NCBI RefSeq assembly: GCF_029892065.1
Contig: NZ_CP120373.1
Location: 310,001 to 374,000 of the forward strand
Origin: Sinorhizobium garamanticum
GTDB lineage: Bacteria > Pseudomonadota > Alphaproteobacteria > Rhizobiales > Rhizobiaceae
Reading direction: 5' to 3'
Length of the DNA stretch: 64,000 bases
Under the pieces are notes generated by a model, which saw only the letters and a program-made list of their open reading frames with translations, had not been told where the DNA came from and searched no databases. The position numbers and the translations under genes are program-made. Positions 1 through 64,000 of the stretch are shown here, piece after piece (position 1 is the first letter of the stretch; every line of letters begins with the position of its first letter).

Positions 1-1037
1 CCTCCGGCACGACGGGAGAACCGAAAGCGATCATCCGCGATCGCCGGTCCTGGCGTCTCAGCCTCGAAACCGGCCAGAGCTTTTTCGGGATCGGGTCCGG
101 AACGACAACCTATGCTCCAGGGCCGCTTGCCCACGGCCTGACGCTCTATGCGCTTGCCGAAAGCTTGAAGGCAGGCGCCGAATTCATCGGCGCCCACCAT
201 TTCGACCCCCGGCAAGCCGTGGCGACGATCGCAGCGAGGAAGGTCAAGCGACTCGTCCTGGTGCCGACGATGCTGCGACGGCTCTGCGAGCAGGTGCGAG
301 GCTCGACCACCCTGCCCTTAGTCGAAGCAATCACCGTCGCCGGCGCCAAGCTTACGCCCGCGGACCGGAAGGCCGCGCGCCTTGCCTTTCCCGAGGCGCG
401 CGTCATCGAGTATTACGGCGCGTCCGAGCTCGGCTTCATTACCGTCGCCGGTGCAGCCGACAACCACGCGCCGACGGCCGTCGGCAAGGCGTTCCCCGGC
501 GTCCGGCTCCAGATCCTCGACGAGGCGGGAGGTCGCCTTCCCGCAGGCGAGACCGGTACGATCTTCGTCGAAAGCGCGCTCATATCCGATGGTTATGTTG
601 CGGGCGGCGATGGCGCAGGGTTTCGCCGGCACGGCGATCTCGCAACGGTCGGCGATCTGGGCTTCCTCGACCCTGACGGCACGCTGCATCTGATCGGCCG
701 TTTTGGAGGGATGGTGCTTTCGGGCGGCAACAACATTTATCCGTCCGAGGTCGAGGCCGTTATCATGGCCGCCGACAATGTGAGCACCGTCCAGGTCCTG
801 GGCCTCGACCACCCCGACCTCGGCAGCGAGCTCGCAGCCATCATCGAGCCGCGCGGCGAGGCTTTCGACCATCTTTCACTCGAACGTCATCTTGCTGCCG
901 CCCTGCCGCGCTACAAGCATCCGCGCAAGATCTGGCTCTGCCGTGCAATGCCGATGACGGCCTCCGGCAAGATCGCCACCAAGGAGCTCCGGCAATGGAT
1001 CGCGGAGGGGAACGGTGCCCTTGAACGCCTCATATGA
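1..1037 (+). CDS. AMP-binding acyl-CoA synthetase/ligase, 5' end outside window
   Basis: Adenylate-forming enzyme that would activate a carboxylic acid with ATP and load it on CoA. The reading frame is already open at base 3 and begins inside the phosphate-binding loop (SGTTGEPKAI), so roughly the N-terminal third lies upstream of the window. Later motifs are in order: YGASELGF, the GDLATVGDLGFLD hinge region, GRFGGMVLSGGNNIYPSEVE and the C-terminal lysine motif MTASGKIATKEL. Its last 23 bases overlap the thiolase start, so the two are translationally coupled. The substrate cannot be read from the sequence; the neighbours point to a fatty or aromatic acid. Confidence 0.9.
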   Translation, partial: SGTTGEPKAIIRDRRSWRLSLETGQSFFGIGSGTTTYAPGPLAHGLTLYALAESLKAGAEFIGAHHFDPRQAVATIAARKVKRLVLVPTMLRRLCEQVRGSTTLPLVEAITVAGAKLTPADRKAARLAFPEARVIEYYGASELGFITVAGAADNHAPTAVGKAFPGVRLQILDEAGGRLPAGETGTIFVESALISDGYVAGGDGAGFRRHGDLATVGDLGFLDPDGTLHLIGRFGGMVLSGGNNIYPSEVEAVIMAADNVSTVQVLGLDHPDLGSELAAIIEPRGEAFDHLSLERHLAAALPRYKHPRKIWLCRAMPMTASGKIATKELRQWIAEGNGALERLI

Positions 1038-2214
1038 CCCGGCCCGCACACCCGTCATCATCGCCGCATTGCGTACCCCGATCGGCCGTGTAAACGGCAG
1101 CCTGGCCAAGGTTGAACCGGCGACGCTCGCCGCCCCGCTGATTGCCCGGATCATTGCCGACCTCGGCATCGACCGTGATGAAATCGACGACGTGCTGCTC
1201 GGTAATGCCGCCAACAGCGCCGGAAACCTTGCGCGGCTTGCGGCGCTCGAAGCCGGCCTGCCGGTTGCGATTCCCGGCGTCACCATCGACCGGCAATGCG
1301 GCTCGGGCCTCGAAGCCATCATACTTGCGGCGCGGCAGATTCAGGCCGGCGCGGGACGGTTCTACCTCGCTGGTGGCAGCGAAAGCGCCAGCCGCGCCCA
1401 CATCCGGCTTCGCCCGCCGCTTGAGCGCGACGAGGAACTTCAGCCGGTCAGGCGGGCGCGGATGGCACCCGATGCTATCGGCGACCCGGATATGGGCGTT
1501 GCCGCCGAGAACGTCGCTGCTGCCTGCGGCATTTCCCGCGAACGGCAGGATCAGTTTGCCCTGGAAAGCCACCGCCGCGCCGTTGCGGCCGCGGCGGTTG
1601 GGAGGTTCCAGCGCGAGATCGTTCCAGCGTCGACACCAGCGGGTCTTGTCTCCAGTGATGAATGTCCCCGGGCAAACGCGGCGGCCGAGACGCTTGCGCG
1701 GCTGAAGCCGGTTTTCGTCAAGGATGGCACCGTGACGGCCGGCAATGCCTGTCCGATCAATGACGGAGCCGCCATGGTGCTGGTAACGAGCCTCACCGAG
1801 GCGCGCCGGCTTGGTGTTCAGTTTGCCCTGGAGTTCGTCGACGCGGCGACGGCGGGCGTTGATCCGAACCTGCTCGGGCTCGGTCCGGTTCCGGCGATGG
1901 CGAAACTTCGCGCACGCAATCCGGCGCTCGATGTCGCCGCAGTCGATTTCATCGAATTCAACGAGGCTTTCGCTTCACAGGTTCTCGGCAGCCTCGACCA
2001 ACTCGATATCGCATCGGCCCGCGTCAATCTCGACGGCGGGGCGATTGCGCTCGGCCATCCCTACGGCGCGTCGGGGACAATTCTCGTCGTCAGGCTGTTT
2101 TCGCAGATGCTTGCGGCTGCATCCGACACAGAGGGCCTGGCGATGATGGGGATCGGCGGTGGCATGGGCGTGGTCGCCCACTTCCGCAGCCTCCGGCCCA
2201 ATCACGCGAGATAG
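1015..2214 (+). CDS. thiolase family protein (acetyl-CoA acetyltransferase-like) with altered second active-site cysteine
   Basis: 399-residue thiolase, the usual family length. GTG start with a GGAGGGG ribosome binding site inside the 3' end of the ligase gene. The acylated cysteine is present (DRQCGSGLE, Cys95), as are NEAF and the histidine motif GGAIALGHP (His348). The final family motif is normally C-x-G-G-G, but here it reads GIGGGMG, so the second catalytic cysteine is replaced by Gly379. This should weaken or change the Claisen/thiolysis chemistry. Thiolases normally cleave 3-ketoacyl-CoA or condense two acyl-CoAs. The 3' end overlaps the convergent thioesterase gene by 13 bases. Confidence 0.88.
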   Translation: MPLNASYDPARTPVIIAALRTPIGRVNGSLAKVEPATLAAPLIARIIADLGIDRDEIDDVLLGNAANSAGNLARLAALEAGLPVAIPGVTIDRQCGSGLEAIILAARQIQAGAGRFYLAGGSESASRAHIRLRPPLERDEELQPVRRARMAPDAIGDPDMGVAAENVAAACGISRERQDQFALESHRRAVAAAAVGRFQREIVPASTPAGLVSSDECPRANAAAETLARLKPVFVKDGTVTAGNACPINDGAAMVLVTSLTEARRLGVQFALEFVDAATAGVDPNLLGLGPVPAMAKLRARNPALDVAAVDFIEFNEAFASQVLGSLDQLDIASARVNLDGGAIALGHPYGASGTILVVRLFSQMLAAASDTEGLAMMGIGGGMGVVAHFRSLRPNHAR

Positions 2215-2603
2215 GTGGTCAGCCATTCGCGTGTGGCGACAGGCAGCGGCACCGGGGCATGGCGAGTGGGATCGACCGCCACCCAGACAATCTCGACCTC
2301 GGCGACAAGCTGGCCGCCAGCCTCGACGCGCACCGCAAAGCTCACCGAACTGCCGCCGATCTTCGAGACGTTGACGATGAAACGAGCCGGCTCGTCGTAG
2401 CGCAGACCGCGGTGGAAGACGCAGGCCGAGCGGCGCACGAGATAGGCAGGCTCGTTCCTGACGGTCGGCCGGTGGCGCCAGAGGTCGGACAAGGCAGCCT
2501 CTGCATGGGCGTAGTAGGCCGCATTGTGCATGTGGCCGTGCATGTCTATATCGCGAAACGGAATGCGGATTTCCGTTACATTTTCCCGTTGCGTGCCGTC
2601 CAT
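2202..2603 (-). CDS. hotdog-fold acyl-CoA thioesterase (4HBT type)
   Basis: 133-residue single hotdog domain, typical for the YbgC/4-hydroxybenzoyl-CoA thioesterase family. The active-site helix motif is clear: RDIDMHGHMHNAAYY, with the acidic residue and GH-x-x-N pattern. It is expected to hydrolyse an acyl-CoA to free acid and CoA in the cytoplasm. It is divergent from the MDR reductase at 2618 (14 bases between starts) and convergent with the thiolase, so the four genes form a compact acyl-CoA locus. Exact substrate unknown. Confidence 0.85.
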   Translation of the reverse strand: MDGTQRENVTEIRIPFRDIDMHGHMHNAAYYAHAEAALSDLWRHRPTVRNEPAYLVRRSACVFHRGLRYDEPARFIVNVSKIGGSSVSFAVRVEAGGQLVAEVEIVWVAVDPTRHAPVPLPVATREWLTTYLA

Positions 2604-2617
2604 GCGAGGCCCTCACG

Positions 2618-3586
2618 ATGCGCTCTTCTCTGGTTAGACAGTTTGGCGACCCCGGACAAGTGATCGAACTCGTCGATATCGATCGCGCCATGCCGGGAGC
2701 GCGAGAAGTCGAGATCGCCATCTCGCTTTCGGCCATCAATCCATCGGACCTGATCCCCGTCACGGGGGCCTACAGCGCGCGTACCGTGCTGCCCTTCGTT
2801 CCCGGTTTTGAGGGCGTCGGCGTGGTCACCCGGATCGGGGCGGGCGTAAAGGATATGAAGCCCGGAGATCGGGTGATCCCGATCGGCGCGAGCGGCCTGT
2901 GGCAGCAGTTCCTCGTCCGCCCGGCCGAATGGTGTTTTACCGTTCCGGACGACATCGACGACCAGCAGGCTGCCACGAGTTACGTCAACCCCCTGACGGC
3001 TCTAAGGCTCGTCGAGCAATTGCGAGAGCATTTCGGGTCGCTTAAGGGCCGCAGCGTCGGCGTGACCGCGGCCGGCTCCGCTATCGGCGGCATGCTCCTG
3101 CGCCTGCTCGCACTGGAGGAAGTGACGACGACCGCCATCGTTCGAAGCGAAAAGAGCATGAGCCGCCTTCGCCATGCGGACCGGACCATCGTCGCAGACG
3201 GCGTTAGCCTTCCGCCACGGCTCGCTTTCGACGCCGTGCTCGATGCCGTGGGCGGAACTTTGGCGGGTGGGTTGGTTACACGCTCCGTTCAGTCAGGTGG
3301 GATCTTCATCCAGTACGGTGCCTTGAGCGGTGTGCCGGTGCCGCAGGCGGCAATCAGCGGCCGGCTGGACGTCCGTTTCGCCTTCCTTTGGCTTAGGACC
3401 TGGGTGCATTCGGCCGGCCGCGATGCGCTCGAAGCCGCCTTCGAGCGAAGCTTTGCGGGTCTGCGCGACGGGCTGTTTGCCAGTCCGGTCGCAGCCATTT
3501 ATCCGTTGAGCCGTCTCGCGGAAGCCCTGGCGCATCAGGTGGATCCGCTCCGCGAAGGCAAGATCCTGCTCGATCCGCGCTGTTGA
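2618..3586 (+). CDS. zinc-independent MDR-family oxidoreductase, 2-enoyl thioester reductase-like
   Basis: 322 residues. The N-terminal GroES-like domain carries INPSDL and LPFVPGFEGVGVV, characteristic of the mitochondrial enoyl reductase (MECR/Etr1) and quinone-reductase branch. The Rossmann part has TAAGSAIGGMLLRL, the usual nucleotide-binding variant of this branch. No structural or catalytic zinc cysteines are visible. A NADPH-dependent reduction of a double bond in an enoyl thioester or quinone is likely; next to a ligase, thiolase and thioesterase the enoyl-CoA option is more natural, but that is inference. Confidence 0.82.
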   Translation: MRSSLVRQFGDPGQVIELVDIDRAMPGAREVEIAISLSAINPSDLIPVTGAYSARTVLPFVPGFEGVGVVTRIGAGVKDMKPGDRVIPIGASGLWQQFLVRPAEWCFTVPDDIDDQQAATSYVNPLTALRLVEQLREHFGSLKGRSVGVTAAGSAIGGMLLRLLALEEVTTTAIVRSEKSMSRLRHADRTIVADGVSLPPRLAFDAVLDAVGGTLAGGLVTRSVQSGGIFIQYGALSGVPVPQAAISGRLDVRFAFLWLRTWVHSAGRDALEAAFERSFAGLRDGLFASPVAAIYPLSRLAEALAHQVDPLREGKILLDPRC

Positions 3587-3648
3587 AAATCGGCACTTTC
3601 ACCGCGTGCACCATGGACCTCTGGCAGTCCGCGCACTAGTTTTCCGCC

Positions 3649-4578
3649 ATGGCTACGTTCCTCTACGAAAATCCGGTCTTCCTGGAGCACAAGGTTCCCG
3701 AGGGTCATCCCGAGCGGCCGGACCGGCTGAGGGCGCTGAACCTGGCGCTGGAGCATCCGAATTTTGCCGAGCTTAAACGGATCCGGGCGCCAAGGGGCAG
3801 CGAGGATCTGGTTCTGCTCGCCCATCCGGAAGAACACCTGAGGTCGATCGTCCGGGAGATTCCTGAAGAAGACATAAACCAGTTCGAGGCGGATACCTGT
3901 GCGAGCCCGCAGAGCCTTGTTGCGGCGCTGACGGGTATCGGCGGCGCCGTCGCGGCGGTGGACGCCGTCTTCGCCGGAGAGGCGCACAACGCATTCGTCG
4001 CGGCACGTCCGCCGGGACACCACGCCGAAAAAAAGAAGGCGATGGGCTTCTGCTTCTTCAACACGATTGCGATCGCCGCGCGCCATGCGCAAAAGGCGCA
4101 CGGGGCCGAGCGCGTCGCGATCGTCGACTGGGACGTCCACCACGGCAACGGCACGCAGGACATTTTCTGGGACGACCCGTCGGTGCTCTTCTGCTCGACC
4201 CATCAGATGCCGCTCTATCCCGGCACCGGCGCCAAGGACGAGACGGGTGTTGATGACAACATCGTCAATGCCCCGCTCTCGCCGAACAGCGGCAGCGAGC
4301 ATTTCCGCGACGCTTTCCGGACGCGGGTGCTCAGCGCACTCGATGATTTCCGTCCCGACTTCGTCCTGATCTCCGCCGGCTTCGATGCCCATCACCGCGA
4401 TCCGCTGGCGCAGATCAACCTCGTGGCCGAGGATTTCGACTGGGCAACCGGCCGCCTCATGGAAGTCGCCGGCAGGACCGCCGGCAACCGTATCGTCAGC
4501 CTACTCGAGGGCGGCTATGACCTGCAGGGACTCGCCGAATCGGCGGGTATGCATATTTTGAGATTGATGAGAGGGTAA
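3649..4578 (+). CDS. histone deacetylase-family amidohydrolase (acetoin utilization/acetylpolyamine type)
   Basis: 309-residue arginase-fold zinc hydrolase. The N-terminus has HPERPDRL; the paired histidines are in RPPGHHAEKKKAMGFCFFN; zinc ligands are Asp and His of VDWDVHHGNGTQ and the later Asp of SAGFDAHHRDP; the catalytic tyrosine is in LEGGYDL. All key residues are present, so it should be an active deacetylase acting on acetyl-lysine, acetylpolyamine or a similar amide. Its stop codon is 3 bases before the xseB start, so the two share a transcript. Confidence 0.9.
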   Translation: MATFLYENPVFLEHKVPEGHPERPDRLRALNLALEHPNFAELKRIRAPRGSEDLVLLAHPEEHLRSIVREIPEEDINQFEADTCASPQSLVAALTGIGGAVAAVDAVFAGEAHNAFVAARPPGHHAEKKKAMGFCFFNTIAIAARHAQKAHGAERVAIVDWDVHHGNGTQDIFWDDPSVLFCSTHQMPLYPGTGAKDETGVDDNIVNAPLSPNSGSEHFRDAFRTRVLSALDDFRPDFVLISAGFDAHHRDPLAQINLVAEDFDWATGRLMEVAGRTAGNRIVSLLEGGYDLQGLAESAGMHILRLMRG

Positions 4579-4581
4579 TTG

Positions 4582-4836
4582 ATGAACACCACCACGCAAC
4601 AGGACGTTTCCGCCCTCTCCTTCGAGCAGGCCGTCGAAGAATTGGAGCGTATCGTCTCGGCGCTCGAACGCGGCGACGTCGCGCTCGACAAGTCGATCGA
4701 GATCTACGAGCGCGGTGAGGCGCTGAAGAAGCATTGCGAGATGCTTCTGAAGGCCGCCGAGGACCGCATCGAGAAGATCCGGCTCGACCGCGCCGGCAAG
4801 CCGCAGGGCGTGGATCCACTCGACGCAGATCAGTGA
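4582..4836 (+). CDS. xseB: exodeoxyribonuclease VII small subunit
   Basis: 84 residues, the usual length. It contains the family core [19 protein letters not shown] and the [18 protein letters not shown] helix. The small subunit binds the large subunit XseA to make an exonuclease that degrades single-stranded DNA from both ends. ATG at 4582 is chosen over the TTG one codon upstream because it is the normal start and GAGAGG precedes it at a suitable distance. xseA is not in the window. Confidence 0.93.
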
Positions 4837-4864
4837 GTTAGCGGGAGGAGGTTGTGCCAGCCTT

Positions 4865-5006
4865 CGCCCCTCATCCGCCTGCCGGCACCTTCTCCCCGCA
4901 GGCGGGGCGAAGAAGACTCGCGGCACACAGCTTGTTCCGTTCCGGACAAATCCTCGCGACAAGCAACTGTCCCCTCTCCCCGCGAGCGGGGCTAGGGTGA
5001 GGGGCG
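4865..5006. repeat. RIME-type rhizobial intergenic palindromic element
   Basis: The 284-base gap between xseB and the pirin gene holds a mosaic element whose ends are inverted copies of CGCCCCTCA (4865-4873 and 4998-5006). Inside are two more palindromes around CCCCGC/GCGGGG (near 4893-4907 and 4978-4991). The layout and end sequence match what I know of RIME1 elements of rhizobia; assignment is from memory, the palindromes are seen directly. Confidence 0.75.
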
Positions 5007-5120
5007 GCCCGCGCGTTCGGCGTTGCCGGTACGCGAAACACTGCGTCTCCCGATTGTCGCCACCGGAGCGGCAGCATTGAGGATAGTCTCAACCTATACG
5101 CCACCAACGGAGTGATTGCC

Positions 5121-6044
5121 ATGTCGTTTTTTCCGGGTCCCGATCCGCTCGCTGGTGACAAGCCCGCCTGCGACGCCATCGAACATCTCATCATTCCGCG
5201 CACCAGTGACATCGGCGGCCTCGCGGTTCGCCGGGCACTGCCGACCGCAAGGCGCCGCCTGGTCGGTCCCTTCATTTTCTTCGATCGGATGGGGCCGGCG
5301 CTACTTCGGGCCGGCCAGGCAATCGACGTTCGCCCGCATCCGCATATCGGCCTTTCGACCGTCACCTATCTCTTCGACGGCGAGATCAAGCACCGCGACA
5401 GCCTCGGCACCGAAATGGTGATCCGCCCCGGAGACGTAAACCTTATGACCGCTGGCCGCGGCATCGTGCATTCCGAACGCTCACCGGAAAATCAGCGCAA
5501 CCACGAACGTTCGCTGTCGGGCCTGCAAACCTGGCTGGCGCTCCCTGACCACAAGGAAGAAATCGACCCGCTCTTCGATCACACGGAAAAGCATATGCTG
5601 CCGGCTCTTTCCGATGGCGGCGTCCAGGCGCGCGTTGTCATCGGGGGGTTCGAGGGTGCGACCTCGCCGGTCTCCACCTTTACCGATACGATTTACGTCG
5701 ACCTGATGATCGAACCGGGCAAGAGCGCGCCGTTTGCGGCCAATTGGGAAGAACGGGCGCTCTACATCCTTTCCGGTGAAGCGATCATCGCCGGCGATCA
5801 CTTTGCCGACAACCAGCTGCTCGTCTTCCGCCCCGGCGATGAAATCACCGTGACGGCGGGTCCTGCGGGCTGTCACGTCATGCTGTTCGGTGGCGCCGCT
5901 CTCGGCTCGCCGCGCCACATCTGGTGGAATTTCGTTTCCTCGTCCAAGGACCGGATCGACAAGGCAAAGGAAGAATGGCGCACCGGGCGCTTCGATATCG
6001 TGCCGGGGGACGAGGAAGAGTTCATACCTTTGCCCGAAAGCTAA
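5121..6044 (+). CDS. pirin family protein (bicupin)
   Basis: 307 residues from ATG 5121 (preceded by AACGGAG; a GTG at 5112 is in frame but lies in that site). The N-terminal cupin carries the metal ligands of pirins: RPHPHIGLSTVTYLFDG, then MTAGRGIVHSERS with His and Glu. A C-terminal pirin_C cupin follows. Bacterial pirins bind iron and include quercetinase-like dioxygenases and redox-sensing regulators of metabolism; which one applies here is not visible. It stands alone between the RIME element and dxs. Confidence 0.9.
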   Translation: MSFFPGPDPLAGDKPACDAIEHLIIPRTSDIGGLAVRRALPTARRRLVGPFIFFDRMGPALLRAGQAIDVRPHPHIGLSTVTYLFDGEIKHRDSLGTEMVIRPGDVNLMTAGRGIVHSERSPENQRNHERSLSGLQTWLALPDHKEEIDPLFDHTEKHMLPALSDGGVQARVVIGGFEGATSPVSTFTDTIYVDLMIEPGKSAPFAANWEERALYILSGEAIIAGDHFADNQLLVFRPGDEITVTAGPAGCHVMLFGGAALGSPRHIWWNFVSSSKDRIDKAKEEWRTGRFDIVPGDEEEFIPLPES

Positions 6045-6180
6045 ATTTCGTTAAGCTCTTGGTTGAAGTCGCAGGAAAGCCTAATTTTGCATTCAACGGC
6101 GATAGCGTCTAAAGAGCCGTTCCGACGAACATTATCAACAGTTCGCGCGCCTTTTCTCCGGCGCGCATGAGGCATGCAGC

Positions 6181-8118
6181 GTGACACAACTGCCAACCAA
6201 TCCTATGCCGGCGACACCATTGCTTGATCAGGTTAAGTTCCCCGACGATCTGAAGAAGATCGACGACAGGGATCTGCCGCAGCTGGCAAGTGAACTGCGC
6301 GCGGAAATGATCGATGCAGTGTCGCGCACCGGTGGCCATCTCGGCGCCGGCCTTGGCGTCGTCGAGCTGACGATTGCGATTCACAAGATTTTCGACACGC
6401 CGCATGACCGCCTGATCTTCGACGTCGGCCATCAGTGCTATCCGCACAAGATCCTGACGGGGCGGCGTGACCGCATCCGTACCCTGCGCCAGGAAGGCGG
6501 CCTTTCCGGCTTCACACGGCGCGCCGAAAGCGAATACGACCCCTTCGGCGCGGCGCATTCCTCGACTTCGATCTCCGCCGGGCTCGGCATGGCAGTCGCC
6601 GCCGATCTCGACGGCAAGTCCCGCAACGTGATCGCCGTAATCGGCGATGGCGCGCTCTCGGCCGGCATGGCCTATGAAGCACTGAACAACGCCGGGGCGC
6701 TGGACGCGCGCCTCATCGTCATCCTCAACGACAACGACATGTCGATCGCGCCGCCGACCGGCGCGATGAGCGCCTATCTCGCGCGGCTTGCCTCCGGACG
6801 CACCTATATGGGCATCCGCGAGGTCGGCAAGAAGCTGACGGCTTATCTCGGCAAAAGTGTCGACCGGGCGATCACCCGCGCTGTCGAGCATGCGCGCGGC
6901 TATGTCACCGGCGGCACGTTGTTTGAGGAAATGGGTTTTTACCACATCGGTCCGATCGACGGCCATTCCTTCGATCACCTGCTGCCGGTCCTGCGCAATG
7001 TCCGGGACAACGCCAAGGGTCCGGTGCTGATCCACGTGGTGACGCAGAAAGGCAAAGGCTACCCGCCGGCGGAAGCGGCTGCCGACAAGTATCACGGTGT
7101 CAACAAGTTCGACGTGATCACGGGTGCCCAGACGAAGGCGAAGCCCAATGCGCCGGCCTATACCTCGGTGTTCGCGGAAGCGCTCATCCAGGAAGCGAGC
7201 CTTGACGATAAGATCGTCGCCATTACCGCCGCCATGCCGACCGGCACCGGCCTCGACAGGTTCGCATCTGTCCATCCCTCGCGTTGCTTCGATGTCGGTA
7301 TCGCTGAGCAGCACGCCGTGACCTTCGCGGCGGGCCTCGCGGCAGAAGGTTACAAGCCTTTCGCGGCGCTCTATTCCACTTTCCTGCAGCGCGCCTACGA
7401 CCAGGTCGTCCATGACGTGGCGATCCAGGGCCTGCCCGTCCGCTTCCCGATCGATCGCGCCGGCTTCGTCGGCGCCGACGGGCCGACGCATGCCGGGTCG
7501 TTCGATACGACCTATCTCGCCACGCTGCCCGGCTTCGTGGTGATGGCCGCCGCCGATGAGGCGGAACTGAAACATATGGTGCGCACCGCGGCGGCCTATG
7601 ACGAAGGCCCGATTTCCTTCCGCTATCCGCGCGGCGAAGGCGTCGGCGTCGAACTGCCCGAACGTGGGCAGATCCTGCAGATCGGCAAGGGGCGCATCGT
7701 CAAGGAAGGCTCGAAAATCGCGCTGCTTTCGTTCGGCACGCGGCTTGCCGACTGTCTGATGGCGGCGGAAGATCTGGACGCTGCTGGCCTCTCGACGACG
7801 GTTGCCGACGCGCGTTTTGCCAAGCCGCTCGACCACGACCTCATCCGCCAGCTTGCGCGTCACCATGAAGTGCTGGTCACCATCGAAGAAGGCGCTGTCG
7901 GCGGCTTTGCAAGCCACGTGCTGCAGTTCCTTGCAATGGACGGCCTGCTCGATGGCGGACTCAAAGTGCGGCCAATGGTGATGCCGGACATCTGGATGGA
8001 ACAGGCCAAACCCGAAGCCATGTATGCCGCGGCCGGGCTCGACCGGGCCGGCATCGTCTCGACCGTCTTCCAGGCGCTTGGCCAAAAACAAACTGTCGGC
8101 CTCGGGGCGGCTGGCTGA
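6181..8118 (+). CDS. dxs: 1-deoxy-D-xylulose-5-phosphate synthase
   Basis: 645 residues, standard for DXS. It condenses pyruvate and glyceraldehyde 3-phosphate with thiamine diphosphate, the first step of the MEP isoprenoid pathway. Visible are the substrate histidine region [15 protein letters not shown], the ThDP/Mg motif [16 protein letters not shown], the pyrimidine-domain GIAEQHAV and [18 protein letters not shown] start at 6181 with GAGG upstream; an ATG at 6205 is the alternative. A strong hairpin follows the gene. ispE of the same pathway is 47 kb away in this window. Confidence 0.97.
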
Positions 8119-8136
8119 AGCTTTACCCAGCAAGGC

Positions 8137-8167
8137 AAAAAGCCCGACCAATGCGGTCGGGCTTTTT
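8137..8167. terminator. bidirectional Rho-independent terminator
   Basis: AAAAAGCCCGACC (8137-8149) is followed by its exact inverse GGTCGGGCTTTTT (8155-8167), loop of five bases. It has a T-tract on both strands and lies between convergent dxs and the chemoreceptor gene, so it can serve both. Confidence 0.92.
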
Positions 8168-8191
8168 GTTTCTGCAAGGTCAACGTACCGA

Positions 8192-10132
<1,941 letters not shown>

Positions 10133-10356
10133 TCAGGAATACACGCGGACGCGCACCCGGTTCGGTGCCGTGGGAGGCCGGCCGGCTCGGATGGCGCCAA
10201 GAAACATGGGATATGGCAGAGGAACGGAACCGATCATGGTTCGTCGGGAAGGCTTTGCCAGCCGGGAAGATCCCACGCGTTGATTTAATTTCGCTTAATT
10301 CGTCGGCCGCCATCCTGATCTCTTGCATTGCGCCGCGCTACGCGCGATGACGGGCC

Positions 10357-11112
10357 ATGTCCACTGAAACAAACATGACGATCCGCCTCGACCAGTTGCT
10401 CCTGAACAAGGGTCTGGTCGCCAGCCGCGCCCGCGCGCGCGATGCCATCCAGCGAGGTACCGTCAAGGTCGACGGCCGCACCGTTACCAAGCCCGCCGCC
10501 ACGTTCGGCGAAGGCGTCGCGATCACCATCGACGATCCGGCGCAGGCGTATGTTTCCCGTGCGGCGCTGAAGCTCGTCGCCGCCCTCGACCATTTCGGCC
10601 TCGACCCAACCGGGCAGACCTGCATCGATATCGGCGCCTCGACCGGCGGATTCACGGAGGTGCTGCTCATGCGCGACGCCCACCATGTCGTGGCTGTCGA
10701 CGTCGGCCACGGACAGATACACCCGCGCATTGCGGAAGATCCGCGCGTCACCAATATCGAAGGGCTGAACGCCCGGGCGATGACGATCGCGGACGTCGGC
10801 GATCATGCAATCACCTTCGTCGTTTCCGACGTCTCCTTCATTTCTTTGAAACTGGCGCTCCCGCCCGCGCTCGGCATGGCCGAACCCGGCGCGCATTGCG
10901 TGCTGCTCGTCAAGCCGCAATTCGAGGCCGGCCGCGAGGCGATCAGCAAGGCCGGGCTGCTCAAGGATCCGGAGAGCGCCCCTGCCGTCGCCGCCGAATT
11001 GGAGCGCTGGCTTGTGGAGGACATGGGCTGGCGGAGCCTTGGTCTCATTCCGTCCCCCATCGCCGGCGGCGAGGGCAATACCGAATTCCTCCTTGCCGGT
11101 GTGAAGCCATGA
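10357..11112 (+). CDS. tlyA: TlyA-family 16S/23S rRNA 2'-O-methyltransferase
   Basis: 251 residues. An N-terminal S4 RNA-binding domain (RLDQLLLNKGLVASRARARD) is followed by an FtsJ-like SAM methyltransferase domain (CIDIGASTGGFTEVLL). The family includes TlyA, which 2'-O-methylates rRNA cytidines; the old hemolysin label is not supported by sequence. Its stop codon overlaps the start of the next gene (ATGA at 11109), so the two RNA modification genes form an operon. Confidence 0.92.
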   Translation: MSTETNMTIRLDQLLLNKGLVASRARARDAIQRGTVKVDGRTVTKPAATFGEGVAITIDDPAQAYVSRAALKLVAALDHFGLDPTGQTCIDIGASTGGFTEVLLMRDAHHVVAVDVGHGQIHPRIAEDPRVTNIEGLNARAMTIADVGDHAITFVVSDVSFISLKLALPPALGMAEPGAHCVLLVKPQFEAGREAISKAGLLKDPESAPAVAAELERWLVEDMGWRSLGLIPSPIAGGEGNTEFLLAGVKP

Positions 11113-12365
11113 GCACGCAGACCGTCACGATCGCCCGTCTTGGTGCACAGGGCGACGGAATCGCGCAGACCGAAGCGGGCCCGGTCTATGCGCCGTTCAC
11201 CCTCCCCGGCGAAACCGTCTCGCTTGCCGTCAACAAGGCTCACGGCACGCTGATCTCGGTGAAGGAGTCTTCCCCCGACCGGGTCGAGCCGAAGTGTAGT
11301 CACTTCGGCCCCGACGGCGTTAATGGCACCTGCGGCGGCTGCACACTGCAGCACGCATCCGACGACCTGTATCACGCCTTCAAGCGCAATATCGTCATTG
11401 ATGCGCTGAAGTCGAAGGGATTGACGCCAGAGGTGGCGCCGCTGGTCATTGCCCATCCCGGCGAGCGCCGGCGCGTCGTCTTCACCGCGCGGCGGACCGA
11501 GAAGGAATTGCTGCTCGGCTTCAACCAGGCGGAAAGCCACCACATCGTGGCGATCAGCGAATGTCCCATCACGAGCCCGGGCATCGTCTCCCGGCTCGCG
11601 ACCATTCGCAAGATCGCGGCCGCGATGGCGTCGGGCGCCGAGCCGTTCCGCATCACCGTGCTTGAAACCAACGCCGGTCTCGACCTCGCCTTCGAAGGCA
11701 TCAAGCTCGGGGACAGAGAGCGTCGCCTGACAGTAGAGGCTGTGTTGGCCGAGCGGGGCATTGCGCGCGTCAGTCTCAATGGCGAGATCATCGTCGAACC
11801 CGTTAAGCCGGCGATCGATGTTGGCGGCGTTGCCGTGACACCGCCACCGGGAAGTTTTACCCAAGTGACGCGGCCTGCCGAAGAAGCGATGGCAAGGCAG
11901 GTGCTCGAGCATGTCGGCAAGGCCAAACACGTCGCCGACCTTTTCTCCGGTATCGGCACCTTCGCTCTCAGGATCGCGCAGAGGGCGCGCGTGCATGCCG
12001 TCGAGGGCGATGACAAGGCGTTGAAAGCGCTGGACTTTGCCGCGCGCAACACGCAAGGCCTGAAGCCGGTGACGATTGAGAAGCGCGACCTTTTCCGCCG
12101 ACCCATGATGGCACAGGAATTAAAGGCCTATGATGCGGTCGTCTTCGATCCGCCGCGCGCCGGTGCCGAGGCTCAATGCCACGAGCTCGCCCGCTCGGGC
12201 GTGAAGAAGATTGCAGCCGTCTCGTGCAATCCTGTGACGCTTGCCCGCGATCTCGCAATCCTCACCGCTGCGGGATATCGGATCACGTCGGTGACGCCGA
12301 TCGACCAGTTTCTCTGGTCGGCGCATGTGGAAGCGGTCGCGACGCTGGAAAAACCCCAGAAATGA
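11109..12365 (+). CDS. class I SAM-dependent RNA (uracil-5-)methyltransferase, RlmD/RumA family
   Basis: 418 residues from the ATG overlapping the tlyA stop. Cysteines 63, 75, 78 (TCGGCTLQH) and 152 (SECPIT) form the iron-sulfur site of this family. The SAM domain has DLFSGIGTFALRIA, then VFDPPRAGAEAQC and the catalytic cysteine motif SCNPVTLARDL. It would methylate C5 of a uracil in rRNA or tRNA. Which site it modifies cannot be told. An apparent longer frame upstream is a shadow in the tlyA gene. Confidence 0.92.
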   Translation: MSTQTVTIARLGAQGDGIAQTEAGPVYAPFTLPGETVSLAVNKAHGTLISVKESSPDRVEPKCSHFGPDGVNGTCGGCTLQHASDDLYHAFKRNIVIDALKSKGLTPEVAPLVIAHPGERRRVVFTARRTEKELLLGFNQAESHHIVAISECPITSPGIVSRLATIRKIAAAMASGAEPFRITVLETNAGLDLAFEGIKLGDRERRLTVEAVLAERGIARVSLNGEIIVEPVKPAIDVGGVAVTPPPGSFTQVTRPAEEAMARQVLEHVGKAKHVADLFSGIGTFALRIAQRARVHAVEGDDKALKALDFAARNTQGLKPVTIEKRDLFRRPMMAQELKAYDAVVFDPPRAGAEAQCHELARSGVKKIAAVSCNPVTLARDLAILTAAGYRITSVTPIDQFLWSAHVEAVATLEKPQK

Positions 12366-12369
12366 CGAA

Positions 12370-12389
12370 GGCCCGGCAGCTACCGGGCC
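12370..12389. terminator. hairpin between convergent genes, weak terminator
   Basis: GGCCCGG (12370-12376) and CCGGGCC (12383-12389) form a seven-pair stem directly after the methyltransferase stop and before the end of the convergent chemoreceptor gene. There is no good T-tract on either strand, so termination is plausible but not certain. Confidence 0.5.
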
Positions 12390-12414
12390 CCCAAATGTTT
12401 CCAGTCGCCTCTGA

Positions 12415-14514
12415 TCAGGCCGCCCGGCGTCGGTAGCTTGCGGCGCTCGAATGGGTCGCCTGCGTCCCGCCAAGGTTGAACTGAGCGAGCAACGCGTTGA
12501 GTGCTGCCGCCTCCTGAGCGAGGCCGTGGCTTGCCGCCGTCTGTTCCTCGACCATCGCCGCGTTCTGCTGCGTGCCCTGATCCATGGTGTTGACGGCAGT
12601 ATTGATCTCCTGAAGACCGGTCGACTGCTCGCGCGTCGCGGTCACGATCGCGCTGACGTGCTTGTTGATCTCCTGCACCTCGGCAACGATCGCTTCCAGT
12701 GCGCGGCCGGTGTCGCCGACGAGCGTCACGCCGGAACGCACCTGGTCGCCTGACGTCGTGATCAACGCCTTGATTTCCTTGGCGGCGTTGGCCGAACGCT
12801 GGGCGAGCTCGCGCACCTCCTGGGCGACCACGGCAAATCCCTTGCCGGCCTCGCCCGCCCGGGCCGCCTCGACGCCGGCGTTCAACGCCAGGAGGTTGGT
12901 CTGGAAGGCGATGTCGTCGATGACGCCGATGATGTTGGAAATCTCACCGGACGACTTCTCAATCGCGTGCATCGCCTGGACGGCGTTCTGCACGACTTCA
13001 CCCGACTTCTCGGCACCGGCGCGGGTGCGGGCGACGAGTGCTCCGACCTCTTCCGCCCGGTGCGCGGAATCCTTCACCGTCGTGGTGATCTCCTCGAGCG
13101 CCGCGGCCGTTTCCTCGACTGAAGCTGCCTGCTGCTCCGTGCGACGGGCAAGATCGTCGGCGGCCGAACGGATCTCGCTGGCGCCGGCATCGATAGCGCG
13201 GGCGTTGACTCCAACCGCACGGAGCGTGTCGTGCAGCTTGGAGACCGAGTTGTTGAAATCGGCCCTCAGGCGATCGAGGCGATCGGCGAAGGGAGTTTCG
13301 ATGCGGAAGGCGAGATCGCCGTTGGCCAGCCGGCCAAGGCCGGTCGCAAGCGCGTCGACCGCCTGCTGGACTTCCGCCGCATCGCGCGCCTTCTGGGCCT
13401 CTCGGTCCAGACGCTCGCGCTCGGAGAGCGAACGGTTGGCGTCCGCTTCGTCCTCGAGACGCGCGCGCTCGACGGCATTGGACCGGAAGACGGCGACGGC
13501 TGCAGCCATCGACCCGATCTGGTCGCGACGCGCCTCGCAGGGGATTTCGACGTCGATGTTGCCGGCGGCGAGCTTTTCCATGGTGCCAGTCATTTCGGTG
13601 ATCGGCCGGATAACCAGGCGGCTGAGCAGCGTCGCGAGAAAGGCGATCATGACACCGACAGCGAGGATCGTCGCGACGGTAGCGGCGACGCGGAACTGGC
13701 TGATCGCCGAATAGGCGACGTCCGCATCCACGACGAAGCCGACATACCACTCGACCGAGGGAAGCCCCTTGACCGGGACAAAGCTGACCAGCATCGGCTT
13801 GCCGTCGAGCTCGGTATTGACGATGCCGCTACCGATCTTCGGCGTGCCGACCGGAAAGGCGTCGGCGAGCGTCTTCGTCACCAGCTTGGCATTCGGATGA
13901 ACGAGAATTTGGCCTTCCTTGTTGGCAAGGAACGCGAAACCTTCGCCACCGACGTCGATCGAGTTGACCATGGAGACCAAGGTCTTCAGCGAGAAGTCGC
14001 TGCCTGCCACGCCGTAGAGCTTGCCGTCGTGCTTGACCGGCACAGCTGCGCTGATGATCAGATCGCCGCTGGAGGCGTCGATGTAGGGTTCGGTGAGCAC
14101 GCGAGCATCGGCCTTGACGGCCTGCTGATACCAGGGGCGCTGCCGCGGATCATAGCCTTCCGGCATCGGCATTTCAGGCCAGGTGATGAACTTGCCGCTT
14201 TCGTTGCCGACATAGGTGGAGATGAATTCGGCGGTGAGAACGTCGTTCTTCAGAACCGGCTGGACACCGGCGTCGTCTCCGACGCGGCCGATGGCGTCGG
14301 CGACCATGGCCGTCAGCGTCACACGACCGTTCAGCCAGTTGGCGACGCTTGTCGCCGCCTGGTTGCCGGACGAGGCGATATTCTCCTCGACCGCCTTTGT
14401 AGTCGCAGCATTCTGTAGCGTATCGATATAGACGGAAAAGCCGGCAAAGGCGCCGACGACAACGCAGGATGCGGCAACGAGAATGCGCGTCATGAGATTC
14501 GATCGTTTGGACAA
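12415..14514 (-). CDS. mcpU: McpU-like chemoreceptor with double CACHE sensor
   Basis: 699 residues from a TTG at 14514, preceded seven bases upstream by GGGGAG; the later ATG (14493) has no such site. After the first membrane helix comes a dCACHE sensor containing [12 protein letters not shown] and [19 protein letters not shown], the aspartate-bearing ligand pocket seen in amino-acid receptors; S. meliloti McpU senses amino acids and exudates. Then a second membrane helix near 310, HAMP and the signalling hairpin. The C-terminus ends YRRRAA and has no xWxxF pentapeptide. The symbol rests on remembered gene order and domain type. Confidence 0.9.
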
Positions 14515-14938
14515 GGAAGGGCTCCCCTGGAGTGGCCGGCATTCTTCGCCGGACATGAGCTCGTGAGATTTCCCGCGAATAGCGGATCGGTCGCGGCAAG
14601 CGACGGACGAAGTTGCGGGAAAATGATGGACATGCCGCGAAGGCAAAACCGGCCATGCTTCATGCGGCCAGGGCCGCCCGCGCGACAGGCGTCCGCCTGT
14701 TCTCAGGGACGCCCGGCGCTCTTCTTCGGAACATCTTGTCCGCTTTTTCGTGTTTCCACTTTGAAGCCGGGATGCTCGAGGGGAAGGCCTACTGAGGCTG
14801 CACGCTAGCGACTGCTATTTAAGAACCGATTAAAATTGACATATGCAAGTTGAGGATATCCGCGGCAATGCGATCGCCATACGCGCGACACGCGATTGGC
14901 TGTCGCGCACCCGAAACTGGCTCGAAATCGCCGCGGAA
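14515..14938. other. upstream region of the chemoreceptor, no gene seen
   Basis: 424 bases between the mcpU start and the inverted-repeat element. It must hold the mcpU promoter (minus strand), but I cannot place convincing boxes. Short frames here do not have recognisable protein character. Confidence 0.5.
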
Positions 14939-15216
14939 CTAGAGCCCTTCAGGGTTAAATGGAAACAGTTCTGTTGGCTCAAACGGAGTCGGATGGTCGA
15001 CCGGCCGGCGCGCGGCGTAGCCAAAGCATACGGCCAAGCCGGCCGGCCGATCAGGCGGCCCGTTTCAGCCAACCCGAAGGGCCGGGCATCTTTCCGCCAG
15101 GCTCAGAGGCGATCGGCTCAGACGTACATCCGAGTACGCCCCTTCGCCGATCGCCTCTGCCCTGACGAAAACCTGCTCCGGCAGAACTGCTTCCATTTAA
15201 CCCTGAAGGGCTCTAG
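14939..15216. repeat. 278-bp inverted-repeat element with 35-bp ends
   Basis: The ends are 35-base inverted copies starting CTAGAGCCCTTCAGGG (14939-14973 and, inverted, 15182-15216) with one mismatch. Inside is a second palindrome, AGAGGCGATCGGC paired with GCCGATCGCCTCT (about 15108-15165). No transposase is encoded, so it resembles a MITE or rhizobial mosaic element. The right end contains the stop codon of the enoyl-CoA hydratase gene. Confidence 0.85.
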
Positions 15217-15965
15217 CGGCGCATAAAGGCCTCGAAGGCCGCCCGCGCTTCCGCGCTCTTCAACTGCGCCGCAAAGTGCTGAGCCTCCTCGTCGATGCGA
15301 GCGAGCACGTCACTTCGATCCCCACGAATGAGGTCACGCGCGATGCGCAGAGCCTCCGGCGGCTTCCTGGCGAGGCGCGCCGCGAGCGAGAGCGTTTCTT
15401 CCTCCACCGCTTCCTGGCCGACGACCTTCCAGATCAACCCGGCCTGCAAGGCATCGGCGGCCGCGAGCGGTTCTCCAGCGGCGAGAAGCGCGAAGGCGCG
15501 CTGGTGCCCCATGATGCGCGGCGCGATCAGGCTGGATGCCGCCTCAGGCACCAGCGCGAGGTCGACGAAGGGTGTCTTGAAGACCGAGCGTGCTGAAGCA
15601 ACCGTCAGGTCGCAGTGAAGATGGATGGTCGTGCCGATGCCGATCGCCAGGCCGTCGACGCCGGATACGACCGGCTTTCTCGCGCCCGCAAGCGCTCGCA
15701 GGAACTCGAGCACCTCGGTCCCCATCGTCCCGCCCAGGGCAAAGGCGAGAAAATCGGCCATGTCGTTTCCGGCGGAAAAGCATCCTTCCGTACCGAGGAA
15801 GGCCGTGACCCGGACAGCCGGATCGGTTCCCGCCACCGTCAGCGCGTTCGTCATCTTCGCGTACATCTCGCGCGTGATAGCGTTCTTCTTTTCCGGCCGG
15901 TTGAAGCGGATAACCTGGACGCCGGGGAAGGCCTCCGGGCGTTCTACAAGCACATGATCGGTCAT
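15213..15965 (-). CDS. enoyl-CoA hydratase/isomerase family protein
   Basis: 250 residues; ATG at 15965 with GGAAGGGG before it, 16 bases after the acyl-CoA dehydrogenase stop. Crotonase fold: RFNRPEKKNAIT near the N-terminus, the oxyanion-hole region TEGCFSAGNDMADF, and second oxyanion loop SGVDGLAIGIGTTIHLHCD. It would hydrate or isomerise an enoyl-CoA made by the dehydrogenase. The usual Glu of hydratases is not clearly in place, so isomerase activity is possible. The TAG stop is inside the end of the 278-bp repeat element. Confidence 0.9.
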   Translation of the reverse strand: MTDHVLVERPEAFPGVQVIRFNRPEKKNAITREMYAKMTNALTVAGTDPAVRVTAFLGTEGCFSAGNDMADFLAFALGGTMGTEVLEFLRALAGARKPVVSGVDGLAIGIGTTIHLHCDLTVASARSVFKTPFVDLALVPEAASSLIAPRIMGHQRAFALLAAGEPLAAADALQAGLIWKVVGQEAVEEETLSLAARLARKPPEALRIARDLIRGDRSDVLARIDEEAQHFAAQLKSAEARAAFEAFMRR

Positions 15966-15981
15966 GAGTTCCCCTTCCACG

Positions 15982-17763
15982 TCAAACGAGAGCGACGCGC
16001 GCGGCTGCAAGACTTGCGGCGCCACTAACGACGCGATCCTTGAGCGCGCCTGTTTCCGCGAGCAGGTTCTCCGCCGCGAACCGGCAAAGCGCGATGCGCG
16101 CATCTTCCTTTCCGTCGCCGGCGTCCGCCATCCCGCCCTTGGCGAGATAGGCGCCTGTCAGCACGAGCCCGAAGAGACGCTGATAGGCGGTTGCACCGGA
16201 CAGCGCATCAGTAAGCTTTCCGCCACCCAGCGCAGCCAGCAGCCATTCGCTTGCGTCGGAGAGATCGGCGATCGCAGCATCGAGCCGCACCGCCGTCTCG
16301 CCGAAGCCCTTCCTGTTCGTGGCCCTGACAGCGGCGGCGATCTCACTCAGTTCGGCAATGAAGTCGCGCACATGTGCACCGTCGGACAAAGGCAGTTTGC
16401 GGGTGACGAGATCGATCGCCTGGATGCCGTTGGTGCCTTCATAGATCGGCGCAATGCGTGCATCGCGCAAGTACCGGGCGGCCCCGGTTTCCTCAATGAA
16501 GCCCATGCCACCATGCACCTGGACACCCAGGGACGCGACATCGACGCCGGCATCGGTGGCGAAGGCCTTTGCGATCGGTGTCAGCAGGCTCGAACGCTCC
16601 TGCCAATGGCGGGCCTGGTCGCCCTTGCTGGCGTGCGCCATGTCGACGGCGTGGGCGCAGGCATAAGCGATCGCGCGCGACCCTTGAGTCAGCGCCTTCA
16701 TCGTCAAGAGCATGCGGGCGACGTCCGGATGCTCGATGATCGGGCTCATGCCCTCGCCGCTCCAGCCGGGCGCCCGGCCCTGCGTGCGTTCCTTGGCATA
16801 GTCGATCGCCTTCTGGGTGGCCGCGTCGGCGATCGCGACACCCTGGATGCCGACAGCGAGCCGGGCGTTGTTCATCATCGTGAACATGCAGGCGAGGCCA
16901 CGGTTCTCCTCGCCGACCAGATAGCCGACCGCACCCTTTTCGTCGCCGAACTTGCCGTCACCATAGATCATCGTGCAGGTGGGCGACCCGTGAATACCGA
17001 GCTTGTGCTCGAGCGAGTGGCAGAAAAGATCATTGCGGGCTCCGAGCGAGCCGTCGGTGTTGACAAGGAACTTCGGCACGAGAAACAGCGAAATGCCTTT
17101 CGTGCCGGCGGGCGCGTCCGGGAGGCGCGCGAGCACGAGATGGACGATGTTGTCGGTGAAGTCGTGCTCGCCCCAGGTGATGAAAATCTTCTGGCCGAAG
17201 ATGCGATAACTGCCGTCGTCGCGACGTTCGGCCCGCGTCTTGAGCACGCCCAGATCGGAGCCGGCATGCGGCTCCGTCAGATTCATCGTTGCGGTCCACT
17301 CGCCCGAAACCATTTTCGCGAGATACGTCGCCTTCAGCGCTTCGGAGCCGTGCTTTTCCAGGGCTTCGATGGCGCCCATGGTCAAGGTGGGGCCAAGCGC
17401 GAACGCCAGCGAGCCGGCGTTCCACATCTCCATCGCGGCGACGTGTAGCATGTGCGGCAGGTTTTGCCCGCCGAAGGCCTCGGGCGCTGTCAGTCCGTTC
17501 CAGCCGCCGTCGATCCAATTGTGATAGAGATCGCGCCAGCCATCCGGCGTCTTGACCGCACCGTCGACGAGCTGCGCGCCCTGCCGGTCACCGACGTCGC
17601 CAAGGGGGGCCACCTCTTCCGTCGCAAAACGCCCGGCTTCCGCAAGGATCGCATCGACCAAATCCTCACCAAGCTCACCAAAAACACCGGCGTCCAACGC
17701 CTCGGCCATGCCGGCCACGTGCTTCAGTGTGAATGCGATCTCGTCGACGGGTGCCTTGTACAT
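15982..17763 (-). CDS. acyl-CoA dehydrogenase, long (about 600-residue) class
   Basis: 593 residues, the length of the subfamily often labelled DmdC/FadE-like rather than the 380-residue class. It has TMNLTEPHAGSDLG and FGQKIFITWGEHD of the flavin domain, QVHGGMGFIEETG and the catalytic-Glu motif APIYEGTNGIQAIDL, with an extra C-terminal helical domain. It introduces a double bond in acyl-CoA using FAD and passes electrons to ETF. It is the first gene of an operon with the enoyl-CoA hydratase. Substrate chain type is unknown; methylthiopropionyl-CoA is one family substrate. Confidence 0.92.
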   Translation of the reverse strand: MYKAPVDEIAFTLKHVAGMAEALDAGVFGELGEDLVDAILAEAGRFATEEVAPLGDVGDRQGAQLVDGAVKTPDGWRDLYHNWIDGGWNGLTAPEAFGGQNLPHMLHVAAMEMWNAGSLAFALGPTLTMGAIEALEKHGSEALKATYLAKMVSGEWTATMNLTEPHAGSDLGVLKTRAERRDDGSYRIFGQKIFITWGEHDFTDNIVHLVLARLPDAPAGTKGISLFLVPKFLVNTDGSLGARNDLFCHSLEHKLGIHGSPTCTMIYGDGKFGDEKGAVGYLVGEENRGLACMFTMMNNARLAVGIQGVAIADAATQKAIDYAKERTQGRAPGWSGEGMSPIIEHPDVARMLLTMKALTQGSRAIAYACAHAVDMAHASKGDQARHWQERSSLLTPIAKAFATDAGVDVASLGVQVHGGMGFIEETGAARYLRDARIAPIYEGTNGIQAIDLVTRKLPLSDGAHVRDFIAELSEIAAAVRATNRKGFGETAVRLDAAIADLSDASEWLLAALGGGKLTDALSGATAYQRLFGLVLTGAYLAKGGMADAGDGKEDARIALCRFAAENLLAETGALKDRVVSGAASLAAARVALV

Positions 17764-17835
17764 GATATCCTCCCCGTGCAGCCATTGCCATTGTCGACCA
17801 CGCTGCGCGTCCTGTTCAAACCGACACTATTTATT

Positions 17836-17860
17836 TTTACGTAAACGTCAACGTCAATTG
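17836..17860. promoter_or_regulatory. candidate operator resembling LiuR-type (MerR) boxes
   Basis: The 187-base gap between divergent acyl-CoA dehydrogenase and CorA genes contains TTTTACGTAAACGTCAACGT, three ACGT-centred steps in a row. ACGT-rich palindromes of this type are bound by MerR-family LiuR regulators of acyl-CoA and branched-chain degradation genes. The pattern is seen; the regulator is inferred. Confidence 0.4.
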
Positions 17861-17950
17861 CAGTCGGTTCGAACTGCGTAGGATTGTAACAAAACTGTCA
17901 TCGAGGGCGATTAGAAGCCGAGTCCGGATTGCCCTCGGCAAGGCGCTGCG

Positions 17951-18940
17951 ATGAACCTGATTTCTCCCGAGATACCGGGCCTTGTCTGGGCCTACCGCTT
18001 CATACCGGGGGAAAGCCGATGCCAGCGCATCGCAGCCGACGCCTCGGTAGAGAGCCTCTCGGCAGGCGACGGTTGGGTCTGGCTGCACCTGGCGCTCAGC
18101 GATGCGCGCACGCCCACGTTGATCGAACGCATCAGCAAACTGCCGCAGGCCGCGATCGCCACGCTGACCAGTCACGACACACAGGCTGCGATCACCGTTT
18201 CCGAGGACGTTGTCCATGGAACGCTGGTGGACTTCGAGCGCACGTTCGACGCGGTCACCAAGACGATCGGCTGGCTGCATTTCGCGGTCAGCGACAAGAT
18301 CATCATCACGACGCGGCTGCACCCGCTGCGCAGCCTCGACCGCGTGAAGGCGGCCGTCGAGAAAAGCGCCAAATGCAACCGGCCGATCGACCTCTTCGAA
18401 ATGCTGGTTGTCGAGTTCCAGAGAACGTTGATCACACTCGTCCTGGAACTGACCGAAGAGTTGAATGTCATCGAGGATCATGTCTACGGAGAGGCTGGCC
18501 ATAGGCAGCAACCAGGGCTGGCACCGCTGCGCAGGACTGTGGTGCGACTGCATCGGCATCTGCGGACCATTCTCGCCCTCTTGCGGCGGGCCGGGGCATC
18601 GGAGGAGGACGAGGTGCCGCCGGGTTTCATCGACGCGTCCGAGAGGCTTTCCGATCGACTGGAGGCGGTAGACCGGGATGTCTTCGCACTCCAGGAACGC
18701 GCGAGGCTTCTGCACGAGGAAATCGACAGCAAGATTTCCTCGGAGACCAATCGGCATCTTTATATTCTGTCGCTGATGACGGCGTTCCTTCTGCCGCCGA
18801 CGCTGGTGACCGGTTTCTTCGGCATGAACACGGGAGCCCTGCCCTTCGCCGATGGAAGCGGCACGCTCTACGCGGCGTTGATCATCGCCTTCTCCATGGG
18901 CCTTGCCTGGCTCATTCTCCGCCGGATCGGCATTCTGTAG
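17951..18940 (+). CDS. CorA/ZntB-family divalent cation transporter
   Basis: 329 residues. A long cytoplasmic domain is followed by two C-terminal membrane helices. The signature GMN motif is present in TGFFGMNTGALPF at the end of the first helix. The branch (short loop, ending in two helices with LILRRIGIL) is closer to ZntB-like zinc transporters than to classical CorA magnesium channels, but the ion is not determinable. Divergent from the acyl-CoA dehydrogenase; a hairpin follows it. Confidence 0.92.
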   Translation: MNLISPEIPGLVWAYRFIPGESRCQRIAADASVESLSAGDGWVWLHLALSDARTPTLIERISKLPQAAIATLTSHDTQAAITVSEDVVHGTLVDFERTFDAVTKTIGWLHFAVSDKIIITTRLHPLRSLDRVKAAVEKSAKCNRPIDLFEMLVVEFQRTLITLVLELTEELNVIEDHVYGEAGHRQQPGLAPLRRTVVRLHRHLRTILALLRRAGASEEDEVPPGFIDASERLSDRLEAVDRDVFALQERARLLHEEIDSKISSETNRHLYILSLMTAFLLPPTLVTGFFGMNTGALPFADGSGTLYAALIIAFSMGLAWLILRRIGIL

Positions 18941-18963
18941 GACACAGCGGTGTTCGCAGTGGA

Positions 18964-18985
18964 AAGGCCGCAACTCTGCGGCCTT
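18964..18985. terminator. hairpin terminator between convergent genes
   Basis: AAGGCCGCA (18964-18972) pairs with TGCGGCCTT (18977-18985) over nine bases with a four-base loop. It lies just after the CorA-type gene and before the end of the convergent BA14K gene; A-rich and T-rich flanks are short. Confidence 0.7.
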
Positions 18986-19013
18986 CGTCATCCGGCTTTT
19001 AAGTCAGGTCGCC

Positions 19014-19454
19014 TCAGCTGTAGGGCGAATAGCACTGCCGCCGCGAGCCGCCATAGGGCTGATAGGTATTGTCATAAGCCCTGTAAGAGCGATAACGGGC
19101 ATAGCACCATTCGACGTGCCTGTTGCCATAGCGAACAACCGGCGGACGGGCGACCGGTGGACGGACGATCGGTCCGCCGATAATCACGCCAGTGCCGAAG
19201 GCTCCCCTTGGGTACCACCAGCCATCGTAATAGCGATAGCCAGGGCGATAGTAACGATAGCCGCGGTAGCCGTTGTAATAATAACGGTCGCCGTAGCGAT
19301 AATATCCGCGCGGCCGGTATTGGACGTCGGTGACTTCGCTCTCAGCTTCGATTTTTGGAGGCGTGGGTGTGAAAGCCTGCGACGGTGCGGCGGACGTCGC
19401 CAGCAACAAGGCGGCGAACGCCGCCGAGAGCCACTTCCCAGTCATTGTCTTCAT
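19014..19454 (-). CDS. secreted BA14K-family protein
   Basis: 146 residues. ATG 19454 is preceded by a clear GGAGG. Signal peptide: MKTMTGKWLSAAFAALLLAT followed by SAAPSQA cleavage region. The middle is rich in Tyr, Arg and Gly (repeated YRYGDRYYYNGYRGY-like segments), then a proline stretch, and the C-terminal BA14K motif HVEWCYARYRSY with the matching RRQC. Brucella BA14K is an immunoreactive, lectin-like surface protein; the role here is unknown. Confidence 0.85.
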   Translation of the reverse strand: MKTMTGKWLSAAFAALLLATSAAPSQAFTPTPPKIEAESEVTDVQYRPRGYYRYGDRYYYNGYRGYRYYRPGYRYYDGWWYPRGAFGTGVIIGGPIVRPPVARPPVVRYGNRHVEWCYARYRSYRAYDNTYQPYGGSRRQCYSPYS

Positions 19455-19758
19455 GGTTTCCTCCATGACCGAAAGCCAGAAATCAACGGCGGAGGACGCA
19501 TAAGTACCGGGTTTTTTCCCTCTTTTTGGAACATGCAGCCGGCGATTGCACCTCGCCATCGCAACACTTAGTGGACGGATGGCGGGATGAAAACCGCCTC
19601 GGCAAGGATTTTGCCGGTCAGATCGGCCACAATCCAAAGCCGAACTTGCGCATGACGCTTCTGCTGGAGGTCGGTGTACAGGAGCGATCGTCTCGCGCAG
19701 GATCGACAGGGGGCTGAGATTTACGACCTTTTAACGCTAATGTCGGCAATCTCAGAGA

Positions 19759-20823
19759 ATGGAAAAGCGGGGACTCTCGATCTGGGGGATGATCTTGCGC
19801 CTGGCGGCCCTTATGGGCCTGACCTTCGCGGCGGTGCATGTTCACGCGCGTGATCTCGAACCCTGGAAGCAGCGGCAGAACGCCATCATCGTCGATGCCT
19901 ATGAATTGAACAGCATCGACTGGGAAGCGATGCTGAAGGACAAGCGCATCGTCGGCTTCATCGCGAAAGCCTCCGACGGCCTGCCCGAAAGTTTTTCCTG
20001 CACCGGAGATCATGGCGGCGATACGGTCGCCCATTGCAAGACGATGTGGCGCAAGTACGCCGTCAGCCGCGAACTCTACCAGACGCGCCGAATGATCGCC
20101 CGCTCGCACGGGCTGCTCTGGGGCGCCTATCATCTGGCCCGGCCCGGAAATCCTGTCGATCAGGCCAACCATTTCCTCGACTATGCCGATCCCCGTGACG
20201 ACGAGGTGATGGTCCTCGACCTCGAGGGGATCGATCCGGAAAAATTCATGTCGCTGGAGGACGCCGCCATCTTCGCCGGGCATATCAGGGCCCGCACCGG
20301 CCGCTACCCGATCCTCTACACCAACCACATCACCGCGAAATACATCGCCGCCAACCGTTACAAGCACCGGCTGTTGTCGCGTCTTCCGCTCTGGTACGCC
20401 CGCTATAAGCCGGACATCCGCACGGTCTTTCCGATGGGGAACTGGGACAGCTACGCCCTCTGGCAGTTCTCCTCTTCGCACAATTGTGGCAAGCGGCGCT
20501 GCCCCTACCGGGTGCCCGGCACGCTTAACGATATCGACGTCAACGTCGCCGCCATGTCGGCCTCCGCGCTAAAGGCCGTCTGGGCACAGGGCGCCCTGCT
20601 GCCCGAGAAACCGCCGGTGTTGACCGTTGTCGCCTCGGCGACGCGCGGGACGGCGCCGGCGGCCAGCGCCAAGGCGGTTGTCTCCCTCGATCGGCCTGCC
20701 TTCCTCGTCAGCCGCGCGACGGCCGCAAGCAAGTCCGGCAGCGGCGTCGACATGACCGTTACCGGCTCGATTGCCGTAAAAGCAGCCGAAGCACACCTGC
20801 CCCACCAGGCGGAGCGGCGCTAA
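19759..20823 (+). CDS. GH25-family lysozyme-like secreted hydrolase
   Basis: 354 residues with an N-terminal signal segment (about 9-30). The GH25 barrel is recognisable: Asp46 in IIVDAYE on strand one, and the catalytic pair Asp154-Glu156 in VMVLDLEG, plus YPILYTNH and the late WQFSSSH strand. Such enzymes cut the beta-1,4 bond of peptidoglycan. The C-terminal 90 residues after the barrel are Ala/Ser rich and low in complexity. The 304-base gap before it (19455-19758) shows no gene I can support. Confidence 0.87.
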   Translation: MEKRGLSIWGMILRLAALMGLTFAAVHVHARDLEPWKQRQNAIIVDAYELNSIDWEAMLKDKRIVGFIAKASDGLPESFSCTGDHGGDTVAHCKTMWRKYAVSRELYQTRRMIARSHGLLWGAYHLARPGNPVDQANHFLDYADPRDDEVMVLDLEGIDPEKFMSLEDAAIFAGHIRARTGRYPILYTNHITAKYIAANRYKHRLLSRLPLWYARYKPDIRTVFPMGNWDSYALWQFSSSHNCGKRRCPYRVPGTLNDIDVNVAAMSASALKAVWAQGALLPEKPPVLTVVASATRGTAPAASAKAVVSLDRPAFLVSRATAASKSGSGVDMTVTGSIAVKAAEAHLPHQAERR

Positions 20824-20849
20824 GGCCCCGTTCCAGGAAGCCGCGGCCC

Positions 20850-21944
20850 TTACGCCTCGATCTGCACGTCGCCGAGCGGCCGCGAGCAACAGGCAAGGAT
20901 GTAGCCTTCCTCGATCTCGTCATCGAGAATGCCGCCATTGTGATTCATCTCGACATCGCCGGCGACCTTCATCACCCGGCATGTACCGCAGATGCCGCCC
21001 TCGCAGGCAGCGCCGATCCGGACGCCGTTGGCGCGGGCCGCCTGCAGGATGGTTTGACCTGGCACGACCGTCACGTCCTTGCCGCTCATGGTGAAGGTTA
21101 CCCGCGCCGCCTCCGCCGAGGCCCCGGCGCCGGGTCCGGCGCGCACCGCAAGCTCCTCGGCCGCCGGTGCAGCGGCAGGCTGGAAGCTCTCTTCGTGATA
21201 GCGCACCATATCGAAGCCGGCGCCCTTCAGCATCTCCCTGACGCCGCGCATGAAGGGTTCAGGCCCGCAGCAAAACACCGTCCTCTCCAGGAAGTCCGGC
21301 GCGAGCAGAGGCAATTTCGTCGCATCGATGCGACCACGCAGCCCGTGCCAGCCGTGGCGCGCCTCATGACCTTCGACGAGAAACCCGAGATTGAGCCGCC
21401 GCATTTGCCGGGCGAGAACCTCCAGTTCGGAGCGAAACAGGAGATCCTCCGGCCGGCGCGCGCAGGAAATGAAGGTGACGTCCGTGTCGGGCGCGCAGTC
21501 CGCCATCCACCGCGTCATCGACATCATCGGCGTGACACCCGAGCCGGCCGAGACAAATAAGTATTTCTCACCCGGATGGCGAACGAAGCTGAAATCCCCG
21601 AGCGGCCCGAGCGCCTTCAGCCTCATGCCCGGTTTCAGATTGTCGAACATCCAGCGCGTGCCGATGCTGTCCGGCTGCGCCTTGACGGTAACGGCAACCG
21701 AGAGCGGACGGGATGGCGAGGATGACAGCGTGTAGGTGCGCATCACCGGTTCATCGCCGACGGGCAGTTCCAGCGTGACGAACTGCCCCGGCAGATAACG
21801 GAACCAGGCAGGTTTGTCCGAGCGGAAGGTGAAGGTCATCACGTCCGTGGTCTCGACCACGGACGATATGCATTCAAGCATATGCTGCCGATCGATCCAC
21901 GGGTGCAACTCATCGAAATGGCGGAAGGAAGAGCCCATTTCCAT
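20850..21944 (-). CDS. gbcB: glycine betaine demethylase reductase-like subunit (FNR + 2Fe-2S), GbcB-like
   Basis: 364 residues from ATG 21944, two bases after the gbcA stop (TAACCATG). Domains in order: FAD-binding barrel with RTYTLSS (69-75), NAD-binding domain with SAGSGVTPMMSM and CCGPEPFM, a linker rich in Ala/Pro, and a C-terminal plant-type ferredoxin with CEGGICGTC and a last Cys in ACC. It moves electrons from NAD(P)H to the Rieske oxygenase encoded just upstream. The domain order matches GbcB of Pseudomonas. A longer start at 22013 would overlap gbcA and is unlikely. Confidence 0.85.
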   Translation of the reverse strand: MEMGSSFRHFDELHPWIDRQHMLECISSVVETTDVMTFTFRSDKPAWFRYLPGQFVTLELPVGDEPVMRTYTLSSSPSRPLSVAVTVKAQPDSIGTRWMFDNLKPGMRLKALGPLGDFSFVRHPGEKYLFVSAGSGVTPMMSMTRWMADCAPDTDVTFISCARRPEDLLFRSELEVLARQMRRLNLGFLVEGHEARHGWHGLRGRIDATKLPLLAPDFLERTVFCCGPEPFMRGVREMLKGAGFDMVRYHEESFQPAAAPAAEELAVRAGPGAGASAEAARVTFTMSGKDVTVVPGQTILQAARANGVRIGAACEGGICGTCRVMKVAGDVEMNHNGGILDDEIEEGYILACCSRPLGDVQIEA

Positions 21945-21946
21945 GG

Positions 21947-23191
21947 TTATGCCACCCGCGAGAGAGGAGCTACGTCGCCCTGCAGCCGGCTCTGCATGAA
22001 GTTGCAGTACCATTCGACGAACTGCATCACGCCGCCCTCGTGCTCGGCCGAATACGGGCCTGGCTCATAGGCCGGCGAGCGGACGCCAAAGGCGTTTTCC
22101 TCGACGATCTGGCGATCCTGGTCGTTGGTCTCGGTCCAGACGTGGATGAGATCCTCGATGGTGTAGTCGACACCTTCGACGGCATCCTTGCTGACCAGCC
22201 ATTTGGTGGTGACCTGCGTCAGTTCCGGCCCGAGCGGCAGCACGCGGAAGGTGATCGCGTGATCGCCGAGCACATGGTTCCAGGTGGTCGGGTAATGGAA
22301 GAGCAAGAGCGTGCCGATCCCGCGCTCGCTGACGCCCGCGGAAAGCTGTTTGCGGACCGCCGCGTGTCCGGACATGGTGTAGCTCTCAGCCCCGTTGATC
22401 AGCGGCATCCGCGTCATCCGGAACTGGCCGGTCGGCGCAATCCTGAAGGTGCTCGGAAGCCCCGCTGCCTCGCACCTTTCCCAATGGGAGCCGATCTCCG
22501 GATCATCCATCGCACCCTGGACACCGGTCACCGTCGGGGCTTCCGGGTAGGTGCGGCAAAGCTCCGGATGGTTGGCAGCGCAATGATAGCACTCGCGGTT
22601 ATTCTCCCAGACAAGCTTCCAATTGCCCTTTTCGACGATCGTGCTCTCATAGGCGACCTTGGTTTCGCCAAGGCGATGCGGCGCGAGGTAGGCTGCGGCC
22701 GTTTCACGGAACGGCTGGAAGTCCATCGGCTGGTCGGCGAGGCTGATGAAGATGTAGCCGCCAACCGTTTCGCAATGGACAGGCTTCAGGCTGTGCTGAG
22801 CCGGGTCGAAGCCTTCGGGCATCTGCCGCGCGAAAAGCAGCTTGCCGTCCAGTTCGTAGGTCCACTGATGATAGGGACAGACGAGCTTGGCCGATGAGCC
22901 CTTGTGCTGCGTGCAGACGCGCGAGCCGCGGTGGCGGCAGGAATTGTGGAGCGCCCGGATCGTTCCCTGCCGGTCGCGGACGACAACGATCGGATAGTCG
23001 CCGACCTGAACGGTAAAGTAGTTCCCGGCTTTCGGAATTTCGCAGTCGTGGCCGATGAAAAGCCAGTCCCTGTACCAGATGTGCTCGAGGTCTTGCCGGT
23101 AATAATCCGGGTCGGTATAGAAGGCCCGGTCGAGGCTATAGCCCTCACGGCGGTTTGTGAGCCGGCGCAGCATATCGTTCTGAATGTCCAT
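21947..23191 (-). CDS. gbcA: Rieske oxygenase, glycine betaine demethylase-like (GbcA-like)
   Basis: 414 residues. Rieske cluster ligands Cys85, His87 (CRHRG) and Cys105, His108 (CPYHQW). The mononuclear iron site is in ENNRECYHCAANHPELC (His203, His208) with a later Asp in NDQDRQIVEEN. This ECYHCAANHPE type belongs to quaternary-amine demethylases: glycine betaine (GbcA), stachydrine (Stc2) and carnitine (CntA) enzymes; similarity seems closest to GbcA. Expected reaction: betaine to dimethylglycine plus formaldehyde. ATG 23191 follows GAGGACAGGAC, which is sequestered by a hairpin, and a cobalamin riboswitch lies upstream. Confidence 0.85.
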   Translation of the reverse strand: MDIQNDMLRRLTNRREGYSLDRAFYTDPDYYRQDLEHIWYRDWLFIGHDCEIPKAGNYFTVQVGDYPIVVVRDRQGTIRALHNSCRHRGSRVCTQHKGSSAKLVCPYHQWTYELDGKLLFARQMPEGFDPAQHSLKPVHCETVGGYIFISLADQPMDFQPFRETAAAYLAPHRLGETKVAYESTIVEKGNWKLVWENNRECYHCAANHPELCRTYPEAPTVTGVQGAMDDPEIGSHWERCEAAGLPSTFRIAPTGQFRMTRMPLINGAESYTMSGHAAVRKQLSAGVSERGIGTLLLFHYPTTWNHVLGDHAITFRVLPLGPELTQVTTKWLVSKDAVEGVDYTIEDLIHVWTETNDQDRQIVEENAFGVRSPAYEPGPYSAEHEGGVMQFVEWYCNFMQSRLQGDVAPLSRVA

Positions 23192-23227
23192 GTCCTGTCC
23201 TCGTTCATCAGTTCGGAGAGGCAGGAC
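23192..23227 (-). promoter_or_regulatory. ribosome-binding-site sequestering hairpin of gbcA
   Basis: On the minus strand GTCCTG-CCTC (23227-23218) pairs with GAGG-A-CAGGAC (23202-23192): ten pairs and one bulged A. The second half is the ribosome binding site immediately before the gbcA ATG. This is a classic translational expression platform for the aptamer upstream. Confidence 0.8.
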
Positions 23228-23315
23228 AGGAACCGACGCCGACAATGATGCCGGCGCGTCAAAGGCTCCGATCCGGCTGCCCGCCGCAACCAGTTACGGT
23301 CGATTTTCGTCCCAA

Positions 23316-23480
23316 GGCTGGTTTCCGGGCTCTGGAGCGGCCCCAGAGGGACCCGCCCGGCGCCTTCCCGGACACACCGTCCAGTGGCCTTTTGCCGTGG
23401 CTTTCGCTCCACCACCGTTGCGGGGGCAGCGCCGGGATCTGACCGGCTTCCCAATTCTCCGCCCTCCCTGGAGCGGCACC
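23316..23480 (-). promoter_or_regulatory. cobalamin (B12) riboswitch aptamer
   Basis: Read on the minus strand, the region has the conserved parts in order: GGTGCC at the 5' edge, TTGGGAAGCCGGT, the hallmark GCTGCCCCCGCAAC (23430-23417), a variable arm with CCACTGG and CGGGAAGGC, and the B12-box-like AGCCCGGAAACCAGCC (23331-23316). It lies 125 bases before the gbcA start, on the same strand, with no gene between. The aptamer call comes from known consensus blocks; folding was not computed. Confidence 0.9.
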
Positions 23481-23794
23481 TTGAGTGTTCATATCTAAGC
23501 GCGCGCAGTGTCTTTCCATTTGCCGATTGACGACATCCGCTTCCGGAAAGACGACACGATATTCTCGTGTTCAATCGCGAAGCAGCCATCAAGATTATTC
23601 ATTATAAACAATGTGATAGTGGAAAATTTAAGCAATTGGCGATTTTTTCGGCAGCGCCATCTCCGGCACGAAGTGGACCGGCCATTTTGCGACATCGTCC
23701 CGAGCGAGCGCCATCGACGAATGCGTTTGAAAAATCATCTGTTAACCGTGAGGGGCTAGCATTCCGAGACGGATCACTTCTTTTCGCGTGCAGG
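23481..23794. other. region between riboswitch and divergent gene, no gene seen
   Basis: About 314 bases. It should carry the promoter for the riboswitch-gbcAB transcript (minus strand; a possible -10 TAGATA lies near 23492-23497) and for the gene at 23795. It is AT-richer than the surroundings from 23560 to 23660, as expected for a promoter area. Confidence 0.4.
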
Positions 23795-24409
23795 ATGGCG
23801 CCGACGCTAATGGCAAAGCTCAGATATTATGACGCCGCCCCGAGAGCCTCGCTGCCGGCGCCGAGGACCACACCACATGCGGAGTTCCTCCGAACCGGAC
23901 GGATCGACCGCCGACGGCACTGGGTAGCCGAGCAGCGGCGCTATCTGACACATGAGGAAGTCGCCGAGCGCACGGGGCGGAAACTGGCGGCGGCCGGAGA
24001 GACCACCCACAAGCGGCTCAACGCTTTCCATGCATCGATCCAGTTTCCGAGGATGATCTTTCACCGCACGCTGCCGAACAGTCCGCATCTCGGCTACTGC
24101 CATGTGACCGCCGCGAAAACGCATCTCGAGCCTTCTCACGACATCACCTGGGCCTTCTATTTCGCGAACTTCTTCTCCGATCTCGGTGACGAGACCCATT
24201 TCTTCGATCGAATACAGCGGCGTTATTCGCGTATGTACTTCGCCGTGGCCATCGAGCCCGGCGGAGACGAAGGGCAGATGGTCATCAACCGCAATGTACG
24301 GGGCAACGGCCTGATCTTCCGGACGCAGGACCCGAAGGTAGCGCTGAAGAACGTCCTGATGCTGGGTGCACGGGACGACGCGCTGCGCCAGATCATTCGC
24401 AGTCTCTGA
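23795..24409 (+). CDS. conserved-looking protein of unknown function
   Basis: 204 residues from ATG 23795 (or 199 from ATG 23810, which is better placed relative to AGGA). I do not recognise the family. It starts basic (LRYYDAAPRASLPAPR), has a segment RRRHWVAEQRRYLTHEEVAERTG, and a C-terminal half with strand-like hydrophobic stretches (MYFAVAIEP, GNGLIFRTQDPKVALKNVLM). Codon use fits the neighbours downstream of the start; the upstream part of the open frame does not. No signal peptide or membrane helix. It is divergent from gbcA. Confidence 0.6.
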   Translation: MAPTLMAKLRYYDAAPRASLPAPRTTPHAEFLRTGRIDRRRHWVAEQRRYLTHEEVAERTGRKLAAAGETTHKRLNAFHASIQFPRMIFHRTLPNSPHLGYCHVTAAKTHLEPSHDITWAFYFANFFSDLGDETHFFDRIQRRYSRMYFAVAIEPGGDEGQMVINRNVRGNGLIFRTQDPKVALKNVLMLGARDDALRQIIRSL

Positions 24410-24435
24410 CCCAAGCTTGGTCGGCATCTCTTTTA

Positions 24436-24540
24436 CGCATGTCGTCATCCCAAACCGCTGCACACTTTGGGCGACATGCGGTCCTTGCTTTTATGCATGC
24501 CGTTGTCCCAAAACTGCTGCACACGTTCGGGCGACATGCA
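24436..24540. repeat. two tandem palindromic intergenic repeats
   Basis: Two copies of one unit: 24437-24479 and 24494-24540. Each begins GCATGTCGT or a variant, has CCCAAA-CTGCACAC in the centre and ends GGGCGACATGC, so it folds as a hairpin. This palindrome is common in Rhizobium/Sinorhizobium intergenic regions. It fills the gap before the TsaC-type gene. Confidence 0.8.
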
Positions 24541-24613
24541 TTGACGAAGAAAATCGTTCTGTTTTGCCGGCACGTCCGTTAAGGAAGCGTCGGAAAGGGC
24601 AAACGGGACCGCC

Positions 24614-25591
24614 ATGGCCGAAATCATCGACACACGCACAGAGCCGGACCGGGCGATCGGGCAAGCCTGCGCCGTTCTTTCCCAGGGCGAGCCGGTCGCG
24701 ATCCCGACGGAGACGGTTTACGGCCTTGCGGCGGACGCGACAAACCCCGACGCGATCAGCCGCATTTACGAGATGAAGGGCCGGCCCCGTTTCAATCCGC
24801 TGATCTGCCATGTCTCGGATATGGCGATGGCCGAGGCGCACGTAACGTTCGACCCGATCTCGCGCCGGCTTGCGGAGGCCTTCTGGCCGGGGCCTCTAAC
24901 TCTTATCCTGCCGCAACGGCCGGAAAGCACCGTCCATGCACTTGCTTCGGCCGGCCTCGACACGCTTGGCATTCGCATGCCCGACGGCTTTTCACGGCAG
25001 GTGATTGCTCACTTCGGACACCCGCTTGCAGCGCCGAGTGCCAACACGTCCGGCAGGATCAGCCCGACCAGCGCAGCCCATGTGCAAGCCGACCTCGGCT
25101 CCAAGCTGAAACTCATCCTCGACGCCGGCCCGGCTGAAATCGGCCTGGAGTCGACGATCATCAAGGTTGAAGACGGCACGCTGCGGCTCCTCAGGCCCGG
25201 CGGGTTGGACGCCGGTGAGATCGAGAAACTGACCGGGCGCGAGGTCGTGCGGCCCGAAAACGCTGGCGCGACGATCGAGGCGCCCGGCATGCTTGCGTCG
25301 CATTACGCGCCGGGTGCAGCCGTAAGGTTGAATGCTGAGGAAGTGCGGGCGGGAGAGGCGTTGATCCGCTTCGGCGGCAGGTCGCTTCCCGGCGAGGGCG
25401 AAGCGACGATCGTGCTGGACCTGAGCCCCCACGGCAACCTTCGCGAGGCGGCCGCCAACCTCTTCGACTACATGAAGCGAGCGGATGCAAGCGGCGCTCG
25501 GACGATAGCCTTCGGGCGCGTTCCGGAAGAAGGTCTCGGGGAAGCAATTATCGATCGCCTGCAGCGGGCGGCAGCGCCTCGATCACGATGA
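24614..25591 (+). CDS. tsaC: L-threonylcarbamoyladenylate synthase (Sua5/YwlC type)
   Basis: 325 residues: the YrdC domain plus the C-terminal Sua5 domain, so it is the long Sua5/YwlC form rather than the short TsaC. Motifs: IPTETVYGLAADA, KGRPRFNPLI, and SANTSGRISPT in the YrdC part. It makes threonylcarbamoyl-AMP from threonine, bicarbonate and ATP for t6A37 in tRNAs reading ANN codons. The FAD-linked dehydrogenase follows on the same strand after a palindromic repeat. Confidence 0.94.
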   Translation: MAEIIDTRTEPDRAIGQACAVLSQGEPVAIPTETVYGLAADATNPDAISRIYEMKGRPRFNPLICHVSDMAMAEAHVTFDPISRRLAEAFWPGPLTLILPQRPESTVHALASAGLDTLGIRMPDGFSRQVIAHFGHPLAAPSANTSGRISPTSAAHVQADLGSKLKLILDAGPAEIGLESTIIKVEDGTLRLLRPGGLDAGEIEKLTGREVVRPENAGATIEAPGMLASHYAPGAAVRLNAEEVRAGEALIRFGGRSLPGEGEATIVLDLSPHGNLREAAANLFDYMKRADASGARTIAFGRVPEEGLGEAIIDRLQRAAAPRSR

Positions 25592-25641
25592 TTTTGCGTC
25601 CAATCGACCCAAAATCATAAACGGGATCGATTCTAATAAGT

Positions 25642-25693
25642 TAGAGCGGGATGCGGGCGGAAAACCGTGCACACTTTTCCTCATCCCGCTCTA
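25642..25693. repeat. short rhizobial palindromic repeat
   Basis: TAGAGCGGGATG (25642-25653) is inverted at 25682-25693 as CATCCCGCTCTA, with GGCGGAAAACCGTGCACAC between. This small palindrome recurs in rhizobial genomes. It may act as a transcription attenuator between the two genes, but there is no T-tract. Confidence 0.75.
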
Positions 25694-25730
25694 GAGGCTG
25701 AACAATTCGCAGGAAAACGAGGGAACGATC

Positions 25731-27167
25731 ATGACGACCATACTTTCTCCCGAACTGATCGCCTCTTTCATCGATATCGTCGGCAGCGGCCATGCACTCA
25801 GCAGCCCGGCGGAAACCGCGCCTTATCTCGTCGAATCGCGCGGGCTCTATCACGGCACCACGCCGCTCGTCCTCAGGCCAGGCTCCGTTGATGAAGTCTC
25901 GCGCATTATGCGCCTGGCAAGCCAAACGCGTACCGCGATCGTCCCGCAGGGCGGCAATACCGGACATGTGGCCGGCCAGATTCCCCGCGAGGGAAAAGCC
26001 GACATGGTTCTTTCGCTCGAGCGGCTGAACCGCATCCGCGACATCGATCCCGTCGGCAACATCATCGTGGCCGATGCCGGCTGCATCCTTGCCGATATCC
26101 AGAAGGCGGCGGACGATAATGGGCGCCTCTTTCCGCTGTCGCTCGGCTCTGAAGGATCCGCCCGGATCGGCGGCAATCTCTCGACCAATGCCGGCGGCAC
26201 GGCCGTGCTCGCCTACGGCAATATGCGCCAGCTCTGCCTGGGGCTGGAGGTCGTGCTGCCGACCGGCGAAATCTGGGACGGATTGCGGCGGTTGAAAAAG
26301 GACAACACCGGCTACGATCTTCGAGATCTCTTTATCGGCGCAGAAGGAACGCTCGGCGTCATCACCGGCGCCGTCTTGAAACTATTCCCGAAGCCGCTTG
26401 GCCATCAGGTAGCATTTGCCGGCCTTAACAGCGTCGAGGATGCGCTTGCCCTTTTCGACCGGGCTTCGAGCCTCTGCGGCCCGGCTCTGACGGGCTTCGA
26501 GCTGATGCCGAGAATAGGTATCGAATTCACCACGGGACATATTCCCGGCGTGCGCGATCCGATGCCAACGGTCCATCCCTGGTACGCGTTAATCGATATC
26601 TCCACCTCGGATTCCGCCGAAAGTGCAGAGCGCATGATGCAGGGCGTGCTCGAGGCGGGCATCAGCGATGGACTTGTCGAAAACGCCGTCATCGCGACGA
26701 GCGAGGCGCAGCGCAAGGCGCTGTGGCACATGCGCGAGAGCATGTCGCCGGCACAGAAACCGGAAGGCGGCTCCATTAAGCACGATGTTTCGGTGCCCGT
26801 GTCGAGCATCCCCGCCTTCATGGCCGAGGCCGATGCCGCCATCATGAGAGCGATACCCGGGGGCCGTATATGCGCCTTCGGTCACATGGGCGACGGCAAC
26901 ATCCATTACAATATTTCCCAGCCGGTCGGCGCCGACAAACAGGCCTTCCTCGACCGTTGGCGTGAGATAAACGCCATCGTCCACGTCATCGTGCTGAAGC
27001 ATGGCGGATCCATCTCGGCGGAGCACGGCATCGGTCAATTGAAGCGCGATGAGCTTGCGGAAATCCGCCCGGCAATCGAGATCGAACTGATGCAGCGCAT
27101 CAAGCATGCCTTCGATCCTGCAGGCATCATGAATCCCGACAAGGTGCTGCGCTCAAGCTCTGCGTGA
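25731..27167 (+). CDS. FAD-linked D-2-hydroxyacid dehydrogenase (FAD_binding_4 / FAD-oxidase_C)
   Basis: 478 residues. The N-terminal VAO-type FAD domain has VPQGGNTGHVAGQ and GSEGSARIGGNLSTNAGG; the C-terminal domain has FGHMGDGNIHYN and SAEHGIGQLK, the metal/substrate histidines of the D-lactate, glycolate (GlcD) and D-2-hydroxyglutarate dehydrogenase family. It oxidises a D-2-hydroxyacid and reduces a quinone or ETF. Length and motifs are closest to D-2-hydroxyglutarate dehydrogenases, but the substrate is not certain. No glcE/glcF partners are present, which argues against glycolate oxidase. Confidence 0.88.
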   Translation: MTTILSPELIASFIDIVGSGHALSSPAETAPYLVESRGLYHGTTPLVLRPGSVDEVSRIMRLASQTRTAIVPQGGNTGHVAGQIPREGKADMVLSLERLNRIRDIDPVGNIIVADAGCILADIQKAADDNGRLFPLSLGSEGSARIGGNLSTNAGGTAVLAYGNMRQLCLGLEVVLPTGEIWDGLRRLKKDNTGYDLRDLFIGAEGTLGVITGAVLKLFPKPLGHQVAFAGLNSVEDALALFDRASSLCGPALTGFELMPRIGIEFTTGHIPGVRDPMPTVHPWYALIDISTSDSAESAERMMQGVLEAGISDGLVENAVIATSEAQRKALWHMRESMSPAQKPEGGSIKHDVSVPVSSIPAFMAEADAAIMRAIPGGRICAFGHMGDGNIHYNISQPVGADKQAFLDRWREINAIVHVIVLKHGGSISAEHGIGQLKRDELAEIRPAIEIELMQRIKHAFDPAGIMNPDKVLRSSSA

Positions 27168-27203
27168 TCGATTCCGGATGCAGGCAGAAAAGCGCTCCCC
27201 CCG

Positions 27204-29381
27204 CTAACCGCCCATCCTGAGCTGTGTCAGTTGCATCAGCGTGTCGGCACTGATGCCGAAACCACTGCTGCCTGACAGGATGGTGGCTGCGGCGGAGACA
27301 TCGGTGTTGTTCTCGACGTCATAAAGCGCGGTGAAGCGCTGCAAGAGTTTTTCGAGCTTCTCGGGATCGTGGAGATCCTCGATATTCATCACACGCTTGA
27401 TGTATTCGGCTTGAATATCGATGTCGCTGCTTGCCATCTCCTGCGGGATGCTGAAGGCGGTTCTGACCACCTGCATCAAGGCGCTGTCGGCAAGAAGGTC
27501 GTAAACCGTGTTGACCTCCGAGGCCATGCGCTTGAAATAGAGCGCCAAGCGGACACCGGCATTGTCCTCGCCGGCGTTTTCTTCCAGCGTCTGGTTGAGG
27601 TAAAGATCCATCGTCGCAATGATGCCGCGCCGGGTCTGGATCTCGCCTGCGGCTCCGCGAGCAAGCTTTCCTTCAATGTCGAAATTGAAAGACGCCACGA
27701 TCTCGCGATAGCGGGTATCGCTCACCGTGTTGATAAGGCTTTCCGGATCATCGAGATCGGAAACAAACATCTCCCTAAGGTAGCTGGTCTCGACGGTCTC
27801 AGGATCGATGCCCGCGGCGACAAGGACGAAATCGACCAGGCGCCGATTACCGAGCAAGTCGTCGAGCGTTTCGATCTTCTGCATCTCGGCACTGTAGTAT
27901 TTGGCCTCTTCCTGCGCCTTGGCCTTGTCTTCGTCGGTGCCAAAGCGGCTCTTTTCGATGACATAGGCCTTGGATGTATTGAGGATTTCGGCCTCGGACT
28001 GTGCAAGTTTCGGCGCGCCAAGCGAGCCGTCGGGCTCGAAGTTGAACGCCTTCGCAAGCTTCACGTAACGCTCGTCCTTGAGAGAGTTGGCATAGCTGTC
28101 GGGGTCGTTGAGATCGCTGGTCAGGACCCGCCGCAGCTTGCGCAAGCTGTCCCCCTCTTCCTCAAGGCCGAAAGCGCGCAGCGTAAGCGTCATCATGCTG
28201 GGATCGTTGAGCAGATTATCGACGCTTGTCAGCGTGTTGATCAGCAGCTTGAACCGGGAGATCAAAGCCTCGTCCGCAGCATCGTCCTTGTCGTTGTAAT
28301 GGATCAAATAGCCATCGGATGTGGTGGCGATCTGCGCCGCGGTCTGCGCGTCGTCGCCGCTGGCGAGCGTGCCGTCGGTCTGGAAATTGAAGGCGGCTGC
28401 CATGGCCTTGTAAGCCTTATTGTATTCGCCGCCCATGGTGTTGGCGTAGCTGTTCGGATCGTCGAGGTCACTGGTCAGGATATTCTCGACGGTCGTCGTC
28501 AAGGTGCTCGGCGGCAGTCCGAAAGCGGTCACCACATAACTCAGCAAACGGGCATCGGCCTTCAACGCGGCGACCGTCGTGATGCTACCGATCTTCGACT
28601 CATAATAGCTCTTGTTGAGCAGGGCCTCGGCAGAGGTAACACGGTCGCTGGCGTTGAGGATGTAGCTCTCGTTGATGGCGCTCTTTTGCGTCGCGCTTTG
28701 CGGCAGCGTGCTGGCGGGCAGGCTCCCGTCGGTCTGGAAATTGAACGCCTTCGCGAAATTCAGCGCCGTGTTGCTGCCGAGCTTGTTAACGTAGCTGTTC
28801 GGATCGTTGACGTCGCTCGTCAGAATCTGTCTCAAATGGGAATAGGACGTGTATTTGGGATCGAAACCGAAGGCCTTCATCGCATAGGTCCTGAGGCGCT
28901 CATTGCCCAGGAACTGGTCGACATTCGTCACGGTATCGATGACCGCGTTGTAGTAGCTCGTCTCGGCATTGAGCACATTCGACTCGTTGGCGATCGTCTC
29001 GCTGTAAAGCCCGATCAGCGCATCGGTCTGGGCGTCGGTCTGCGCAACGGCGGTAGACGAGCCGAAACTGAACGCTTCGGCGAAATTGCGATACCGCTCG
29101 TCCGTCAGGCGATTGGCAAAGCTGTTGTCGTCTGCAAGATCGCTCTCGAGGACCTTTCGCATGAAAGCGACCGCATAGGTCATGTCCTCAAGGCCGTGGG
29201 CCTTCATTGCGTAGGAATAGAGACGGTAATCGTCGAGAAATTCGTCGACCGACGTCACCTTGCCGATATTCGATTTGTAGTATTCGGCCTCGCGCGCAAC
29301 CAGCGGCTGGATCGACACGCGATTGAGACTGACCCTCATGTCGCGGGTGATGAGATTGTAGTCGATATAGGTCGAAACCAT
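27204..29381 (-). CDS. DUF1217-family protein with six repeat units
   Basis: 725 residues from ATG 29381 (AAGGCGG upstream). About six units of 105-120 residues follow one another. Each has a start like YYKSNIGKVTSVDEFL, then AMKAFG, and the hallmark SDLxDPxSYAN motif, seen at residues 80-89, 189-198, 304-313, 422-431, 541-550 and, degenerate, 669-674; four copies continue with KAFNFQTDGSL. DUF1217 proteins occur in flagellar gene clusters of rhizobia, usually with fewer units; function unknown. No signal peptide is visible, and the N-terminus starts MVSTYIDYNLITRDM. Confidence 0.85.
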   Translation of the reverse strand: MVSTYIDYNLITRDMRVSLNRVSIQPLVAREAEYYKSNIGKVTSVDEFLDDYRLYSYAMKAHGLEDMTYAVAFMRKVLESDLADDNSFANRLTDERYRNFAEAFSFGSSTAVAQTDAQTDALIGLYSETIANESNVLNAETSYYNAVIDTVTNVDQFLGNERLRTYAMKAFGFDPKYTSYSHLRQILTSDVNDPNSYVNKLGSNTALNFAKAFNFQTDGSLPASTLPQSATQKSAINESYILNASDRVTSAEALLNKSYYESKIGSITTVAALKADARLLSYVVTAFGLPPSTLTTTVENILTSDLDDPNSYANTMGGEYNKAYKAMAAAFNFQTDGTLASGDDAQTAAQIATTSDGYLIHYNDKDDAADEALISRFKLLINTLTSVDNLLNDPSMMTLTLRAFGLEEEGDSLRKLRRVLTSDLNDPDSYANSLKDERYVKLAKAFNFEPDGSLGAPKLAQSEAEILNTSKAYVIEKSRFGTDEDKAKAQEEAKYYSAEMQKIETLDDLLGNRRLVDFVLVAAGIDPETVETSYLREMFVSDLDDPESLINTVSDTRYREIVASFNFDIEGKLARGAAGEIQTRRGIIATMDLYLNQTLEENAGEDNAGVRLALYFKRMASEVNTVYDLLADSALMQVVRTAFSIPQEMASSDIDIQAEYIKRVMNIEDLHDPEKLEKLLQRFTALYDVENNTDVSAAATILSGSSGFGISADTLMQLTQLRMGG

Positions 29382-29695
29382 GCCGCCGCCTTGTCGATTG
29401 CCAGCGGGCCTAAGCCCACCAAAACAGAATTCTGACGCCACATCATGTCGCCGGAGACTTGTGTGTGGCTTTTCCGGCGCTCGTTCGCTGTTCAAAAAAT
29501 CCCGGCAATTTCGTTGACGAAGAAGAAACCTTGACGGGTCGGCTTTTGCTAACCATCGGGCTACGCAAAGTTTTTTTAACCGCGATTTTTAAGCCGTCCG
29601 GAAGAGCGGCTGCCTATTCTCCCGCCCATAGAGGACGAAAAGTCCCGACGAGAAGACCGGGAACCGGCTCTCAAGGAAAAACAAGGGCGATTGAA
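29382..29695. other. divergent intergenic region, candidate promoter only
   Basis: 314 bases between two divergent genes. TTGACG at 29532-29537 followed by T-rich sequence up to 29580 could be part of a plus-strand promoter. The stretch TTTTTTTAACCGCGATTTTT near 29570 is strikingly AT-rich for this genome. No open frame is convincing. Confidence 0.35.
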
Positions 29696-30262
29696 ATGCG
29701 CAACACACTTTCTCAACCGGCTTGGGTTGAAAACAAACTGAGGCTCGATCCGAAGCGTTTTCCACAGCAGGCAACCTACGCCTTGCGTGGCCATGCCGGC
29801 GATGTCACCATCAGTCTTGACGAACGTGGCGCTGTTTTGCGCAAGGTGCTACCATCGAGCGGCCTGCCGCTTTCGATCGCGTTGCCTGCGCGAGCGTTCA
29901 AGGGTGTTGCAGCGCGGGCGATCGACCATGGCGACGGGGAGGTTACAGTGACGCTCGAACTCCATCACGACGATCCGGATCTCTGCATCCCGCTGCTCGT
30001 CGCCCACGACCTTTCCGATATTGCCGCCGACTGGCGGGCCTGGGCCGAAGCCTATCGCATCCCGATGCTGATGGTCGAAGCCGATGGTGTCGCGCGACCG
30101 CTGGAAGAGCATCTCGGCGATGTCCGCACGGCTCCGGTGAAACCGCGTCGCCGCCACTCCTTTTTCGCAGAGCGCCGCCCGCGCTTTCTCGTGCGCCGCT
30201 CGACCGGGGCACTCGGCGTTCACATGAAAATCGACGGGCGCGAGATTATCGCCCGAACCTGA
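29696..30262 (+). CDS. DUF6101-like rhizobial protein
   Basis: 188 residues from ATG 29696 (AAGGG upstream). No signal peptide. The N-terminal part looks beta-rich (RGHAGDVTISLDERGAVLRK), the middle has an acidic hydrophobic segment, and the C-terminus is very basic (KPRRRHSFFAERRPRFLVRR). I believe this is the DUF6101 family, found mainly in Hyphomicrobiales and without known function; the family name is from memory. It stands alone and ends in a strong hairpin. Confidence 0.7.
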   Translation: MRNTLSQPAWVENKLRLDPKRFPQQATYALRGHAGDVTISLDERGAVLRKVLPSSGLPLSIALPARAFKGVAARAIDHGDGEVTVTLELHHDDPDLCIPLLVAHDLSDIAADWRAWAEAYRIPMLMVEADGVARPLEEHLGDVRTAPVKPRRRHSFFAERRPRFLVRRSTGALGVHMKIDGREIIART

Positions 30263-30287
30263 TTTCCTCTCCCATCGACTTCCAGTG

Positions 30288-30321
30288 CGAGGACCGGCCG
30301 AACCCCTGCGGCCGGTCCTCG
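30288..30321 (+). terminator. Rho-independent-like terminator after the DUF6101-like gene
   Basis: CGAGGACCGGCCG (30288-30300) pairs perfectly with CGGCCGGTCCTCG (30309-30321), a 13-pair stem with an eight-base loop, 25 bases after the stop. The following GTCATTT gives only a poor T-tract. Confidence 0.75.
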
Positions 30322-30473
30322 TCATTTGGCGCTTGCGATGCCGCGCACGTGGGTAAAATCTGCCGAGGAGGTTTTCCACATGTTGCGGGCAAATGTTACC
30401 GCAGAAACAGTGGCTTCGCCTTCATCATGCCATATGCGCTCCATAGCCAAGGCACGAATGAAGGAGATATCGC

Positions 30474-30578
30474 ATGCGCAAGCAACTGCTCGCCATCCTC
30501 ACTGCCATCCGGGCCGCTTTCCGTGCACGTACTGCCGTCAAGCCGCGCAAGTCCGATGGCGGGCCGAGTTGGGCGTAA
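30474..30578 (+). CDS. 34-residue basic small protein (candidate)
   Basis: ATG at 30474 is preceded by AAGGAGATATCGC, a near-perfect ribosome binding site, and the frame ends at TAA 30576-30578. The peptide starts MRKQLLAILTAIRAAFRART, an amphipathic basic helix, and ends DGGPSWA. A strong terminator for the small transcript is 58 bases after the stop, and another terminator lies upstream, so it is an independent unit of about 300 bases. No homolog is known to me; membrane association is plausible from the helix. Confidence 0.6.
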   Translation: MRKQLLAILTAIRAAFRARTAVKPRKSDGGPSWA

Positions 30579-30635
30579 GAGGCGCCAAGAATGGATTGAC
30601 GTGACCGAAATGCCCGGTCGAACTGAAGCCACGCG

Positions 30636-30663
30636 TCCTCCGGACCCAGCCGGAGGATTTTTT
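30636..30663 (+). terminator. Rho-independent terminator
   Basis: TCCTCCGG (30636-30643) and CCGGAGGA (30650-30657) form an eight-pair stem with loop ACCCAG, followed by TTTTTT. It closes the transcript of the 34-residue ORF and touches the end of convergent ubiA. Confidence 0.92.
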
Positions 30664-31621
30664 ATATGAGACGTACGAGCAGCGTCAGAACAAGGCCGGC
30701 GAAAACAATGAGGCCGACGACGCTGTTGAACTTGAACAATGCAAGGCATTGCAGCGGGTCATGGATATTCAGCACCAGGATCTGATAGCCAAGCATCACG
30801 GCCGCGACCAGAAGAGCCGCATAAGCGAAGAAGCCCGCTCCCGCCGCGACAAAGGCAAGCAGCATCAGCAAGACGGCCAATCCATAGAGCCCGATCAGCC
30901 ACGGTCGGGGATTGTCACCGAACCGGCGCGCGGTCGAACGGACGCCGATCAGTTCGTCATCCTCCCTGTCCTGATAGGCGTAGATGGTGTCGTAGCCAAT
31001 GGTCCAGGCGATCGCGGCGCCGTAGAGGATGACGCAGGCAAGGGACAGTTCGCCGAACTCCGCCGACCAGCCCATTATGGCGCCCCAGGAGAAAGCAAGG
31101 CCGAGGAAGAATTGCGGCCAGTCCGTGAAACGCTTGGCAAAGGGATAGATCGCCACCAGCGCCAGCGACAGCATGCCGAGAAAAACAGTGAAGCCGTTGA
31201 ATTGCAGCAGGACGAGCAGACCTACAAGGGCCTGCAGCACCATGAAGGCCTTGGCCTGGAAGCGCGTGACGCGCCCGGAAGGCAGGGGACGCGACCGCGT
31301 GCGCGCCACTTCCATATCGATATCGTGGTCGACGATGTCGTTGTAGGTGCAGCCGGCGCCGCGCATCGCGATCGCTCCGACCGTGAAAAGGACAACGTGG
31401 AACAGGAAGCGGCCTGCCGAGAAGCTGCCGAGGCTTGCCGCCGTCGCGGAAGCCAGCGCGGCCGACCAGAGGCAGGGCCACAACAAGAGCTGCCAGCCGA
31501 TCGGCCTGTCCCACCGGGCAAGCTGCGCATAGGGCCAGAATGCGCGCGGCAAGACGCGATAGACCCAGTTGTTGGACGGTGCGTCGTGAACGCGGCCGGA
31601 GTCTAGAGAGGAAGTGTTCAT
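30662..31621 (-). CDS. ubiA: 4-hydroxybenzoate octaprenyltransferase
   Basis: 319 residues, integral membrane protein with about nine helices. The first aspartate motif is in CTYNDIVDHDID (Asn94 to Asp102) with RTRSRPLPSG after it; the second is DTIYAYQDREDDELIG. It joins an all-trans polyprenyl chain to 4-hydroxybenzoate in ubiquinone synthesis. The octaprenyl/decaprenyl donor would come from a synthase such as IspB, which is encoded at 52138-53154. The N-terminal 25 residues before the first helix are polar. Confidence 0.95.
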   Translation of the reverse strand: MNTSSLDSGRVHDAPSNNWVYRVLPRAFWPYAQLARWDRPIGWQLLLWPCLWSAALASATAASLGSFSAGRFLFHVVLFTVGAIAMRGAGCTYNDIVDHDIDMEVARTRSRPLPSGRVTRFQAKAFMVLQALVGLLVLLQFNGFTVFLGMLSLALVAIYPFAKRFTDWPQFFLGLAFSWGAIMGWSAEFGELSLACVILYGAAIAWTIGYDTIYAYQDREDDELIGVRSTARRFGDNPRPWLIGLYGLAVLLMLLAFVAAGAGFFAYAALLVAAVMLGYQILVLNIHDPLQCLALFKFNSVVGLIVFAGLVLTLLVRLI

Positions 31622-31684
31622 CGCTCCTGTTTGGCTCCCCGGGGCCGGGCGGTCAAGCGGCGGCGCTCCGGTCCACAGTCGCCA

Positions 31685-31784
31685 CTGGATGTATCCTTAA
31701 ATCCTAGCCGATTTAAGGATAAGAACATGCGGTAATTCAAGGTGCGACAGCGTCCTTTGCACGTCCGATTCAACACAGCGGCGC
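31685..31784 (-). repeat. mosaic palindromic repeat, copy 1
   Basis: Minus-strand copy of the family also found at 40609, 56029 and 57026. It shows GCGCCGCTGT, AAAGGACGCTGT, TTGAATTACCGCATG and the ATCCTTAAATCGGCTAGGAT stem in the family order, but has diverged more than the other copies. It occupies the gap between ubiA and the MipA-type gene. Confidence 0.75.
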
Positions 31785-31793
31785 CGTCGGCCG

Positions 31794-32618
31794 TCAGGGA
31801 AGAGTAAAGTCGAAGCGATAGGTCGCGGAAACCCCGACCAGAAGCTGGTTGCGGCTGCCGCGTTCGCGCACAAGGCTCGAATCGGCGGCGGGGCCCATCA
31901 ATCGCCGGTACTCGGTATAGGCGCTGGTCTCCAGCTTCTCGGTCGCCTGCCAAGTGATCGCAGCGCCGAGGCCGGCGGACTGGATGCCGCCGCCCGGATC
32001 ATAGGCGCTGAGGCCAGACGCAGCCGATTCCCTGTTGTTCACACCGTAATAGGTGTCGAAATAATCGCTCGTCGCAGCCGTCAGCCGCGGACCGCCGGAA
32101 ACGCGTACTGTGTCGCTGACATCGACGAAGGCGTCCGCCGCAACGTCCGCGACGACACCGTGATGGGTGCGGATACCCTGGCGGACCTCGGCACGCAGAC
32201 GCATCCAATCGGTCGGATAGACTTCGGCGAAGCCGCCGACTTCGCCGCCGAACTTGACCGGATCGAGGCCCTTCAGGTCGCTCGACTTATCCTCGTCGCG
32301 CTCGAAGAGCAGCTTGCCCACGACGCCTGCCCGGAACCCGCCCTGATCGAGGATCGCGTAGGACATATTGTCGTTGCGCGACGAGAAACGCACGCTGCTG
32401 CCGGCTTTGCCGAGCGAGACCATTGGCGCCGCCTGGAACATCCGATCCGAAGCGCCTTCGTATTTCGGGCCGGTGAAACCGGTGGCGCCGACCTTCAGAT
32501 ACCAATCGCCCGACCACATAAAGCGGCCGTCTTCGGCCGAAGCCGCGCCGGCCAGCAGGAAAAATGTTCCAGAAAGAAAAGCAAAACGGATACGCAATGA
32601 ACAACTCCGGTGAATCAT
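31794..32618 (-). CDS. MipA/OmpV-family outer membrane protein
   Basis: 274 residues from ATG 32618; a TTG at 32597 with CGGAG upstream is an attractive alternative start and leaves a good signal peptide (FLSGTFFLLAGAASA). The mature part is a predicted beta-barrel with the family features GDWYLKVGATGFTGPKYEGA, GPRLTAATSDYFDTYYGV and a terminal aromatic strand ending FDFTLP. Family members include MltA-interacting MipA and OmpV. It is a stand-alone gene with no murein hydrolase nearby. Confidence 0.85.
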   Translation of the reverse strand: MIHRSCSLRIRFAFLSGTFFLLAGAASAEDGRFMWSGDWYLKVGATGFTGPKYEGASDRMFQAAPMVSLGKAGSSVRFSSRNDNMSYAILDQGGFRAGVVGKLLFERDEDKSSDLKGLDPVKFGGEVGGFAEVYPTDWMRLRAEVRQGIRTHHGVVADVAADAFVDVSDTVRVSGGPRLTAATSDYFDTYYGVNNRESAASGLSAYDPGGGIQSAGLGAAITWQATEKLETSAYTEYRRLMGPAADSSLVRERGSRNQLLVGVSATYRFDFTLP

Positions 32619-32759
32619 TCGCCAGGCGGGTGGATCGTGCCGGGCACGAGCGAGGGAGAGCGCTCGGATGTGATACAACCAGCGCTTTATCTGTGGTGTG
32701 TTCCTACGATTCCGTTAACCAGGTCAATTCAGCTTTCGTTTCCCATGGCATCTTATCGG

Positions 32760-33575
32760 TCAGCTTGACTGGTCGCGCAGATAGAGGCTTGGCGGTGCGC
32801 CAAGCATGCGCCGGAACATGGTCGTGAACGCCGCGACATTCTCGTAGCCCGCATCGAGCGCCACGGTGGTGATCGGTTCGCCGTCTGCGAGGCGCGGCAG
32901 CGAGCCGAAGATGCAAGCCTGTTGCCGCCAGGTGACGAAGCTGATGCCGGTCTCGTGCCGAAAAAGGCGCGTAAAGGACCGACGGCTGATGCCCATGCGA
33001 TCGGCCCATTGATCAATGGTCGCGGTCGCGGAAGGCGCCTTCAGGAACTGCCGGCACAGGGAGGCAAGCCTCTGGTTCTGCGGAAAAGGCAAGCCCAACG
33101 GTCGCTCCGCAAGCCGCGGGATCTCCGCCAGCAACAGATCCATGATCAATTGCTCCCGCCGCTCCGACGACGCTTCGTCTTGAGCACCGACCAACGCATC
33201 AATAAGGCTGCCGACGAGCGCGGTGATCTCCAGCACGAGCGGCCGATCCGCGCGGCTGGCGGCAGCGGAAATGTAGATCGAATGCATCCGCACATCGCTC
33301 ACCATCTCCGCCGAGTGTTCCGTGCCGGCGGGGATGAGCAAGGCGTGGCCCGGAGGGATCATCCAGCGCCCGCCTGGCGTATGCACCAAGACGACTCCGC
33401 AGCGCGCCCACCACAACTGCGTGCGGCTATGGCTGTGTGGTGGGATCCTCAAACCGGAGGCGTAGTCCTTGCCAATCGCCAGGACGGCAGCGTTCGCTTT
33501 CTCAATCCGCTCCAGGCTTCTGAAATGATCCGCATCCGGCAGTTGCGGCGGATAATTCCTTCTCGACTTCAACAT
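32760..33575 (-). CDS. AraC-family transcriptional regulator (cupin sensor)
   Basis: 271 residues from ATG 33575; a longer frame to 33656 is possible but lacks a ribosome binding site. The N-terminal cupin-like sensor (IPPHSHSRTQLWWARCG, MIPPGHALLIPAGTEH) is followed by two helix-turn-helices: IDQWADRMGISRRSFTRLF and ITTVALDAGYENVAAFTTMF. Sensors of this RmlC-like type typically bind small ligands. It is divergent from the Fsr-type exporter with 110 bases between starts, so that gene is its likely target. Confidence 0.9.
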   Translation of the reverse strand: MLKSRRNYPPQLPDADHFRSLERIEKANAAVLAIGKDYASGLRIPPHSHSRTQLWWARCGVVLVHTPGGRWMIPPGHALLIPAGTEHSAEMVSDVRMHSIYISAAASRADRPLVLEITALVGSLIDALVGAQDEASSERREQLIMDLLLAEIPRLAERPLGLPFPQNQRLASLCRQFLKAPSATATIDQWADRMGISRRSFTRLFRHETGISFVTWRQQACIFGSLPRLADGEPITTVALDAGYENVAAFTTMFRRMLGAPPSLYLRDQSS

Positions 33576-33685
33576 TTTGGCCCACTCGCGAAAGAAATGG
33601 ACCAAATCACAAAAGCAGGCCAGCGACAAGCCGTCTAGAGATGACCTGCAGTTCAACAGGTGAGCCGTTCGCAGGGAAACATCTC

Positions 33686-34882
33686 ATGGCTTCAGTAACG
33701 TCGACAGCAAGCATCAGTCCCGAGAAGACCGCCTTCTCCGTCATTCTTGCGGTCAGCTTCTGCCACATGCTGAACGATGTCATGCAGTCGCTGCTCACTG
33801 CACTCTACCCGTTGCTGAAGGAGAATTACACACTCGACTTCGTCCAGATCGGCCTCCTGACCTTCACGTTCCAATTGACCGCGTCGATGCTGCAGCCGGC
33901 AGTCGGCATTGTCACCGATCGATGGGGCCTGCCCTACTCCCTGCCGGTGGCAATGCTTTCGACCTGCTCGGGGCTCATTCTCCTCGCAAACGCCGATCAC
34001 TTCTGGATCCTTCTCGTGGCGGCGAGCCTGATCGGGGTCGGTTCCGCGATCTTTCATCCCGAATCGTCCCGGGTGGCCCGGCTGGCGTCGGGCGGCCGCC
34101 ACGGATTGGCGCAATCCCTCTTCCAAGTCGGCGGCAATGCCGGCAGCGCGCTGGGACCGCTACTGGCCGCCTTCATCGTCATTCCGCTCGGCCAGGGCAG
34201 TCTCGCCTGGTTCTCGATTGTGGCGATCACCGGCTTCTTCATCCTTTCCTGGGTCAGCACGTGGTACGTGCGCCATCGCCGCATGACCATGAACCGGCCC
34301 GCTCCGAACCGCGCGCTTCCCTTGCCGAAAGCGCGCGTTCTGTGGGCAATTGCGATCCTCGTTCTGTTGACCGCGACGAAGAACGTCTATCTCGCCAGCA
34401 TATCCAGCTACTTCACTTTCTTCGTCATCGAGAAGTTCGGTACGAGCGTGCCGCAGGCCCAGCTGATGCTGTTCCTGTTCCTCGGCTCGGCGGCCGCCGG
34501 AACCTTCCTCGGCGGCCCGATCGGCGACCGGTATGGCGCGCGCTTCGTCATCTGGTTCTCGATCCTTGGCGTCATCCCGTTCGCACTTATGCTGCCCTAT
34601 GCAAACCTGTTCTGGACAGGCGTGCTGAGCGTCGTCATCGGCCTCATCTTTTCGTCCGCCTTCTCCGCCATCGTCGTCTTCGCGCAGGAGCTTGTTCCTG
34701 GCCGTGTGGGGCTGATTGCCGGTGTCTTTTTCGGCTTTGCCTTCGGCTTCGGCGGCATGGGCGCCGCAGTGCTCGGCATCTTCGCCGACCGGCAGGGCAT
34801 CGCGTTCGTCTACGAGCTCTGCTCCTACCTGCCGTTGCTCGGCATTCTGACGGTGCTGCTGCCCAAGCTTCCAGCGAGATAG
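33686..34882 (+). CDS. fsr: MFS transporter, fosmidomycin-resistance (Fsr) type
   Basis: 398 residues, twelve membrane segments. The N-terminus has the Fsr signature SFCHMLNDVMQSLLTALYP, LLKENYTLDFVQIGLLT and QPAVGIVTDR, which set this small MFS branch apart. ATG 33686 is the start of the conserved part. Fsr of E. coli exports fosmidomycin, an inhibitor of DXP reductoisomerase in the MEP pathway; substrate here may differ. Divergently paired with an AraC-type regulator, as expected for inducible efflux. Confidence 0.87.
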   Translation: MASVTSTASISPEKTAFSVILAVSFCHMLNDVMQSLLTALYPLLKENYTLDFVQIGLLTFTFQLTASMLQPAVGIVTDRWGLPYSLPVAMLSTCSGLILLANADHFWILLVAASLIGVGSAIFHPESSRVARLASGGRHGLAQSLFQVGGNAGSALGPLLAAFIVIPLGQGSLAWFSIVAITGFFILSWVSTWYVRHRRMTMNRPAPNRALPLPKARVLWAIAILVLLTATKNVYLASISSYFTFFVIEKFGTSVPQAQLMLFLFLGSAAAGTFLGGPIGDRYGARFVIWFSILGVIPFALMLPYANLFWTGVLSVVIGLIFSSAFSAIVVFAQELVPGRVGLIAGVFFGFAFGFGGMGAAVLGIFADRQGIAFVYELCSYLPLLGILTVLLPKLPAR

Positions 34883-35044
34883 GACGCCGTCCAAACAGGC
34901 CCGGTGGATCGCCCGACCGATGATGACATCCGGTCCGGCTACGGGCCGCACCGAAATCCGCATCTGCCGACGCGGCCCTCTGTAATCATTCATAAATTAT
35001 TGCGCGTTACCGTTTTTCGGATGGGGCTTGGGCAGAGGCATGAA

Positions 35045-36085
35045 ATGAGAGGGCGCGCGGTCTTTTCCGTCTTCCTGGCGACGCTGGCATACGCGTCCGC
35101 TGCCCGCGCTGAAACGCTCAACCTGCTCATCTGGGAATCCTACATCGACCAGGAAATCGTCGACCGCTGGACAGCGAAGACGGGCGTCACGATCCATCAG
35201 GTCAACTATGACAGCGGCGATGCCCGCGACGAGATCCTGGCGGATCCGGGCAGCAACATAGATATCGTCGTCATCGGAGAAAACGGTGCGGCGCTTTTCG
35301 GCAGGAAGGGTGTTCTCGAACCGCTCACCGAGGGCAATGTTCCCTCACTCAAGGACTATGCACCCGAATGGCGCAAGCGCTGCGCCGGACACGGGCTGCC
35401 GTATTTTTGGGGCACAATGGGCATTCTCTACCGCTCGGACGTGGTGACGGAGCGCCCAACATCCTGGCAGGATCTCATGCGCCCGGCGCCGGCGCTGAAG
35501 AAGCATATCGCCATGTTCGACGACCACAACGAAGCGTTCGTGGCGCCGTTGATGCTGCTCGGCGCTTCCATCAATGCCAATGACAACGAGACGCTGAAGG
35601 CCGCCTTCGACCTCATGAAGGAACAGGCACCGTCCGTGCTGACCTACGATTATGTGGTCACCTCCATCCAGAACCCGGCGATCGGAGGAAACATTTACAT
35701 GGCACTCGGCTACAGCGGTGACCAGCATGTGCTCAACGACAAGGTTGGCGTCCCCGGTCTCTGGCGCTATTCGGTCCCGAACGAAGGCACGCTTTCCTGG
35801 CTCGATTGCATGGCCGCGACAGCGGGGTCGCCGAACAAGCGGCGGGCGCTGGAATTTCTCGATTTCATCGGTTCGGCGGAAAGTGCTGCCGCAAACGCGG
35901 TGGCATTGACCATGCCGACAGCAAGCAGCGCGGCGCTCAACCTCCTGCCCGCAATGATGCGCTCCGACCCGGCGGTCTATCCGCCTCCGGAAATACTGGC
36001 GAAGAGCCAGCTTCAGCAAGAACTCTCCATCCAGTCGGTGCAAGCACGCCGACGCATCATCAGTACGTTGGCGAATTTCCAGTGA
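35045..36085 (+). CDS. PotD/NspS-like periplasmic polyamine-binding protein
   Basis: 346 residues. Signal peptide ends at SAARA before ETLNLLIWESYIDQ, the start typical of spermidine/putrescine binding proteins. ATG 35045 follows AGAGG. No permease or ATPase gene of an ABC transporter is nearby; instead the stop codon overlaps the GTG start of a membrane GGDEF-EAL protein (GTGA). In Vibrio the similar NspS protein senses norspermidine and spermidine and regulates the GGDEF-EAL protein MbaA. A sensor role is therefore more likely than transport. The ligand is inferred from the family, not seen. Confidence 0.85.
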   Translation: MRGRAVFSVFLATLAYASAARAETLNLLIWESYIDQEIVDRWTAKTGVTIHQVNYDSGDARDEILADPGSNIDIVVIGENGAALFGRKGVLEPLTEGNVPSLKDYAPEWRKRCAGHGLPYFWGTMGILYRSDVVTERPTSWQDLMRPAPALKKHIAMFDDHNEAFVAPLMLLGASINANDNETLKAAFDLMKEQAPSVLTYDYVVTSIQNPAIGGNIYMALGYSGDQHVLNDKVGVPGLWRYSVPNEGTLSWLDCMAATAGSPNKRRALEFLDFIGSAESAAANAVALTMPTASSAALNLLPAMMRSDPAVYPPPEILAKSQLQQELSIQSVQARRRIISTLANFQ

Positions 36086-38472
36086 CACTCGACAAGCGCG
36101 CACTCCTCCTCATCTTCCCCGTGGTGCTTGCGGGCTACCTCCTCGCTGCCTTTTCGGTTCACATCACCCAGAGCCGCTCGATCCGGGCGCTTGAGCACGC
36201 CAAACTGTCGCAAAGGCTCGAGCACGCGGCCGCAGTTTTTCAGACCGAAATCCGACGGAGCAAGAGCTTCCTCAACGCTCTGCTGAACAGCAATGCGCTG
36301 CGCCAGTTCGTATCCGAAACGGATAAGACCTATCGCGCCACCGCGCTCGGCGTGCGTCTGCAGGAGAGCGTAAAGTCGCTCTCGGACGACCCAATGGGCT
36401 TCGTGTCGCTGGTCATCCTGACCTCCAAGCTGGAAACGGAATATTACTTCGAAAACAGTTGGGACCCGTTTGCGGAAGTCGACGGGGCACAGGTCGAACT
36501 GGCCAGGAAACTCGTCAAGGGCACCAAGCTTACGGATTGGACCTATCTTCACGACGTCGGCGGACGGCCCAGAATCGTCTACTCCCAGTTCATCGATCCG
36601 ATCACCCTTGGCCGCCCGCTGCCCAGCAACAAGGCGAACGCGCTTCTGATGCAGGTGGCGGTGCAGCCCGATCGGTTCCTTGAGATGCAGGCCGCGCTGA
36701 AGAAGGAATATGAGGCTGATATCGTTCTCCAGCCTTGGCCGCTCGCCGTTACCGATGACCTTTCGGCAAGCGCACCTCTCGGACCGGCGCTCTATGCGAC
36801 GCTGACCGTTTCGGACGCGCATTTCGACAGCCAGATGATGCGCCAAAAGATGCTGCTTGCCCTTGGCGCAGTGGCGATGAGCCTCTTTTCGATCTGGCTG
36901 ATCGTCTTCCTGATCCGGCGCTTCATTACCGGGCCGATCGCCACGCTCGACGCCAATGTCATGGCGGTCATGGTCGGAGCACGCGATGAAATCGTGGATC
37001 ACGACGAGGCGGGCGAAATCGGTCGCCTAAACCAGAACATCCGCGAATTGCACCGTCAGTCGGTCCATTCGCTGGAGCTCGTGCAGAAGAGCTCCTGGAC
37101 GGACACGCTTACCGGCATCAGCAATCGCGCACATTTCAACACGCTTGCTACCGGTGTCGTTGAGGAAGCCATCTCGTCCGGCGAAAAATGCAGCTTGCTG
37201 TTCATCGACATCGACAATTTCAAATTTGTAAACGACAAGCATGGCCACGAAGTCGGCGACGAGCTCCTGAAGACGCTTGCCGCCCGACTTGCAGACCATG
37301 TCGACGCCATTACGCGAAGGCGGGGACAGAAACCAGCGATCTTCGCCCGCCTGTCCGGCGACGAATTTGCCGTGCTGGTGCGCTCAAGACCGGGTGACGG
37401 CACCGTCCGCGAAATCGCGGCAGCAATTCTCGCGCTGTTCGACGACGGCTTCGAAGTGTCCGGCAAGCGCTATCCGGTGACGGCGAGCATCGGCGCGGCG
37501 ATCTGTCCGGACGACGCAAGCAATGTCGCCGAACTGATCTCCAATGCCGATGCCGCCATGTATCAGGCCAAGAGCGCCGGCAAGAACCGCTCCACCCGTT
37601 TCTCCCGCGCGCTCCATGACAAACGCACGCGGTTGCGCCAGATACAGGAGGAACTGCGCTCTCTCGATCCGGACGAGCAGTTTCACCTGGTCTACATGCC
37701 GATCGTCGACACGAAAGGCAGCGTCACTGGCTGCGAGGCCCTGCTGCGCTGGCACTCCCCCATTCTCGGCAACGTTACTCCGGACGAATTCGTGCCGATT
37801 GCGGAAAGCTCCGGCCTGTTTTCCAAAATCGACTGGTGGGTCATCAACAAGGCGATGTCCGATTGCGGTCAGTTGAAAGCGCTTTTCGGACCCGACACCG
37901 TGCTGGCGATCAACATTTCCTCCGCTGAGCTGCACTCGCGCTCGATCAGTGACTATTTTTCCGATTGTGTCGAACGCCATAGACTTCAGCCGGGATCGAT
38001 CGATATCGAACTGACGGAGACCTTCGCGGTCAAAGTGAGCGATCAGTTACGCCGGAACATCGAGGACCTGCGCCAAAAGGGCTTCCGACTATCGATCGAT
38101 GATTTTGGCGCCGGCTACACTTCGGTTCAGCAAATCATCGACTATGCCGCGGACACGATCAAACTCGACAGAGCGCTCGTCACCAACCTGACCGCGTCAC
38201 AGTCCCTGCCGGTCCTCAAGGCCGTCGTCGCCCTCTGCCATGCGAAGGATATGGCCGTGGTCGGCGAAGGCGTGGATACGCCGGAAAAGCTTGCGATGCT
38301 GACCGCAGCCGGCTGCGACCGGTTCCAGGGCTATCTGATCAGCAAGCCGCTTTCGCTGGACGATCTCGGAATCTGGGCACTGACCCGAACGGCGCGACCC
38401 ACGGCCGAACCGGTTGAAGGAAATGCCGAGGAATGGCGGACGGCCGCCTGCTCGACCCCGGTGTCCGTTTGA
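36082..38472 (+). CDS. membrane GGDEF-EAL protein coupled to a binding protein (MbaA-like)
   Basis: 796 residues from GTG 36082, overlapping the previous stop by four bases. Order: membrane helix (about 7-28), periplasmic sensor of about 225 residues, second helix (MLLALGAVAMSLFSIWLIV), HAMP-like linker, GGDEF domain with SGDEF at 425-429, EAL domain with EALLRW from Glu552, IELTETF, DDFGAGYTS (from 673) and EGVDTPEKL. Both catalytic sets look complete. No RxxD inhibitory site is visible before SGDEF. It may make or break c-di-GMP depending on the binding protein. Confidence 0.93.
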   Translation: MTLDKRALLLIFPVVLAGYLLAAFSVHITQSRSIRALEHAKLSQRLEHAAAVFQTEIRRSKSFLNALLNSNALRQFVSETDKTYRATALGVRLQESVKSLSDDPMGFVSLVILTSKLETEYYFENSWDPFAEVDGAQVELARKLVKGTKLTDWTYLHDVGGRPRIVYSQFIDPITLGRPLPSNKANALLMQVAVQPDRFLEMQAALKKEYEADIVLQPWPLAVTDDLSASAPLGPALYATLTVSDAHFDSQMMRQKMLLALGAVAMSLFSIWLIVFLIRRFITGPIATLDANVMAVMVGARDEIVDHDEAGEIGRLNQNIRELHRQSVHSLELVQKSSWTDTLTGISNRAHFNTLATGVVEEAISSGEKCSLLFIDIDNFKFVNDKHGHEVGDELLKTLAARLADHVDAITRRRGQKPAIFARLSGDEFAVLVRSRPGDGTVREIAAAILALFDDGFEVSGKRYPVTASIGAAICPDDASNVAELISNADAAMYQAKSAGKNRSTRFSRALHDKRTRLRQIQEELRSLDPDEQFHLVYMPIVDTKGSVTGCEALLRWHSPILGNVTPDEFVPIAESSGLFSKIDWWVINKAMSDCGQLKALFGPDTVLAINISSAELHSRSISDYFSDCVERHRLQPGSIDIELTETFAVKVSDQLRRNIEDLRQKGFRLSIDDFGAGYTSVQQIIDYAADTIKLDRALVTNLTASQSLPVLKAVVALCHAKDMAVVGEGVDTPEKLAMLTAAGCDRFQGYLISKPLSLDDLGIWALTRTARPTAEPVEGNAEEWRTAACSTPVSV

Positions 38473-38495
38473 ATCCACCGCGGACACCGCTTTTT
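38459..38495 (+). terminator. Rho-independent terminator overlapping the end of the GGDEF-EAL gene
   Basis: CGGTGTCCG (38459-38467) pairs with CGGACACCG (38481-38489), followed by CTTTTT. The stop codon is in the loop. A TTGACC with CTAACC 17 bases later (38499-38527) is a possible purD promoter directly after it. Confidence 0.75.
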
Positions 38496-38560
38496 CCTTG
38501 ACCTTACCCCGCTTGCCGTCCTAACCGCAGCGCAGCAATTACCTGATGGCGAGGGTGGCA

Positions 38561-39832
38561 ATGAAGGTTCTTCTGATCGGATCGGGCGGACGCGAACATG
38601 CGCTCGCGTGGAAAATCGCACAATCGCCGAAACTGACCGCGCTTTATGCCGCACCGGGAAATCCCGGTATCGCAGAAGAAGCGACGATCGTCACCCTTGA
38701 TGTCGACAACCAACAGGCTGTGGTCGATTTCTGCCGGCGGACGGCGATCGATTTCGTCGTCGTCGGCCCCGAGGCGCCACTCGTCGCGGGACTCGCGGAC
38801 ACGCTTCGCGCTGCAGGCATTCCGGTCTTCGGTCCGTCTGCTGCCGCTGCCCAACTCGAAGGCTCCAAGGGCTTCACCAAGGATCTCTGCGCAAAATACG
38901 GCATTCCGACCGGCGCCTACAAACGGTTCACCGAAGCGGAAGCGGCCAGGGCCTATGTGCGGGAGCAAGGTGCTCCGATCGTGATCAAGGCCGACGGGCT
39001 CGCCGCCGGCAAGGGTGTGACCGTCGCGATGACGCTTGACGAGGCTCTCTCCGCCGTCGACGAGTGCTTTGCCGGCGCCTTCGGGTCTGCCGGTGCGGAA
39101 GTTGTCGTCGAGGCCTATCTCGACGGCGAGGAAGCGAGCTTCTTCTGTCTCTGCGACGGCAAGAACGCTTTGCCGCTCGCCTCGGCACAGGACCACAAGC
39201 GCGTCGGCGATGGTGACACGGGGCCCAACACCGGCGGCATGGGCGCCTATTCGCCGGCGCCGGTAATGACGGCCGAAATGGTCGAGCGCACGATGACGGA
39301 GATTATCGAGCCGACGATGCGCGGCATGGCCGAAAGCGGCTATCCCTTCACCGGCGTCTTTTTCGCCGGGCTGATGATCACCAAAAAGGGCCCGGAACTC
39401 ATCGAATACAATGTCCGCTTCGGGGACCCCGAGTGCCAGGTGCTGATGATGCGCATGAAGAGCGATCTGTTGCCGCTGCTCTACGCGGCTGCGACCGGAA
39501 CGCTTGGCGAAATGAGCGTCGAATGGCGCGACGAGGCGGCGCTGACAGTCGTCATGGCCTCGCGGGGATATCCGGGCGCCTACGAAAAGAACACGCCGAT
39601 CACTGCCCTGCCCGGCGAATCCGCAACGACCAAGGTGTTTCATGCCGGCACGGCGATGAAGGACGATCAGTTGGTCGCGACCGGCGGCCGCGTACTCAAT
39701 GTCACGGCGATGGGCGAAAGCGTCAGCAAGGCCAAGGATGCTGCCTATACCGCCCTGCGCGGCGTCTCATGGGAAAACGGATTCTATCGTCGCGACATCG
39801 GCTGGCGCGCCGTCGCGCGGGAGACCGCCTGA
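38561..39832 (+). CDS. purD: phosphoribosylamine-glycine ligase
   Basis: 423 residues, the standard length. It joins 5-phosphoribosylamine and glycine with ATP, the second step of purine synthesis. ATP-grasp signatures: [18 protein letters not shown] at the N-terminus, [14 protein letters not shown], and [18 protein letters not shown] 38561 follows GAGGG; an in-frame ATG at 38546 would put five extra residues before the conserved beginning. Confidence 0.97.
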
Positions 39833-39930
39833 GCGAAAAAGGCGGCATCATTCAACTTTTACCAATCCTCCTGACGGGAAGGTAAGGGAAAACGTATATC
39901 GTCATCCTCGATAATTTCGAGGAGAATCCA

Positions 39931-40449
39931 ATGCGTTCCCTGCTTCTCTCCGCCGCTTTCGCGCTTCTCGCCGGTGCGGCCGCCGCATCGTCGATCGAGG
40001 ACGTGGTCTCCGGCAAGGCGGTGAACTCCAGTGTCGCTACGGTTTCCTGCGCGGATTGCCCGCCGCTGCAGCCGAAGAAGAAGTCCTCCTATGTCGTCCC
40101 CGAGATCGCTCCCGGCACCGACAAGGTCGAGCTCAAGCAAGTGGGCGGCGAGGTGAAGCTGGTACGCACCGAGGCCTGGCTCGGCGGGTCACCGGTCGTC
40201 TTCGTCAGCAAGGCACCCGAGGAAGTCGTGAGAGCCGCAGCAATGAAAATCGAACCGGCAACGGCAAGTGCCTCCGCAAGCGTCGATCTCAGCCAGCCCG
40301 GCAAAAATGAAGTCGTTTCCACGGAGATCGATGAGACGGCGAAAACCGCCGCCGTTCATCCAATCTCGCGCGCAAACCCGGTTGCGGCCTCGATCGCGGG
40401 CAACTCACAGGAATTTGATCCGGCCGGATTCGAACTTCGGCTAGACTAA
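39931..40449 (+). CDS. small secreted protein, possibly HPE1-like
   Basis: 172 residues. Signal peptide MRSLLLSAAFALLAGAAAAS. The mature part has a CADC pair (VSCADCPPLQ), a segment KVELKQVGGEVKLVRTEAW followed by GGSPVVFVSK, and a low-complexity C-terminal half. I have seen relatives labelled plant virulence effector HPE1-like domain protein in rhizobial annotations, but that is memory, not evidence of an effector. Location is periplasmic or exported. It stands alone after purD, with AATTTCGAGGAG as ribosome binding site. Confidence 0.7.
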   Translation: MRSLLLSAAFALLAGAAAASSIEDVVSGKAVNSSVATVSCADCPPLQPKKKSSYVVPEIAPGTDKVELKQVGGEVKLVRTEAWLGGSPVVFVSKAPEEVVRAAAMKIEPATASASASVDLSQPGKNEVVSTEIDETAKTAAVHPISRANPVAASIAGNSQEFDPAGFELRLD

Positions 40450-40528
40450 AACCATATAAATACAGTTCCCTGCCCCGTCCAGCCGACCCTGAATGACGGC
40501 TGACGGGCCCTCGCTGCAATGGCGAGAG

Positions 40529-40564
40529 ATTGCGCCCCTGAGAGAAGCAGGGGCGTAATCTTTT
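40529..40564 (+). terminator. Rho-independent terminator
   Basis: ATTGCGCCCCTG (40529-40540) pairs with CAGGGGCGTAAT (40548-40559), one wobble, followed by CTTTT. It ends the transcript of the secreted protein gene 80 bases upstream. Confidence 0.75.
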
Positions 40565-40608
40565 GGGGGGAACGTACACCTCACCCCACTCAATCTTCAT
40601 CCTGCCCT

Positions 40609-40713
40609 ACAGCGCCGCGCGTCTTTTTGAGACGCGCAAAAGACGCTGTAGCACTTTGAATTGCTGCATGTTTTTGTCCTTAAATCTGCTCCGATTTAAG
40701 GAAACCTGCAGCA
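40609..40713 (+). repeat. mosaic palindromic repeat, copy 2 (fullest copy)
   Basis: Three palindromes in a row: ACAGCGCCGCGCGTC with GACGCGCAAAAGACGCTGT, then the linker AGCACTTTGAATTGCTGCATG, then CCTTAAATCTGCTCCGATTTAAGG with CTGCAGCA at the end. It overlaps the 3' end of the DUF523 gene and supplies its last residues (FLKSEQI) and TAA stop. Confidence 0.85.
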
Positions 40714-41186
40714 GCGACCAGACGATCTATTTCGCTATCTGAATAAACCTCGATGCCGTTCTGCCGCAGCAATGCGGCGGTCACGCCCATGCCCGAATGC
40801 CGCGCGCCAGTGAAGCTGCCGTCATAGATGAAGCCTGAACCGCAGGACGGACTACCATCGATCAGCAGCGCGAAGCGACAGCCGGTTTCGAGCGCAAGCG
40901 CCAGGGCATTTTCGGCTGCCCGGACAAATTCGTCCGTCACGTCGCGGCCGGTCTTTTCGACCACCCTGGCCTTTCCTGAGAGCACGTCGGATCCCGCCTG
41001 CCCGCCCGCGATCTCCGCCGGAGGGCGCGGAACCGGCATGCCGGCCGACATCTCGGGACAGATCGTGACAAGCCGACCCTCGTTGCGCCAGCGATCGATC
41101 GCCGGGTGAGAAAGCGGCTTCGATGCGCCGTCATAGCGCACCGCATGGCCCATGAGACAGGCGCTGACGAGGATTTTGGCGGTCAT
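40680..41186 (-). CDS. DUF523-family protein
   Basis: 168 residues. Family signatures: ILVSACLMGHAVRYDG at the start, VTICPEMSAGMPVPRPPAEI, and LIDGSPSCGSGFIYDGSF. The conserved cysteines (SAC, CPE, SCG) suggest metal or cluster binding; the family has no proven function to my knowledge, although 2-thiouracil desulfurase-like activity has been reported for relatives. The C-terminal residues FLKSEQI and the stop are encoded by a palindromic repeat. Confidence 0.88.
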   Translation of the reverse strand: MTAKILVSACLMGHAVRYDGASKPLSHPAIDRWRNEGRLVTICPEMSAGMPVPRPPAEIAGGQAGSDVLSGKARVVEKTGRDVTDEFVRAAENALALALETGCRFALLIDGSPSCGSGFIYDGSFTGARHSGMGVTAALLRQNGIEVYSDSEIDRLVAAAGFLKSEQI

Positions 41187-41229
41187 GCCGCTTCATAAAC
41201 GGTCGCCACACGTCCTTTCAAGGGCGAAT

Positions 41230-41811
41230 CTACCGAAGCAAGGGCAAGGCGACGGAGGCCAGCAAAAGGAAGGCGAAAATCAAATTGGCGACACGCGCCT
41301 TTTTCGGGTCATGGAGGATCGCCGCAATAGCGGCGCCGAACCAGAGCCAGGTCGTATTTACGGCGATTGCGAGGACGCTGAGAGCGATTACCTTCCAAAT
41401 GGCGCCCTCGTCCGCGTCGGTGGTGCTACCCGCGTAGACCGCGCCGATCGCGGCATAGGCTTTGGGATTGGCGATCGCCAGCACCAGGCCGCTTACGAAG
41501 GACGGAGCGCCCTGTTCTTGAGCGGCGACGGGCGGCGCGGTGGCGATATGCCACGCGAGATAGATCATATACGCGCCGGCGAAAACCATGAGCGCCGGCT
41601 TGATGCCCGGCAGTTCGAGAACAATAGCAGATACGCCCGCGGCGATCGCCAGCACGACGGCGATCGTACCGATATTGACGCCCACGGCGTAGTGTGCGCT
41701 CAGGCGCATGCCGTGGGCGGCGCCCATGCCGGCGAGGCTGAGTGTCGCCGGGCCTGGACTGCCCATCAGCGGCAGCGCCGCAAGAACCAGGAGAGCGAGG
41801 TCGCCAGCCAT
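41230..41811 (-). CDS. LysE-family exporter
   Basis: 193 residues from ATG 41811 (GGGGA eight bases upstream; an ATG at 41841 is the alternative, overlapping the cupin gene). Six membrane helices; the family motif GSPGPATLSLAGMGAAHG is at the N-terminus and ANPKAYAAIGAVY in the middle. LysE/RhtB proteins export amino acids or related small molecules. It is the last gene of an araC-cupin-lysE set. Substrate unknown. Confidence 0.88.
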   Translation of the reverse strand: MAGDLALLVLAALPLMGSPGPATLSLAGMGAAHGMRLSAHYAVGVNIGTIAVVLAIAAGVSAIVLELPGIKPALMVFAGAYMIYLAWHIATAPPVAAQEQGAPSFVSGLVLAIANPKAYAAIGAVYAGSTTDADEGAIWKVIALSVLAIAVNTTWLWFGAAIAAILHDPKKARVANLIFAFLLLASVALPLLR

Positions 41812-41827
41812 GGCCACATCCCCGATG

Positions 41828-42208
41828 TCAGATCCAGACATCGTTTTCAGCGGTGCGCTCGCCGCCCTCGTGGCCGGTATTCAGGATGCCGCGCGGTTCG
41901 ATGAGCAGCATCTTCACCTCACCGTCGGCAAAGGGTTTGTGCTCGACGCCCCTCGGCACCACGTACATCTCGCCGGGGCCCACGGTGACCGACCCGTCGC
42001 GGAAATCGATCCGAAGCGTGCCGTCCAGCACGATGAACGCCTCGTCCGTTTCTGGATGATCGTGCCAGACGAAATCGCCCTCGATGCGAACGATCTTTAC
42101 CTGATAGTTGTTGATTTCCGCGATCACGCGCGGCTGCCACTGGTCAGAAAACCGCGCGAGCTTGTCCTGAAAATTGACCGGCGCATAGGTTCGCTTCGGC
42201 GCATCCAT
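41828..42208 (-). CDS. cupin domain protein
   Basis: 126 residues, a single small beta-barrel. Metal-site pattern: FVWHDHPETDEAFIVLDG with the two His and Glu, and GVEHKPFADGEV with the late His. Stand-alone cupins of this kind bind a metal and a small ligand or act as isomerase/dioxygenase. It lies 17 bases before the lysE start and 80 bases after the araC gene, same strand, so all three are probably one unit. Confidence 0.85.
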   Translation of the reverse strand: MDAPKRTYAPVNFQDKLARFSDQWQPRVIAEINNYQVKIVRIEGDFVWHDHPETDEAFIVLDGTLRIDFRDGSVTVGPGEMYVVPRGVEHKPFADGEVKMLLIEPRGILNTGHEGGERTAENDVWI

Positions 42209-42288
42209 TGTCTCTTCCTCCTGCCATGTCGGGCGAAGTTAACGCCGTCATGGCAGGCGGTATTGAACAATTGTGCGAGGCGGAATGT

Positions 42289-43155
42289 TCAGCGCCGGGC
42301 TGGTTTGCCCGCCATCCGCAGCCAGCGTCCGGGTGAAAGACCGAAAGCCTTCTTGAAATGGCGGTTCATGTGCGCCTGGTCGGCAAAACCGGCATCCAGC
42401 GCGGCCTCCGCGGGCGATGTCCCTCGTCGCAGATCGGCTTTCACCGCCTCCAGGCGGCGTTGCACGAGATAACGATAGGGACTTGTGCCGAAAAGCTGCC
42501 GGAAGTCGCGGCTAAGTCCCCAACGGTCCCGGCCGCTGATCGCCTCAAGCGTCTCGAGCGTAACGGTACCCTCCGGCAAATCGTGCAGGTAGAGCCGCGC
42601 GCGTTCTGCCGCACGGTAGTCCAGCGCCCGACGGCCGGGCGAAGAGCCGCCGGCAGCGGCCTCGAGCGCATGGGCAAGCTCGAAGAGGCCATCGTCGAAC
42701 TCCAGCGCTTCGATCCGGTCATCGGTTGCAGGCAGCAACGCGCGAACCGCTGCAAAGAGCCGCGGATCGGCTGAAATGCCGCCGCTGACGAAGGGCAGCG
42801 GACGCCCACCCAGGACGCTTTGGATGGCGGCCGGTTCGATGTAGATCATGCGATAGCGGAAACCGTCATCGCTGCCCGCATGACCGTCATGCAGCTCGTC
42901 GGGATGGAGCACCATCGTCCTGCCGGGCAGACTGAAGCGATCGGCGCCGCGATAGCGGAAGCTCTGAACGCCCGAAAGCGTCTGCCCGATGGCGTAGGTA
43001 TCGTGCCGGTGCGGTTCGTAGGCTGGTCCGGCGAAAAAGGCCTCGATGCGTTCGAACGGCACAGCATCCTCGGCGACCGCTATCCAGTCGCCGCGACGCT
43101 CACGGGCCAGCGGTTCGATAATGCCTTCGCCTGCACTCGGATGCTCACTCGTCAT
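42289..43155 (-). CDS. AraC-family transcriptional regulator
   Basis: 288 residues. N-terminal cupin sensor (YEPHRHDTYAIGQTLSGVQS, GRTMVLHPDELHDGH) and C-terminal double helix-turn-helix (VTLETLEAISGRDRWGLSRDF and SPAEAALDAGFADQAHMNRH, then FKKAFGLSPGRW). This AraC sensor type often sits beside LysE-like exporters and controls them, which fits the gene order here. The inducer is probably the exported amino acid or analogue (inference). Confidence 0.9.
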   Translation of the reverse strand: MTSEHPSAGEGIIEPLARERRGDWIAVAEDAVPFERIEAFFAGPAYEPHRHDTYAIGQTLSGVQSFRYRGADRFSLPGRTMVLHPDELHDGHAGSDDGFRYRMIYIEPAAIQSVLGGRPLPFVSGGISADPRLFAAVRALLPATDDRIEALEFDDGLFELAHALEAAAGGSSPGRRALDYRAAERARLYLHDLPEGTVTLETLEAISGRDRWGLSRDFRQLFGTSPYRYLVQRRLEAVKADLRRGTSPAEAALDAGFADQAHMNRHFKKAFGLSPGRWLRMAGKPARR

Positions 43156-43254
43156 GCCCTACGAGATAGGGCAATTGCTCCCGGTTGTCGATGCGATGAG
43201 GCTCCACACGGCCTGTCGGAGCGCATACCGGCAGCCGCACGAGAATGGGGATCG

Positions 43255-45420
43255 TTATCCCGCAATCTTCGAGAAATCCGCAACCGCCCCCGTGGCAGAG
43301 CGGATGAGCCCCAGCAATGCCAGACGGTTGGCGCGGATCGCCGCATCCTCGTCATTCACTAGGACATCGTCGAAGAACTGATCGACCGGCTCACGCAATT
43401 TCGACAACGCCGCCATGGCCGAGCGGAAATCTTCTTTCACGATCGCGTCACGGGCATCGCCGGTTGCGATCTTGATCGATGCGTGAAGGGTTCTTTCGGC
43501 GTCGAGTTTGAACAGCCGTTCGTCGACGGAAGCGGCAACCTCCGTCCCCTTTTTCTCCTCTGCCGCCAGAATCTGCGTTGCACGCTTAGTGCCAGCCAGC
43601 AGGTTCTTCCCCTCTTCAGCCGTGATGAAGGCCGTCAGCGCCTCGACACGCCGCGCGATCAGCAGCAGATCGTCGGCGTCCGGTGCCAGCACTGCGTCGA
43701 TCAGGTCGTAGCGTGCTCCAAGATCACGCAGATAAACCTTCAGCCGGTCGTGGAAGAAGGCGAGAAGGTCGGCAGAAACATCGCCGGCGACCTCGGGCCT
43801 CTGCTGCTTGAGCCTCGCGAGCGCGACTTCGAAGAACGGCCGGAGCGGCAGGCGCGCCTTGCCTTCCAGAATGAGCCGGATCACGCCGAGCGCAGCACGG
43901 CGCAGTGCATAGGGATCCTTCGAGCCCGTCGGCTTTTCATCGATCGCCCAGAAGCCAACGAGAGTGTCGAGCTTGTCGGCAAGCGCGACAGTCACGGCAA
44001 CGGGATCGGCCGGCACGCGGTCGGAAGGCCCCTGGGGCTTGTAGTGATCCTCGATTGCATTGGCGACGGCGGATGTTTCGCCCTGCAGCACCGCATATTT
44101 GTGCCCCATAATGCCCTGAAGCTCGGGAAATTCCCCTACAGCCTCGGTCCGCAAATCCGCCTTCGCCAGCACAGCGGCGCGGTCGACCTGAGTAACGTCC
44201 GCACCGGTCACCTTGGCGAGTTCTGCGGCCAACGAGCGGATGCGGGCGACGCGTTCGCCCTGCGTCCCCAGCTTGGCGTGGAACGTCACGTTCAACGCAT
44301 CGAGCTTTGCCATGCGCTGGTCGAGCGGCTTCCTGAGGTCGAGCCCGAATTTCTTCGCGGACAGCTCGAGCGTTTCGAGATCCGGCAGGTTGCCCTGGTC
44401 CCGCTTCCAGAAATGCGCCGCGTCCGAGAGGCGCGCGCGCACGACCTTGCCGTTGCCGTGGACGATTTCCTTGCCGCCGTCCCTGGCCTCGATATTCGAC
44501 ACCAGGATGAATTTGTTCGACAGCATCTCGGCGCCCGGCTGGCGCGTGACGAAGCACTTCTGGTTGGTCTTGATCGTCAGGCGGATGATTTCCGACGGGA
44601 TTTCGAGATAGCTCTCCTCAAAACTTCCCATCAGCACCTGCGGCCACTCGACGAGGCCCGATACTTCCTCGATCAGTCCCTCGTCTTCGACGAGTTCGAG
44701 ACCGCTCGCGAAGGCGACGTTGTGGGCGTCGGCCGAGATGATCTGCTTGCGGCGCTCGGCATCGATCACGACCTTCGCCCTCTCGAGCTTCTCGGCATAA
44801 TCGGCAAACCGGCGAACGGTGATCGCCTCGGGCGCATGGAAACGGTGGCCATAGGTCACGTTGGAGGCGACGATGCCGTCGACCTCGAAGGGAATGACCC
44901 TGGTCTCCTCCGTCTCCGAACCGAAGGTGCAGACGATCGACTGGAGCGGGCGAACCCAGCGCAGGCTTCCAGGTCTCGCGGAGGCGGCGCCGGAGCGCAT
45001 GGATTTCGGCCATGGGAAATTGCGGATGATCGGCGGCATTGCCTCGGCGATGATCTGCTCGGCCGGCCGGCCCTGCTTGACGATGTGGGCGACGTAAAAA
45101 TCCCCCTTCTTCGGATCGCGGTGGACATGGGCCTCGCTGATCGAGGATAGGCCCGCGCCCCGCAGGAAGCCTTCAATCGCCTTCTCGTTCGCGTCGGTGC
45201 GCGGTCCCTTGCGCTCCTCGCGAATATCGGCAGAGCGCGCATTGAGGCCGCGGATATCGAGCGTCAGGCGGCGCGGCGTCCAGTATTCGCGCGCACCTTC
45301 ATAGGTCAGACCTGCCTCGACCAGCGCGTCCGTCACGAGCTTCTTGAGGTCCCCCGCCGCCTTGCGCTGCATGCGGGCGGGGATTTCTTCGGAGCGCAGT
45401 TCGATAAGAAGATCAGGCAT
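43255..45420 (-). CDS. glyS: glycine-tRNA ligase beta subunit
   Basis: 721 residues, close to the usual 690-700 for bacterial alpha2-beta2 GlyRS. Starts [18 protein letters not shown], the conserved family beginning; contains [16 protein letters not shown] and FLEIP-type region with KTNQKCF, and the C-terminal DALR-like anticodon domain with [15 protein letters not shown]. It works with the alpha subunit (glyQ, 48504-49466), which normally lies right before it; here DUF2207 and lemA genes are between. Confidence 0.96.
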
Positions 45421-45513
45421 GGGACTCTGGACTTTGTTCTGTTCCGGACGGTTGCGGCGGACTTAGCAAGCTCCGATGAAAAAGTCACCAAGCCCGGCAA
45501 GGAAATTGGCCCG

Positions 45514-47454
45514 CTACCAGCCGCCACCGCCGCCGCCACCGCCGCCACCTCCAGAAAAGCCTCCACCGGAGGAAAAGCCCGAGGACGAGCTCTTCGGCGG
45601 AGGCGGCAAGGACGACGTCATAGTATCCGCCATCGAACCGGCGAACCCGCCGATCCTGTCGCCGAAGGAACCCGGACCAAAAGAATCGCCGTGATACCAG
45701 CTCGGTTGATAGGCAGCGGCAGCGGCGGCACCCGCGGATGCGGCAAGCAGCCAGCGGTCGAACGTCTCCGTCCACGGTTTTTCGACGCCGAGCGCCACGG
45801 CATAGGGTAGCAGCGTCTCGAAATGCCGCGGCGACATTTCCGGCGCGCCCTGGAGGTTCATCCGGTCCTTCTCGGCGAGCGTCATGTATTGGCGCAGCCC
45901 GTCGATCCCGTCCATCATCCGTGTGCCGAGTGGCGTCGGGGCACCCATGAGGAAGAAGAAAAGCACATTGACGAGCACGATGCCGCCAACCGCGATGAGC
46001 AGCGGCAGGTCATCCGCCCCTGTCGCCGAGAAAACGATGGCAGCCAGGACTCCGGAAAATATCATGAGGAACACGAATGCGAAGAAGGCCAGGACCACGA
46101 TCGACATGATGCGGCGCGCCAGGCTCGATCCGCGCCGGAACGACTTGCCGAACGAGACGGCGAAAATCGAGACGAAAAAGGCGATAAAAACCGGCACAAT
46201 GACCAGCGGAATGCTTTCCTCGTTGAGATCGCCGAAGATAAAGAGCGCCGCCAAGGCAAGCACGGAGAGCAAGACGCCGCCGACAATATAGGCTGTGTTG
46301 GCGCGGTAGTATTTGCCGCGATGTTCCCGCTCCATCGAACTGCGGAAGGCAGACCCCGCCGCCTCGACCTTCTTGCCGTTCGCCCGATCGATCGTAAGTT
46401 TGCCGCCGGCCGTCGCAATCGCCTTCATCAGCGTCGCCTCGCCGGTCGGCAGTTTTTCTGCTCCCCCCTTGCCCGTCGCGGTGATGATGATCGCCTTCTT
46501 CAGGTCGTCGAGAACAACGTGGCCCTTGACCGCCAGGTTGAGCGCGGCGGCCGACAGCGCGGTCCACCCCTCGCCGGAGAGCCCCTTGTTGTCGATATAG
46601 TTGACGAGCGCCGGCGAAATGTCCTCCGGCGCATCCCAGCGCGGCACCATCACGCCGCGCTCGGGGTCACGACCGATACGCACCCAGGCGCGCCCGTAAT
46701 AGAGCGTGACGAGGACCAGGCCTGCAGCGGCAATGACCAGGGCCAGATGATCACGCAGCCACCAGATGTTTTGCTGGGACGGGCTTGGTCGGTCGATGCT
46801 GCCCTTCGGCAGCTTGACCGCGATCGTCAGGCCCTCCTGCGGGCGCAGCCGGCGCGTGGTGGCGAAGAAGATCTCGTCCCCCTCCTCGACCGCCCGCGCA
46901 TCCTTGCCCGTCGCACCATAACCGCCGGTAAATACGTCAAGCGCCTCGGATTTCAAGCCTTCCGGCAAGGTGACGGTGGCGCTTGCTTCCTCGATCGGGA
47001 AGGCCCACTCGGTTCCGGTCACGTTCCAATAGAGTTCGTCGTGGTCGTCGAAGAAACGTATCTGCCGGCTTGTCTCATAGGTGATCTGGAACGTGTGCTC
47101 CCCGCGCGGCAGGAACACGTCGGCCTCGCCGGTATAGATACGGATACCGCCGTCGATCGGTTCGGTGCGGTAGTTCTCCTCCTCGCCGTCGCGTTCCACG
47201 GAGATGAGATCGAAGTCCACCTTGCTGCGCCGGCCGCGCGCGTCGGCGAAGGTCAGCGGGAAATCGCGATAGATGCCGCGCCGAATCTGGTTGCCCTCGA
47301 CATTGGCGGTGATCGTCTCCGTCACGGTGAGCGTGCCGTCCTTTGCAAGGTCGATGACCGAGTGGAAGGACGAGATAATCTCTTGCGCGGCTGCCGTGAG
47401 TGGCCAAACAAGGACGAGAAGAACGACCGCAAGCGCTGCGGAAAACCGCTTCAT
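45514..47454 (-). CDS. DUF2207 membrane protein with glycine-rich C-terminus
   Basis: 646 residues from ATG 47454. Signal/membrane segment at 1-24, then the DUF2207 ectodomain ([31 protein letters not shown]), a helix near 250, and two to three more helices between 400 and 520. The tail is low complexity: [11 protein letters not shown] followed by GGG runs ending in a single W. It lies 22 bases downstream of the lemA stop; LemA and DUF2207 genes are often paired, and DUF2207 proteins are of unknown function. Confidence 0.87.
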
Positions 47455-47476
47455 CGCAATTCCCTTCTCCGCATCG

Positions 47477-48025
47477 TTAGAACTTGACCGATGGCACCGC
47501 CCGGTCCGCTTCGTTGGCAATCTCGAAATAGCCGGCCTTGGCAAAGCGGAAGGTATTGGCGATCAGATTGGACGGGAAGCTTTCGACCTTGACGTTAAGG
47601 TCACGGGCGGCGCCGTTGTAATAGCGCCGCGACATCTGGATCTCGCCTTCGATCGTCTCCAGCGAGCGCTGGAGCTCCGCGAAATTCTCGTTGGCCTTGA
47701 GATCCGGATAGGCTTCCGCGAGCGCAAAAAGCTTGCCGAGCGCCTGTGAAAGCGCTCCTTCTATGGCCGCCCTGCCGGCGACGTCGCCCTGCGGCACGGC
47801 TTGCGCTCGATTGCGCAATGAGACGACTTCTTCAAGCGTCGACTTTTCGTGCGCCGCATAGCCCTTCACCGTCTCAATCAGATTGGGGATCAGATCAGCG
47901 CGCCGCTTCAATTGCACATCGATGCCGGACCAAGCCTCTTCGGTGACCTGCCGCGCCTTGACGAGGCCGTTGTAGACGAAAACCAGATAAAGGATCACCG
48001 CGATGCCGATTGCCAATCCGATCAT
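47477..48025 (-). CDS. lemA: LemA family protein
   Basis: 182 residues: one N-terminal membrane helix ([20 protein letters not shown]) followed by the LemA four-helix domain with [20 protein letters not shown] and [18 protein letters not shown]. Family function is not settled; it is a membrane-anchored cytoplasmic or periplasmic helical bundle. First gene of the lemA-DUF2207 pair that separates glyQ from glyS. The 237 bases upstream hold no clear gene on this strand. Confidence 0.93.
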
Positions 48026-48262
48026 GAAAGCCCCTCCTTGAGAATCCGCCAGAGATTAGCACCGGCTTTCCAGCTTGAAAGGCATTTTTTGCAATCAAAG
48101 CAATGTTGCGAGCGGCTCGCCTGGCTCGTGCGAGCTCGATTTCGCTACATCGGAATCGACGACGGGCTGCAACCACAAAGCTGTTCCTCCGGGAACGGCG
48201 CTGAAACTAAGGATAGGCGAAAGTCGTCTTATCGAACAACTCAAGACGCAAAGCCCAGGACC

Positions 48263-48466
48263 ATGAAAACGCTCGCAACTCCCATCAACGTAATCGCCTT
48301 CATGGCCCTTTTCGTTGCCTATGCGAGCGGAGCCCAGGGCGACAGGCCGAACGGCGTGCGCCGCGCATTGCAGACCTATGGCGGCCAGCTTTCGCTGGAG
48401 GCATTTCCGACCGCCGGTCTTCTGTTGACGGATACCCGCCGATGCGCGCGGGGCCCCTGCCGCTGA
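48263..48466 (+). CDS. small protein with N-terminal membrane/signal segment (candidate)
   Basis: 67 residues from ATG 48263, preceded by CAGGACC. Starts MKTLATPINVIAFMALFVAY, then ASGAQG, which reads like a signal peptide; the rest is basic with two late cysteines (RRCARGPC). The reading frame extends upstream to 47849, but that part is antisense to lemA. It is a plausible small secreted protein divergent from lemA; no family recognised. Confidence 0.45.
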   Translation: MKTLATPINVIAFMALFVAYASGAQGDRPNGVRRALQTYGGQLSLEAFPTAGLLLTDTRRCARGPCR

Positions 48467-48503
48467 GGACCCTTCGATCGAAACGGGGGGGGCACCCCGT
48501 CGA

Positions 48504-49466
48504 CTATGCTGCTTCCCTGTTCCCGTTCGCGCCGCCGGCATCGGTTATCAGGAACGCCTCCCCACAGGCTTTTGCCAGCGTACGGACGCGCAGGATATAG
48601 CTCTGGCGTTCCGTCACGGAAATTACGCCGCGCGCATCCAGCAGATTGAAGACGTGGCTCGCCTTGATGCACTGGTCGTAGGCAGGGAACACGCATTTGT
48701 GCAGGCGATTGTTGCTGCTGTCGCCGGGCGCGCCGGCCGCCAGCAGTGCCAGGCACTCCCTTTCCGCGTCGATAAAATGCTGGTGAAGCATCGCCGTGTT
48801 GGCATATTCGAAGTTGTATCGGGAATATTCCTGCTCAGCCTGCAGGAAGACGTCGCCATAGCTGATCTTCTCGGCGCCCTCGCGGCCGTTGAAGTTCAGG
48901 TCATAAACATTGTCGACACCCTGGACATACATGGCGAGACGCTCGAGACCATAGGTCAGCTCGCCGGAAACGGGCGAGCATTCGATGCCGCAGACCTGCT
49001 GAAAATAGGTGAACTGCGACACTTCCATGCCGTCGCACCAGCACTCCCAGCCGAGACCCCAGGCGCCGAGCGTCGGGCTCTCCCAGTCATCTTCGACGAA
49101 GCGGATGTCGTGCAGCAGCGGGTCGAGGCCGATCGCGCTCAGCGAGCCGAGATAAAGCTCCTGCAGGTTGGACGGATTCGGCTTCAGGAGCACCTGGTAC
49201 TGGTAGTAGTGCTGAAGCCGGTTCGGGTTCTCGCCGTAGCGCCCATCGCTCGGCCGGCGTGACGGCTGGACGTAAGCCGCACGCCACGGCTTCGGCCCGA
49301 GCGCGCGCAGCGTTGTGGCCGGATGAAACGTACCGGCGCCAACCTCCATGTCGTAGGGCTGGAGCACGGCGCAGCCCTTGTCGGCCCAATAGTTGTGCAG
49401 CGTCAGGATCAGGGCCTGAAAGGAGCGCTTCGGGTTCATATGGTCCGGGAGGGAGGCGGTGGTCAT
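48504..49466 (-). CDS. glyQ: glycine-tRNA ligase alpha subunit
   Basis: 320 residues from ATG 49466; a start at 49439 ([10 protein letters not shown]) would give 311, nearer the usual 300. Class II catalytic subunit: [57 protein letters not shown], and [15 protein letters not shown] with [15 protein letters not shown]. It activates glycine and partners GlyS to charge tRNA-Gly. The unusual feature is the distance of 3 kb from glyS. Confidence 0.96.
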
Positions 49467-49565
49467 GGGATCACGTCCGAATTCTTCAAGATTTGCCGGA
49501 CAGGTGCCACGCCGCACGGCAAGGGTCAAGCGTCTTGCTGATCCCGTTGGGACGAGGCGCGGCCT

Positions 49566-49757
49566 TCACTCGTCATCGCGCTTCAGGCGGTATTCTCCGG
49601 TCTTCGGATCCTTGACAAGCGTTCCATTGGCGCCGGTCTGTTGCTCGCGGCGCAGACGCTCGCGCTGCCGCGCCAGCTTTTCGGCGTCGGCAATGAATTT
49701 CCGATACCCGATCCAGGCGATAACAACAATGATCAGGAGCAGGATAAGCTGCGGCAT
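49566..49757 (-). CDS. small single-helix membrane protein
   Basis: 63 residues. ATG 49757 follows GAGGAGGAACA, one of the best ribosome binding sites in the window. One membrane helix (MPQLILLLIIVVIAWIGYR), then a charged coiled-coil-like segment (EKLARQRERLRREQQ) and a C-terminal acidic and basic tail ending RDDE. Similar short hypothetical proteins are common next to glyQ-type genes in rhizobia; function unknown. Confidence 0.75.
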   Translation of the reverse strand: MPQLILLLIIVVIAWIGYRKFIADAEKLARQRERLRREQQTGANGTLVKDPKTGEYRLKRDDE

Positions 49758-49874
49758 TGTTCCTCCTCTGCACACCTCGTCGGTTCGAACCCGATGCCGG
49801 CGAGGCGACGGAGCATTTCAAAGTGTAACAGCCACCTCATGCGCATGGCCAGATGCTAGGTGGAGCAACTCGAT

Positions 49875-50031
49875 CTAGGCTCAGGACCTATTAAATTCGT
49901 CCATTCTGTGTCGCGGATTTCGTGTCTGAGTAGGAGGAAAGATGCAGGAAATGCATCGACATTTTCAAATCTTTCCGACGCGCTCAGGCGCGAAATCCGC
50001 CTCGCCCTGCGGGTTCAGGTCCTGAGCCTAG
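49875..50031. repeat. 157-bp inverted-repeat element with 15-bp ends
   Basis: CTAGGCTCAGGACCT (49875-49889) is inverted at 50017-50031, and a second inner pair CGGATTTCG / CGAAATCCG (about 49913 and 49992) nests inside, so the element folds as one long hairpin. No protein is encoded. The right end provides the TAG stop of the S49 peptidase gene at 50028-50030. Confidence 0.8.
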
Positions 50032-50894
50032 AGCCCGTATCGCGCCCACAGCGCCCTTTCCTCGAGCGCTTCGGCAAGCCCCGCGGCCACCGACACAGCC
50101 AGAGGTGCTGTGATCGCAGCGGCAACGGCCGCGCCGGGTTGGCGGCGGCCGAAGAGGCTGCGTGCAGGCTGGATCAATTCGAGCCGCGTTTTTGCGCCAT
50201 AACGTCTCTTCACCTCTCCGCGCATATCGCCGAGAGCGTCGACAAGGCCGAGTTCCTGCCCGCGCCGACCAGTCCAGAAAAGGCCGGAGAAGATATCGGG
50301 ATGGTCGGCCAGAAGGGTTCCCCGGCGGATCTTGACCATCTGGATGAACGTGTCGTGGATCTCGAGCTGCAAGCTCTTGAGGAACTCGACGTCCCGCTCC
50401 TTTTCCGGCTGGAACGGATCGAGCACCATCTTGTTTTCACCGGCCGTGTAGACGCGCCGCTCGACCCCAATCTTCTTCAGGAGTTCCGGGAAGCCGAAGC
50501 CACCGGAAACGACGCCGATCGAGCCGACGATCGAGGTCGTATCGGCGATGATCTCGTCGCCGGCAAGCGCGATCATATAGCCGCCGGATGCCGCCACGTC
50601 CTCGACGAAGATCAGAACGCGCTTTTTCTTCTCTTCGGCGAGGTCGCGGATGCGCTGGTAAATCAGGCGCGACTGCACCGGCGAGCCGCCCGGCGAATTG
50701 ATGGAGATGGCAACCGCCGGCGCATCCTTGACCGAGAAGGCCTTGTCCAGAAGCGGGGCCACGGTCGCAAGGTTGAGAACCGGGCGGAACTGGCCTCCGC
50801 CGGCCATGATCGCGCCGTGAAGCCGGATCGCCGGGATCGTCAACCCCTCCCCGCGGAACCGTTTCGGCATCAGCCTTTTCAAGAATCCGGCCAT
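50028..50894 (-). CDS. S49-family signal peptide peptidase-like protein (SppA/SohB)
   Basis: 288 residues, the short SppA form. ClpP-like fold with catalytic Ser103 (EDVAASGGYMIALA) and Lys155 (GENKMVLDPF), and the oxyanion loop SINSPGGSP. Unlike most SohB/SppA proteins, no clear N-terminal membrane helix is visible (start MAGFLKRLMPKRFRGEG), so it may be peripheral or cytoplasmic. S49 enzymes digest cleaved signal peptides or membrane proteins. Its stop lies in the end of an inverted-repeat element. Confidence 0.9.
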   Translation of the reverse strand: MAGFLKRLMPKRFRGEGLTIPAIRLHGAIMAGGGQFRPVLNLATVAPLLDKAFSVKDAPAVAISINSPGGSPVQSRLIYQRIRDLAEEKKKRVLIFVEDVAASGGYMIALAGDEIIADTTSIVGSIGVVSGGFGFPELLKKIGVERRVYTAGENKMVLDPFQPEKERDVEFLKSLQLEIHDTFIQMVKIRRGTLLADHPDIFSGLFWTGRRGQELGLVDALGDMRGEVKRRYGAKTRLELIQPARSLFGRRQPGAAVAAAITAPLAVSVAAGLAEALEERALWARYGL

Positions 50895-50980
50895 TTCAAC
50901 TCCTGCCCGTCACAAACCCTGCTTTGCATGTATGCACTGCCGTCGCAAACGCAATGCCCCGTTTCCGCGCTCACGCTTTA

Positions 50981-51754
50981 TCACCGACGGCGGTACGCGG
51001 CCCGCCCATTGTTGAGGTCATCCACATCCGAAGAAAACCGGTGCGTTCCCTCGTCATGCATGATGAGCGGCGCGCGCAGAGCCAATCGCTTGCGGCTCTG
51101 TTTGATCGCCGTCACGAGGATGCGCACGGCATTCTCGCCCACGCGCGGAAGAAGCGGCGTGATCTCGATACCGCCGAAACGCCGACCGCATGCCGTGATG
51201 ATCTCGGCAATCGACTCCGGCCGGGCAATGAGAGACAGCTGCCCGCCCGGCTTCATGATCGCCCCCGCGGTCTTGATCCAGGCCTCGAAAAGATCGTCGG
51301 TCATAGCGTGAGCCTCGGCCTTGAGACTGTCCGGCGTTTTCCGGTCCGCGGCGTCGTTGAACGGCGGGTTCATGATCACGTGATCGAAGGCATCATCCGG
51401 CAGGCCCGCGGCGGCGCGTGCCTTGCCGCTCAGCGAAACGTCCGCCTCAAGAACCGAGACCCGCGAAGCGAAATATGCATTCTGCGGCAGTGCAAGGCTG
51501 CGGCGAGCGAAGCCGGCCATGATGGCCGAACGCTCCACCAGGAGCACGTCCGCCTCCTCGAGCCTGGAGGCGACCGCCATGCCGGCGGCACCCGCGCCGG
51601 CGCCGAGATCGGCCACACGGCAGCGATCGCGGCAGGAAACGAGCGAGGCGAGGAGCATCGCATCCATGCCGGAACGATGCCCTTGGCCCAGCGGTTGAAT
51701 CAAGTGAAACCTGCCCCGGTGGAAGGCGTCCACGGTTTCCGGCATCGTCGTCAT
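50981..51754 (-). CDS. trmN6: tRNA1(Val) A37 N6-methyltransferase-like protein
   Basis: 257 residues from ATG 51754, with GGAGGGG upstream; a longer frame to 51838 is less likely. Class I SAM fold: QPLGQGHRSGMDAMLLASL near the start, VADLGAGAGAAGMAVASRL as motif I, and catalytic NPPF in HVIMNPPFND. The NPPF motif marks N6-adenine or glutamine methyltransferases; this COG4123 branch methylates A37 of tRNA-Val in E. coli. Next to a DUF2007 gene on the same strand. Confidence 0.85.
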   Translation of the reverse strand: MTTMPETVDAFHRGRFHLIQPLGQGHRSGMDAMLLASLVSCRDRCRVADLGAGAGAAGMAVASRLEEADVLLVERSAIMAGFARRSLALPQNAYFASRVSVLEADVSLSGKARAAAGLPDDAFDHVIMNPPFNDAADRKTPDSLKAEAHAMTDDLFEAWIKTAGAIMKPGGQLSLIARPESIAEIITACGRRFGGIEITPLLPRVGENAVRILVTAIKQSRKRLALRAPLIMHDEGTHRFSSDVDDLNNGRAAYRRR

Positions 51755-51806
51755 CGCGCCGCCCCTCCGAAAGGAAGGCCGCAAGTGGTTCGCGGAAAAG
51801 CCGAAT

Positions 51807-52028
51807 TCACTGCCGCAATTCCCTTTCCAGCCCCGCATCGATCAGGATCCGCCGCGCCCTCTCGGCATCATCCTCCGCAACCAGGAAACGGCGCGGCAAA
51901 AGTCCAAGCGAGCCTTCCAGTATGCTCATGCCCTGGTCGGCAATAAAGCAGCCGATGCCGGCGTCCTTCATCAGGCTTTCGGCGAAGGAGAGGAGTACGG
52001 CGTCGTTGGTGCGGATCAGTTCCTTCAT
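51807..52028 (-). CDS. DUF2007 (putative signal-transducing) small protein
   Basis: 73 residues. The family fold is a short beta-alpha domain: MKELIRTNDAVLLSFAESLM, then AGIGCFIADQGMSILEG and RRFLVAEDDAERARRILIDAG. Members resemble GlnB-like small domains, but function is not established. It lies 52 bases before the trmN6 start on the same strand, and is divergent from ispB, with about 110 bases between starts. Confidence 0.85.
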   Translation of the reverse strand: MKELIRTNDAVLLSFAESLMKDAGIGCFIADQGMSILEGSLGLLPRRFLVAEDDAERARRILIDAGLERELRQ

Positions 52029-52137
52029 TCGGCTCGGTTTTCCTGTCTTATTTCAAGCAAGCGAGGCAATTCGCCTCTTGCCGCCTGAAAGCCCTCTTTC
52101 TATTGTCGAAACCGACGATGAAACAGGAGTCCGGGCG

Positions 52138-53154
52138 TTGGGCGTAGTGATACCGCTGGAAGACAATAAAAACAAACAGGCGTCTGTGAAGCCGCTCGTC
52201 GACCTGACCATGTCCGACATGGAACGGGTCAACCAGCTCATCCTGTCCAAGGCCGGCTCCGATGTCCAGATGATCCCGGAGGTCGCCAACCACCTGATTT
52301 CGTCCGGCGGCAAACGCCTGCGCCCCATGCTGACGCTCGCCGCCGCCTCGATGTTCGGCTACGAGGGCGACGCCCACGTCAAGCTCGCGACCAGCGTCGA
52401 ATTCATGCATACGGCGACACTGCTGCACGATGACGTCGTGGACGAAAGCGATCTCAGGCGCGGGAAATCGACGGCGCGCACGATCTGGGGCAATCAGGCA
52501 AGTGTGCTCGTTGGCGACTTCCTGCTCGGTCAAGCGTTCCGGATGATGGTCGATGTCGGCTCGCTCGAGGCTCTCGATGTGCTTTCGACGGCCGCCTCGG
52601 TCATTGCCGAAGGCGAAGTCCTGCAGCTTTCGGTCGCCAAGAACATGGAGACGACCGAAGACGACTACCTTGAGGTCATCCGCGCCAAGACGGCGGCACT
52701 CTTCGCGGCGGCGGCGGAAGTCGGACCGATCGTCGCAGCAACCAGCAAGGCGAACCGCAACGCGCTGAAGTCCTACGGTATGAACCTTGGGCTGGCCTTC
52801 CAATTGGTCGACGACGTCCTCGACTACGGCGGCTCTTCGAGCGAACTCGGCAAGAACGTCGGCGATGATTTCCGTGAAGGCAAGATCACGCTGCCGGTCA
52901 TCCTCTCCTATCGCCGCGGCACGCCGGAAGACCGCACCTTCTGGCGCGAAGCCATCGAAGGCGGAAACAGCGACGGTGCCAATCTTGAAAAGGCGCTTGG
53001 CCTCATCCGGCGCTATGGCGGGCTTACCGATACGATTGCGCGTGCGCAGCATTATGGCACAATCGCGCGTGACGCCTTGGCGCCGTTGCCGGCTTCTCCC
53101 TGGAAATCAGCGCTGATAGAGGTGATCGATTTCTGCATCGATCGGGTAAGCTAG
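52138..53154 (+). CDS. ispB: polyprenyl (octaprenyl) diphosphate synthase
   Basis: 338 residues from a TTG at 52138; AGGAG lies eight bases upstream, and the start MGVVIPLEDN fits rhizobial relatives. Both aspartate motifs are present: LLHDDVVDESD and QLVDDVLDY, with GGKRLRPML and the FQLVDDV/GKNVGDDF segment. It extends farnesyl diphosphate with IPP to the long quinone side chain. Product feeds UbiA, encoded at 30662-31621. The longer upstream frame is antisense to the DUF2007 gene and not part of it. Confidence 0.94.
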   Translation: MGVVIPLEDNKNKQASVKPLVDLTMSDMERVNQLILSKAGSDVQMIPEVANHLISSGGKRLRPMLTLAAASMFGYEGDAHVKLATSVEFMHTATLLHDDVVDESDLRRGKSTARTIWGNQASVLVGDFLLGQAFRMMVDVGSLEALDVLSTAASVIAEGEVLQLSVAKNMETTEDDYLEVIRAKTAALFAAAAEVGPIVAATSKANRNALKSYGMNLGLAFQLVDDVLDYGGSSSELGKNVGDDFREGKITLPVILSYRRGTPEDRTFWREAIEGGNSDGANLEKALGLIRRYGGLTDTIARAQHYGTIARDALAPLPASPWKSALIEVIDFCIDRVS

Positions 53155-53306
53155 ACCGGCGGACAATTCTACTTTAGGAATTTCTTGCCGCGTTGCGCCA
53201 AAAAAGCCATTCTGTTCCCCAAGACTTGCTTCCGGCAATCTCCGATCGATCCGGAACCACCAGCGACGGTGCGGCAAAACGCACCGTCGGCAATGAAAGG
53301 TTTGAT

Positions 53307-55130
53307 ATGCGGCAAAATACACTCCTTCGCCTTCTTAGCGGCGCAGCACTGCTTGCCCTCGCATCGGTGACCGGCAGCTATCAGGCTTATGCGGAGGAAA
53401 AGGCGGCGGTTGAAGACGCGAAACCTTTCGACATCAAATCAGTCGATACCTTTTCCGGTGCTTTTCTGGCTGCCCGCACGGCCGATGTGGATCGCGACTT
53501 CGCGTCAGCAACCGAACTCTACAAGATTGCCCTGCAGTTCGAACCGGACAACAACGACGTCAAGCAGCGGCTGATGATCACGCTGCTTATGGCAGGCAAG
53601 CTTGACGAGGGCGTCAAGATCGCCGAGGACCTCAAGTCCGATCCGGCCGTCGAACGCATCACGACGGTCGTCCGCGCGATCGAGGCGATCCGCAAGCGCG
53701 AATACCGCAGCGCCCAGAAGCTACTCGCCTATGACGGACCGAACGATCTCGACCGGCTGATGAACACGCTTCTGTCCTCCTGGGCGAAGTTCGGCCAGGG
53801 CCGGCCGAAGGAAGCGCTGGTGCAGATCAAGGCACTTGAGGGCCCGGAATGGTTCCGCGTCTTCAAGAACTATCATGCCGGCGCGATCGCGCTTGCCGCC
53901 GGCGACAAGGCAACGGCACGCGCACGGCTCAACGACGCCATTCTCGACCGCGAAGGCGGCAGCGCCGCCCCGGACACGTTCATGCGTTCGGTCGAGGCGC
54001 TGGCCCGCTTCGAGGCCCGCGAGGGTAACAAGCAAAAGGCGCTTGACACGATTGCCGTCGGCGAAGGCATGGTCAACAACTACACGCCACTTGAGGCGCT
54101 GAGAAAGAACATCGAGGAAGGCAAGCCCCAGGAGCAGCAGGTTCGCAACGCCGTGCAAGGGGCCGCCGCAGTGCTCTTTTCCATCGGAGGCGCGCTCAAC
54201 CGCGAAGGCGCCGAAGACGTCGTTTCGCTCTATCTGCAGACCGCGCGCCAACTCGATCCGGAAAGTGCCGATATCCTCGTCATGCTCGGCGGGATCGCCG
54301 AAAACCTGAAGAAGGAGGAGGAGGCGATTGCGCTTTACAAGAGCGTGCCGGAAGGTTCGCCGATGCGTCGCCTCTCCGAGCTTCAACTCGGGCTCAGCCT
54401 TGCCAGCATCGGCAGGGTCGAAGAGGCTAAGAAGCACCTGAGAGCACTGATTGACGTCGATCCGAAGAATATCCGTAACTATCTCGCCTATGGCAGCGTT
54501 CTATCCGACGCCAAGGACTACAAGGAGATGGGCGAACTCTACGACCGGGCCGTCGCCGCCATCGGTCCCGTCCCGAAGCGATCCGACTGGACGGTATTCT
54601 TCCAGCGCGGCATCGCCTACGAGCGGCAGAAGATCTGGGAGAAGGCCGAGCCGAATTTCCGCAAGGCGCTGGAGCTCAATCCGGATCAGCCGCAGGTGCT
54701 GAACTATCTCGGCTACTCCTGGGTCGACATGAATATCAACCTCGACGAGGGCCTCGACATGATCCGCAAGGCGGTCGAGCTCAAGCCGGACGACGGCTAC
54801 ATCGTCGATTCGCTCGGATGGGCCTATTTCCGCATGAACCGGTTCGATGATGCCGTTACAGAACTCGAGCGCGCGGCCGAACTGATGGCGGGCGACGCGA
54901 CGATCAACGACCACCTTGGCGATGCTTACTGGCGGGTGGGACGCAAGCTCGAAGCGGTATTCCAGTGGAATCAGGCACTGGAGTTGAAGCCCGAGGAAGC
55001 GGAAGTTCCGAAGATCAAGGCGAAGATTGAAAACGGCTTGCCGCCGCTCAAGCCGCGGGTTCCGGCCGCGGCCGACGCCAAGAAGTTGCCGAAGAAGACG
55101 GGCCCCGCGACACCGGACAAGAAATCCTGA
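53307..55130 (+). CDS. periplasmic tetratricopeptide repeat protein
   Basis: 607 residues from ATG 53307 (AAAGG upstream). N-terminal signal segment LLRLLSGAALLALASVTGSY ending near AEEKA. The rest is helical TPR solenoid; the clearest units are LGYSWVDMNINLDEGLDMIR with AVELKPDDGYIVDSLGWAYF and ELERAAELMAGDATINDHLG. TPR proteins act as scaffolds. A Pro/Lys-rich tail ends it. The ispE start is only four bases after the stop, so the two are co-transcribed. Confidence 0.88.
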   Translation: MRQNTLLRLLSGAALLALASVTGSYQAYAEEKAAVEDAKPFDIKSVDTFSGAFLAARTADVDRDFASATELYKIALQFEPDNNDVKQRLMITLLMAGKLDEGVKIAEDLKSDPAVERITTVVRAIEAIRKREYRSAQKLLAYDGPNDLDRLMNTLLSSWAKFGQGRPKEALVQIKALEGPEWFRVFKNYHAGAIALAAGDKATARARLNDAILDREGGSAAPDTFMRSVEALARFEAREGNKQKALDTIAVGEGMVNNYTPLEALRKNIEEGKPQEQQVRNAVQGAAAVLFSIGGALNREGAEDVVSLYLQTARQLDPESADILVMLGGIAENLKKEEEAIALYKSVPEGSPMRRLSELQLGLSLASIGRVEEAKKHLRALIDVDPKNIRNYLAYGSVLSDAKDYKEMGELYDRAVAAIGPVPKRSDWTVFFQRGIAYERQKIWEKAEPNFRKALELNPDQPQVLNYLGYSWVDMNINLDEGLDMIRKAVELKPDDGYIVDSLGWAYFRMNRFDDAVTELERAAELMAGDATINDHLGDAYWRVGRKLEAVFQWNQALELKPEEAEVPKIKAKIENGLPPLKPRVPAAADAKKLPKKTGPATPDKKS

Positions 55131-55134
55131 GAAT

Positions 55135-56061
55135 ATGCATTTGGACGGCATTCCGGGCTTCGCGCTAACATGCGCGGCGCCCGCCAAGATCAATCTGGCA
55201 CTGCATGTCGTCGGCCAGCGTGCCGACGGCCATCATCTTCTGGAAAGCCTTGTTACTTTCGCGGATTGCGGCGACCGGATCGGCCTTGCGTCGGCTGACG
55301 CCGACCGCTTCACCATATCGGGGCGCTTCGCGGACGGGTTGCCGCTTTCGGCGCAAAACAAAGGCGGCAATCTGGTGTTGCGCGCGCGTGACCTGCTACG
55401 AAGCGAACTGACGTCACGAGGCATGGCCGCCGGTCCGGTCCATCTCCATCTCGAAAAGAACTTGCCCGTGGCCTCCGGCATTGGCGGCGGCTCGGCGGAT
55501 GCGGCGGCAACTCTTCGTGGTCTGCTCAAGCTGTGGGGCGCGTCTGTTGAGCCGGCGAAGCTCGATGCCGTTGCGCTCGAACTCGGAGCGGATGTGCCGA
55601 TGTGCCTCGACGGCGGCCCACTTCTCGCCAAGGGAATCGGCGAGGAGATTACTCCCCTTCCCGATCTCCCATCCTTCGCAATCGTCCTCGTCAATCCGCT
55701 CGTCGCCGTGTCGACGCCGATGATCTTCCGCATGCTCGTCAACAAGGCGAATCCACCGCTCGACCTGCCGAAAGGCATGAACACAGCGGCGGAATGGTTG
55801 TCGGCGATGGCCGATATGCGCAACGATCTGGAGGGGCCTGCGCGCGGACTCGTTCCTGCGATCGAGCAGGTGTCAGGCAGCCTCAAAGCGGCGGGCGCCA
55901 CGCTTGTGCGCATGTCCGGCTCCGGCGCCACGTGCTTCGGGCTGTTCGACAGCGACGAAACAGCGCATCGGGCCGCCGGGCATATTTCCGCCAGCCATCC
56001 GGAATGGTACGTTTGCGCCGCGCGAACGACAGCGCCGCGCGTCCAATCGGACGGGCTGTAG
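55135..56061 (+). CDS. ispE: 4-diphosphocytidyl-2-C-methyl-D-erythritol kinase
   Basis: 308 residues, slightly longer than the usual 280-300. GHMP kinase: CAAPAKINLALHVVGQRADG with substrate Lys, VASGIGGGSADAAATL as ATP loop, and GSGATCFGLF near the C-terminus. It phosphorylates CDP-methylerythritol in the MEP pathway. The last residues (APRVQSDGL) and TAG stop come from the palindromic repeat at 56029-56119, so the natural end of the ancestor was probably near residue 295-298. Confidence 0.96.
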   Translation: MHLDGIPGFALTCAAPAKINLALHVVGQRADGHHLLESLVTFADCGDRIGLASADADRFTISGRFADGLPLSAQNKGGNLVLRARDLLRSELTSRGMAAGPVHLHLEKNLPVASGIGGGSADAAATLRGLLKLWGASVEPAKLDAVALELGADVPMCLDGGPLLAKGIGEEITPLPDLPSFAIVLVNPLVAVSTPMIFRMLVNKANPPLDLPKGMNTAAEWLSAMADMRNDLEGPARGLVPAIEQVSGSLKAAGATLVRMSGSGATCFGLFDSDETAHRAAGHISASHPEWYVCAARTTAPRVQSDGL

Positions 56062-56119
56062 CACTTTGAATTGCTGCATGATTCCTTAAATCGCTTCCGA
56101 TTTAAGGAATCATGCAGCA
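56029..56119 (+). repeat. mosaic palindromic repeat, copy 3
   Basis: ACAGCGCCGCGCGTCC, a shorter first hairpin than copy 2, CTGTAGCACTTTGAATTGCTG identical to copy 2, then ATGATTCCTTAAATCG with CGATTTAAGGAATCAT and GCAGCA. It overlaps the end of ispE and ends 21 bases before moaB. Confidence 0.88.
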
Positions 56120-56139
56120 GGGGGGAAGGATAGCACCCA

Positions 56140-56682
56140 ATGCCTGGCATCGACGAAGGCCGCCCCTTCATTCCCGTCGGTATTGCCGTGCTCACGGTTT
56201 CCGACACACGCACACGCGCCGACGACAGGTCAGGCGACACGCTTGAGGCGCGCATACGCGAGGCCGGCCATCGGCTCGAAGCACGAGAGATCGTCACGGA
56301 CGACCGGCAGAAGATCTACGATCAAGTGAAGGCTTGGACACTGGACGATGCGATCGACGTGGTCATTACCACCGGAGGTACCGGCTTCACCGGCCGTGAC
56401 GTGACGCCCGAGGCGCTTGAGCCGCTGTTCGAAAAGCGCATGGACGGCTTTTCCGAAGTGTTCCATCGGATCTCCTACGAGAAGATCGGCACGTCGACGA
56501 TCCAGTCGCGAGCCACCGGCGGCGTTGCCAATGCGACGTTCATCTTCGTCCTGCCCGGATCGCCGGGCGCCTGCAAGGATGCCTGGGACGGCATCCTGAA
56601 GCAGCAGCTCGACTATCGGCACATGCCCTGCAATTTCGTGGAAATCATGCCGCGGCTGGACGAGCACCTCAAACGCGGCTAA
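56140..56682 (+). CDS. moaB: molybdenum cofactor biosynthesis protein B
   Basis: 180 residues, standard for MoaB. MoCF-domain signatures: VLTVSDTRTRADDRSGDTL, VVITTGGTGFTGRDVTPEA, and FVLPGSPGACKDAWDGIL. It adenylates molybdopterin before molybdenum insertion. Preceded by GGGGGAAGG as ribosome binding site just after the repeat. No other moa genes in the window. Confidence 0.95.
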   Translation: MPGIDEGRPFIPVGIAVLTVSDTRTRADDRSGDTLEARIREAGHRLEAREIVTDDRQKIYDQVKAWTLDDAIDVVITTGGTGFTGRDVTPEALEPLFEKRMDGFSEVFHRISYEKIGTSTIQSRATGGVANATFIFVLPGSPGACKDAWDGILKQQLDYRHMPCNFVEIMPRLDEHLKRG

Positions 56683-57025
56683 CGGCTTCCGTCCGGAATT
56701 GCGTTCTCAAGATGCTCGACAGCAAGCTTCCCTTGAGATTTTTCCTCGTTCGCCTGCGGGTTGTTGTTCCCAACGAAACAGCCAGCTTCGATCAACCCCG
56801 GTAGATTTGTTATGTCAGCCGGCGTTGGGGTGGCCGATCATCCATCTCAAGCGCAGCGAAGACAAATCTTCCGACGACACGGGCGGGGGAAGAGCAGGAT
56901 GCATACGACGTGCCGTCCTCTCTCTGGATTGCATGGCAAGCCATTTTCGCGAGCAAGGTCATTTGAGAGCCGCTTCGGGGGGTGCCGCGGACAAGACAGG
57001 CACCCCATTCTTGCTATCGGTACCT
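56683..57025. other. intergenic region without a supported gene
   Basis: About 340 bases between moaB and a copy of the mosaic repeat. Open frames cross it, but none has a good start or recognisable protein. A G-rich/C-rich segment (GGGGGTGCC near 56979) pairs with GGCACCCC near 57000, making a small hairpin. Confidence 0.4.
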
Positions 57026-57060
57026 ACAGCGCCGCGCGTCTTGTCAGACGCGCAAAGGCT
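57026..57060 (+). repeat. mosaic palindromic repeat, partial copy 4
   Basis: ACAGCGCCGCGCGTCTTGTC with AGACGCGCAAAGGCT: only the first hairpin of the family. The copy stops at the TAG stop codon of the glycosyltransferase gene (57059-57061). Confidence 0.75.
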
Positions 57061-57589
57061 ATTCCGCAGCAAGCCGATTGCCGGTCGCCACCCACGCAGG
57101 AACCAGTTCGGTTGCAAGTTTGCGCACGGCACGAACATTGACCATGTCGCTCAGCCGCATGTTTGCGCGGGCGACGGCGATCGCATCACGCTTCGGCATC
57201 AGGAAGCCTGTCTCAAGGGGATGCGCCCTGCGCGAGAGGCGACTTAACAGCGGGCGCCGATGCATTCGTGAGGGAGAGAACCGCGCCGGATTTCTGTTGA
57301 GCGACACATATTCAAGAAGCTCGTCCACCCATCTTCCGGTCGGCCGTGCGCCCGGCTCCAGAAGCATCAACCATTCGCCGCGTGCCGAACGGACAATGTC
57401 GCCCAAGTCCCAATCGACGCAGAAACGGCAGCCGGCGGCATCCGCGACCCGCAACGAACCGTCCTTCGACCCGTGATCAAGAATGATGACGTCGCTGACG
57501 AGGCCCTCCACGGCGCCGGCAACAAGCACCGACAGCGTCTGTACGAGTTCGGCCTCGTTGTCGCGTGTTTCCATGATGATCGTCAGCAT
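57059..57589 (-). CDS. family 2 glycosyltransferase-like protein, short
   Basis: 176 residues, shorter than usual GT2 (about 230 or more). N-terminal GT-A part: MLTIIMETRDNEAELVQTLS, VIILDHGSKDGSL in the nucleotide-sugar region, and ARGEWLMLLEPGARPTGRW, where the DxD equivalent is EPG. The lack of a clear DxD and the short length make activity uncertain. Divergent from the radical SAM gene. Target unknown. Confidence 0.75.
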   Translation of the reverse strand: MLTIIMETRDNEAELVQTLSVLVAGAVEGLVSDVIILDHGSKDGSLRVADAAGCRFCVDWDLGDIVRSARGEWLMLLEPGARPTGRWVDELLEYVSLNRNPARFSPSRMHRRPLLSRLSRRAHPLETGFLMPKRDAIAVARANMRLSDMVNVRAVRKLATELVPAWVATGNRLAAE

Positions 57590-57769
57590 AGTCGTTCCTA
57601 CCGCATTGCACTCGCAAATGCTACAGCCATCGGGCGCCGCCTGCTTCGGCTCTCCAGTGCGACCCCTCTTCGTTCTAATCTTAAGATTTGTTCTTGCTTT
57701 GTTCTGTTTTCTGCGATAGGAAAATAATCAGGACGAAACGGAGCCCCGTCTGTTTCCGAGGAGATATCG

Positions 57770-58927
57770 ATGACCGAGCTGTCTCAATTGAGGCAGGGTG
57801 CCTTCGCGCCCGCCAACACCGCGGACATGGCCGAAGCAATGATCAAGGGAACGGGCCTGAGGATCGACATCGATCGCCGGCGCGGCCGCGGCGCCGGCCT
57901 CAACATGTCCGGCCGCTTCGAGCCACAATCGCGCGAGGTCTTCGACGACGGTTGGGAGAGCATCGAGGAACTGCCGCCTTTCAAGACGGAGGTCCAGGTT
58001 GAGAAGCCGCGGGCGGTTATCACGCGCAACGAGTCTCCGGACATCGGTTTCGACCGCTCGATCAATCCTTACCGCGGTTGCGAGCACGGCTGCATCTACT
58101 GTTTCGCGCGCCCGACCCATGCCTATATGGGCCTCTCGGCGGGCCTCGATTTCGAGTCCAAACTTTTCGCGAAGCCGGACGCCCCGCGTTTGCTGGAACG
58201 GGAGTTCGCAAGGCCCGACTACAAGGTCCGCCCGATCGCTATCGGCACCAATACCGACCCCTATCAGCCAATCGAGAAGGAATGGCGGATCATGCGCCAG
58301 ATTCTCGAAGTATTGAAGGCGGCAAACCATCCGGTGATGATCGTCACCAAATCGGCAATGGTGACACGCGACATCGATCTGCTTGCCCCGATGGCGGAAA
58401 TGGGTCTCGCGCGGGTCGGCATTTCGATAACCACGCTCGATCGAAAACTGGCGCGCACGATGGAGCCGCGGGCATCAACGCCGACAAAGCGGCTTGAGGC
58501 GATCCGTGCCATTTCGGATGCCGGTATCCCCACCGGTGTTCTGGTTTCACCGATTGTTCCGGCGCTGAACGACCACGAGATCGAACGCGTGCTCGATTCG
58601 GCAAAGACGGCGGGCGCGTCGGAAGCGAGCTACGTGCTGTTGCGGCTGCCGCTCGAGGTGAGCCCGCTCTTTCGCGATTGGCTGCTGCGGAATTATCCGG
58701 ACCGCTACCGCCACGTCATGTCGCTGATCCGCTCCATGCGTGGCGGCAAGGACTATGACGCCGAGTTCGGCAAGCGCATGAAAGGGGCCGGCCCCTATGC
58801 CTGGCAGATCGGCCGGCGCTTCGAACTTGCTGCCAAGCGGCTGGGGCTCAACCTGACGCGCCGGCAATTGCGGAATGATGTCTTCGTGCCGCCGCTCGGA
58901 ATGGGAGTCCAACTGTCACTGCTTTAG
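57770..58927 (+). CDS. PA0069-type radical SAM protein
   Basis: 385 residues. The cluster-binding motif is [11 protein letters not shown] (Cys-x3-Cys-x2-Cys) with NPYRG before it; [13 protein letters not shown] and the SPL-like pattern are typical of the SplB-related PA0069 group. The C-terminus [16 protein letters not shown] is conserved in the family. It probably makes a 5'-deoxyadenosyl radical, but no substrate is known. ATG 57770 follows GAGGAGATATCG. Confidence 0.9.
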
Positions 58928-59126
58928 GATTTGGGGACCCACTGAGAATTCCCGCCAAATAGATGCCGATCTCCTCCGCGACAGGAGTTCGATAGCATCG
59001 TTCATGCAAAATTTCGGTTCCGGCGCCCTCCCCTGCCTCGTGATGGCGCTGGTTTTCCTCCCGGTCACCGCCGCACTCGTACCGGGGGGCTTGAAGGGAA
59101 TCGGGCGAATATGCGAGGGTCCCCAT

Positions 59127-59774
59127 ATGTCTCGCAAATCGCCCGATTCCCAACTTTTTCCCATCGAGCTGCCCGTCCCCGATTTCAGCTTCGAGCTTGC
59201 CGCCCGCCGAGATGGCTTTTGGCCTGTCGCCGGCGCGGACGAGGCGGGACGCGGTCCATTGGCCGGTCCGGTCGTTGCTGCCGCGGTCATCCTCGATCCG
59301 GACGCCATTCCGGATGGTCTCAACGACAGCAAGCTCTTGAGTCCCGAGCAGCGCGAAGCACTGTTTGAGCAAATTCTTGCGACCGCGACGGTCTCGATCG
59401 CCTCGTCTTCGGCGACTCGTATCGACTGCACTGATATCCTTAAGGCGAGCCTCGACGCGATGCGGCGGGCCGTCGATGGTCTTTCCACGACCGCGCGTTT
59501 TGTGCTCGTCGACGGCCGTGATGTTCCGCCGGGACTTTCCTGCCACGCCAAAGCGATCGTCAAAGGCGATTCCCGATCGATGTCGATCGCCGCTGCATCG
59601 ATCGTCGCCAAGGTGACGCGCGATCGCATGATGGCGCGCGCCGACATCACGTTCCCGGCCTATGGCTTTGCCCTTCATGCCGGCTATGCCACCGAGATGC
59701 ATCGAAACGCCATCGACAACCACGGCCCCTGCTCGCTGCATCGAATGAGTTTCCGTCCCTTTCGCCAGGTTTGA
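59127..59774 (+). CDS. rnhB: ribonuclease HII
   Basis: 215 residues from ATG 59127, GAGGG upstream. Catalytic acid residues are in [16 protein letters not shown], then VLVDGRD and the helix [12 protein letters not shown] with the last Asp. It cuts RNA of RNA-DNA hybrids and single ribonucleotides in DNA. The end motif [14 protein letters not shown] is the usual C-terminus of alphaproteobacterial RnhB. The frame reaches upstream to 58875, but that part does not look coding. Confidence 0.95.
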
Positions 59775-59907
59775 TGCCGCTTATTCGGCCCGCCAGCGGC
59801 AGGCAGGTGCCAAGTTGGTAGCGCGTAGACGGCCCGGGAACGCGCGGCCGCTATGCCACGCTAGAACACCGATAGAGCCGACAAAAGCTCGATCACTGAT
59901 ACAGCCA

Positions 59908-59936
59908 ACAAAAAAGCCCCGCCGAGGCGGGGCTCT
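59908..59936 (-). terminator. Rho-independent terminator of the atp operon
   Basis: Minus strand: AGCCCCGCC (59934-59926) pairs with GGCGGGGCT (59923-59915), loop of two, followed by TTTTT. It lies 24 bases after the atpF1 stop and can also serve rnhB in the other direction. Confidence 0.9.
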
Positions 59937-59959
59937 CTTCGAATTCACAGACTGCCGTC

Positions 59960-60445
59960 TCAGTTCAGCCGAGACTTGACCTCGCCGAGCGCCTTCTGGA
60001 ACAGCGTATCCTGCGCACCGGCATCGGTCTTGGCCGACAAGACCTTCTCTGCGGCGCTGATCGCCAGATCGACGGCTGCGGAGCGGACCGCATTGATCGC
60101 GTCGCTTTCAGCCTGCTTGATCTTCTGTTCGGAAAGTGCCGTGCGGCGCGCGACATATTCCTCGGTCTTCTGCTTGGCTTCCGCCGTCAGCATTTCCGCT
60201 TCCCGCTGCGCGGCGGCAACAATGCTGGCGGCCTCGGCCTCGGCGTCCTTCCGCTTGCGCTGGTACTCCGCGACCAGGCTCTGGGCCTCTTCGCGCAGGC
60301 GCTTGGCTTCCGCCAGTTCGTTGCCGATCTTGTCGGCACGTGCGTCGAGCGCCTTGGCGATCATGCCCGGAACCTTGAGATAGGCGATAAGGGCAAAAAA
60401 GAGGATCAGGCCGACAAGGGCGTAGAAAGTCGCATCAAGAGCCAT
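59960..60445 (-). CDS. atpF1: ATP synthase F0 subunit b
   Basis: 161 residues: one N-terminal membrane helix (FYALVGLILFFALIAYLKVP) and a long charged, Ala/Glu/Lys-rich coiled coil, the stalk that holds the F1 head. Follows the b' gene with 13 bases between. Last gene of the F0 operon atpI-B-E-F2-F1; the F1 genes are elsewhere, as usual in alphaproteobacteria. Confidence 0.95.
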   Translation of the reverse strand: MALDATFYALVGLILFFALIAYLKVPGMIAKALDARADKIGNELAEAKRLREEAQSLVAEYQRKRKDAEAEAASIVAAAQREAEMLTAEAKQKTEEYVARRTALSEQKIKQAESDAINAVRSAAVDLAISAAEKVLSAKTDAGAQDTLFQKALGEVKSRLN

Positions 60446-60458
60446 CGTTCATTGTTCC

Positions 60459-61070
60459 TCAGTTGCCTGCCGATGCCTTGACGGCGGCAGCGATCTCGGC
60501 CTTGGTCACGGTTCCACCAATCAGTTGCTTGACGACGGCGTCTGCCGTTTCCTCGGCGATAGCGCCGACATCGGCGAGCGCCTTGGACTTGATGTCGGCA
60601 ATGCGCGTTTCGGCGGCGGTGATCTTCTTGGCCAGATCGGCCTCGACCGCGGTGCGGTCGGCGGTTGCCTTCGCCTTGGCAGCTTCGCGGGCGGTGTCGG
60701 CGATCGAATGCCCCTTGGCCCTGGCGCTTGCCAGTTCCTGCTCGTAGGACGCGATGGCAGCGTCGGCTTCGCCCTTCAGGCGGGACGCTTCATCCAGATC
60801 CTGAGCGATCCGGTCATGGCGCGTCTCGAGAATGCTGCCAATACGCGGAATGATGACCTTCGACATCAACAGATAGAAGAGGCCGAACGTGATCGCAAGC
60901 CAGAGCAACTGCGATGCGAAATGGGTCGAATCAAAAGGCGGAAACACGCCCGTGCCGTGTTCGCCTTCGGGGGCCACACCCGTTTCGGTGTGCACCTCGC
61001 CGGCCGCAGCGGGTTCGTGTGCTTCGCCTTCAGTGGTGGTTGACTGGGCATAAGCCGCGGTCACAAACAT
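60459..61070 (-). CDS. atpF2: ATP synthase F0 subunit b' (b2)
   Basis: 203 residues from ATG 61070, GGAGGTGAGC upstream. An unusual N-terminal extension rich in Thr, Glu and Ala (residues 10-40) precedes [20 protein letters not shown] and the membrane helix, then the long coiled coil. Together with b it forms an asymmetric stalk, typical of bacteria with duplicated b subunits. Confidence 0.94.
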
Positions 61071-61147
61071 GCTCACCTCCAGGTGCACTCAAGAATATGC
61101 GCGGCCGCGGCCCCTGAGCGAGGCCGCGGCCAAAACTTCGATCCGTA

Positions 61148-61375
61148 TTAGACGGCGAAGAGGAGGAGCAGGGCTACGAGCAGCGAGAAGATGCCCAGAG
61201 CTTCCGTAACGGCGAAGCCGAATACGAGGCGGCCGAACTGGCCGTCAGCAGCCGAGGGGTTGCGCAGCGCGCCGGACAGGTAGCTGCCAAAGATGTTGCC
61301 GAGGCCGAGAGCCGTGCCGGCCATACCAAGGCATGCAAGACCTGCACCGATGAACTTTGCTGCTTCCGCTTCCAT
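61148..61375 (-). CDS. atpE: ATP synthase F0 subunit c
   Basis: 75 residues, two membrane helices. The polar loop is in RNPSA, and the proton-carrying glutamate is in [35 protein letters not shown] forms the glycine-rich first helix. The c ring rotates as protons pass; the ion site lacks the Gln/Ser pattern of sodium-type subunits, so a proton enzyme is expected. Confidence 0.96.
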
Positions 61376-61459
61376 GATTGAACTCCTTCGAAATGGTGTT
61401 GCGGCTAGGATTTGTGCCTCCGCCGGAGGACCCGGGCGGAAGCCAGCGACTGTTATTCC

Positions 61460-62212
61460 TTAGTGGCTTCCCGGATGGACGGCGTCGTTGAGGTACATGC
61501 AGGTCAGCACCGCAAAGACATAGGCCTGAAGGAAGCAAACGAGGAACTCAAGACCGGTAATGGCGACGGTCATGATGAGAGGCAGGATCGCACCGCCGAT
61601 GCCGAGCGCGCCAAGGGCGCTCAACGAGGTGACGAAGCCCGCGAAAACCTTCAGCGTGATGTGGCCGGCCAGCATGTTGGCGAACAGACGGACCGAAAGG
61701 CTGATGGGACGGGAAAGGAACGAGATGATTTCGATCGCAACGACCAGCGGCAGCAAAACCCCCGGCACTCCGTGCGGCACGAACAGTTTCAAAAAGCCCA
61801 GACCGTGCTTGTAGAAACCATAGAGAATGACGGTACCGATGACGAACACCGCCAGAGCGAAGGTGACGATAATCTGGCTGGTCACCGTGAAGAAATACGG
61901 AAACATGCCGAGCAGGTTTGCCGTCAGGATGAACATGAACAACGAGAACACCATCGGGAAGAATTTCATCCCGTGGCTGCCCGCCCCTTCACGAAGCATC
62001 GACGCGATGAACTCGTAGGACATTTCCGAAACCGACTGCAGGCGCGTCGGGATCAGCCCGCGCTGCGACGTGGTCAGATAAAGAAAGCCGGCGGCCACGC
62101 CGACGGTCGCGGCCATGAACAGCGACGCATTGGTGAAGGAAAAGTCAATTCCGCCAATTTCGATCGGGACAATCTTGTTGACCAGGAACTGGTGGGTCGG
62201 ATCGTTTGACAC
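61460..62212 (-). CDS. atpB: ATP synthase F0 subunit a
   Basis: 250 residues, about five to six membrane helices. The essential arginine is in [14 protein letters not shown]; the C-terminal [13 protein letters not shown] completes the proton channel. Works with the c ring encoded next. 61 bases after the atpI gene, same strand. Confidence 0.96.
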
Positions 62213-62272
62213 CGCGCTTCTCTTTCATTTTGCCCGCCCGCAAGCGGAAACCGTGTTCTTTCAGGCGGCGCC

Positions 62273-62632
62273 TCAGGCGCCATCCCCGTCCTTCTTGTCA
62301 TTTCCAGGGCCGCGTTTGCCCGATTCCGGTGTCGCCACCATTCCGGCCGACCGCAGCACATTCAAGACGCCGGCACAGAACCCGAGAAGCAGCAAGACGA
62401 TCATGCCCCACGGCCCTGTACCCGCAAAATGGTCCAAAAGATAGCCCAGAAACGCCCCGACAACGATCGCGGCGATGAACTCGCTCGAGAGCTTCATCGC
62501 CGCCGCGTAACCTTGCCGGCTTTCCGCGGCGCGCGTCTCGACGTCGTCCGACTTGTCCGTCCGCTTGGACGCGATGTCGTCGCCAAGGCGCTTCAGCCGC
62601 GCTTCCAGACTTTCTTCCGGCTTCTCCGTCAC
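62273..62632 (-). CDS. atpI: ATP synthase assembly/accessory protein AtpI
   Basis: 119 residues from GTG 62632, GGGGAG upstream (ATG 62656 is the alternative). Charged N-terminal half (EESLEARLKRLGDDIASKR), then two membrane helices (FIAAIVVGAFLGYLLDHF and GMIVLLLLGFCAGVLNVL), and a charged tail. AtpI helps assemble the c ring. First gene of the operon; a good promoter lies 100 bases upstream. Confidence 0.9.
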   Translation of the reverse strand: MTEKPEESLEARLKRLGDDIASKRTDKSDDVETRAAESRQGYAAAMKLSSEFIAAIVVGAFLGYLLDHFAGTGPWGMIVLLLLGFCAGVLNVLRSAGMVATPESGKRGPGNDKKDGDGA

Positions 62633-62732
62633 ATGGCTCCCCTTTGCAGTCCCCACGCGGTCTTAACGCGATCTCGGTCATACAAACGGCCGGTGCTCAA
62701 GCCACGCTTCGGCCCCATTTGAAGTCGCGCGC

Positions 62733-62761
62733 AACATAGTTTTAGGCACCCGCATAGTCAA
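62733..62761 (-). promoter_or_regulatory. sigma-70-type promoter of the atp operon
   Basis: On the minus strand TTGACT (62761-62756) and TATGTT (62738-62733) are separated by exactly 17 bases. They lie about 100 bases before the atpI start, with no other gene between. Confidence 0.75.
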
Positions 62762-62924
62762 GGCATGGGCGCCCCTTCGACGTGGACAATATTTCCTCGT
62801 TATTTCAGGTATTTAGCCATAATTTTGGCAAGCTGCGGCAAAGCGGCAACGGGAATCGGCGGCGACCGAACGGTCTTAGCTGGCCGTTCGGCGCCAAGTC
62901 ATCCGGCGGAATCGAGGCTGTCGA

Positions 62925-64000
62925 TCAGCTCCAGCCGCCGCCATAGGTGCGATAGAAGATGTGCAAGCCGATCTTGCCGACCCGCTTCATGGTTTTCGCC
63001 CAGGCCGGCTTCACATAGGTCGCGTGATAATGCGTGGCCGATCCCACTTCCGGCAACCAGATCCTGCCGGCGCTGACGGCCAGCGCGACTTCCTTGGCGG
63101 TCTTCCAGTGTGAGCGCGAGTAGATAAGGTCGCGGATCATGTCGCAGGCGAAGGAAAACTGGCAGCGGTTGCGCCAGGCCTTGTTCTGATAGACGACGCC
63201 GCAAATTGTCTTCGGGTAAGTCGGATTGCGGACACGATTGAGAATGACCTGGGCCACCGCAGCCTGGCCTTTCACGGACTCGCTGCGGGCCTCGAAGTAA
63301 ATCCCTTCGGCGAGGCAGGTCTGCTCGTCCTTGCTGAAGACCGTGCCGGGCAAGGCCGTTGCCGCCCAGGCATGGTCGTCGGGCGCGATTTCCGGAATGA
63401 AGCGGCCCGCGTTCTTGTCTTCCCTGAGGATCGAATCGAAGGGCGACTCACGCGCATAGTCCGGCTCGGGCCGGACATAGGCGGTCGCAAGAATATCGGC
63501 CTTGTCGTTGGTAATCAGCTTTGCGAGCATCGGCGAGACGCCGGGATCGGCCTTCGGTGGCTTCTTTCGGTAGAAGGCCGTGGCGATCTCGATCTCCTTC
63601 CCCTTGATGCGCGGTTTGGCGAAAATCATCTTCTCGGCCCCGTCGAAGTCCGGTTCCATCAGCGAGCTCGTACGCTGGAGGATCGAACCGGCGGTAAAGT
63701 CCTTCGGCGGCGTCACAGGGGTGACAGCAACGATCCGCCCCTTCTTCAGCTTGCGGGTCACGCGGTCTTCGTCGGGCGTTGCGCCCTTGTGCTTGGTTTC
63801 CGCGGTCAGCGCCACATGGCTGCCATCGGGCATGGTGACGCCAGCACCGCCATCCAGGGCACCGGTGGTGATCGGGTCGGCGAACACCATCTCTACCTCG
63901 TGCAGCGAACCCGCAGGCGATTGCGTCAGATACATCCGCCAGCGCTCGCCGCCGCGGTTGATGCCCGAGAGGAACGTCGCCAGGTCGGAATAGGCGACCG
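62925..64000 (-). CDS. SleB-type cell wall hydrolase, N-terminus outside window
   Basis: The C-terminal 358 residues are present; the frame is open to the right edge of the window, so the true start lies beyond 64000. The hydrolase_2/SleB domain at the C-terminus has CLAEGIYFEARSES, VAQVILNRVRNPTYP, and WRNRCQFSFACD, with the catalytic-type Glu and paired cysteines. It should cleave peptidoglycan in the periplasm. The middle has basic, Pro-rich linkers. Gene end is 163 bases before the atp promoter, on the same strand. Confidence 0.9.
   Translation of the reverse strand, partial: VAYSDLATFLSGINRGGERWRMYLTQSPAGSLHEVEMVFADPITTGALDGGAGVTMPDGSHVALTAETKHKGATPDEDRVTRKLKKGRIVAVTPVTPPKDFTAGSILQRTSSLMEPDFDGAEKMIFAKPRIKGKEIEIATAFYRKKPPKADPGVSPMLAKLITNDKADILATAYVRPEPDYARESPFDSILREDKNAGRFIPEIAPDDHAWAATALPGTVFSKDEQTCLAEGIYFEARSESVKGQAAVAQVILNRVRNPTYPKTICGVVYQNKAWRNRCQFSFACDMIRDLIYSRSHWKTAKEVALAVSAGRIWLPEVGSATHYHATYVKPAWAKTMKRVGKIGLHIFYRTYGGGWS

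Follow-up and report, generated by a model that had tools for sequence, protein, structure and literature searches.

A conserved cobalamin riboswitch ahead of gbcAB-like demethylase genes pairs with corrinoid methyltransferase genes and may switch betaine use between two routes

For methionine synthase and some other enzymes, cobalamin riboswitches are known to select between a form that needs B12 and one that does not; metE, mesD and nrdAB encode B12-free isozymes. The class 'isozymes of B12-dependent enzymes' is named as such in PMC3766115, in whose main text neither 'betaine' nor 'oxygenase' occurs. Aerobic betaine demethylation by the MtgBCD system was described in Ruegeria pomeroyi with mutants and proteomics, and mtgC and mtgD mutants lost growth on betaine (PMC12478193). 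In Sinorhizobium meliloti the cobalamin riboswitches taken from Rfam include one before SMc00982 (PMC2245857, PMC2573895), cited since 2007 as a location without function (PMC2245857); SMc00982 has been described as a likely dioxygenase (PMC2848018) and SMc00981 as a putative ferredoxin (PMC12542648). Gene order and comparison with S. medicae (L097) suggest that SMc00982/SMc00981 is the S. meliloti orthologue of gbcAB. A preliminary description of the present locus took its regulation to be undescribed; this has to be amended as regards the location, which is in print (PMC2245857), and stands as regards function, for which no explanation was found among the papers listed. Among the matches listed in a search of mostly freely available papers, with supplementary regulon tables outside its scope, no paper joining a cobalamin riboswitch to gbcAB was recognised.

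The window, i.e. the whole stretch of 64,000 nucleotides from Sinorhizobium garamanticum that was analysed (contig NZ_CP120373.1, positions 310,001 to 374,000), was scanned with cmscan against Rfam and gave a single match above gathering, a cobalamin riboswitch (RF00174) with 109.4 bits (gathering score 31.5; E 1.7e-26) that covers the complete model (Table 1). The preliminary description had placed a cobalamin riboswitch at 23316-23480 on the gbcA strand; this covariance search confirmed it with a match on the minus strand, and the span falls inside the match. The ATG of gbcA at 23191 lies 107 nt downstream of the aptamer end. In a mechanical list of open reading frames, two of at least 100 aa, 22786-23592 (-) and 23184-23498 (+), overlap the leader stretch; both read across the aptamer or gbcA in a different frame and are regarded as shadows, and apart from these two the list has nothing else between aptamer and gbcA, in agreement with the earlier statement that no gene intervenes. 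The genome (6.83 Mb) contains five RF00174 matches. The four besides that at gbcA lie before or near genes for an ABC transporter, bluB, cbtA, and adenosylcobinamide kinase and cobW, the last of these matches (31.0 bits) being slightly under the cut-off; the parts of the ABC transporter resemble putative F420-0 transporters and, to a lesser degree, corrinoid transporters, with every score below cut-off. On the available annotation, only the gbcAB locus among the five shows no tie to B12 or cobalt. Elsewhere in the window (27204-29495, minus strand) a 763-aa protein composed of five DUF1217 stretches is encoded.

Table 1. Coordinates of the features in the window and of the isozyme clusters at related loci
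Feature	Position	Strand	Basis
Complete cobalamin riboswitch aptamer, RF00174	23299..23498	-	covariance match, model 1-189/189
Core block GCTGCCCCCGCAAC	23417..23430	-	sequence, aligned to RF00174 consensus
B12 box AGCCCGGAAACCAGCC	23316..23331	-	sequence, aligned to RF00174 consensus
Predicted expression platform, hairpin TGTCCTGCCTC / GAGGACAGGACA	23191..23228	-	minimum-energy and centroid structures
gbcA-like Rieske oxygenase subunit, 414 aa	21947..23191	-	GbcA NF058607; PF00355 and PF00848
gbcB-like reductase subunit, 364 aa	20850..21944	-	GbcB NF058606; FAD, NAD and 2Fe-2S ferredoxin domains
Isozyme clusters, each unit with its own cobalamin riboswitch	L063:3677-13632, L143:73-10440, L075:1681-14146, L085:3312-9105		

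The two subunits are encoded back to back (gbcA ends at 21947, gbcB begins at 21944) and have the Rieske and catalytic domains of the oxygenase and the FAD, NAD and 2Fe-2S domains of the reductase. Like the GbcAB proteins of Pseudomonas and Chromohalobacter, they have GbcA and GbcB as best curated NCBIfam families, near full length; unlike these, they score below the curated cut-offs (514.6 bits against 670 for GbcA, 399.7 against 500 for GbcB), as do the GbcA orthologues from two other genomes (514.2 and 526.9 of 670). The nearest named GbcA was that of Ensifer sp. IC4062 (96% identical; the scan may omit near-identical genomes). Compared with solved structures, the window's GbcA gave 545 bits to 3n0q and 521 bits to 3vca/4qup, whose entry titles read ring-hydroxylating dioxygenase and demethylase and which we take to be the stachydrine (proline betaine) demethylase Stc2, likewise a Rieske demethylase. 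The Stc2 orthologue is, however, a second gene of the genome on contig C2 (G000:C2:1021497-1022675; L090, L226), 57% identical to the window's GbcA and with 838.9 bits to 3vca; no riboswitch motif was found near its locus. This paralogue, which serves as a control from the same genome, is accompanied by a reductase gene of its own and by a LysR-type regulator in divergent orientation. Identification of the window protein as GbcA proper was rejected on the curated cut-offs, and as Stc2 proper because the C2 gene is the true orthologue (838.9 against 521 bits). Since it falls below the GbcA cut-off and the Stc2 orthologue lies elsewhere in the genome, the window's oxygenase is classed by sequence as a GbcA-like demethylase of a third group. 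Its substrate is likely glycine betaine; as both subunits fall below the betaine monooxygenase cut-offs, it could also be another betaine.

The stretch that follows the aptamer (23298-23180) folds better than 200 of 200 shuffled sequences (z -3.27). The predicted hairpin ahead of gbcA pairs most of the Shine-Dalgarno sequence GAGGA (23202-23198) and extends to the A of the start codon, with a predicted pairing probability of the Shine-Dalgarno sequence of 0.80. Across 117 loci the median of this predicted pairing was 0.91 in 80 loci with the riboswitch and 0.52 in 37 others; for pairing to upstream bases the values were 0.91 and 0.25 (p 1e-13, kinship not corrected for). By computation, a Shine-Dalgarno hairpin is common among the riboswitch loci, pairing being predicted above 0.7 in 65 of the 80 and in 3 of the 37; the 15 riboswitch loci not above this value include a close relative (G045) with only 0.24. 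A terminator was sought and none was found, and control of gbcA by termination was rejected on this ground; no promoter was recognised. In the window, a short stretch that could form an L5-L13 kissing loop in the ribosome-site hairpin can be picked out, but by eye it was inconsistent in other leaders, and this candidate was dropped. The predicted hairpin, together with the comparison of loci with and without riboswitch, suggests translational repression by bound cobalamin.

A B12-dependent counterpart is encoded in the same genome, which contains four MttB-superfamily genes (PF06253, above cut-off). One of these adjoins the gene of a corrinoid protein with MtgC as best family (211.6 bits of 370, below cut-off), and the same stretch holds a betaine-homocysteine methyltransferase/MtgE-like gene (578.3 bits, cut-off 338) and a betaine/choline ABC ATPase gene. 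The sole curated match of the MtgB homologues was the trimethylamine methyltransferase model, below cut-off; the mtgC-linked one scored 285.2 bits of 525. Among solved structures, the mtgC-linked MtgB homologue is nearest to 4yyc (1156.6 bits; 'Putative trimethylamine methyltransferase') and then to 2qne (421.5 bits; 'Putative methyltransferase'); it gave 419 bits to the glycine betaine methyltransferase 9yce as against 141 bits to trimethylamine methyltransferases (7xcl). GbcAB and MtgBC would share one substrate. Methionine synthase is present as MetH, and no match to the catalytic domain of cobalamin-independent methionine synthase (MetE; PF01717) was obtained in this genome. A second MttB-superfamily gene (G000:C1:390897-392390; L094:4807-8430) lies 17 kb past the window end and is followed on the same strand by a gene for an OYE/FadH-like flavin oxidoreductase.

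Related genomes were compared in three samples. The family set came from a GbcA search of 121 genomes, in which 58 matched at E 1e-60 and the 43 with at least 65% identity were counted; among the 15 weaker-match genomes left out of the counts, three loci (L089, L091, L092) have no riboswitch motif directly ahead of the gene, and PF06253 is present in the genomes of two of these loci (G090, G098). The riboswitch precedes gbcA in 28 of the 43 genomes (the window's own, 26 identified by motif, and L024/G061 by Rfam alone with 68.8 bits); 25 of the 28 were confirmed with Rfam, L080, L081 and L087 rest on the motif, and all 15 negatives were run with Rfam. PF06253 was found in 27 of the 28 genomes with riboswitch and in 1 of the 15 without (Fisher p 2.8e-9). 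Exactly the 28 PF06253-positive genomes also have mtgC, which gives the same proportions (27/28 and 1/15), and each of them has, as read from positions, a PF06253 gene at most about 6 kb from mtgC. All 15 riboswitch-less genomes retain between one and five cobalamin riboswitches at other loci, and it is thus specifically at gbcA that the element was lost. The named set consisted of the best 80 loci from a scan of GTDB species genomes. The riboswitch was found at 55 of these, mostly by motif (L107, with 57.9 bits, and L143 were also run with Rfam); 54 of the 55 match the core and box motifs without mismatch, and L107 is degenerate. The other 25 loci were all Rfam-negative; with L112 dropped from this count, PF06253 was present in 53 of 54 with riboswitch and in 1 of 25 without. 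Loci with riboswitch include Ensifer/Sinorhizobium, Shinella, Mesorhizobium, Aminobacter, Pannonibacter and several Rhizobium species, and those without include Agrobacterium, the Rhizobium phaseoli/ruizarguesonis-type group, A. vitis, Xaviernesmea and Ciceribacter lividus. For the order set, 199 genomes were searched, of which 22 matched at E 1e-120 and 19 were new, and none of the contigs with new loci has the same length as any contig in the other two samples; PF06253 was found in 11 of 11 with riboswitch and 1 of 8 without (Fisher p 1.6e-4; GbcA identity was only 52-59% in 2 of the 11 and 5 of the 8).

Taken jointly, with five named-set rows that repeat family-set proteins counted once, the counted gbcA homologue is preceded by the riboswitch in 91 of 136 genomes, and its presence there is therefore not chance; the preliminary description had named the occurrence of the riboswitch in related genomes as a check. 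The riboswitch occupies this conserved place in many genera and in seven family groups (f1, f5, f14, f23, f28, f44, f50) and pairs almost exclusively with genomes that carry PF06253 and mtgC: PF06253 is present in 89 of the 91 genomes with riboswitch and in 3 of the 45 without, so that where the counterpart is absent the riboswitch is mostly absent as well (42 of 45 riboswitch-less genomes are without PF06253). The exceptions are G102, L121 and G384, with PF06253 and without riboswitch, and two sister rows, G094 (L021; 61.3 bits) and L107, with riboswitch and without PF06253. The latter two have the lowest scores among the gbcA riboswitches run with Rfam, which looks like possible decay. On the best gene tree, which holds 117 distinct GbcA sequences, the riboswitch changed 11 times and PF06253 9 times, 8 of the changes being on shared branches; Pagel's model of correlated evolution fitted better (LR 35.6, p 3.5e-7, chi-square approximation). 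When only strongly supported branches were used, 5 independent pairs were left, too few for significance, with on average 3.4 in the same direction, 0 opposite and 1.6 without difference.

The surroundings of gbcA were scanned for further riboswitches at 147 loci of 3.8-17 kb each, and one or two were found in 11 (9 distinct genomes; raw counts). In L063 (the same genome as L158) and L143, metE, gbcAB and nrdAB, each behind a riboswitch, lie together within about 10 kb; in L075 riboswitched nrdAB and mesXD, and in L085 riboswitched metE, accompany the riboswitched gbcAB. Immediately upstream of the riboswitch and gbcA there is nrdB in L207, L213 and L214, which belong to two other families of the order, and in L065 and L139 a second riboswitch precedes a btuB-type receptor gene. 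Apart from the clusters of B12 isozymes, the commonest neighbours of gbcA, two of which were annotated in the window, gave no clue to the substrate. Just downstream of the riboswitched gbcAB of L075 there is a second Rieske oxygenase gene (L075:9893-11149), 272.7 bits to the GbcA model and far below its cut-off. In seven genomes (L064, the same genome as L114, L065, L079, L081, L084, L115 and L139) metH adjoins gbcAB or is at most about 7 kb away; the L064 gene was confirmed and the others were recognised by likeness to it.

We consider it highly probable that the riboswitch represses gbcAB and that betaine is handled by the corrinoid MtgBC route when B12 is rich and by GbcAB as a stand-in when it is poor. 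With cobalamin plentiful, the leader hairpin would keep the ribosome-binding site of gbcA hidden and little GbcAB would be translated, while glycine betaine, or a close quaternary amine, would be demethylated by the MtgB methyltransferase with the MtgC corrinoid protein. With cobalamin low, the hairpin would open and GbcAB would take over, forming dimethylglycine and formaldehyde with O2 and NAD(P)H and using no B12; betaine use would continue and the scarce B12 would be left for MetH and other B12 enzymes. The response to the ligand, its direction, the substrate and the sparing of B12 are what we infer here from the arrangement and distribution of the genes. The preliminary suggestion that GbcAB replaces a B12-dependent route at low B12 is well supported by the distribution of PF06253 (89/91 against 3/45) and of mtgC (27/28 against 1/15) and by the riboswitched metE, mesXD or nrdAB nearby in four genomes.

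The same switch might work on another shared quaternary amine, e.g. carnitine, gamma-butyrobetaine or a plant betaine, which we regard as possible but distinctly less probable. That the window's GbcA misses the GbcA cut-off and lies at nearly the same distance from Stc2, that the genome has four PF06253 proteins, and that the solved entry nearest to the mtgC-linked one is named a putative trimethylamine methyltransferase (4yyc) would suit such a substrate; against this, the best families are still GbcA and GbcB, the separate Stc2 orthologue on C2 (838.9 bits to 3vca) has no riboswitch motif nearby, the mtgC-linked protein, once 4yyc and 2qne with their putative names are passed over, favours glycine betaine over trimethylamine methyltransferases (419 against 141 bits), and in Ruegeria pomeroyi it is growth on betaine that mtgC and mtgD mutants lose (PMC12478193). 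The methyl supply for methionine that the preliminary description had offered as a second example, with the oxygenase feeding one-carbon units to a B12-free methionine synthase in B12 shortage, would fit the metE or mesXD genes near gbcAB in L063/L158, L143, L085 and L075, but is not favoured and in our judgement improbable, because PF01717 has no match in the window's genome and the methionine synthase there, MetH, needs B12.

Two further readings detach the riboswitch from betaine use altogether. It could be a passenger inherited from a neighbourhood of B12 genes and without adaptive role at gbcA, for which the minority of loci with another riboswitch near gbcAB (the 11 of 147 rows, 9 distinct genomes, noted above) would speak; but an element kept over many genera and in seven family groups, lost mainly together with PF06253 (8 shared branches) and free of mismatches in B12 box and core motifs at 54 of 55 named loci makes mere inheritance very improbable. 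Still harder to credit is an action of GbcAB inside B12 metabolism, e.g. on a corrinoid or on the lower ligand of one: elsewhere in the genome the four further riboswitch matches do precede or lie near genes that make B12, transport cobalt or encode a possible corrinoid ABC transporter, but genomes without the gbcA riboswitch keep gbcAB and B12 riboswitches elsewhere, and the nearest protein families are quaternary-amine demethylases.

If the switch between MtgBC and GbcAB operates as proposed, the methyl group would be kept on folate when B12 is ample and lost as formaldehyde when it is scarce. The function switched would be the use of a common osmolyte, with the B12 level deciding whether its methyl is saved or burnt; this is a direct prediction for rhizobia, in which the breakdown of betaine is known to be intertwined with methionine synthesis, and the riboswitch before gbcA would be a sequence marker for genomes that own both routes. 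With somewhat less assurance, we lean towards the wider view that across many families of one order a riboswitch picks between two chemistries for one nutrient, corrinoid transfer and oxygenation, that GbcAB is a new catabolic B12-independent back-up beside MetE, MesXD and NrdAB, and that it could be the second route of betaine use in Sinorhizobium meliloti, so far unexplained. Compared with the MtgBCD(E) system of corrinoid betaine demethylation and methionine synthesis (PMC12478193), the window's genome likewise has PF06253, MtgC-type and BHMT/MtgE-like genes, with an MtgC homologue below the curated cut-off; that system is B12-dependent, whereas gbcAB is its proposed substitute. As with the riboswitched metE and nrdAB isozymes described in PMC3766115, an RF00174 element precedes a B12-free enzyme with a B12-dependent counterpart in the genome, and in four genomes gbcAB clusters with riboswitched metE, mesXD or nrdAB themselves; unlike those isozymes, GbcAB is a catabolic oxygenase whose counterpart is the corrinoid methyltransferase MtgBC. 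The control is of a known kind, on an unexpected catabolic target.
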